Shown here piece after piece: positions 1 to 35,130 of a stretch of DNA of 35,130 bases. The stretch lies in the NCBI GenBank assembly GCA_012512925.1, contig JAAZDE010000113.1, positions 1-35,130 on the forward strand, read 5' to 3'. The notes below the pieces were generated by a model. It was given only the letters and a program-made list of their open reading frames with translations. It ran no database searches and was not told the DNA's origin. The stretch's first letter is position 1. Each line of letters begins with the position of its first letter. Made by a program: the position numbers and the translations under genes. The DNA comes from Desulfuromonadaceae bacterium. GTDB lineage: Bacteria > Desulfobacterota > Desulfuromonadia > Desulfuromonadales > JAAYDE01.

Positions 1-708
1 GCGTCCCGAGGAGGTCTCGAAGACCCGTTCGCAGTTGCGGCAGACCAGCGCCGCGCTGTCCTTTTCCCCTTCCAGATGCCAGCCGCAGACCGGGCAGAGG
101 GTGGGCAGGATGCTCAGCCTCCAGGAAGCGGGAGGGGCGGAGCATTGCGGGATGATTTCCCGCCCTGCCGGAAGGGTGAGGATCGGCCGATTGGTTACGG
201 CATCGAACAGTCGGCCCTGCCGGCGGTAGAGGGGCAGATAGACCAGACTGGTTCTCTCTCCGATATGGGCGCGGTGATGGACCGCTTCCCCCGACGGTTT
301 CGAACCCAGTCTGCTCACCTTGACCAGGATATCGGCAAGTTTCAGGGTCGGTTTGAAAAATATTCCCGGGGCGGAGGGGTCGAGAAACTTCAGGGTCATG
401 GCCTGGGCGCGGAAGCCGAGGGAGTTGGGAAGGCCATCGAAAGGGACGGCCAGCTGAGTGATGTCGACGAAACGGAAGTCGGTCCGGTTTCCCTGACAGG
501 TGAAGATGTTTCCCTTGAAACGCAGGTAGGGGAGGTAGATCAAATCCTCTCCCGCGGGTGCCTGGTGGGGCAGGACGAAATGAAACGGGGCGGCGGAGGT
601 CAGGTAGCTCTTTACCCCGCAGTATTGACATTGGAGCAGGCGCTCCGATTCGACCAGCGAGAGGCGGGCCCCGCACTGGGTGCATTGATGTTCGAAGCGG
701 AGATCCAT
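1..708 (-). CDS. Zinc-ribbon protein downstream of SPFH gene (3' end cut by window edge)
   Basis: An open frame of 236 codons runs without a stop from an ATG at 708 to base 1, so the C-terminus lies outside the window. The ATG overlaps the stop of the upstream SPFH gene (TGATG), which implies translational coupling. Residues 9-12 (CTQC) and about 27-30 (CQYC) form an N-terminal zinc ribbon. A second CPVC...CRNC ribbon lies at roughly residues 209-228. No membrane segment is visible in the part seen. The function is not recognised. SPFH/zinc-ribbon proteins of the YdjI type in Bacillus subtilis are encoded with zinc-ribbon partners in a PspA-linked membrane-stress operon, so a partner role at the membrane is a reasonable inference. 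The frame is certain; the function is not. Confidence 0.8.
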   Translation of the reverse strand, partial: MDLRFEHQCTQCGARLSLVESERLLQCQYCGVKSYLTSAAPFHFVLPHQAPAGEDLIYLPYLRFKGNIFTCQGNRTDFRFVDITQLAVPFDGLPNSLGFRAQAMTLKFLDPSAPGIFFKPTLKLADILVKVSRLGSKPSGEAVHHRAHIGERTSLVYLPLYRRQGRLFDAVTNRPILTLPAGREIIPQCSAPPASWRLSILPTLCPVCGWHLEGEKDSAALVCRNCERVFETSSGR

Positions 709-1847
709 CAGCCCAGCTTTTCTCCGCACTGGTTGCAGAACACCGAATCGGAGAAGTTTTCACCTCCGCAGCGCCCGCACAGCCGGGCCGGCGGTTTTTC
801 CTCGGCGGGATGGCCGCAGCGGGGACAGAAATGGGCGCTGGGGGGGAGATTCTTGCCGCATTTCCGGCACTGGTCGAAGACGACCTGCTGATGTCCGCAG
901 AAGGGACAGAATTTGGCGTCGATGGGAACCGGACTGCGGCAGTCGGGGCAGACCGTTTCCGTCTGCCGGGCACTTGAGGACGGATCCGGACCGCCATTTT
1001 TGACCGCCAGCCCCTGGGCGAACATGGCCGGCAGCATGAACCCCATCCCCAGTCCGAGGCCGTTTCCCGCCTCGCCGCCGCTTTGAGAGGCCTTTTCCAT
1101 GGCCATGGCTGCCTTCATCTTGAGCAGGCTGTCGAGATCGCCGACGGCGTTGAGGCGGCTGCGGTCGTCGATCGCCTGCTGGACATCCGGCGGCGGCGTG
1201 ATCGAGGTGATGAAGAGGTCGATGAGCCCCAGGCCGAAGTGGCCGAAATCCTGCTGCAGCCTCCGCCTGAGGCTGGCTGAAAGGGTATCGTAGCTGCCCG
1301 GCAGATCGAAAAGGGTGCCGAGGTTTTCCCCCAGATGATCGTTGAAGCGGGAAACGATCACCTTGCGCAGGTACTCCTCCACATGCTCGGTGGTGAAGCT
1401 TCCGGCGGTGCCGACCAGGCTGTTGATGAAAAGGACCGGCTGGGTGACGTGTAGGTTGAAAACGCCATGGGCGCGCAGGCGCACCAGGCCGAGTTCCGCA
1501 TCCTTGAAGGCGACCGGTTCCTGGGTTCCCCAGCGCAGGTTGAAGAAGGTCTTGAGATTGACGAAGATCACCTCGGCCCGCAAGGGACTGTTCATCCCCC
1601 AGGGGATGGAGAGGATCTTGTTGAGAATGGGGATGTTGCCGGTGCGCAGAGTGTGGCGTCCGGGGGCAAAGGCGTCGCAGGCCCGCCCCTTGTAAAAGAG
1701 TACTCCGACCTGGCTTTCCCGCACCGTCAGTTGGGCCCCCCACTTGATCTCCCCCGACCCGTTTTCGGGGATGCGGTGGACCAGTTCCTGGCCGCTTTCG
1801 TCAAACCATTCGATATTCTCGAGGAAAAATATATTGTTGGTGCCCAT
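708..1847 (-). CDS. SPFH-domain protein with C-terminal triple zinc ribbon (YdjI/virion-core-like)
   Basis: 379 residues from the chosen ATG at 1847. The frame stays open upstream to 1904, but the 1847 start has a purine-rich AAAGGAAAAGGGA ribosome site and gives the usual MGTNNIFFLENIEW-like beginning. The N-terminal two thirds is an SPFH/band-7-like domain. After a Gly/Met-rich linker come three zinc ribbons with paired CxxC motifs: CPDC/CPFC, CRKC/CPRC and CGRC/CNQC. Proteins of this layout are annotated as SPFH or 'virion core protein' family. B. subtilis YdjI, a known member, helps bring PspA to the membrane. The gene is coupled to the next zinc-ribbon gene by a TGATG overlap. No PspA gene is visible in the window. 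The family call is firm; the membrane-stress role is inferred. Confidence 0.85.
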   Translation of the reverse strand: MGTNNIFFLENIEWFDESGQELVHRIPENGSGEIKWGAQLTVRESQVGVLFYKGRACDAFAPGRHTLRTGNIPILNKILSIPWGMNSPLRAEVIFVNLKTFFNLRWGTQEPVAFKDAELGLVRLRAHGVFNLHVTQPVLFINSLVGTAGSFTTEHVEEYLRKVIVSRFNDHLGENLGTLFDLPGSYDTLSASLRRRLQQDFGHFGLGLIDLFITSITPPPDVQQAIDDRSRLNAVGDLDSLLKMKAAMAMEKASQSGGEAGNGLGLGMGFMLPAMFAQGLAVKNGGPDPSSSARQTETVCPDCRSPVPIDAKFCPFCGHQQVVFDQCRKCGKNLPPSAHFCPRCGHPAEEKPPARLCGRCGGENFSDSVFCNQCGEKLG

Positions 1848-1973
1848 CGCGAGTCCCTTTTCCTTTTTTGGTGTGGGGCCGGTTGTGACCTTCATCAAGG
1901 GCATGCAAACTTTGCACCCGGATTGTCGGAAAAATGGCCAATGGGCCGAAAAGAAAAGGGAGAAGACCCCCTC

Positions 1974-2330
1974 TCAGCCACCGAACATCTTGGCGCGGAA
2001 GAGAAAGAAGACCGCTCCCAACAGGCAGAAACCGGCCCAGAGGTAGTCGAGGCTGAGTTTTTCCCGGAGGAAGTAGAGGGAGAAGGGGACGAAAACCGAA
2101 AGGGTTATGACCTCCTGCAGCACCTTAAGCTGGCCCACGGTCATCACCTGATGGCCGATGCGGTTGGCCGGCACCTGCAGCAGGTACTCGAAAAGGGCGA
2201 TTCCCCAACTGGCCAGGGCGGCCAGCAACCATCCCCGGTGGGGGAGGTTTTTCAGATGTCCGTACCAGGCGAAGGTCATGAAGATGTTGCTGCAGCTGAG
2301 AAGGAAAATGGTCAGGAGAGTGGCGCGCAT
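1974..2330 (-). CDS. DUF486 / DMT-superfamily small membrane protein
   Basis: 118 residues with four hydrophobic segments: residues 1-21, about 33-52, about 72-90 and 96-113. The stretches SNIFMTFAWYGHL and LFEYLLQVPANRIGH are typical of the DUF486 family, a four-helix group related to drug/metabolite transporters and small multidrug-resistance proteins. The length matches the family. The substrate is unknown. The gene lies downstream of epmA on the same strand with a 90-bp gap, so it may be transcribed from the efp-epmA promoter. The ribosome site is weak (AAGAGAAACC). The family call is confident; no function can be given. Confidence 0.88.
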   Translation of the reverse strand: MRATLLTIFLLSCSNIFMTFAWYGHLKNLPHRGWLLAALASWGIALFEYLLQVPANRIGHQVMTVGQLKVLQEVITLSVFVPFSLYFLREKLSLDYLWAGFCLLGAVFFLFRAKMFGG

Positions 2331-2420
2331 CGATGGTTTCTCTTGTCGATACTGAAAAAGGGTTGAGATGATTCGAACAGGGTTTGCCGATGGTTCAAAT
2401 GGTTGCTTTTCTTGTCTTCC

Positions 2421-3362
2421 TTACAGCATCTCGGGAGTGAAAGCGACGACGTCGTCGATCTTCTCCTGGTCGGTCAGCAGCATGACCAGGCGGTCGACGC
2501 CAAGGGCGATCCCGGCGCTCTCCGGCATGGAGGCAAGTTCCGTCAGGAACTTCTCCGGCATGGGGTAGGGGAGCTGACCCATGGCCAGGCGGGCCGCCTC
2601 CTCTGCCTCGAAGCGGCGGCGCTGTTCATGGCGATCGACAAGTTCCGAAAAGCCGTTGGCCAATTCCATTCCGGCCAGATAGAGTTCAAAACGCTCGGTA
2701 AAGGAGGCATTCCCCCGTTTTTTTCTGGCCAGAGCGCCTTTTTCGAGAGGATAGTCGCAGAGAAAAAGTGGTTTTCCCCTGCCGAGGCGGGGTTCGATTT
2801 CCAGAGCCATGGCTTCGTCGAAACGATCCGTCGCCAAGGCCTCCCTCAGCGAGCAGGAAGCGAAGCGGCGAAAAGCCTCCTCCACCGCGAGTCGTTCCCA
2901 AGGAGGGGAGAGGTCGATTTCCTGCCCCTGATAAACCAGCGTTTTCCCGGCAGCCAGGCTGCCCAACAGCTCTTCGCAGTCGCTCATCTGTTGCCGGTAG
3001 TCGGCCTCGCTTTCGTACCATTCCAAAAGAGTGAACTCGGGGAGGTGGCGCCGGCCCCGCTCCTCATTCCGCCAGCAGTGGCTGATCTGAAAAAGCTTTT
3101 CGAAGCCCGCCGCCAGCAGGCGTTTCATGCACAGCTCCGGGGAGGACTGAAGACACCAGCCTGCCGATGGCACGGGGACGATGTGGGTTTCGGGAGCGTT
3201 GGCCGGAATCCGTTGCGGAGTCTCCACCTCCAGAAAATTTCGCTTCACGAAAAAAGCCCGGATCTCATGGAGGATCCGGGCGCGTTCCCGCAAGGTTATC
3301 TGTTTCCGGGCCAGGGCCCAGTTCGTTGGTTCCGTCTCTCTACTCCTTGACTCGGGTGACAT
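2421..3362 (-). CDS. epmA: Elongation factor P lysine ligase (EpmA/GenX/PoxA type)
   Basis: 313 residues. The protein resembles the catalytic core of class II lysyl-tRNA synthetase without the anticodon-binding domain, as EpmA does. Motif 2 is visible at residues 97-116 (RNEE then LPEFTLLEWY) and motif 3 at 284-291 (GIALGVDR). EpmA attaches a (beta-)lysine to a conserved lysine of EF-P, which helps the ribosome translate polyproline stretches. The start ATG at 3362 lies inside the end of efp (23-base overlap), so modifier and substrate are translationally linked. The partner aminomutase EpmB, which makes beta-lysine, is not in the window. The N-terminus is about ten residues longer than needed before the conserved region, which is common. 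The assignment is firm. Confidence 0.95.
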   Translation of the reverse strand: MSPESRSRETEPTNWALARKQITLRERARILHEIRAFFVKRNFLEVETPQRIPANAPETHIVPVPSAGWCLQSSPELCMKRLLAAGFEKLFQISHCWRNEERGRRHLPEFTLLEWYESEADYRQQMSDCEELLGSLAAGKTLVYQGQEIDLSPPWERLAVEEAFRRFASCSLREALATDRFDEAMALEIEPRLGRGKPLFLCDYPLEKGALARKKRGNASFTERFELYLAGMELANGFSELVDRHEQRRRFEAEEAARLAMGQLPYPMPEKFLTELASMPESAGIALGVDRLVMLLTDQEKIDDVVAFTPEML

Positions 3363-3903
3363 ATTCGCCGGTGCGGGTGTCGATCTGGATCATGTCCCCT
3401 TCCTCCACGAAGGAGGGAACCTGCAGGGTGTAGCCCGATTCGACCGTAGCCGGTTTGTTGTTGCCGGCGGCGGTGTCCCCCTTGACCCATGGGTCGGCCT
3501 GAACGACGCGCAGATTGACGAAGTTGGGAAGGGTGATGCCGATCCCCTGGCCGTTGAAGGCGAGGATCTTCACTTCCATGTTGTCGATCAGAAAAAAGCG
3601 GTCGTCCCCCAGAGTTTCCTCGGAAAGGGTGATCTGCTCGTACGTTTTCTGATCCATGAAGACATAGCCGCTTTCATCTTTGTAGAGGAACTGCATGGAG
3701 CGGTCTTCCAGGTCGGCGGGGTCGAAGGTTTCACCGGAACGGTAGGTGCGGTCGTACATGTTGCCGGTGATCATGTTGCGCATTTTGCATTTGTAGAGCG
3801 CCTGGCCTTTTCCGGGCTTGGTGAAATCGTACTGGATGATGACATAGGGCTCGCCGTCGATCATGAGCTTGAGGCCTTTACGAAGATCGGAACAGGTGTA
3901 CAT
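3340..3903 (-). CDS. efp: Translation elongation factor P
   Basis: 187 residues, the standard EF-P length, in three beta-barrel domains (KOW-like N-terminal domain, central domain, C-terminal OB domain). The modification loop is at residues 29-35 (KPGKGQA). Lys32 corresponds to the lysine that EpmA modifies in E. coli (Lys34), which fits the overlapping epmA gene. EF-P binds between the P and E sites and rescues ribosomes stalled on consecutive prolines. The start ATG at 3903 follows an AAAGGGGAG ribosome site with a T-rich spacer. The 158-bp gap to pdxT upstream presumably holds the promoter of the efp-epmA unit. The assignment is certain. Confidence 0.97.
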   Translation of the reverse strand: MYTCSDLRKGLKLMIDGEPYVIIQYDFTKPGKGQALYKCKMRNMITGNMYDRTYRSGETFDPADLEDRSMQFLYKDESGYVFMDQKTYEQITLSEETLGDDRFFLIDNMEVKILAFNGQGIGITLPNFVNLRVVQADPWVKGDTAAGNNKPATVESGYTLQVPSFVEEGDMIQIDTRTGEYVTRVKE

Positions 3904-4061
3904 GAAAAAAACTCCCCTTTGGACTTGGAATCGCTGTAATTATGTTCAAAACTCGCTATTCAAGCATATTCGGTAAAGTCTTGCCACTGAAAAATCAGCT
4001 GATAAGCCTTCCGTTTGGCCGGATTCCGGGCGCCTTGCACGATGGGCCGAAGTCCAATTCT

Positions 4062-4664
4062 TCAGCGGCCGGCCAGAGACGGCTGCTCCCGTTTTTCCGT
4101 CATCCCGAGAAAAAAGTGGTGGATCCGGGGATCGGCGGTCAGTTCGGGATGGAAGGTCAGCACCAGAATGTTGCCTTGCCGCACCATGACCGGTTGGTTC
4201 TGGAAGCTGATCAGAATTTCCGTTTCAGGGCCGCATCCGATGATTCTTGGGGCGCGGATGAAGATGGCGCGGAAAAACGGCGGCTGTCCCAGGCAGGGGG
4301 CGGCTACCTCGGTGATGAAGGAGTCGACCTGGCGCCCATAGGCATTGCGCTGTACCGAAATATCGATCAGGGCCAGCGGTTTGACCCGCGGATCGTCGAC
4401 CTCGGCGGCGGCCAGGATGGCTCCGGCGCAGGTTCCCATGAGCGGTCGGCGGCGGGCGAACTGCCGCAGCGGTTCATAGAACCGGTACTTGTCCATCAGT
4501 TTGGCCAGGGTGGTCGACTCCCCTCCGGGGAGGATCAGGCCGTCGCAATCGTCCAACTGTTCACAACCGCGGATCTCGACGGCCTCGACACCAAGCATCC
4601 GCAGCATGGCGGCATGCCGGGCGAAATCTCCCTGAAGGGCGAGGATGCCGATGCGTTTGGCCAT
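4062..4664 (-). CDS. pdxT: Pyridoxal 5'-phosphate synthase glutaminase subunit
   Basis: 200 residues from the ATG at 4664. A GTG three codons upstream is also in frame, but the ATG gives the family-standard MAKRIGILALQGDF start and has TAGGTG nearby. This class I glutamine amidotransferase releases ammonia from glutamine and channels it to PdxS. Visible features are the oxyanion/nucleophile region PGGEST at 46-51, Cys79 in GTCAGAIL, and the His172-Glu174 pair in FHPEL. Its start lies nine bases after the pdxS stop, as in most pdxST operons. This deoxyxylulose-5-phosphate-independent B6 route does not use PdxA/PdxJ. The assignment is certain. Confidence 0.97.
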   Translation of the reverse strand: MAKRIGILALQGDFARHAAMLRMLGVEAVEIRGCEQLDDCDGLILPGGESTTLAKLMDKYRFYEPLRQFARRRPLMGTCAGAILAAAEVDDPRVKPLALIDISVQRNAYGRQVDSFITEVAAPCLGQPPFFRAIFIRAPRIIGCGPETEILISFQNQPVMVRQGNILVLTFHPELTADPRIHHFFLGMTEKREQPSLAGR

Positions 4665-4673
4665 GGTTTGCAC

Positions 4674-5555
4674 CTACCAGCCGCGGTACTGCATCTGGTC
4701 TTCCTGGGGGATATCCTTGATTTCGAGTCCCGGCATGGCCTCGCCGAGGCCGATGGAAACCTCGAGCAGGATCCGCGGATCGTGGTAGTGGGTGACCGCT
4801 TCGACAATGGCCTTGGCGCGTCGCGCCGGATCCTGGGAGCGGAAAATGCCCGAACCGACAAAGACCGACTCGGCGCCGAGCTGCATCATCAGGGCGGCGT
4901 CGGCTGGTGTGGCGATGCCGCCGGCGGCGAAGTTGGGCACCGGCAGCTTGCCCAGTTCGGCGGTCTTCCTGATCAGTTCGTAAGGAGCCGCCAGTTCCTT
5001 GGCGAAGGCCATCAGTTCGTCGGCGGGGAGGGAGTGAAGACGGCGGATCTCCCCCATAACCTGACGCATGTGGCGAACCGCCTCGACGATATTGCCGGTT
5101 CCCGGCTCGCCTTTGGTGCGGATCATGGCGGCCCCTTCACCGATGCGGCGCAGGGCTTCGCCAAGATTGCGGCAGCCGCAGACAAAGGGGGCGCTGAAGG
5201 CATGCTTGTCGATGTGGTTGACCTCGTCGGCGGGGGTCAGCACTTCGCTTTCGTCGATAAAGTCGATCTTCAGTTCCTGGAGGATCTGCGCTTCCACGAA
5301 ATGGCCGATGCGGCACTTGGCCATCACCGGGATGGAAACCGCTTTCTGGATTTCCTGGATCATCGCCGGGTCGGACATGCGCGCCACGCCGCCGGCCTGA
5401 CGAATGTCGGCGGGGATCCGCTCCAGGGCCATGACGGCAACGGCGCCGGCGTCTTCGGCGATTTTGGCCTGGTCGGCATTGGTGACATCCATGATGACGC
5501 CCCCTTTGAGCATCTCGGCCAGACCGACTTTGGTTTCGAAGGTTCCTTTTTCCAT
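4674..5555 (-). CDS. pdxS: Pyridoxal 5'-phosphate synthase subunit PdxS
   Basis: 293 residues. The open frame extends to 5681, but the ATG at 5555 is preceded by GGAAAAGGACGG at good spacing, gives the canonical [16 protein letters not shown] start, and lies downstream of a strong promoter at 5605-5633. PdxS is a (beta/alpha)8 barrel that condenses ribose 5-phosphate, glyceraldehyde 3-phosphate and ammonia into PLP. The known key residues are present: Asp23, Lys80 in MAKCRIGH, and Lys148 in [10 protein letters not shown] with the phosphate-binding glycines. It forms a dodecamer decorated by PdxT. It is the first gene of the pdxST operon. The assignment is certain. Confidence 0.97.
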
Positions 5556-5604
5556 CTGATTCCGTCCTTTTCCTGATTCTTTATTGGTTCCGGCAACGCA
5601 CGGA

Positions 5605-5633
5605 ACTTTATGCAATTTTCCCCCTTCTGTCAA
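5605..5633 (-). promoter_or_regulatory. Sigma-70-type promoter of pdxST
   Basis: On the minus strand a perfect -35 TTGACA (5633-5628) is followed after exactly 17 bases by TAAAGT (5610-5605), a 4/6 match to the -10 consensus. It ends about 50 bases before the pdxS ATG. It lies inside the longer open frame that reaches 5681, so it also argues against that longer start. Confidence 0.7.
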
Positions 5634-5765
5634 ATGATCATAAGGGGGTTGTGCTCTGAGGTATTTTACGCCGGAATCCATTGAAAATGAAAGCTGTTCT
5701 CTGCTTTGGCGCGACGGATGGCCATAAAAATTGTCTAAGGAGAGAAATTGCTGGACAAAAGGAAA

Positions 5766-5803
5766 TAAAAAAACCGGCGGCGGCTTTCAGTGCCGGCACC
5801 GGT
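5766..5803 (-). terminator. Rho-independent terminator after the 50-residue small gene
   Basis: On the minus strand a 12-bp stem (ACCGGTGCCGGC with GCCGCCGCCGGT; one mismatch and one G-T pair) encloses a 7-base loop and is followed by seven T. It lies 47 bases after the stop of the small gene at 5851-6003. Confidence 0.8.
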
Positions 5804-5850
5804 TTCGAATCGGATCGGTGAAAAAACGAAGACAAACCTGCACCGTCTGG

Positions 5851-6003
5851 TCAGATGTCATTGTAGCAGCAGGAACGGCTCCCCTCGCCATTCACGAAGA
5901 GATGATAGTCGGTGAAATCGACCCTGTTCCTGTCCCGTTTCTCAAGGAGTTTTTCTTTCAGGTCTTTTCTTTCTTTTTCCAGGTCTTTGTTGAGTTTTTT
6001 CAT
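5851..6003 (-). CDS. Hypothetical 50-residue charged small protein
   Basis: A 50-codon frame from ATG 6003 to TGA 5851. The ATG follows a strong GGGAGGATGTT ribosome site. The N-terminal half is very rich in Lys and Glu with leucines at heptad-like spacing, suggesting a short amphipathic or coiled-coil helix. The C-terminal half contains VDFTDYHLFVNGEG and ends CCYNDI, with an adjacent cysteine pair near the end. A -10/-35-like pair and a 5' leader hairpin lie upstream and a good terminator lies downstream, so it looks like its own transcription unit. The family and function are not recognised. The Cys-Cys pair could bind metal or be redox active, but nothing more can be said. Confidence 0.65.
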   Translation of the reverse strand: MKKLNKDLEKERKDLKEKLLEKRDRNRVDFTDYHLFVNGEGSRSCCYNDI

Positions 6004-6031
6004 AACATCCTCCCTGTTGCCGGAGTGGTTC

Positions 6032-6050
6032 GCGGGAACACTTTCCCCGC
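6032..6050 (-). other. Leader stem-loop before the small gene
   Basis: On the minus strand GCGGGGAA and TTCCCGC pair around a 4-base loop (7 bp with one bulged G). The element lies between the candidate promoter and the ribosome site, so it would be in the mRNA leader. A role in translation control or RNA stability is possible but unproven. Confidence 0.4.
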
Positions 6051-6061
6051 TTACATAATAA

Positions 6062-6090
6062 ATTCTATCATATTAGTCGTGTTTATGCAA
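6062..6090 (-). promoter_or_regulatory. Candidate sigma-70 promoter of the small gene
   Basis: On the minus strand TTGCAT (6090-6085), a 17-base spacer and TAGAAT (6067-6062, 5/6 to the -10 consensus) lie in an AT-rich patch, about 60 bases before the ATG at 6003. The -35 is weak (3/6). Confidence 0.45.
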
Positions 6091-6139
6091 CGGACAAACT
6101 GAAAAATTATATCGCCCGGCTCCGACCAGGGTGCCCGAT

Positions 6140-6925
6140 CTACAAAGCCCAGCCTTCACCGTTGGGGCCGCGGGTCAGGACCTCGGGGCCGTTTTCGGTG
6201 ACGGCCACGGTGTGCTCGAAGTGGGCGCTCGGTTTGCCGTCCCGGGCAACGATGGTCCAGTGGTCGGAAAGCTGGCGGATATCCCGCTTGCCCATATTGA
6301 TCATTGGTTCGATGGCGATGACCAGGCCGGGTCGGATGCGGAAATCGGGCAGTGACTCCGAATAGTAATTGGGCACCTGGGGGCTTTCCCACAGGCTTTG
6401 ACCGATGCCGTGCCCGACCAGTTCTTCGATCACGGAAAAACCCTCCGATTCGGCGTATTTCTGGATTTTACGGGCGATATGCCGCCAGCGGGTCTTTTCT
6501 CCGAGCAGATGGATGGCGCGGCGCAGGCACTCCTCGGTGACCTGCAGAAGTCTGGCTTTCTCCTCGTCGACGGCGCCCACCGGATAGGTCACGGCCGCGT
6601 CGGTGCACCAGCCGTTGAGCTTGATGCCGATATCGACGCTGATGATGTCCCCTTCCGCCAGTTTCCGCTCCGACGGGATGCCGTGGACCACCTCCTGGTT
6701 GACGGAGATACAGGTGGCGGCGGGAAATGGCACCTTCCCCGGCACCCCTTTGAAAAGGGGGATAGCCTGGTTTGCCAGGATGAAGTCCTCCACCGCGCGG
6801 TCGATCTCTTTGGTGGAAACTCCGGGCTGTATCATGCCGCGGGCAACCTGGTGGGTCTGCCACAAAAGAATCCCCGACTCGCGCATCTGGTGAATATCCT
6901 TGAGTGATTTCATTGTAATTGCCAC
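6140..6925 (-). CDS. map: Methionine aminopeptidase type I
   Basis: 261 residues from the GTG at 6925, chosen because AAAGGA lies six bases upstream. An ATG four codons later (6913) lacks a comparable site and is the alternative. The enzyme removes the initiator methionine from nascent proteins. The dinuclear metal ligands of the family are all present: Asp98 and Asp109 (SVDIG, WCTDAAV), His172 in GHGIG, Glu206 in AIEPM and Glu237 in FEHTV. His81 in VVHGIP is also conserved. There is no N-terminal SEC-C zinc motif, so it is the short E. coli-like form. No secY or adenylate kinase neighbour is present, unlike the common map context, so this may be a stand-alone or second map gene. The assignment is certain. 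Confidence 0.96.
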   Translation of the reverse strand: MAITMKSLKDIHQMRESGILLWQTHQVARGMIQPGVSTKEIDRAVEDFILANQAIPLFKGVPGKVPFPAATCISVNQEVVHGIPSERKLAEGDIISVDIGIKLNGWCTDAAVTYPVGAVDEEKARLLQVTEECLRRAIHLLGEKTRWRHIARKIQKYAESEGFSVIEELVGHGIGQSLWESPQVPNYYSESLPDFRIRPGLVIAIEPMINMGKRDIRQLSDHWTIVARDGKPSAHFEHTVAVTENGPEVLTRGPNGEGWAL

Positions 6926-7052
6926 ATCGAATCCTTTGCTTGGGGAATATTTGCCCGCGGCGGGAGCTATCCAGAGAGTAGACCTTTGCCGGGGGTGGTT
7001 CAACGAAAAAAGTGAATTGTCTTTGCGCCGCTGGCAAAGGCTTGTGGCGAAT

Positions 7053-7097
7053 GGCTTATTACCCATTTCGGGCATTGCCTGAAATGGGTAATAAGCC
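7053..7097. repeat. 45-bp near-perfect palindrome between two genes
   Basis: Two 22-base arms (GGCTTATTACCCATTTCRGGCA and its complement) surround a single central T, with one mismatch. It lies between the stop of the gamma-synthase-family gene (7116) and the start of map (6925). There is no T-run on either side, so it is not a typical terminator. It could form a cruciform, an mRNA-end hairpin or a dimeric protein-binding site. Confidence 0.85.
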
Positions 7098-7115
7098 TCT
7101 GAGAAGAGTTGAGTT

Positions 7116-8291
7116 TCAGCCCAGAGCCTGTTCGAGGTCGGCGATGATGTCCTCGCAGTTTTCGATGCCGACGGCCAGGCGGATGAGGCCGTCGGTAATT
7201 CCCAGCGCCAGCCGTTCCTCCTTGTTGTGGTCATAATAGCTGATGCTGGCGGGGTGGGTGATCAGCGATTCCACGCCGCCCAGGCTGGGGCCGATATTGA
7301 TGATTTTCAGCCGGTTCATGAACTCCAGGGCGGCGTTGATGTCGTTTTCCAATTCAAAGGTGACGACTCCGCCGAAACCCTTCATCTGCCGTTTGGCCAC
7401 CTCGTGGTGGGGATGGCTGGGGAGGCCGGGATAGTAGACGCGGTGGACTTTGGGATGCTGCTCCAGAAATTCGGCGACCGCCTGGCCGGTTTCGTTGTGG
7501 CGGATCATGCGCAGTTCGAAGGTCTTAAGCCCGCGCAGCAGCAGATAGGCGCAGTGGGGATCTATGACTCCGCCGGTGGTTTTGAGATATTCGCGGATCG
7601 GATTGGTCAGTTCCTTGCGCCCCAGAACCACACCGCTCAGGAGGTCGTTATGCCCTCCCAGGTATTTGGTGGCGCTGTGAATGACCAGGTCGACGCCGAA
7701 CTCCAGCGGCTTCTGGTTGTAGGGGGTGGCGAAAGTGCTGTCGGAGATGACCAGGATGCCCCGTCCCTGAAAGATACCCCGCAGACGATCCAGGTCCATG
7801 ATGTTGAGATAGGGATTGGTCGGCGATTCGGAAAAGAAGATCCGCGTGTTGGGTCGGATCGCCGCGGCGATGGCGTCATAGTCGCACATCTTGACGATGG
7901 TGCAGTCGATGCCGAAGCGGATCAGGCATTTTTTGCAGAACTGGAGGGTCCGGCGGTAGGCGTCGTCGGTGATGATGATATGGTCGCCGGTGTAGAGCAG
8001 GGAAAACAGAGTCGTGGTGATGGCGCTCATCCCCGAGGAGAAAAGGACCGCATCCTCGGTCTCTTCCAGCGCGGCCAGTTTCGCTTCGGCGGCGAACTGG
8101 GTGGGATTGCCGTAGCGGCCGTACTCGAAGCGGCCGACGACTCCCTGGGCCAGCTTGCGGACCTCCTCGATCCCCTGGAAAATGAAGGTGGAACTCTGGA
8201 CGATGGGGGTAGTGATGGAACCGAAACGATTGTCGCGGATCTCTCCGGAATGGACCGCCCGGGTGGAGAATCCCCCTTTGCTTTTTGTCAT
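7116..8291 (-). CDS. Cystathionine gamma-synthase/lyase-family PLP enzyme
   Basis: 391 residues from the ATG at 8291, which follows AAGGAGTTGTTCG. The frame extends further upstream, but that part has no homologous look. This is a Cys/Met-metabolism PLP enzyme. The PLP lysine is Lys209 in SATKYLGGHNDLLSG, and Asp184 in ISDSTFATP contacts the PLP ring nitrogen. RYGNPT (residues 59-64) and SSGMSA (85-90) are family hallmarks. Members include cystathionine gamma-synthase, cystathionine beta/gamma-lyase and methionine gamma-lyase, and sequence alone does not separate them here. TDDAYRRT replaces the more usual D.YGGT around the active-site tyrosine. No other methionine genes are adjacent. The family is certain, the exact reaction is not, and metB is the most likely symbol. 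Confidence 0.9.
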   Translation of the reverse strand: MTKSKGGFSTRAVHSGEIRDNRFGSITTPIVQSSTFIFQGIEEVRKLAQGVVGRFEYGRYGNPTQFAAEAKLAALEETEDAVLFSSGMSAITTTLFSLLYTGDHIIITDDAYRRTLQFCKKCLIRFGIDCTIVKMCDYDAIAAAIRPNTRIFFSESPTNPYLNIMDLDRLRGIFQGRGILVISDSTFATPYNQKPLEFGVDLVIHSATKYLGGHNDLLSGVVLGRKELTNPIREYLKTTGGVIDPHCAYLLLRGLKTFELRMIRHNETGQAVAEFLEQHPKVHRVYYPGLPSHPHHEVAKRQMKGFGGVVTFELENDINAALEFMNRLKIINIGPSLGGVESLITHPASISYYDHNKEERLALGITDGLIRLAVGIENCEDIIADLEQALG

Positions 8292-8451
8292 CGAACAACT
8301 CCTTGGTAAGAATCTGCGGTGAGGGTGACGAAAACCCTGTCCGAAACGAGAGACGGGAGTACCGGAAGCGCCTGGCCGGCTTTTTTCCGCTCGGTCGATC
8401 CGGGGTGCCGCTGATTCTGCCACAGGGATGGCAAAAAATAAAGGGGGTTAA

Positions 8452-8475
8452 CCTTGGGGGTTTTCTGTCCCAAGG
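8452..8475 (-). terminator. Weak hairpin, possible terminator of the nitroreductase gene
   Basis: CCTTGGG and CCCAAGG (7-bp stem) surround a 10-base loop about 70 bases past the nitroreductase stop. The minus strand continues TTAACCCCC and then TTTATTTTTT, so the T-run is displaced. The rest of the 254-bp gap 8292-8545 shows no gene or recognised riboswitch. Confidence 0.3.
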
Positions 8476-8545
8476 GCGACAGGGCGCCGATTCGGCGATC
8501 CGTTTTTGCCGGGGACCCTTGGCGGGCTGTCCGGTCAGAGGCGGA

Positions 8546-9061
8546 TCAACGCCATTTCTCGTAGCGGACAATGTCCTCGATGGACAGGCGGTTTTTGGTT
8601 TCGGGAGCGGGGTCTCGCGGAAAGCCGATGGGAAGCAGGCTGACCACGCGGATCTCGTCAGGAATATGGAGCAGTTTTTTGACTTCGTCCTCGTGGAAGG
8701 CGCCGATCCAGCAGGTTCCCAGGTTTTCGGCCACGGCGCAGAGGGTGATGTGATCGACGGCGATGGCCACATCGATGGGATAGCAGAGTTGTCCGCAGGT
8801 CATCACATGCCCTTCGGACTCGGCGCAGCAGACCAGCACCACCGGGGCTTCACCGACAAAGGTCTGTCCCTTGGCCGCCTGGGCCAACTTTTGGCGTTTT
8901 TCCGGATCGCGCACCACGATGAAACGCCATTCCTGGAAGTTTCTGGCGGAAGGGGCGAGGCGGGCGGCTTCCAGCAATCGGTTCAGAACCTCATCGGCGA
9001 TCTCCCGGTCAAGGAAGGACCTGACGCTCTTGCGGCTCTGTATGGCCTGATAGATATCCAT
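8546..9061 (-). CDS. Nitroreductase-family FMN oxidoreductase
   Basis: 171 residues from the ATG at 9061, which has a strong AAGGAGGAGAAC ribosome site. An ATG 12 codons upstream lies before this site and is unlikely. The protein shows family marks for FMN binding: RKSVRSF (residues 10-16) and APSARNFQEWRF (about 35-46). LGTCWIGAF lies in the second half. Such small homodimeric enzymes reduce nitro compounds, flavins or quinones with NAD(P)H; the natural substrate cannot be told from sequence. Cysteines in VLVCCAE and MTCGQLC are notable for an otherwise Cys-poor family. It is divergent from uvrC, and the 188-bp gap should hold both promoters. The family is certain, the substrate unknown. Confidence 0.9.
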   Translation of the reverse strand: MDIYQAIQSRKSVRSFLDREIADEVLNRLLEAARLAPSARNFQEWRFIVVRDPEKRQKLAQAAKGQTFVGEAPVVLVCCAESEGHVMTCGQLCYPIDVAIAVDHITLCAVAENLGTCWIGAFHEDEVKKLLHIPDEIRVVSLLPIGFPRDPAPETKNRLSIEDIVRYEKWR

Positions 9062-9249
9062 GTTCTCCTCCTTTTCTTTCATGCGACCAGCCTCCACGAC
9101 CCCGCCATCTTGCCATGGAAGGCAGATATCCCTTAGGATAGGGATGTTCTTGAACTGCTATAAGAATAATAGCTGCGGACGCAATGTCCAGACGACCCCG
9201 AAAGGGTCTTTAACTGTGATCTGAACGGATTCTTCCGTGTGGCGAAGCG

Positions 9250-11118
9250 ATGGACCAGGGCCAAAAAGAAATGACCGGTGAGGGGCGTCCCCTCGACGAT
9301 ATCGGCAGCTTTCCGGCGGGCTGCGGCGTTTATTTGATGAAGGATGAAAAGGACGCCGTTCTCTACGTCGGCAAGGCCAAGAATCTCCGGGCGCGTCTGC
9401 GCAGCTACCAGGGGGGCGGGGACGGGCGCCCCCAGATCCGCTTTCTCCTGGAGCGGATACGGAGCGTCGACACCATCGTCACCGATACCGAGAAGGAGGC
9501 GCTGCTCCTCGAAAACACGCTGATCAAAAAGCATCGTCCCCGCTTCAACATGCGCCTGCGGGACGACAAGACCTATGTTTCCCTGCGCCTTGACCCCCGC
9601 GAGGAATTCCCCTTTCTGCAGGTGGTGCGCCGGGTGGCCAAGGACGGGGCCCGCTACTTCGGCCCCTTTCACTCCAGCGGCGCCGTAAAGGAAACCCTGA
9701 AGCGGATCTACCGCCTGTTCCCCCTGCGCCATTACCCCATGACCCGCTGCGCGCGGCGCAGCCGCCCCTGTCTCTATTACCAGATCGGCCAGTGCAGCGC
9801 GCCTTGCCACGGCAAAATCAGCAGCGACGACTACCGCCTCCTGGTAGAGGGCGCGACCGCTTTCCTCTCCGGGCGCATCGGCGAGGCCACGGCGCTGCTG
9901 CGGGAGCAGATGAAAAAAGCCGCCTCGGAAATGCGGTTCGAGGAAGCTGCCGCCTTGCGGGATCAGATCCAGGCCCTGGAGACGACCACGGAAAGGCAGA
10001 AGGTGGCGGGGGAAAAAGGGCTCGACGTCGATGTTGTCGGCCTGCATCTGGAAGGGGGGGAGGTGGAGATAGCGGTCCTCTTCGTCCGCGGCGGGCAATT
10101 GATCAGCCGTCGTGATTTCAGCATCGAATGGCGGCTGGAGCGTGAGGAACTGCTGGGCGCTTTCCTGCAGCAGTACTATGACAGCGGGGTGCCGATCCCC
10201 GACCGGGTGCTGCTCAGTTCTTCCGTCGAGGGGATCGCGGCGGTCGAGGAGTGGCTCAGCGAAAAGAAAGGGCGCCGTGTCCGGGTTTTGGCACCGCGGC
10301 GGGGGGAACAGATGGAGATGGTGCGCCTGGCGGAACGCAACGCCGCCGAGGCTTTCCGCCGCCGCGGGAGCAGCCGGGAGGCGCGGGAACAGGTACTTGC
10401 CGAAATTCGCAATTTTTTCGGCCTGCAACGCTTGCCGCTGCGCATGGAGTGCTTCGACATCTCCAACCTCCAGGGAGGGGGCGCGGTGGGGAGCATGGCC
10501 GTCTTTGTCTGCGGTGAGGCGGACAAGGCGGAATACCGTCATTATCGAATCCGCACCGTCGCCGGCGCCGATGATTTCGCCTCACTGGCCGAGGTGCTCA
10601 AACGGCGCCTGGAAAGAGGCCTGCGGCAGGAGAACCTGCCCGATTTCATCCTTGTGGACGGAGGGAAAGGGCAACTCTCCGCCGTTACCGAGGTGCTGGC
10701 GACACTGTCCCTGGAAGGTTGCGTCGAGGTGGCCGGTATCGCCAAGGATCGGATTCTTGCCGATCCCCGCAGCGCCCTGATCGCGCGCAAGGGGGAGCGT
10801 TTCTTTCGCCCCGGCGCTTCCGAACCGCTGCTCCTTCCCGAAGGGTCTGCGGCTCTCTTTCTGCTGGAGAAACTGCGCAACGAGGCCCACCGCTTCGCCG
10901 TCACCCACCACCGCAAGCTGCGCGGCCGCGCCGCTCTGGCCTCTTCGCTCGAGGAAATCCCCGGCATCGGCCCGAAACGGCGGCAGGCCCTGTTAAGGCA
11001 TTTTGGCAGTGTGGGCGGCATCCGCCGGTCGAGTTTGGATGATCTGCTGACCAGCGGAATACTGCCGCCGGCGGCGGCCAAGGCGGTGTTCAACTTCTAC
11101 CGGGAAAACCGTAAGTGA
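9250..11118 (+). CDS. uvrC: Excinuclease ABC subunit C
   Basis: 622 residues, the normal UvrC length. The GIY-YIG nuclease domain is at about residues 18-97 (GCGVYLM...VLYVGKAKNLRAR) and makes the 3' incision. A UvrB-binding UVR helix pair is at about 205-240 (MRFEEAAALRDQI). The RNase H-like UvrC nuclease domain has Asp residues in MECFDISNLQG and ILVDGGKGQL and makes the 5' incision. A C-terminal helix-hairpin-helix (IPGIGPKRRQALLRHFGSV) binds DNA. It acts with UvrA and UvrB in nucleotide excision repair; neither is in the window. There is no in-frame start upstream of 9250 and the ribosome site is weak, so a start at the second ATG (9271) is possible. The assignment is certain. Confidence 0.97.
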   Translation: MDQGQKEMTGEGRPLDDIGSFPAGCGVYLMKDEKDAVLYVGKAKNLRARLRSYQGGGDGRPQIRFLLERIRSVDTIVTDTEKEALLLENTLIKKHRPRFNMRLRDDKTYVSLRLDPREEFPFLQVVRRVAKDGARYFGPFHSSGAVKETLKRIYRLFPLRHYPMTRCARRSRPCLYYQIGQCSAPCHGKISSDDYRLLVEGATAFLSGRIGEATALLREQMKKAASEMRFEEAAALRDQIQALETTTERQKVAGEKGLDVDVVGLHLEGGEVEIAVLFVRGGQLISRRDFSIEWRLEREELLGAFLQQYYDSGVPIPDRVLLSSSVEGIAAVEEWLSEKKGRRVRVLAPRRGEQMEMVRLAERNAAEAFRRRGSSREAREQVLAEIRNFFGLQRLPLRMECFDISNLQGGGAVGSMAVFVCGEADKAEYRHYRIRTVAGADDFASLAEVLKRRLERGLRQENLPDFILVDGGKGQLSAVTEVLATLSLEGCVEVAGIAKDRILADPRSALIARKGERFFRPGASEPLLLPEGSAALFLLEKLRNEAHRFAVTHHRKLRGRAALASSLEEIPGIGPKRRQALLRHFGSVGGIRRSSLDDLLTSGILPPAAAKAVFNFYRENRK

Positions 11119-11226
11119 TCTTGAAAAAAAGAAAGAAAAAATTAATATTTTCTGCTAAGATCAAAAACCCGCGCGGCCTTTTTCGGTCGCCAAGCTAAAG
11201 TTGTTATCAACCAGTTAGAGGCAGAT

Positions 11227-11682
11227 ATGATGACCATTGAAACACGCGTTCAGGATCTGGTGGAGAAACTGCGCAGCCAGGATTGTCGCATCACCCCACA
11301 GCGGCTGGCCATCCTCCACACCCTGGCGGCGAGCCACAACCATCCCAGCGTCGAACAGATTTTCGAAAAGGTCAAAGGGGATTTTCCCACCACCAGTATT
11401 GCCACTGTTTACAAAACCATTTCCCTGCTCAAAGGAATGGGAGAGCTGATCGAATTCAGTTTCGGTGATGGCAGCAACCATTATGACGGCCGTGATCCCT
11501 CCCCTCATCCCCATTTCATCTGTCAGATCTGTCGCTGCATCGAGGACATTGAAATCCCCGAGCTGGCCCGGATCGGGGAGCAACTGGCCGGCCACAGCGA
11601 TTACCTGATCACCGCTTTTCACATCAACGCCTGGGGAATCTGTCCGGCCTGCCAAGCCGTCGCTGAAAAGAAAAAAGCTTGA
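11227..11682 (+). CDS. perR: Fur-family regulator, PerR-like by metal ligands
   Basis: 151 residues with an N-terminal winged helix (ITPQRLAIL; TTSIATVYKTISLLKGMG is the recognition region) and a C-terminal dimerisation domain. The structural zinc cysteines are CxxC at 99-102 and CPAC at 139-142. The regulatory-site residues line up with Bacillus PerR (His37, Asp85, His91, His93, Asp104) as His39, Asp87, His94, His96 and Asp107. Fur proteins usually have Glu rather than Asp at the last position. A peroxide-sensing role is therefore likelier than iron uptake control. The ATG pair at 11227/11230 follows TTAGAGGCAGAT; either may be used. The 108-bp upstream region is AT-rich and probably carries its promoter. 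The family is certain, the PerR subtype likely. Confidence 0.87.
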   Translation: MMTIETRVQDLVEKLRSQDCRITPQRLAILHTLAASHNHPSVEQIFEKVKGDFPTTSIATVYKTISLLKGMGELIEFSFGDGSNHYDGRDPSPHPHFICQICRCIEDIEIPELARIGEQLAGHSDYLITAFHINAWGICPACQAVAEKKKA

Positions 11683-11781
11683 CAGCCTCGGAAAAACCAT
11701 GTTCTTGATACCCCGCTGCGAGGGTTCCCGGCAGGGCTCCGTCCGGGTTTCGTCCTTTCCCCCTGTACAGGTACGTGAATC

Positions 11782-12849
11782 ATGAAAATCGGCATCATCG
11801 GCTTGCAGAATTCCGGAAAGACCACCATTTTCAACGCCCTTACCCGCTCCGAGGCGGAGGTGGCCGATTACTCCAATGCCAGGGCGGAACCGAATCTGGC
11901 GGTGGTCAATGTCGAGGATGAGCGGATCACCCACTTGACCGAAATGTACAAGCCGCGCAAGACGATCCATGCCACGGTGGAATTCATCGATTTCGCCGGT
12001 GTCGCCCGGCACAGCGACAAGGGAGGTTTTCCTCCGGAACTGGTGCAGGCGGCCCGCATCACCGACGCCCTGGCGGTGGTGGTGCGCAACTTTCATCACG
12101 ACCTGATGGAGGAGCCGACTCCTTCCACCGATCTGGAAAGCATCGAGGACGAGATGATCCTTTCCGATCTGATCATCGTCGAAACCCGCCTGGAGAGAAT
12201 CGCCCAGGACAACAAAAAGGGGAAAAAGACCCCACAGACTGTGCTTGAGGAGGAGACCCTCCACGCCATCCGCGATACCCTCAATGAAGGGGCGCCCATC
12301 CGCGGCATGAAGCTCTCCGGGGAGGCCGAGAAGGCGCTGCGCGGTTTTCAGTTCCTGACCCAGAAGCCGCTCATGGTGATCGTCAACTCCGACGAGGAGC
12401 GTTTTGGCAAAAACGCCCCTCTGCTGGCGGAACTGGGGGCAAAATACCGCACCATCGAATTCGCCGGCAACTTCGAGATGGAGTTGTCGCGGCTGACCGA
12501 GGGTGAGGATATCCGTCTGTTCATGGAGGATATGGGGATCACCGAATCGGCCCGCAGCCTGCTGACCCGCACCGCCTACGAACTGCTCGGCTACATCAGT
12601 TTCTTCACCGTCGGCCCCGACGAGGTGCGGGCCTGGAATCTCAAGCGCGGCCAGAGCGCCGTGGAGGCGGCCGGGGTCATCCACTCCGATCTGGCCAGGG
12701 GTTTCATCCGCGCCGAATGTTTCTCCTACGCCGACCTGTTGGCCTGCGGCTCGGAGAAGGCGATCAAGGAGAAGGGGCTGCTGCGCCTTGAGGGAAAAGA
12801 ATATCCGGTCAAGGATGGGGACATCCTCTGCATCCGCTTCAATGTCTGA
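11782..12849 (+). CDS. YchF/Obg-like P-loop NTPase with altered motifs (DUF933/TGS C-terminus)
   Basis: 355 residues. The P-loop is GLQNSGKT at 7-14, where true YchF has GxPNVGKS. The G3 motif is DFAGV at 70-74 (YchF DIAGLV). The usual GEGLGN stretch is replaced by a shorter HSDKGGFPPEL. A charged coiled-coil-like insert (about 110-190) is followed by VNSDEE at 201-206 in place of the YchF base-recognition motif. The C-terminus (about 265-355) is a DUF933/TGS-like domain (FFTVGPDEVRAW, KDGDILCIRFNV). It is thus a divergent YchF-like paralogue, and nucleotide preference cannot be predicted. YchF/OLA1 proteins bind ribosomes and respond to oxidative stress. The gene follows perR by 99 bp in the same direction and may be co-transcribed. 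Confidence 0.85.
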   Translation: MKIGIIGLQNSGKTTIFNALTRSEAEVADYSNARAEPNLAVVNVEDERITHLTEMYKPRKTIHATVEFIDFAGVARHSDKGGFPPELVQAARITDALAVVVRNFHHDLMEEPTPSTDLESIEDEMILSDLIIVETRLERIAQDNKKGKKTPQTVLEEETLHAIRDTLNEGAPIRGMKLSGEAEKALRGFQFLTQKPLMVIVNSDEERFGKNAPLLAELGAKYRTIEFAGNFEMELSRLTEGEDIRLFMEDMGITESARSLLTRTAYELLGYISFFTVGPDEVRAWNLKRGQSAVEAAGVIHSDLARGFIRAECFSYADLLACGSEKAIKEKGLLRLEGKEYPVKDGDILCIRFNV

Positions 12850-13313
12850 GCAGGATATTTGACCTCCCCCTCGGTAAAATATTTGGCAATGTTGATCGCC
12901 ATGGCCTGTTCCTGGCCAATTGTCCCTAATCGCTCCATTCCGCTCATCTGTTCCAGTCAGAATTACCAATCACCGTTTGTCATTCATTCGTGACGGTCGG
13001 CGCCGCACTTTTCTTTCCCAAAATCATCTGTCGGAAAAATTTACATCTGCTTTTTCTCAGTTCATCTTATATGGGCTGGTGAAAAGGCCTCAATAACTAT
13101 TTCCATCTGAAATCAGGATATTGAAAAGAAGTGGAAGCGAACCGACGGTTTTCCGCTTTTGTCGGAATATCTTACAAATTTTGAAAAAGAACTAAATTTT
13201 TAAAAAAAATTCAATAAAAACAATATTTTATAAGGTGGAATGGATAATGCTTATATATTTTAACAAGTAAGAAATCAACAGCAGTATTTCCTTTGAAAAA
13301 AGGGAGAACGATC
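12850..13313. other. AT-rich intergenic gap before the PEP-CTERM gene
   Basis: 464 bases without a supportable gene; short frames here lack ribosome sites. GC content falls sharply after about 13000. It holds an imperfect inverted repeat near 12856-12881 (TATTTGACC with GGTAAAATA around an 8-base loop), a hairpin at 13135-13158 (AAGCGAACC with GGTT-TTC-CGCTT) and the sigma-54-like promoter at 13236-13251. The PEP-CTERM ribosome site GGGAGAACG is at the end. The gap is long enough for an activator-binding region. Confidence 0.6.
13236..13251 (+). promoter_or_regulatory. Sigma-54-like -24/-12 promoter of the PEP-CTERM gene
   Basis: TGGAATGGATAATGCT has the required GG (13237-13238) and GC (13249-13250) separated by exactly ten bases. 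The match to TGGCAC-N5-TTGCW is partial (A and T replace two C, ATGC replaces TTGC). It ends 62 bases before the ATG. PEP-CTERM genes in several lineages are controlled by RpoN with the PrsK/PrsR pair, which supports the call. Confidence 0.5.
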
Positions 13314-14015
13314 ATGAAAAAATTATCAGTCAGCTTTTTGGTAAGCATGGTTTTATTATGGGGGACGGCGGCATTGGCTGTACCCTACCTGCAACTGGAT
13401 ATCGTCGATGGAGTTTATGATCCGGTGACGGAAACGACCATAGCAACGACCAATCCTTTTACTTTGCAGGCGCTGATCGATCCGCTTTCCTCCCAATATG
13501 TCGAAGGCGCCGACTATTATCTCTCCATCGCCGTCTTGCCCAGCCTGGCGGAGACTGATCCGGCGCCAAGTCTGGGATCGTTTACGGTCGATGGCGGCAC
13601 CCCGATCAATGTCGCCGGCGACATGACCTGGGGGGTGCCGCCGGTAATGTATGCCGCCGGTTCCGACCTTCCGGGTCATGGGGTTTTTCCGACCTATTTC
13701 ACGGAACTGGCATTCCAGCTCGACACCTCCTCCATGGTTGCTGCCTATGATGTGCAAACGGGGGCTGCCGCCGGGCCTCCGGGACACATGCTGTACCTCT
13801 ACGAGTTCGATATTGATACGAATCTTTTTGATCCCAATATCGTTCTCCATTTTGATCTTTACACCTTTAACGCCAGGGACGGCATTCTTTTCGCCCCCTT
13901 CTCCCACGATGCTCAGAGTCAGAGCGCCCCGGTTCCCGAACCGGGCACCCTGCTGCTCCTGGGCTCCGGTCTGGCGGCGCTGGGAGCCTACTCCCGCAGA
14001 AGGGCCAAGCGCTGA
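13314..14015 (+). CDS. PEP-CTERM sorting-domain secreted protein
   Basis: 233 residues from the ATG at 13314, which has GGGAGAACGATC upstream; an earlier start seven codons upstream lacks one. A Sec signal peptide is clear: MKK, a hydrophobic core (SFLVSMVLLWGTAALA), then probable cleavage before VPYLQ at about residue 23. The mature part is acidic, low in cysteine and of unknown fold (LFDPNIVLHFDLYTFNARDG). The C-terminus (about 206-233) is a PEP-CTERM signal: VPEPGTLLLLGSG, a hydrophobic helix, then an Arg/Lys-rich tail (SRRRAKR). Exosortase (EpsH/XrtA) recognises this signal and processes such proteins for export with exopolysaccharide. No exosortase gene is in the window. The sorting signal is certain; the protein's own role is unknown. 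Confidence 0.92.
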   Translation: MKKLSVSFLVSMVLLWGTAALAVPYLQLDIVDGVYDPVTETTIATTNPFTLQALIDPLSSQYVEGADYYLSIAVLPSLAETDPAPSLGSFTVDGGTPINVAGDMTWGVPPVMYAAGSDLPGHGVFPTYFTELAFQLDTSSMVAAYDVQTGAAAGPPGHMLYLYEFDIDTNLFDPNIVLHFDLYTFNARDGILFAPFSHDAQSQSAPVPEPGTLLLLGSGLAALGAYSRRRAKR

Positions 14016-14035
14016 TCTCCGCGGGAAAACCTGAT

Positions 14036-14076
14036 ACCATAAAAAAAAGGGCTGATTTCGGCCCTTTTTTTATGGT
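14036..14076. terminator. Bidirectional terminator between PEP-CTERM and ferredoxin genes
   Basis: ACCAT, an A-run, GGGC, a short loop, GCCC, a T-run and ATGGT form a long A/T-extended stem. It reads as a rho-independent terminator on both strands, and the two convergent genes end at 14015 and 14085. Confidence 0.9.
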
Positions 14077-14084
14077 GTGGTTTC

Positions 14085-14909
14085 TCAGAAGCCGCTCGGA
14101 TAGGCGTCGCGCCGAAGGATTTTTCCCTGCAGGCCGACGGTGACGATCTCCAGCGGAATCTCCTTCCCCGATTCCTTCAGAGTTTTTTTCACCAGAGCGG
14201 GGAGTCCCTGACAGCAGGGAACCTCCATCACCAGCACGGTGACGCTTTTGATCTCCGCCTGCCGGAAAATCTGCTGAAAACGTTCCTCGTAAAGGGCCAT
14301 GTCGTCGAATTTCGGGCAGCCCATCATCACCACTTTCCCTTTCAGAAAATCGCGGTGAAAATCGCCGTAGGCCATGGGAGAGCAGTCGGCGGCAATCAGC
14401 AGGTCGGCGTTCTTGAGAAAGGGAGCGTGCGGGGGCACCAGGCGGATCTGCACCGGCCAATGGCTGAGGGCCGAGGGAATGGGGGCCGCTGCCGGGTCCT
14501 TGTCCACCTTTTCCCCGTCGAAGCTGTGAATGTTGGCGGAGGGACAGCCGCGCGGCATGGCATCCTCCTTCGCCTGGTTCGGGGCGAAGTTCATCAGCTG
14601 TGCCGAAGGGCAGCCGGAAGATGGGGGGGAGGGCGCTGCCGGTGTCCCGCCGTCATCTTTTTTTTGCGTCCGCACATGTACCATGGCCGCTTCCTCGTCA
14701 AAGGCCTCCACCTCCTTTTCGATGATGCGGATGGCATCCCGGGGGCACTCCCCAAGGCAGGCGCCAAGTCCGTCGCAGTATTTCTCGGCGACCAGCCGGG
14801 CCTTCCCGTCCACGATCCGGATCGCTCCTTCGGCGCAGGAGGGAACACAGAGCCCGCAGCCGTCGCACTTCTCTTCGTCGATCTCGATGATGTTGCGCAA
14901 GGTTTTCAT
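14085..14909 (-). CDS. Hcp-associated ferredoxin-like 4Fe-4S protein
   Basis: 274 residues from the ATG at 14909, which has GGGAGGATAT upstream. The N-terminus is a two-motif ferredoxin domain: Cys15, 18, 21 and 25 form a full CxxCxxCxxxC; the second motif (Cys45, 51, 55 in CDGLGACLGEC) lacks one cysteine of the usual four. An Ala/Pro-rich linker with two GCPSA stretches follows. The C-terminal domain has further cysteines (ADCSPMAYGDFH, GCPKFDD, PCCQGL). In sulfate reducers a ferredoxin gene (frdX) accompanies hcp under HcpR control. Here the gene carries the same operator as hcp, so electron delivery to Hcp is the likely role. The iron-sulfur nature is certain; partner identity is inferred. 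Confidence 0.87.
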   Translation of the reverse strand: MKTLRNIIEIDEEKCDGCGLCVPSCAEGAIRIVDGKARLVAEKYCDGLGACLGECPRDAIRIIEKEVEAFDEEAAMVHVRTQKKDDGGTPAAPSPPSSGCPSAQLMNFAPNQAKEDAMPRGCPSANIHSFDGEKVDKDPAAAPIPSALSHWPVQIRLVPPHAPFLKNADLLIAADCSPMAYGDFHRDFLKGKVVMMGCPKFDDMALYEERFQQIFRQAEIKSVTVLVMEVPCCQGLPALVKKTLKESGKEIPLEIVTVGLQGKILRRDAYPSGF

Positions 14910-14944
14910 ATATCCTCCCATTGTTGTATTCGTTGTTTTTCTGT

Positions 14945-14986
14945 AGTTTAAGACAGTCGTCCGCAATCCGCTTTGACTCAGGTCAA
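14945..14986 (-). promoter_or_regulatory. HcpR-type operator and -10 box of the ferredoxin gene
   Basis: On the minus strand the operator TTGACCTGAGTCAA (14986-14973) is followed after 22 bases by TAAACT (14950-14945). That spacing puts the site centre near -41.5, the class II activator position for Crp/Fnr proteins. The hcp promoter has the same layout. Confidence 0.75.
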
Positions 14987-15003
14987 GGTGGGAGGAAAAA
15001 ACA

Positions 15004-15104
15004 GCTCGTGGCTCGTAGCTGGTAGCTGGTAGTTTGAGGCTATAATCTTTTACGAGCCACGAGCCACGAGCCACGAGCCACGAGCCACGAGCCACGAGCC
15101 ACGA
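15004..15104. repeat. Heptamer-repeat element A, inverted arms, before the hcpR-like gene
   Basis: The left arm is four heptamers of GCTSGTR (GCTCGTG, GCTCGTA, GCTGGTA, GCTGGTA; 15004-15031). An AT-rich core of about 20 bases follows and contains TATAAT at 15041-15046. The right arm is seven exact copies of ACGAGCC plus a partial ACGA (15052-15104), the complement of the left unit. The array ends 14 bases before the start codon of the regulator gene. Confidence 0.9.
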
Positions 15105-15118
15105 ATGGAGATTCGCTC

Positions 15119-15805
15119 ATGACCCTTGCCGAAACAATCGCCGCCATTCCCCTCTTTGAGGGCCTTTTCCCCCAACAGAACGAAACCTTGGCCCGCATCG
15201 CCCGGAAAATGACCTTTTGCAGGGAGGAACGGATTTTTTCCGAAGGGGATGACGGTCGGGGACTCCATGTGGTCGTCTCCGGCAGGGTGAAGATCTTCAA
15301 GCTGTCTCCCTCCGGCAAGGAGCAGATTCTCCACATTTTCGGCCCCGGAGATCCTTTCGGCGAGATCGCCCTCTTTTCCGGCCGAACCTATCCCGCCCAT
15401 GCCGAAGCCCACAGCGATTGCCAGGTGCTCTTTTTCCCTCGGCGGGAGTTCGCCGAGTGCATCGCGGCCGATCCGTCGCTGGCCATCAATATGTTGGCTG
15501 TCCTGTCCCAGCGGCTGCGGAAATTCGCCCAACTGATCGAGGATCTGTCCCTCAAGGAAGTGCCCGGTCGGCTGGCGGCCTATCTTTTGTTTCTGAGCCG
15601 CCGTGAAGGCGGCAGCGGCAAAGTGACGCTGGAGGTGACCAAGGGGCAGCTGGCCGGACTGCTTGGCACCATCCCCGAAACCCTTTCGCGGATTTTGGCC
15701 AAAATGAGCCGTCAGGGGCTGATCGAGGTCAACGGCGCCTGTATCGAACTGCGCCAGATCGAGGAGCTGGAATCCTTGGCACAGGGTGAGTCGCGGCTGG
15801 TTTGA
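15119..15805 (+). CDS. hcpR: Crp/Fnr-family regulator, HcpR-like
   Basis: 228 residues. The N-terminal half is a cyclic-nucleotide-binding-type beta-barrel (GDDGRGLHVVVSGRVKIFKL, then FGPGDPFGEIALFSG at about 74-88). A dimerisation helix follows at about 120-145. The C-terminal winged helix has recognition helix GTIPETLSRILAKM at about 181-194. Its E..SR pattern is like FNR and fits TTGA half-sites, which are exactly what the two flanking promoters carry. The FNR N-terminal cysteine cluster is missing, so it does not sense oxygen that way; HcpR proteins respond to nitric oxide and some bind haem. GGAG lies nine bases before the ATG. It sits between the two genes it probably controls. The family is certain; the HcpR role is strongly supported by context. 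Confidence 0.88.
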   Translation: MTLAETIAAIPLFEGLFPQQNETLARIARKMTFCREERIFSEGDDGRGLHVVVSGRVKIFKLSPSGKEQILHIFGPGDPFGEIALFSGRTYPAHAEAHSDCQVLFFPRREFAECIAADPSLAINMLAVLSQRLRKFAQLIEDLSLKEVPGRLAAYLLFLSRREGGSGKVTLEVTKGQLAGLLGTIPETLSRILAKMSRQGLIEVNGACIELRQIEELESLAQGESRLV

Positions 15806-15823
15806 GGACGACCACGGTTAAAG

Positions 15824-15863
15824 AAAAAAAGGAGCGGCTCCGCCGGGAACCGCTCCTTTTTTA
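15824..15863. terminator. Bidirectional terminator between hcpR-like gene and hcp
   Basis: An A-run, GGAGCGG, a 12-base loop, CCGCTCC and a T-run make an intrinsic terminator usable on both strands. The convergent genes end at 15805 and 15885. Confidence 0.9.
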
Positions 15864-15884
15864 TTCAGCAGCCGGATTTGATGG

Positions 15885-17516
15885 TCAACCGAGGATGGCC
15901 TTCAGGTCGTCATCGGGGGTGCTGATCGGCATGATGTTGAAGTGTTCGACCAGATAGTTGAGCACCTTGGGGGTGACGAAGGCCGGGAGGGTCGGGCCGA
16001 GGCGGATGTTCTTCGTGTTGAGGAAGAGCAGGGAGAGAAGAATGGCCACCGCCTTTTGCTCGTACCAGGACAGAATCATCGATACCGGCAGTTCCTGCGG
16101 GTCGCAGTTGAAGGCCTTGGCCAGGGCGTCGACAATCATGATGGCCGAATAGGCGTCGTTGCACTGGCCTACGTCGATCAGCCGGGGAATGCCGTCGATA
16201 TCCCCCATATCCTTGTCGAAGAAGCGGAACTTGCCGCAGGCCAGGGTCAGCACGACGCAGTCCTTGGGAACCTTCTCGACGAATTCGGTGTAGTAGCTCC
16301 GTCCCGGTTTGGCGCCGTCACAGCCGCCGACCAGGAAAAAATGACGGATCTTGCCGGCCTTGACCAGCTCCACGATCTTCCCGGCGACGCCCAGTACGGC
16401 CTTATGGCCGAAACCGGTGGTGATCGTCTTGCCGGGGACGTCTTCGCTGAAGCCGGGGAGTTGAAGGGCCTTTTCGATGACCGGAGCGAAATTTCCTTCT
16501 TCCAGGTGGGTGATGCCGGGCCAGCCGACCAGGCCGGTGGTGAAAAGATTGTCCTTATAGGAATTTTGCGGTTTTTGCAGACAGTTGGTCGTCATCAGGA
16601 TGGCGCCGGGGAAGGCCGCGAATTCCTTGTGCTGGTTCTGCCAGGCGGTGCCGTAATGGCCGTAGAAGTGGGCGTATTTTTTCAGTCCCGGATAGCCATG
16701 GCAGGGGAGCATCTCGCCGTGGGTATATACGTAAATCCCCTTGCCTTCGCTTTGTTTGAGGATTTCCTCCAGATCCTTGAGGTCATGGCCGGAAACCAGA
16801 ATCGCCTTGCCTTTTTTAGCTCCCAGGGGGACGGGAGTGGGCACGGGATCGCCGTAGGTGGTGGTATTGGCTTCATCCAGCACCTTCATCGCTCGCAGGT
16901 TGGTTTCGCCGCAGCGGATGACGAGATAGATCAGGGCCTGCAGTGAAATGCCGGTGTTCAGGGTGGACATCATCCCTTCGTTGATGAAGTCGTAGATATG
17001 GGGATCCTCGAAACCGAGCAGGGCGGCATGGTGAGTATAGGCGGCGACCCCCTTGAGGCCGTAGATCAGCAGCTGCTTGAGGGACTCGATATCCTGGTCG
17101 AGATCGGGATCGGGGGCGATGCCGGCCAGTTTCTCCCCCTGCTCGATCATCGCCTGAAGGTCGGTGCCGGGCTGGTAATTGGCTTCGGGAAGGCGGAAGA
17201 TGTCGCGGCCGCCGGCGTGGCTTACGGCTTTTTTCAGCTCGTCCCGGATGCCGGCGCATTCCCTGATCAGATCGGCAAAGCGCTCGGGATCGAAATCGAC
17301 ATTGGTCAGCGTCGAGAAGAGCGCTTTGGCCATGAATCGGTTGGCTTTTTCGCAGTCGCAGCTGTTCCGGGTCGCTTCCACGGCGACCATGGAGAGCCCT
17401 TTGAGGGCATAGATCAACAGATCCTGCAGGGCCGCCGTTTCCGGCTGTTTGCCGCACACCCCGACCTGGGTGCAGCCCTGCCCCTGGGCCGTCTGCTCAC
17501 ACTGATAGCAAAACAT
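15885..17516 (-). CDS. hcp: Hybrid cluster protein, class I (hydroxylamine reductase/prismane protein)
   Basis: 543 residues. The N-terminal cysteine motif of class I Hcp from anaerobes is present (Cys3, Cys6, Cys15 and Cys21 in CYQCEQTAQGQGC and VGVCG) and holds a 4Fe-4S cluster. Hybrid-cluster ligand regions are visible further on: GHD (SGHDLKDL), THGEMLPCHGYPGL, TTNCLQKP, GGCDGAKPGRSYY, LACGKFRF, and DVGQCNDAYSA. Hcp reduces nitric oxide to nitrous oxide, and hydroxylamine in vitro, protecting against nitrosative stress. The ATG at 17516 follows AAAGGAGGAATTC. The promoter carries an HcpR-type site at the class II position. It is convergent with the regulator gene. The assignment is certain. 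Confidence 0.97.
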   Translation of the reverse strand: MFCYQCEQTAQGQGCTQVGVCGKQPETAALQDLLIYALKGLSMVAVEATRNSCDCEKANRFMAKALFSTLTNVDFDPERFADLIRECAGIRDELKKAVSHAGGRDIFRLPEANYQPGTDLQAMIEQGEKLAGIAPDPDLDQDIESLKQLLIYGLKGVAAYTHHAALLGFEDPHIYDFINEGMMSTLNTGISLQALIYLVIRCGETNLRAMKVLDEANTTTYGDPVPTPVPLGAKKGKAILVSGHDLKDLEEILKQSEGKGIYVYTHGEMLPCHGYPGLKKYAHFYGHYGTAWQNQHKEFAAFPGAILMTTNCLQKPQNSYKDNLFTTGLVGWPGITHLEEGNFAPVIEKALQLPGFSEDVPGKTITTGFGHKAVLGVAGKIVELVKAGKIRHFFLVGGCDGAKPGRSYYTEFVEKVPKDCVVLTLACGKFRFFDKDMGDIDGIPRLIDVGQCNDAYSAIMIVDALAKAFNCDPQELPVSMILSWYEQKAVAILLSLLFLNTKNIRLGPTLPAFVTPKVLNYLVEHFNIMPISTPDDDLKAILG

Positions 17517-17561
17517 GAATTCCTCCTTTGGCTTGGTTTGATTTGAAGTTGCGGATACCGG

Positions 17562-17603
17562 ATTTTAGCAGAAATGAACGGAGCGGGATTTGACCTGGAT
17601 CAA
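17562..17603 (-). promoter_or_regulatory. HcpR-type operator and -10 box of hcp
   Basis: On the minus strand TTGATCCAGGTCAA (17603-17590), inside a longer ATTTGA/TCAAAT palindrome, is followed after 22 bases by TAAAAT (17567-17562). The site centre is therefore near -41.5. It matches the ferredoxin-gene site in both sequence and spacing. Confidence 0.8.
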
Positions 17604-17821
17604 ATTCAGTTCCTTTTTAAAAAATCCAGAGTGTTGAGGTCGTGACGGATCCCGCTCCTGTCGCCGGTAAAAATCTCAGCGGTACCAAGACATCCAAGCG
17701 GATGCCGATTTCGATCTTCCTCCAGATTACATAAGGGAAGCCGGGAGGCATGTCAAGGACTGATCCGAAAAAAACAGTTCATCATGATCCCGCCGCGGGT
17801 CTGGGGAAGGAAGGATTTCCG
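17604..17821. other. Gap between the hcp promoter and the PKS gene
   Basis: No protein gene is supportable. With the hcp promoter and leader the whole gene-free stretch is 305 bases (17517-17821). On the minus strand TTGACA (17756-17751), 17 bases, then TATGTA (17733-17728) resembles a sigma-70 promoter pointing toward hcp. About 100 bases on is a GGATTTTTT stretch with only a weak hairpin. It could be a second, distal hcp promoter or a small RNA gene. Confidence 0.35.
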
Positions 17822-18877
17822 TCAGAAGACGACCAGTGCCCCGAAGCCGCTGAACCCCGCCCCAAACCCCAGCAGGACTCCCTTTTCCCCGGAACGGGGT
17901 GAACCTTGTTGGAGAAGATTCTGCAAAGCGAACATCAGGGTCGGCGAAGACATGTTGCCGAAGCTGGTGAATATTCGGCGGGACCATTGCATGGCCGAGG
18001 TCGGAAGGGAGAGTTTTTTTTCGATGCGGTCCAGGATCGCCAGCCCGCCGGCATGAACCGCCCACCAGGCGATGTCTTCCGTCCCGAGGTGGTGGCGGGA
18101 AAGGAGGCGGGCGAGGATGGTGGTGATGACTTCCGTGCCGATAACCGGTACTTCCCGGCTCAGGACGTTTCGGAGGCGGCCGTCGCACTGGGTGCGATAA
18201 CGAAGTTTTTCACGGTATTCGGGAAATATTCCCGATTCGAAATCTACCAGTCTGGGGAAGGGGCTTTCCTGCCCGGCGGCAACCAAAAGCGCCGCGGAAG
18301 CGCCGTCCCCGAAGATGGCGTTACTGACGATGAGATCGGGCTCCGGTCCGAGATAAACGGTAGCGGAGCAGACCTCCACCGACACGCACAGTACCCGGGA
18401 GGCGGCTTGGCGCGCAAGCAGTCCGACTCCGCATTCGAGATTGGGGATCGCCCCGCCGCAGCCCATTCCCATGAGGTCGACGAATTTCAGCGACGATGAA
18501 AGGGAGAGGTCCTCCGCCAGATAGGAGGAGAGCCCAGGGCAAAGGTAGCCGGTGCAGGTATTGACGACGATGGCATCGACCTCCCCGGCCTCAACTCCGG
18601 CGGCCGCCAGCGCTTTGCGGGAAGCTTCCAGAGCGAGACGGCGCCCCTGTTTCAGAAAGCGTTCGGTCAGTTTTCCCTGAGACGTTTCGAAGGTTTCATC
18701 GATATGATCGACTGCCAAATAGCGTCCCTGGATAGGAGATTCCAGAAAAAGTTTGCGATAGAGGTCGCCGGTCTTCCCCTCCAGGGACAAACGCCTGTCG
18801 AGAACCTCATAGGCTTCCTTCTGAGTGAGATAGCAGGGTGGGTTGGCTGTGGCCAGACTTCGAATGACGGCGTGCAA
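17822..18877 (-). CDS. Type III polyketide synthase (chalcone-synthase family)
   Basis: 351 residues from a TTG start at 18877 with AAAGGA six bases upstream; no better start is present. The catalytic triad of the family is complete: Cys140 in GMGCGGAIPN, His275 in WAVHAGG (HPGG in plants), and Asn308 in SFGNMSSPT. FGDGASAAL (189-197) and the C-terminal GFGAGFSGFG loop (GFGPG in chalcone synthase) are also present. Such enzymes extend acyl-CoA or acyl starters with malonyl units to make pyrones, resorcinols or phloroglucinols; bacterial forms often use long fatty acyl chains. It is the last gene of a three-gene operon with a methyltransferase (16 bases upstream) and a U32 protein. The product is unknown; a phenolic lipid is the best guess. 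Confidence 0.93.
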   Translation of the reverse strand: MHAVIRSLATANPPCYLTQKEAYEVLDRRLSLEGKTGDLYRKLFLESPIQGRYLAVDHIDETFETSQGKLTERFLKQGRRLALEASRKALAAAGVEAGEVDAIVVNTCTGYLCPGLSSYLAEDLSLSSSLKFVDLMGMGCGGAIPNLECGVGLLARQAASRVLCVSVEVCSATVYLGPEPDLIVSNAIFGDGASAALLVAAGQESPFPRLVDFESGIFPEYREKLRYRTQCDGRLRNVLSREVPVIGTEVITTILARLLSRHHLGTEDIAWWAVHAGGLAILDRIEKKLSLPTSAMQWSRRIFTSFGNMSSPTLMFALQNLLQQGSPRSGEKGVLLGFGAGFSGFGALVVF

Positions 18878-18893
18878 GATAAATTCCTTTCCT

Positions 18894-19619
18894 TTATCCG
18901 CTGACGGGATCGGGGGAGAAGGAGACTTCCACCTCGAGACGCAGGCTTCCCTGGTTTATTATTTCAAAGTTCGATACTGCCGGATGATTTTCCAGGATCT
19001 CCGTCAGTTCCTTTGGTGTGAAACCTTTTCGTACCGAGGTCAGAACATCGTGGCGGACTCCGGGTTCGGTACCGAGAGTGTAGAGCCAGCAGGCCGCGTA
19101 GGTCGGCGGCCACCGCCGCAGATCACCGACAAAAAGAGGTCCTCTGAGACGGGGGGAGAGGAGGAAGAGGAGTCGATCGATCTCTTCCCGGCTCAGGTGG
19201 TGCAGAAATAGGGTGGCCAGGGCGCCGTCAAAGGATGATTGGCAGTTTTCGAGGAAGGTGAAGAGTTCCGTTTCGATGATCTCCACCGACAGATTTTTCG
19301 GGGCTGCCCATTTTGTCGCCAGATGTACGGCATGGCTGTTTTTCTCGAGGCAGGTGAATTTCACGGCATGATTGTTTCGCAGCGCCCAGTGGCACAAGGC
19401 GATGGGGATGTCGCAGGCCCCCGCTCCCAGATCGAGAATGGCGAGCGGTTCTCTCCCCTTGGTCACCGCGAGAAGGCGTCGCAGAAATCCTCGGGCGGCG
19501 GAGAGACTCCCGAAAAGACGGTTGGTGCGCCGAATGAAACGATAACTGGCTTCGGCCAGACCAACGTCGAATTCCTCTCCGTCCATCAATTCCGGAGTGC
19601 TGTCCCGCTGCTCAAGCAT
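18894..19619 (-). CDS. Class I SAM-dependent methyltransferase of the PKS operon
   Basis: 241 residues from the ATG at 19619, which overlaps the upstream U32 gene by eight bases (ATGCTTGA) and has AGGGAG upstream. The frame is open further upstream only because it runs through the U32 gene in another phase. The SAM-binding motif I is LDLGAGACDIP at 63-72. An acidic residue ends the second strand (FTCLEKN), and GALATLFLHHLSREE is the post-III region typical of methyltransferase-11/25 folds. Methyltransferases paired with type III synthases usually O- or C-methylate the aromatic product, as SrsB does for Streptomyces phenolic lipids. A GTEPGVRHD stretch resembles substrate-binding parts of such enzymes. 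The fold is certain; the substrate is inferred from the operon. Confidence 0.87.
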   Translation of the reverse strand: MLEQRDSTPELMDGEEFDVGLAEASYRFIRRTNRLFGSLSAARGFLRRLLAVTKGREPLAILDLGAGACDIPIALCHWALRNNHAVKFTCLEKNSHAVHLATKWAAPKNLSVEIIETELFTFLENCQSSFDGALATLFLHHLSREEIDRLLFLLSPRLRGPLFVGDLRRWPPTYAACWLYTLGTEPGVRHDVLTSVRKGFTPKELTEILENHPAVSNFEIINQGSLRLEVEVSFSPDPVSG

Positions 19620-20808
19620 TCCAGAGACTCCCTGAGGCCAGAGCATGCAGTCCGTTATCGAGATCGAGGAGCGACTCCCGAAGGTAGTCAGGCTTGATTT
19701 CCACGGCGTCCCGGGCGATTTCGGAACAGCGGCCGCAGGAGCGGCAGTTCCACCCGGCACAGGAGCCGTTGCGGAAACGATCGATAAAGTCGCCGGGAAT
19801 CCGGTCGGAATGAATGATGATCGGCTGATTCTGAAGCTGAAAAAGCATTCCCTGGCGGCGGGCCAGGTCGACGAGCGGCTTCAGGCGCCAGGGTAAGATG
19901 CTGCGGGGATGCAGAAAGTGGCGGAGGAGCCATCCCGGCTCTCTTTTCAGCGGCTGGCGAAATCCGTGGGACAGGAACAGATCAGCCAGATTGCCGGAGA
20001 AGCTCCGGTTCCCGTAGGCCTCAACCCGCTGCAGAAGATTTTCCGAAGGGATGCCCCGTTCCAGTAGCTTGAAGGAGGTGTAGCCGATTTTTTCATATTC
20101 CGGCAGGTCCTCAGGACGGATCCAGGCGGAGCGGACGAAGAGCATCGGTTCTTTAAGGCGCAGAAGGGTGCATTTCAGAAAACAGTAGTCGAGGTAAAGG
20201 TTGCGGGATCCGTCCGAAGCGTGGGAGAAGCCGTTTTGATGATAGGGCTGCATCGGGCAGTTGGGGAGACAAAGGTGGTTTGCGATCAACTGCAGTTCGC
20301 AGGAGACCGCTTCCCTGATCCGGGTGAGCCGCTTGAAATCCCGGTTGATGGAGAAACTTTCGAGGGTCAGGGCGTCCGCTCCCAGATCCTCCCAGAAGCG
20401 CGCCCTTTCCGGAGTATCGATCTGAGCATAGATTCCCGCTTTGACCTGGAATTGGGGGAAGCGGATTTTGATCAGTTCCAGAAGATAAGGGGTGGCAACG
20501 GTCACCCGTTCGACTCCTGCATTGTCGAGCCGGTTTAAGAAACCGCACAGGTTCCGCTGCCAACGTCCGTCCCATTCCCTGTTGCCGAGACAGGAACTGT
20601 TGAGGAGATAATTGAAGGCGATCCCGTATTTTTTGAGGTCGGCCACATACCGGCGCAGCTTTCGAAAGGACAGAGGGGTTCCCATGTAGCTCGGCCGCCC
20701 GCCGCCGACGAGGTCGGAAGGAAACTTGCCGTAGACCTCGTGAACATGATGTTCGGCCAGGCGGGGAATAAGTTTGGAATCAAAGTTGGCGGCGACACTG
20801 AGGAACAT
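19612..20808 (-). CDS. Peptidase-U32-family (UbiU/UbiV-like) Fe-S protein with extra C-terminal Cys cluster
   Basis: 398 residues with eleven cysteines. The N-terminal two thirds looks like the TIM-barrel of U32 proteins (VYGKFPSDLVGGGR, ADALTLESFSINRDF, ANHLCLPNCPMQPYHQNG). Cys180, Cys184, Cys209 and Cys213 are placed like the U32 cluster ligands. A second group, Cys350, 355, 358 and 361 (CAGWNCRSCGRC), lies near the C-terminus and suggests another iron-sulfur cluster. Known U32 members (UbiU/UbiV, RlhA, TrhP) catalyse oxygen-independent hydroxylation rather than proteolysis. It is the first gene of the operon with a methyltransferase and a type III polyketide synthase, so hydroxylation of the aromatic product is an attractive inference. 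The U32-like family call is good; the exact role is unproven. Confidence 0.8.
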   Translation of the reverse strand: MFLSVAANFDSKLIPRLAEHHVHEVYGKFPSDLVGGGRPSYMGTPLSFRKLRRYVADLKKYGIAFNYLLNSSCLGNREWDGRWQRNLCGFLNRLDNAGVERVTVATPYLLELIKIRFPQFQVKAGIYAQIDTPERARFWEDLGADALTLESFSINRDFKRLTRIREAVSCELQLIANHLCLPNCPMQPYHQNGFSHASDGSRNLYLDYCFLKCTLLRLKEPMLFVRSAWIRPEDLPEYEKIGYTSFKLLERGIPSENLLQRVEAYGNRSFSGNLADLFLSHGFRQPLKREPGWLLRHFLHPRSILPWRLKPLVDLARRQGMLFQLQNQPIIIHSDRIPGDFIDRFRNGSCAGWNCRSCGRCSEIARDAVEIKPDYLRESLLDLDNGLHALASGSLWNA

Positions 20809-20851
20809 TTCCCGATCCCTGACGATTTAGGTTTATTCGATCCTGATATGC

Positions 20852-20857
20852 ATTATA
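20852..20857 (-). promoter_or_regulatory. Candidate -10 box for the U32-methyltransferase-PKS operon
   Basis: A perfect TATAAT on the minus strand lies 44 bases before the U32 gene ATG, in the 87-bp gap after uvrD. No good -35 is seen at 17 bases, so an activator may be needed or transcription may simply continue from uvrD. Confidence 0.35.
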
Positions 20858-20895
20858 GCGGGCCGGGGGAGGTTTTGGGAAAAGGGAGGAGAAAA

Positions 20896-23089
<2,194 letters not shown>

Positions 23090-23097
<8 letters not shown>

Positions 23098-24915
23098 GGT
23101 CCTCTTCTCCCCCCAGGGAGCGCTTCATCAGGGCCCGGTTGTAGGCGGAAACGATGTCGCGGCGGTTGATGACGCCGAGAATTTTCCGACCCGTTTCCGG
23201 ATCGACCACCGGCAGCTGGTTCAAATCGCGGGCGCCGAGCTTGCGCAGGGCTGTTTCCAGATCCTCGTCTTCAGTGGTGGTGATGACGTTGAGGGTGGCC
23301 AGCTCCTTGATGACCACCAGTTCCGATAGCTCCTTCTCCAGCACCACGCCCAGGAAGTCCTGCACCGCGATGATGCCGGCAAGTTCCCCATTGGCGTCGG
23401 TAAGCGGGAAGGAGTTGTTTTTGGCGCGGTTGATGAAGTGAGTGAACTGTCCCAGGGTCATGTTCTCTGGAACGGTTTCCGGGTCGCGTTCCATGACATC
23501 CCGGACCTTGAGCGCCTTCATGATGTTGCGCTCCTTGCCGGCTTCCAGGTCGATGCCGTCGCGGGTCAGTTCCACCGTTTCCAGGCAGTCGTGCTTGCGC
23601 CAGCGGGCCACCGCGGTGGCCGTGACGCAGGCCAGCATCATGGGAAGGATCGCTTCGTAGGAATCGGTGATCTCGAAGACCAGGAAAATGGCGGTGGCCG
23701 GCGCATGCATGGCTCCGGCCAGGAAGGCCCCCATGCCGACGGTGGCGAAGGCTCCAGGCAGCAGGGAGAGGCCGGGGAAAATATTGAGCACTACCTTGCC
23801 GAAGGCGCCCCCGGCAAAGGAGCCGATCACCAGCACCGGGGCAAAAAGGCCCCCCGGCAGGCCGGCCCCGTAAGTGATGGCGGTGGCCAGCACCTTGAGC
23901 AGGCAGAGGGCGGCGAGGATGAGGACGGTCCCTTCGCCGTTGAGGGCGCGGCTCATGAACTCGTACCCGTTGCCCATCACCTGGGGAAAGCCGATGGCGA
24001 TAATCCCGACCAGCAGACCGCCGCAGACCGGCTTGGCCAGGTGGGGGATCTTGAGACGGTCAAAGAGGTCGGTGATGCGAAAATGCAGATCGACCTGACC
24101 GGCGCTGAGGATGCCGATGATGGCCCCGAGAAGGACGTATAAAATCAGTTCCAGCGGCGAGTTGAGGAAACGTTCCGGAGTGTGGAACACCTCGGTGGTG
24201 AGCAGAGAGCGGGTGACCGCGGTGCTCAGGGTGCTGGCGATGACGATGGGGGTGAAGCTGGTGAAGGCGAAGGTGGAGACCAGAATGATTTCGGTGCCGA
24301 AGAAGACCCCGGCGATGGGGGCGTTGAAGGTGGCCGCCACCCCCGCCGAAGCGCCGCAGGCGACCAGGATCTTGAGACGCTCGCGGCTCATTTTGGCGAA
24401 CTGGCCGAATTGGCTGCCGATGGCCCCGCCGATCTGGGCGATCGGCCCTTCCTGCCCCGCCGAGCCGCCGGTGCCCAGGGTGATGGCGCTGGCAATGCCG
24501 CGGGTAATGGCGATGCGCCCCGAGATCTTGGCCCCCCGGAGGTTAATCACCTCCATGAAGCGGGAAAAGCTGAACTTCATGTCCTCCCGAAAGAAGAGCC
24601 ACAGCAGGATCATCAGCACCCCGCCGGCGGCCGGAAAGAGAATCACGAAAAGGCGTTCCGGACTCCATTCGACCATGGCCAACTCCGTCGGCATGGCGAC
24701 CTCGAAAAGCCGGGAACCGTTATCCACCACCAGCCAATGGAAAAAGTCGATCGATCTGCGGAAGGCGTAGTTGCCCAGACCCGCCGCCACTCCGATGATG
24801 GCCGCGACGAAGGCCATGAAGCTGTTTTCCGAGATGGCGAAGCGGTTGAGGAAGCTGTTGAGAAACCTTCGGTACGGGGAAGGTTTACGGGATGGCAATT
24901 CCACCTTGCTCTCTT

Positions 24916-24919
<4 letters not shown>
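23090..24919 (-). CDS. ClC-family chloride channel/transporter with two CBS domains
   Basis: 609 residues with a ClC membrane core (about 35-445) of many hydrophobic helices. The anion-path motifs are visible: [11 protein letters not shown] at 149-159, where Glu157 is the external gating glutamate, and [13 protein letters not shown] at about 356-368. A cytoplasmic CBS pair follows ([14 protein letters not shown]..., about 475-600), which in this family binds adenine nucleotides. Whether it is a channel or a chloride/proton exchanger cannot be decided from sequence. The start is a GTG at 24919 overlapping the glmS stop (GTGA). The gene also overlaps uvrD downstream, so glmS-clc-uvrD are one coupled unit. 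The family is certain, the direction of ion movement is not. Confidence 0.93.
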
Positions 24920-26742
<1,823 letters not shown>

Positions 26743-26823
26743 GGAAACAATCCTTTGTCAAAAAAGGAAGAGAAGATGCAATTTCTCAGTCAACGAAGTG
26801 AAACAACCTGATCAACCGGAATG

Positions 26824-26897
26824 AGGTGGCTGGTGGCTGGCAGCTGGATAAAACCAAGAGTTAAAACCAGTCACAAGGCACTGATCGCCAGCCACTG
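26824..26897. repeat. Heptamer-repeat element B between glmU and glmS
   Basis: GCTGGTG, GCTGGCA and GCTGGAT (26829-26849) form a left arm preceded by a partial GAGGTG. An AT-rich centre with TTAAAACC follows, then CCAGCCACTG (26888-26897), which complements the left arm. The layout is that of element A but more degenerate. It fills most of the 162-bp gap upstream of glmS. Confidence 0.65.
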
Positions 26898-26904
26898 ATT
26901 GCGG

Positions 26905-28299
26905 CTATTTGTCTTCGGTTTTTTTCTTTCGCTCCCGCAGCCGCCACCCTTCGATGTTCTTCTGTTCGGCCCGGGAAAGAGCCAGCGCATCAGGGGGGAC
27001 ATCCCGGGTGATGGTCGAGCCGGCCCCGATCAGGCTGTTGCGGCCGATATGGACAGGAGCGACGAATTGGGTGTCGCTGCCGACGAAGACCTGGTCCTCG
27101 ATGATGGTCTTGTGTTTGCCGACACCGTCGTAGTTGCAGGTGATGGTGCCGCAGCCGATATTGACGTCGGCGCCGATTTCACTGTCACCGAGATAGGTCA
27201 GGTGGCTCGCCTTGGAGCGCAGCCCGATGTCGGCCTTTTTGGTTTCCACGAAATTGCCGATCTTGTTGTGGCCGCGCAGAACAGTGCCGGGGCGCAGGTG
27301 GGCCATGGGGCCGATCTGGGAGTCCTCGCCGATCTCCGACCTTTCGATGACCGAAGAGGCTTTGATATGGACCCGGTCGGCGATGCGAGTGTCGTGGATT
27401 ACGGCGCCCGGTTCGATGACGCAGTGGCTGCCGATGACCGTCTTGCCATGGAGGTGGACATGAGGATGGATGATCGTGTCGGCGCCGATCTCGACGCCAT
27501 TCTCGATGTAGGTGACTTCCGGATCGACGAGGGTGACGCCATTTCTCATGTGGGTTTCGTTGATGCGCCGCCGCAGCACCGTTTCGGCCTGAGCCAGTTG
27601 CACCCGGTCATTGATGCCGATAACCTCCTGCCGCTCGGCGACACTCACCGCGCAAACTCTGTGCCCCCGGTCGCGGGCCATCTGTACGGTGTCGGTCAGA
27701 TAGTATTCCCCTTGGGCGTTGTCGTTGGAGAGGGAGTGAAGGAGGTCAAACACCAAAGGTGTTTCAAAGATATATATTCCTGTGTTAACCTCGGTTATTC
27801 TTTTCTCCTCCTCGTCGGCATCCTTTTCCTCGACGATGCGAAAAACCTCTTCCCCTTGGCGGATGATGCGGCCGTAGCCGCGGGGATCGGGCTGATGGAC
27901 GGTAAGGACGGTGACCGCGGCCTGTCTGGTGCGATGATGCTCAACCAGGTTGGCGAGACTTTCCGGCGTCAGCAGGGGAACGTCGCCGCACAGCAGCAGC
28001 AGGCTGCCGGCAAAACCGCCCAGGACGTTCTCGACGCAGAGAAGGGCATGGCCGGTGCCGAGTTGGTCGTGTTGCAGGACGAAGCCGATTTTTTCACTGG
28101 AGAAGACATTTCGGACATTCTCCGGGTCATGGCCGATGACCATGACGATGGGGTCGGCGCCGACGGCGCGGGCGGCATGGACCGGATAGCGCCCCATGGG
28201 GGCGCCGCACAGCTCGTGGAGAACCTTGGAGCGATCCGATTTCATCCGTGTTCCGCGGCCGGCGGCGAGGATGACCGCGGCCAGGTTTTTATTTTCCAT
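26905..28299 (-). CDS. glmU: Bifunctional UDP-GlcNAc pyrophosphorylase / GlcN-1-P acetyltransferase
   Basis: 464 residues. The N-terminal nucleotidyltransferase has LAAGRGTRMKS at 11-21, QLGTGHALLC (uridine pocket), CGDVPLL and TEVNTGIYIF. The C-terminal half (about 255-445) is a left-handed beta-helix of hexapeptide repeats ending in the acetyl-CoA site (VETKKADIGLRSKASHLTYLGDSEIG, NYDGVGKHKT). It converts GlcN-1-P to UDP-GlcNAc for cell-wall and lipopolysaccharide synthesis. AAGGAATTC precedes the ATG. A small change of GAPMGRYPVH from the usual GKPMI.HV is noted. It is upstream of glmS, and both steps of amino-sugar activation are linked here. The assignment is certain. Confidence 0.97.
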   Translation of the reverse strand: MENKNLAAVILAAGRGTRMKSDRSKVLHELCGAPMGRYPVHAARAVGADPIVMVIGHDPENVRNVFSSEKIGFVLQHDQLGTGHALLCVENVLGGFAGSLLLLCGDVPLLTPESLANLVEHHRTRQAAVTVLTVHQPDPRGYGRIIRQGEEVFRIVEEKDADEEEKRITEVNTGIYIFETPLVFDLLHSLSNDNAQGEYYLTDTVQMARDRGHRVCAVSVAERQEVIGINDRVQLAQAETVLRRRINETHMRNGVTLVDPEVTYIENGVEIGADTIIHPHVHLHGKTVIGSHCVIEPGAVIHDTRIADRVHIKASSVIERSEIGEDSQIGPMAHLRPGTVLRGHNKIGNFVETKKADIGLRSKASHLTYLGDSEIGADVNIGCGTITCNYDGVGKHKTIIEDQVFVGSDTQFVAPVHIGRNSLIGAGSTITRDVPPDALALSRAEQKNIEGWRLRERKKKTEDK

Positions 28300-28414
28300 T
28301 TTTTTGAATTCCTTAGTATAAAAGGCAAGTTTTTCATATCACGATTCCTGTCGGAGCGTCAAGGCAGAGGGATGTTTCTGCAATTCCCGATCCAAGCCGA
28401 GGGAGCTTAAAATC

Positions 28415-28972
28415 ATGGCGGAACAGGCCGATCGCAAGGCAATTGTCAGGGTTCTCGACGATGTCGAGGCCCGCCTCAATGCACTGAAGGTCCGCTACGA
28501 ACAATATTTCAGCCAGGTGGAGAAGCTTGAGCCGGTAAAAGAGAGACAGGAACTGGACCGCCGTCTGCGGGAATTCTCCCGGCGGCGCATCATCCAGACC
28601 GATCTTCGTTTCCGCCAGATGACCCTGTCCAGTCGGTTTTATTCCTTCTGCCAGTACTGGGACCGGATCGTGCGGCGCATCGAGGAAGGAAAATTTTTCC
28701 CGGAACACCAAAGTTCCATTCCCCATCGATCCTCTTCGGGACAGGCCGAGGATATGCAGATCGACGCCATCTACGAGGAGTTTGTCCGCATCCGGCTGTC
28801 CTGCAATTTGACCGGTTCTCCTCCAAAGAAAGAGCAGTTCGCCGCCCTCGTCGAAAAACAGCGGGAGAGGATCGCCGAAAAGCTCGGCAGCGCCGATTTC
28901 GATCTGAAGCTTTCCGTGGTTCGCGAGGGGGGAAAGCCGCACATCAGATTTCAGGTGAGGAAACATACATGA
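28415..28972 (+). CDS. MXAN_5187 C-terminal-domain-type protein of unknown function
   Basis: 185 residues, charged and alpha-helical, with no signal peptide or membrane segment. The region RRIIQTDLRFRQMTLSSRFYSFCQYWDRIVRRIEEG (about 57-92) matches my recollection of a deltaproteobacterial family named after Myxococcus MXAN_5187. An EFVRIRLSCNL stretch and a C-terminal LSVVREGGKPHIRFQVR strand follow. GGGAG lies nine bases before the ATG. It is divergent from glmU and 46 bases upstream of fabI in the same direction, so it may head an operon with fabI and hflX. The function is unknown. Confidence 0.8.
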   Translation: MAEQADRKAIVRVLDDVEARLNALKVRYEQYFSQVEKLEPVKERQELDRRLREFSRRRIIQTDLRFRQMTLSSRFYSFCQYWDRIVRRIEEGKFFPEHQSSIPHRSSSGQAEDMQIDAIYEEFVRIRLSCNLTGSPPKKEQFAALVEKQRERIAEKLGSADFDLKLSVVREGGKPHIRFQVRKHT

Positions 28973-29018
28973 CCTTTCGCCGGATAGGCGGAGAATTTAC
29001 CTTCAGGGGATAAAATAA

Positions 29019-29798
29019 ATGATGGACAGCAGACTGATGGAAGGGAAGCGCGGGGTTGTTTTCGGTGTCGCCAACCAGATGAGCCTGGCTTGGGGGATAG
29101 CCGAGCAGATTGTCGCCGCCGGCGGCCAGGTGGCGCTGACCTATGTCAACGAGGCGGTGGAGAAGAGGGTGCGGCCGCTGGCCGAAAGCATCGGCGCGGA
29201 GTTGGTGCTGCCCTGCGATGTGGCCCGGGATCTGGAGATCGAGGCTCTTTTCGCCGACCTGGAGCGGGCCTGGGGGAAAATCGATTTTGTTGTTCATTCG
29301 GTCGCTTATGCCCATCGGGATGATCTGAAACGGCCTTTTTCCCAGACTGGGCGGGCCGGTTTCGCCCTGGCCATGGATATCAGCGTCTATTCCCTGGTCG
29401 CCATCACCCGCTGCGCCGCCCCGCTGATGACGGAAGGGGGGAGCATCCTGACCCTGACCTATCTCGGCGCCCGGCGAGCGGTTCCCGGCTACAACGTCAT
29501 GGGAGTGGCCAAGGCGGCGCTGGAATCCTCGGTGCGTTATCTGGCCGCCGAACTGGGGGAGAAAGGAATCCGGGTCAACGCGGTTTCCTCGGGACCGGTC
29601 AAGACCCTGGCCGCATCCGCGGTGGCCAATTTCCAGAAGAAACTGCGCGCCATGGACGGGTTGTCGCCCCTGCGCCGCAACGTGACTCAGGAGGAGGTGG
29701 GCAAAGCGGCGCTCTATCTGCTCTCCGACCTGTCAAGCGGCGTTACCGGGGAGATCCATTTTGTCGACGCCGGCTTCAACATGGTGGTGTCGGGGTAA
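29019..29798 (+). CDS. fabI: Enoyl-ACP reductase (NADH), FabI type
   Basis: 259 residues of the short-chain dehydrogenase fold. The FabI form of the active site is present: Tyr148 in LTYLGA, Tyr158 and Lys165 in YNVMGVAKAAL, the Y-x6-K spacing of E. coli FabI (Tyr146/156, Lys163). The cofactor region is VVFGVANQMSLAWGIA at 13-28. DVARDLEIE and HSVAYAHRDDLKRPF are also family marks. It reduces trans-2-enoyl-ACP in the last step of fatty-acid elongation. Two adjacent ATGs (29019 and 29022) follow AGGGGATAAAATAA; either could be used. The 29792-29822 tail of the intergenic region runs into heptamer element C. The assignment is certain. Confidence 0.96.
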   Translation: MMDSRLMEGKRGVVFGVANQMSLAWGIAEQIVAAGGQVALTYVNEAVEKRVRPLAESIGAELVLPCDVARDLEIEALFADLERAWGKIDFVVHSVAYAHRDDLKRPFSQTGRAGFALAMDISVYSLVAITRCAAPLMTEGGSILTLTYLGARRAVPGYNVMGVAKAALESSVRYLAAELGEKGIRVNAVSSGPVKTLAASAVANFQKKLRAMDGLSPLRRNVTQEEVGKAALYLLSDLSSGVTGEIHFVDAGFNMVVSG

Positions 29799-29804
29799 AC
29801 TGCG

Positions 29805-29845
29805 GCTCGTAGCTCGTAGCTCGTGGCTATTGGCATAAAGCCTGA
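29805..29845. repeat. Heptamer-repeat element C overlapping the hflX start region
   Basis: GCTCGTA, GCTCGTA and GCTCGTG occupy 29805-29825, followed by GCTATTGGCATAAAGCCTGA. Read on the minus strand, TTTCAGGCTTTA then AGCCACGAGC matches TTTGAGGCTATA then ACGAGCC in element A. The last heptamer contains the GTG used as the apparent hflX start. Confidence 0.75.
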
Positions 29846-31508
29846 AACTTTTAACTTGGATGGTGTCTTGCTGCACGGTAATCTGAGTGGTCTCAAAAGC
29901 AGTCAGCTCCAGGCCCTGGAGCGGATCGGACGGCGGCGCATTCCCGGCGACCGGGTCATAACCCCGGAGCTGGCGCGTTTTCTGACTCAGCTCGCCTGGG
30001 AGATCGGCCGCCAGATCGGCATCCTGGTTGATCGCCAGGGGACGGTGAAGTATGTCATCGTCGGCGACGACCGGGAGATCTTCATCCCGGATCTGAGCCG
30101 TTACCCGGTGGCCCGAGGCGGCTTGAAAGGGTTGCGCTGCATTCATGTCCACCTCGACGACACCTCGCTGACCCGCGACGACCTCACCGACCTGTCGCTT
30201 TTGCGCTTCGACCTGATGGTGGTCATCTGTGCCCGCTCCGACGGTCTGCCGGGACGCGTCCATTACGCTTATCTGCTCCCCCCGAACCCGGAGCGCAAGA
30301 CGGTCGAGACCGTCACCGTCCCCGATATCGGCCGGCTCGACCTCAATCCACGCCTCTTTTTCCCCGCCCTCGAGGAGGAACTGGTCGGCTCCATCGGCGG
30401 CCCCGCCGAGGTCCAGGGGGCCGAGGAACGGGCCCTGCTGATCTCGGTCAGCGCCAGGAGCCGCGGCGAGATCGATGACTCTCTGGACGAACTGGAGGAA
30501 CTGGCCCGCACCGCCGGCGTTCAGGTGCTGGGAAGGGAAATCCAGAGAAGCTCCCATCCCAATCCCAAATATATGCTCGGCGAGGGGAAGCTGAAAGAGG
30601 TGGTCATCGAGGCGATGCGCAACGGCGCCGGGCTGCTGATTTTCGACCAGAATCTGTCGCCTGGGCAGGTCCGTTCCATTTCAACGCTGACCGAGATCAA
30701 GGTCATCGACCGCACCCAGCTGATTCTCGACATCTTCGCCAAGCGCGCCCATACCCTGGACGGCAAGGTCCAGGTGGAGCTGGCCCAGCTCAAATACCTG
30801 CTTCCCCACCTCACCGGCAAGGGCACCGCCATGTCCCGCCTGATGGGGGGGATCGGCGGCCGTGGGCCGGGAGAGACCAAGCTGGAGATGGACCGGCGGC
30901 GTATCCGCGACCGGATCGCCCGCCTGGAGAAGGAGCTCAAAGGCCTTTCCCGCGGCCGTATGCAACGCCGCAGCCTGCGGGCCGGGGCGGCAATTCCGAT
31001 CATCTCCATCGTCGGCTACACCAATGCCGGCAAGTCGACCCTGCTCAATGTCCTTACCGGGAGCGAGACCTTTACCGAAAACCTCCTCTTCGCCACCCTC
31101 GATACCGCCACCCGACGCCTGCGCTTTCCCCGCGAGCGGGAGGTGATCATCACCGACACCGTCGGCTTTATCCGCGATCTGCCGGAAAGTCTTTTCGGCG
31201 CTTTCAAGGCGACCCTCGAGGAACTGGAGGACGCGAGTCTGCTGCTGCACCTGGTCGATCTTTCCCAGCCCCGCTTCGAGGCCCAGATCGAGGCGGTGGA
31301 GAAGATCCTGCGGGAACTTGAGCTCCATGAGAAACCGAAACTGCTGGTTTTCAACAAAATCGATCGCGTTCCTCCGGAAGAGGTCGGTCCTCTCTGCCGC
31401 CGCTTTGGGGCGATACCGATTTCCGCCCGCGACCGGGTCTCTCTCCAGCCCCTTCTGGAGGAGTTGGAGTCCCGGTTCTGGCCGCGGCGGATCGATAAGA
31501 CGGATTAA
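29823..31508 (+). CDS. hflX: HflX ribosome-associated GTPase with N-terminal extension
   Basis: 561 residues if started at GTG 29823, which lies inside heptamer element C and has no ribosome site. In-frame TTG codons at 29856 and 29868 (just before LHGNLSGLK) are alternatives, so the N-terminus is uncertain by about 15 residues. The first 180 residues are an extra domain known in some HflX proteins (LARFLTQLAWEIGRQIGILVD, YLLPPNPE). The HflX domain follows (HPNPKYMLGEGKLKE, DQNLSPGQVR, GGIGGRGPGETKLE). The G domain has P-loop GYTNAGKST at 398-406, DTVGFIRDLP and NKID. It splits stalled or hibernating ribosomes under stress. The family is certain. Confidence 0.94.
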   Translation: MAIGIKPETFNLDGVLLHGNLSGLKSSQLQALERIGRRRIPGDRVITPELARFLTQLAWEIGRQIGILVDRQGTVKYVIVGDDREIFIPDLSRYPVARGGLKGLRCIHVHLDDTSLTRDDLTDLSLLRFDLMVVICARSDGLPGRVHYAYLLPPNPERKTVETVTVPDIGRLDLNPRLFFPALEEELVGSIGGPAEVQGAEERALLISVSARSRGEIDDSLDELEELARTAGVQVLGREIQRSSHPNPKYMLGEGKLKEVVIEAMRNGAGLLIFDQNLSPGQVRSISTLTEIKVIDRTQLILDIFAKRAHTLDGKVQVELAQLKYLLPHLTGKGTAMSRLMGGIGGRGPGETKLEMDRRRIRDRIARLEKELKGLSRGRMQRRSLRAGAAIPIISIVGYTNAGKSTLLNVLTGSETFTENLLFATLDTATRRLRFPREREVIITDTVGFIRDLPESLFGAFKATLEELEDASLLLHLVDLSQPRFEAQIEAVEKILRELELHEKPKLLVFNKIDRVPPEEVGPLCRRFGAIPISARDRVSLQPLLEELESRFWPRRIDKTD

Positions 31509-31534
31509 AATTTAAGCGACTGGAGCCTGTGGCC

Positions 31535-33238
31535 ATGACAAAATTTGCCCTGACCTGCCTGCTGGCGCTGCTGTTGACCGGGTGTTTCTCCGCTCCCCCT
31601 GCCACCTGGACGATTTTCCAGCGCAAAGCGGCCACCACTCCTGCCGCTGACGACAGCCCCCCCCCTCCGAGCCGTTCCGACGACGAAAAAGAGGGGGACG
31701 GTTCCTTGCCTACCGAGGAGGAATTGCTGGTGTCCAAGGACCTGCTCGATCCCCCCTCTCCCCCGGACCGGCAGGTTGATGAAAGGAAAAGGGAACCTGT
31801 CGAGGACGGCCGGCCGCCGGTGAATTTCGAGCTTAACCTTCAGGACCATGAGCGGGTTGATGAGTTCGTCCGTCATTTCACCGATTCGGGATCGGTTTCC
31901 TTTCAGCGGCGTCTGGAACGTTCCGGCCGTTTTGTGCCGCTGATGCGGAAAATCTTCGCCGAAGAGGGACTCCCCGAGGATCTGGTTTATCTGGCCATGA
32001 TCGAATCAGGTTTTCAGGAGCATGCCCTCAGCTGGGCGCAGGCCTCCGGACCGTGGCAGTTTATCGAAAGCACCGGACGGCTCTATGGCCTGAAAAACGA
32101 CGCCTGGCGGGACGAGCGCCGCGATCCGGTCAAATCGACCCGCGCCGCCGCCTGCCATCTCAAGGATCTCTATCGGCAGTTCGGGGACTGGTACCTCGCC
32201 CTGGCCGCCTACAACGCCGGCGCCGGCAGGGTTCAGCAGGCGATGCGCGCCACCGGCTCCAGCGATTTCTGGACCATCAGCCGGGGGAACTCGCTCCATT
32301 CGGAAACCCAGAGGTATGTCCCCAAATTCCTCGCCTCGCTGAAGATCGTCCGGGAACCGGGACGGTACGGCTTCGAGGATGTTTCCTACCAGGATCCTCT
32401 CGCCTTCGATATCGTCACCGTGCGTACCGCGACCGATCTGGAGGTTATCGCCCATCTCTGCAACACCAGGCCGGAAGAGATCCGGGCGCTCAATCCCGAG
32501 CTCAAACGCTGGTGCACCCCGCCTGGAGTCGGCAATTACCAGGTCCGCATTCCTCCGGGGACGGCGCAAAGGTTCAAAAAGCGCTATGCCGCCCTGCCCG
32601 AAGATCAGCGGGGACGTTTTAAAAGGCACAAGGTCAAAAAAGGGGAGACCCTCCTGGGAATCGCCGGCCGCTACAACCTGTCTACCGGCGAGATCATGGC
32701 CCTAAACCGGCTCTCCAGTCCTCGTCTGCTGAAATCGGGGGCGACTCTGATCCTTCCTCTGCCGGAAGGGGGGACGTCGGTCCCTGGCGCCGAGTCCGGG
32801 AAAAAGCGGGTCCAGGCCGCTCCCGGAACTTATGTCGTTCGCCGGGGGGACACTGTCTATCGGATCGCCCGCTCCTTCGGCGTCAGCGAGTCGGAGCTGA
32901 AAGCATGGAACGGCCTCGGCTCCAAGGGGTTCATCCGCCCCGGTCAGAAACTGCTGCTGGCCCAAGCCAATTCTCCGAAAACGCAAAAGCAGCCGGATAG
33001 AAAAACCATTCAACGGGCGCCGCGCCAGGGAGCGGTCAAAAAGGTAGTCAGGCAGAGGGCGGCCAAGGGACGCAAGGTTGTCTACCAGGTCCGTTCCGGG
33101 GACACTTTCTGGGACGTCAGCCGTCGCTTCAATGTCGCCACCCAGGACATCCTCGAATGGAACGATCTTCCCGACCGGCACGTGCTGAAGGCGGGGGAGA
33201 ATCTGACGCTCCACATCAAGGGGGACGAAAAAGGGTAG
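31535..33238 (+). CDS. mltD: MltD-like membrane-bound lytic murein transglycosylase with three LysM domains
   Basis: 567 residues from ATG 31535 (GGAG nine bases upstream; a GTG six bases earlier is too close to it). A lipoprotein signal ends at the lipobox LLTGC with Cys17, so it is probably an outer-membrane lipoprotein. A Pro/Asp/Glu-rich linker (about 25-95) precedes the SLT domain (about 130-260), with catalytic Glu157 in AMIESGF and SWAQASGPWQFIESTG. YNAGAGRV is typical of family 1D. Three LysM peptidoglycan-binding domains lie at about 363-408, 432-476 and 516-561, the last two separated by a basic linker. It cleaves glycan strands to 1,6-anhydro ends during wall turnover. It follows hflX by 26 bases. 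Confidence 0.95.
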   Translation: MTKFALTCLLALLLTGCFSAPPATWTIFQRKAATTPAADDSPPPPSRSDDEKEGDGSLPTEEELLVSKDLLDPPSPPDRQVDERKREPVEDGRPPVNFELNLQDHERVDEFVRHFTDSGSVSFQRRLERSGRFVPLMRKIFAEEGLPEDLVYLAMIESGFQEHALSWAQASGPWQFIESTGRLYGLKNDAWRDERRDPVKSTRAAACHLKDLYRQFGDWYLALAAYNAGAGRVQQAMRATGSSDFWTISRGNSLHSETQRYVPKFLASLKIVREPGRYGFEDVSYQDPLAFDIVTVRTATDLEVIAHLCNTRPEEIRALNPELKRWCTPPGVGNYQVRIPPGTAQRFKKRYAALPEDQRGRFKRHKVKKGETLLGIAGRYNLSTGEIMALNRLSSPRLLKSGATLILPLPEGGTSVPGAESGKKRVQAAPGTYVVRRGDTVYRIARSFGVSESELKAWNGLGSKGFIRPGQKLLLAQANSPKTQKQPDRKTIQRAPRQGAVKKVVRQRAAKGRKVVYQVRSGDTFWDVSRRFNVATQDILEWNDLPDRHVLKAGENLTLHIKGDEKG

Positions 33239-33328
33239 GGAAACAGGTGGGCCAGAAGCGTCAGGGCTTAAGCCTTTACCGGATATCCTGCCGCGACCGG
33301 GCCTTTCCCACCCGAAAAGGGGAGAGTA

Positions 33329-34300
33329 ATGTCCGACGGCATCAACATGGATCGCTTCCTCTGGTTTGATGGCCAGATCCAAGCCGGGCGCTTCCCCAAT
33401 GCCCGCACCCTGGCCGAACATTTCGAGGTTTCCAACCGTACCGCCCAACGGGCCATCGAACGGTTTCGGGACCGCTTCGACGCCCCCCTGGAATACGATT
33501 CCGACCGTCACGGCTACTACTATACCGATCCCGCCTTTCAGATTCCCCTGATGCAGGTTCATCAGCAGGAGATCCTTGCTCTGCTGGTGGCCGGAAATCT
33601 CCTCAGCCATGCCGCCGGCGGATTCATCAGCCGCGCTGTCGGCAAATTCGGCAAGCGTTTGCTGACCCGCACCGAAGAGATCGGCCTCAGCGAAAAACGG
33701 CTGGCCGAGGCCTTTTCAGCTTACTGGCACGGGTTCGCTCCGGCCTCCGCCGAAACCTTTCGGCGCTGCGCCGATGCTCTGCTCAAAAACCACCTGCTTT
33801 CTTTCGACTACCGTTCCCCGCAGCCCCTTCGGGAAGCGGCCCGCCGCACTATCGAACCCCATCACCTCCGGCATTACATGGGGAGCTGGATGCTGATCGC
33901 CTTCTGCCTGGATAGAAAGGACTGGCGCACCTTCGCCCTGTCCCGCATCAGCGGCCTCAAGATCGAAAAAGAAACCTTCGTCCCTCGATCCAAAGAGGAG
34001 TGGCGCTCCCATGTGGAGGGGGGCTTCGGCATTTTCCAGGGGGGCCGGTTGATCCCCATCCGCCTGCACTTTACCCCCACTGTCGCGCCGTGGATCCGCG
34101 AGCGCCACTGGCATCCCGCCCAGGGAATCGAGGAGCTTGCCGACGGCGGCCTGATCCTTTCCTTTCCGGTTGCCGATTTCCGCGAGGTGAAACTCCACAT
34201 CCTCCAGTACGGGGCCGAGGTGGAGGTTGTGGAGCCGGCGGAACTGCGCGATGAGATTGCCGCCGAGATCGACCGGATGAAAGTGCTTTACGGGCCCTGA
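33329..34300 (+). CDS. WYL-domain transcriptional regulator
   Basis: 323 residues. The N-terminal winged helix is at 1-60 (ARTLAEHFEVSNRTAQRAIERFRD). The central WYL domain (about 150-225) has HHLRHYMGSWMLIAFC, where WML stands in the place of the W-Y-L motif, and RTFALSRI. A WCX-type C-terminal extension follows (HFTPTVAPWIRERHWHP...YGAEVEVVEP). WYL proteins sense ligands, often nucleotides or nucleic acid, and control varied genes including defence systems and DNA-damage responses. GGGGAGAGTA precedes the ATG. It is 90 bases after mltD and 190 bases before a membrane-protein gene whose upstream region has inverted repeats, a possible target. The family is certain, the ligand unknown. Confidence 0.92.
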   Translation: MSDGINMDRFLWFDGQIQAGRFPNARTLAEHFEVSNRTAQRAIERFRDRFDAPLEYDSDRHGYYYTDPAFQIPLMQVHQQEILALLVAGNLLSHAAGGFISRAVGKFGKRLLTRTEEIGLSEKRLAEAFSAYWHGFAPASAETFRRCADALLKNHLLSFDYRSPQPLREAARRTIEPHHLRHYMGSWMLIAFCLDRKDWRTFALSRISGLKIEKETFVPRSKEEWRSHVEGGFGIFQGGRLIPIRLHFTPTVAPWIRERHWHPAQGIEELADGGLILSFPVADFREVKLHILQYGAEVEVVEPAELRDEIAAEIDRMKVLYGP

Positions 34301-34393
34301 AGAGGGGGCGGGAAGGGGAAAGCTGGCAATAGGAAGGTTTGGAGGAGCCGATTTCCTGGCTGCCGGGGCGGATGGGACAGGCCGCGGAAAATG

Positions 34394-34450
34394 TATCACT
34401 GATAAAAAATTCCGGGAGGTATGACACGGAATGACATACCGGGAGTGATA
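34394..34450. repeat. Nested inverted repeats before the last membrane-protein gene
   Basis: The outer arms TATCACT (34394-34400) and AGTGATA (34444-34450) enclose the inner arms GGTATG (34418-34423) and CATACC (34435-34440). CCGGGAG also occurs twice in the same direction (34412-34418 and 34439-34445). The arrangement resembles an operator for a dimeric regulator, and the WYL gene just upstream is the natural candidate. Confidence 0.55.
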
Positions 34451-34490
34451 GCCTGCGGGCAAAACAGCAAACAGCCCGGAGGTCATTCCC

Positions 34491-35024
34491 ATGAAAAACG
34501 AACCAGTTTCACGGCAAAACAGGACCATCGCCCTCGCATCCCGCCGCTCCCGCCTCGCGCCCCGATGGCTGCGGCGGCTCCACCGGATCGGCCATAGTCT
34601 TCCCCGGTTCATCGCCTGGCTGACCAATCTTCCCCATTTTTCCCTTATCTATCTGATTCTTATCGCGGGCACAGTGATTTTCCTGCGGGTGGCCTTTGAC
34701 ACCGATCCCCTCTCCGGTCTCGTCGTCGCCGCCGTCGGCGGACCGCTCTTCTCCCTCGCCTTCTGTCTCATCCTGCCCCTGCTGATGCCCCTTTTCGCCT
34801 TCCAGTTTTTAATGATTCGCGGCGGTTGCCGGATCCTCGCCCGCCTCGGCGGCTGGATTCTGCCCGATCCTCATTTCATGATGCCAAGGGAAAAGCAGAT
34901 TTTTCACCACTGTCCAATTTTGGCCGCCACCATGATTAGAAAGAATGCCGCCAGTTGCGAGGATGGCGATCGCCCGGTACGGTTTTTGTTGGCAAAGGTG
35001 GCCGCCTTGTGGGCAAGGGAATGA
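34491..35024 (+). CDS. Unrecognised small membrane protein
   Basis: 177 residues from ATG 34491, which follows CCGGAGGTCATTCCC. The first 40 residues are very Arg-rich (RRSRLAPRWLRRLHRIGH), pointing to a cytoplasmic N-terminus. Two hydrophobic segments follow: about 52-68 (FSLIYLILIAGTVIFL) and 76-106 (LVVAAVGGPLFSLAFCLILPLLMPLFAF). Residues 107-127 contain MIRGGCRILARLGGWIL. The last 45 residues (after HFMMPREKQ) are less GC-rich and read less like a domain, so a frameshift or new C-terminus is possible. No family is recognised. It may be controlled by the WYL regulator through the inverted repeats upstream. The frame is likely real; the function is unknown. Confidence 0.6.
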   Translation: MKNEPVSRQNRTIALASRRSRLAPRWLRRLHRIGHSLPRFIAWLTNLPHFSLIYLILIAGTVIFLRVAFDTDPLSGLVVAAVGGPLFSLAFCLILPLLMPLFAFQFLMIRGGCRILARLGGWILPDPHFMMPREKQIFHHCPILAATMIRKNAASCEDGDRPVRFLLAKVAALWARE

Positions 35025-35130
35025 AACATGGGTTATTTAAGGGACCTTTTTGTTTGGCTGAATTGCAATTTTTACCTGGAGTTGTGGCTCTTTGCCAGGG
35101 ACAGCCCGCCTCGATAATCCAGGGCAAGGA

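Follow-up and report, generated by a model that had tools for sequence, protein, structure and literature searches.

Operons that combine a methyltransferase (MT), an O2-type oxidase and a type III polyketide synthase (PKS) give rise to alkylresorcinols or quinones (PMC10896814, PMC9927152). For the MT-oxidoreductase-PKS operon of planctomycetes, which is compact like the cyanobacterial hidABC genes, the alkylresorcinol core was demonstrated by expression, while the flavin enzyme has no demonstrated reaction (PMC10896814). In srsABC of Streptomyces griseus and pkqABC of Mycobacterium and Streptomyces MNU77, PKS and MT are accompanied by a ring oxidase that is not a U32 protein, and the product of this type of cluster is a methylated alkylbenzoquinone that acts as an electron carrier in hypoxia (PMC9927152). 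Hydroxylation without O2 is carried out by the prephenate-dependent U32 oxidases (PMC11574389, PMC6599085), and those characterised are C-hydroxylases (PMC11574389). In the case of UbiU/UbiV, a heterodimer acting on a polyprenyl-phenol, a U32 [4Fe-4S] protein replaces the flavin hydroxylases of the UbiH family (PMC6747719). TrhP and RlhA perform prephenate-dependent hydroxylation of RNA. The tailoring of type III PKS products by hydroxylases has so far been treated as O2-dependent, and a full-text literature search, which did not cover subscription papers, returned nothing relevant on a link of U32 proteins with type III PKSs or resorcinol.

Here we analysed a 35,130-nucleotide stretch of Desulfuromonadaceae DNA (the window), in which genes for a U32-family Fe-S protein (398 aa; 19612..20808), a SAM-dependent MT (241 aa, ATG start; 18894..19619) and a type III PKS (351 aa; 17822..18877) follow one another on the minus strand. 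The sequence-only reading had described them as an operon with an 8-nt overlap between the U32 and MT genes and a 16-nt gap between MT and PKS, and coordinates, strand and spacing were confirmed. It had also proposed an srs-type cluster in which the U32 protein takes over from the monooxygenase; this is supported by the conserved linkage of the genes and by the presence of FAD hydroxylases in the U32 slot of other operons, while activity, oxygen donor and product are inferred. We consider it likely that the three genes form an oxygen-independent phenolic-lipid or quinone cassette, an anaerobic counterpart of the hid, srs and pkq systems, although its chemistry, oxygen donor and product are unproven. 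PKS and MT are homologous to those of the hid-like planctomycete operons we compared, and the combination with a ring oxidase that we propose corresponds to srsABC and pkqABC. No O2-using flavin oxidase is present in the window operon, the U32 Fe-S protein being found in place of the FAD oxidoreductase; furthermore, the gene order is U32-MT-PKS rather than MT-FAD-PKS, and the window PKS belongs to a separate clade. The individual parts are of known kinds; what appears to be new is the way they are combined, the U32 subfamily and the repeated exchange of enzymes.

The PKS is assigned to the type III family by both its triad and its CHS-like domains (PF02797, 4.4e-17; PF08392, 1.8e-15). The intact Cys-His-Asn triad noticed earlier was recovered on alignment with Pks18 as C140, H275 and N308 (numbering of P0003; codons at 18458-18460, 18053-18055 and 17954-17956, minus strand) and is invariant in A3. 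Among solved structures the PKS comes closest to Pks18 and Pks11, two synthases of long-chain pyrones. Alkylresorcinol and pyrone synthases differ in the residue that determines cyclisation, Trp281 in ArsB and Gly284 in ArsC. The SAM motif of the MT is equally intact, reading LDLGAG at residues 62-67 (19419-19436, minus strand). The protein gives a Methyltransf_25 match and is PRK06202-like, and we regard it as a divergent MT because its Pfam matches fall below the gathering cut-off. It is not of the UbiE type, and it aligns over its full length with the MTs of FAD-type (hid-like) operons at 25-32% identity (E down to 6e-19).

In a profile search the U32 protein narrowly passed the PF01136 cut-off (25.1 against 22.4 bits), a relative at locus L027 scoring 38 bits. 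AlphaFold predicts an eight-stranded barrel for the window protein (pLDDT 89.7), and the top match of this model in a fold search of the PDB is the U32 protein Mk0906 (5d88, E 5.5e-12; runner-up 4.7e-7), in agreement with the TIM-barrel fold of U32 proteins. The cluster cysteines attributed to the protein are indeed present as C180, C184, C209 and C213 (20170..20271, minus strand), in an unusual CX3CX24CX3C spacing; the usual spacing in U32 proteins, TrhP and RlhA included, is CX6CX15CX3C. C180, C184 and C213 are kept in 45/45 U32 relatives, as is C73 (codon 20590-20592, minus strand), and C209 in 44/45, and on this conservation and the TrhP alignment given below we propose the region as the [4Fe-4S] ligand site. 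The C-terminal part of the protein contains a further motif, CX4CX2CX2C (C350, C355, C358 and C361; 19726..19761, minus strand), each cysteine of which is kept in 41-45 of the 45 relatives and which is absent from the sequence-only reading; it might bind a second cluster specific to this subfamily.

Comparison of the subfamily with TrhP-like proteins by hhalign gave a probability of 98.5 and paired C180/C184 with TrhP C170/C177, the barrel and the first two cluster cysteines being homologous to those of TrhP and RlhA. In the same comparison Gln173 of the window protein is aligned with TrhP E162, such that the essential Glu ahead of the first cluster Cys (E161 in RlhA) is missing here. Position 173 is Q in 26 and E in 18 of the 45 relatives, with PKS-linked operons of both types. 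Among E. coli proteins, TrhP scored 21, RlhA 12 and UbiU 11 bits with the subfamily profile, which did not match UbiV. A U32 tree, which had been suggested as a check against a placement among true peptidases, positions the subfamily outside the peptidases and also outside UbiU/UbiV/RlhA/TrhP, separated by a very long branch. Judged from sequence alone, the window protein represents a new deep subfamily among the hydroxylase-type, Cys-bearing U32 proteins that is none of the four known ones. Because the branches are very long, its deep position is weakly supported and any finer placement is unsafe. Membership in UbiU/UbiV was ruled out by the profile scores and the tree, and the operon contains no paired U32 gene. 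Superfamily and fold are common to UbiU/UbiV and the window protein, but the latter is of another deep subfamily, is a single protein instead of a heterodimer, carries the extra C-terminal Cys motif and would act on a polyketide. Further, canonical U32 proteins are also encoded in the window genome, and no U32 relatives were found in viral contigs.

The U32-MT-PKS arrangement recurs across phyla, in numerous bacteria that are only distantly related and for the most part anaerobic, and is not due to chance. In 13 of 58 relatives the query matched a U32 protein at E <= 0.001, in eleven of them (besides G000) at 1e-97 or better, and the close relative G002 has the three genes in the window's order. 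Examination of gene neighbourhoods, the test that had been suggested for conserved linkage, revealed it in several phyla and in three architectures, the named scan yielding 74 loci. Architecture A, with the order U32>MT>PKS, accounts for 22 loci in Planctomycetota, Lentisphaerota, Kiritimatiellota, Desulfobacterota (Desulfobacteraceae, Desulfohalobiaceae), Muiribacteriota and others. Architecture B, found in Desulfuromonadales, comprises, in this order, genes for a YceI-like protein, the PKS, an MMPL exporter, a protein of ~210 aa, the U32 protein and a UbiE/MenG-type MT, and the UbiE-like partner in operons of this type passes the TIGR01934 cut-off (165.6 against 158.35). In architecture C (Geomonas, Geobacter, Citrifermentans), genes for a B12-radical-SAM protein and an unknown protein are followed by those for an MT, the U32 protein and the PKS, in that order. 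The U32 proteins of A, B and C all belong to the same subfamily, which thus serves more than one PKS lineage, as the window PKS shares only 27-36% identity with those of B and C. Within the window's phylum, a PKS is present in 9/9 genomes with a close U32 compared to 20/336 others (Fisher 5.8e-11).

The strongest support for replacement of a flavin hydroxylase by the U32 protein is a natural substitution, observed on searching for loci by PKS rather than by U32. In otherwise similar PKS operons, the U32 slot is occupied by a UbiH/UbiF-type FAD monooxygenase (PF01494). Locus L194, with the layout of G007, reads YceI-PKS-FAD_binding_3-UbiE (3e-49 for the FAD_binding_3 match), and L195, with the layout of G029, reads YceI-PKS-FAD_binding_3-MMPL (5.6e-54); in the G007 and G029 operons, this protein has 402 aa and is of the UbiH/UbiF hydroxylase type. 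At L202 a FAD_binding_3-UbiE fusion is encoded, as in G145, and in the hid-like PKS clades of Planctomycetota most sampled PKS loci read MT-FAD-PKS, an arrangement published as that of alkylresorcinol operons (PMC10896814). Among 117 PKS loci, U32 is present in 54, FAD in 29, neither in 34 and both in none; many of the U32 loci were fetched via U32, a bias that affects the U32/FAD ratio and, to a lesser extent, the mutual exclusion. The PKS tree requires at least 6 changes between U32 and FAD, and a single clade of U32-linked PKSs is rejected (AU p 1.07e-12), therefore partners have changed repeatedly. By analogy, this exchange can be seen as a repeat, in another pathway, of the exchange of UbiU/UbiV for UbiH/UbiI/UbiF (PMC6747719). 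Two PKS loci of the window clade (L229 and L230) are without U32 and have a 396-aa open reading frame upstream that has no Pfam match.

The same observations bear on two other ways to interpret the U32 gene. It could be an unrelated peptidase or neighbour of an ordinary alkylpyrone or alkylresorcinol cluster, as might be suggested by the Pfam name 'Peptidase family U32' and the low family score. We regard this as highly improbable, since it is already contradicted by the linkage, an operon with overlapping genes conserved in many phyla, as well as by the invariant cluster cysteines and the exact replacement by FAD hydroxylases; the peptidase assignment itself was ruled out by cluster cysteines, gene context and that replacement. 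Alternatively, the U32 protein could belong to the pathway without being a plain ring hydroxylase, catalysing for example the decarboxylative oxidation of a resorcylic acid or the conversion of quinol to quinone, or serving in Fe-S electron transfer. Such a role would fit the replacement of the catalytic Glu by Gln in proteins of the window type, the altered Cys spacing and the extra C-terminal motif, and the flavin enzymes that are replaced are likewise unproven as simple hydroxylases (PMC10896814). However, the enzymes replaced in L194, L195 and L202 are aromatic hydroxylases by type, like UbiH/UbiF, and characterised U32 oxidases perform C-hydroxylation (PMC11574389), and we judge such a role unlikely. 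For the hydroxylase function that we favour, caveats are that no enzyme of the subfamily has been assayed and that Gln173 replaces the essential Glu, and by analogy the single U32 protein would speak against it, given that the known quinone U32 hydroxylases are the UbiU/UbiV pair.

A further caveat is that some members of the subfamily exist without any PKS. The U32 proteins of Opitutaceae, Acidobacteria and Gemmatimonadota are solo, and co-occurrence in Planctomycetota is not significant (PKS in 3/7 close-U32 genomes against 76/239 others, p 0.68), no PKS match being found in 4/7 of these close-U32 genomes; the lack of association there results from a side clade of U32 that stands alone. Such solo members, together with genomes of Planctomycetota, Gemmatimonadota and Acidobacteria that have U32 but no PKS, would be expected if the subfamily had a general function, with RNA or a different aromatic compound as substrate, and linkage to a PKS were merely one use of it, or the U32 gene a passenger of horizontally moving sets. 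We find this quite improbable, because three diverged PKS lineages share the one U32 subfamily, the slot taken by U32 is that of a ring hydroxylase, and several solo members of Verrucomicrobia nest within PKS-linked clades. Moreover, in two Geothermobacter-like genomes with a solo U32, a PKS operon without a hydroxylase gene lies on another contig.

In order to describe how an anaerobic PKS pathway might proceed, we combined the predicted functions. The type III PKS would convert an acyl starter and malonyl-CoA to an alkylresorcinol-type (or pyrone-type) ring, which the U32 Fe-S protein, replacing a flavin monooxygenase, would hydroxylate without O2. By analogy with UbiU/UbiV, TrhP and RlhA, the oxygen would probably be donated by prephenate; the window genome encodes prephenate dehydratase (PF00800), from which we conclude only that it should be able to use prephenate. 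The MT would then methylate the hydroxylated ring, O- or C-methylation being undecided, and in architecture B the MMPL and YceI-like proteins could mediate export or placement in the envelope. Every catalytic step is inferred, as is the product, be it a resorcinol-derived quinone, a phenol or a pyrone. The UbiE/MenG-type MT, MMPL exporter and YceI-like lipid-binding protein of the relatives indicate a membrane-directed, quinone-like lipid.

With regard to oxygen, COX1 is present in 27/27 FAD-type genomes and missing from 6/24 U32-type genomes, that of the window included; the difference (p 0.0075) is without correction for kinship. In the window genome neither a PF00115 heme-copper oxidase nor a full-length PF01494 hydroxylase was found, while cytochrome bd is present and the organism may therefore meet O2. 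Heme-copper oxidases are encoded in 18/24 U32-type genomes; taken together with the cytochrome bd of the window genome, this means that not all producers are strict anaerobes. We put forward only tentatively, as a possibility short of probable, the wider hypothesis of a cross-phylum anaerobic polyketide-quinone system in Desulfobacterota, Planctomycetota, Lentisphaerota, Kiritimatiellota and others, in which a membrane quinone or redox lipid is made by a type III PKS together with O2-independent U32 hydroxylation of the ring and the U32 enzyme has been exchanged with the UbiH type several times along with oxic/anoxic shifts. If the assignment is correct, polyketide lipids join ubiquinone and RNA as targets of O2-independent U32 hydroxylation, a second pathway shows an exchange like that between UbiU/V and UbiH, and strict and facultative anaerobes may contain unsuspected quinone-like lipids. 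Direct testing is possible in the cultured hosts Geomonas edaphica, G. azotofigens, G. diazotrophica and Citrifermentans bremense.

Possible expression signals were also found at the window operon. Immediately upstream of the U32 gene lies a sigma-70-like promoter match, TTCCCA-18-TATAAT (20852..20881, minus strand; 10/12 consensus), which is weak because 0.9 such sites are expected by chance in the region. The PKS gene begins with a TTG codon at 18877, 16 nt from the MT stop codon, and this start is preceded by a AGGAAAGGA-like ribosome site.

Adjoining the operon in the window are genes for a hybrid-cluster protein (Hcp; 15885-17516) and a CRP/FNR regulator (15119-15805), and both likewise flank the operon in the close relative G002. 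An Hcp gene was also observed 5-9 kb away from the U32-PKS locus at five Geomonas/Geobacter/Citrifermentans loci. The proximity of Hcp and CRP/FNR genes to the U32-PKS operon may be a coincidence. A perfect tandem repeat with a 7-bp unit, (ACGAGCC)x7.6, at window positions 15052-15104 produces an RGSWLVA run in spurious reading frames.

Genomes G027 and G038 carry a solo U32 gene (L022 and L024), with a YceI-PKS-MMPL-UbiE operon lacking any hydroxylase gene on a different contig (L209 and L210); a phage-type integrase gene lies close to the solo gene of L022. In G329, G216 and G287, a divergent U32 with ~32% identity to the subfamily of the window protein sits within a conserved gene block (L219, L221 and L223), and each genome contains a distant type III PKS locus elsewhere, adjoined in G329 and G287 by a FAD gene. 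L229 and L230 (G503 and G415) encode a window-clade PKS, with no U32 in either stretch or genome. At both loci the PKS start is overlapped by a 396-aa ORF without a Pfam match, and UbiE-like and methyltransferase genes are divergent.

Other PKS loci feature different partners. A B12-binding radical-SAM protein (TIGR04072-like) is encoded directly upstream of the type III PKS at L231-L238, L197, L198, L201 and L208, hosted by Planctomycetota and Desulfobacterota. No hydroxylase gene lies near these pairs, which probably represent a further O2-free tailoring route. At L202:6575-8578 (G145), a FAD_binding_3 hydroxylase fused to a UbiE-type methyltransferase adjoins a type III PKS.

Two genes of a related U32 subfamily lie side by side at L226:8075-10450 (G199), L227 and L093 (G138) and L091:8204-11173, resembling the two-gene layout of UbiU/UbiV. 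These adjacent genes possibly constitute a second U32 pair, whose pathway is unknown. The L093 pair lies immediately downstream of LuxE- and LuxC-type acyl-CoA reductase genes, with no PKS in the neighbourhood of the locus. Finally, the window genome encodes an additional, distant U32-like protein of 374 aa and unknown function (L228; G000:C22:45496-45912), which shows 24-27% identity and is common to G002.
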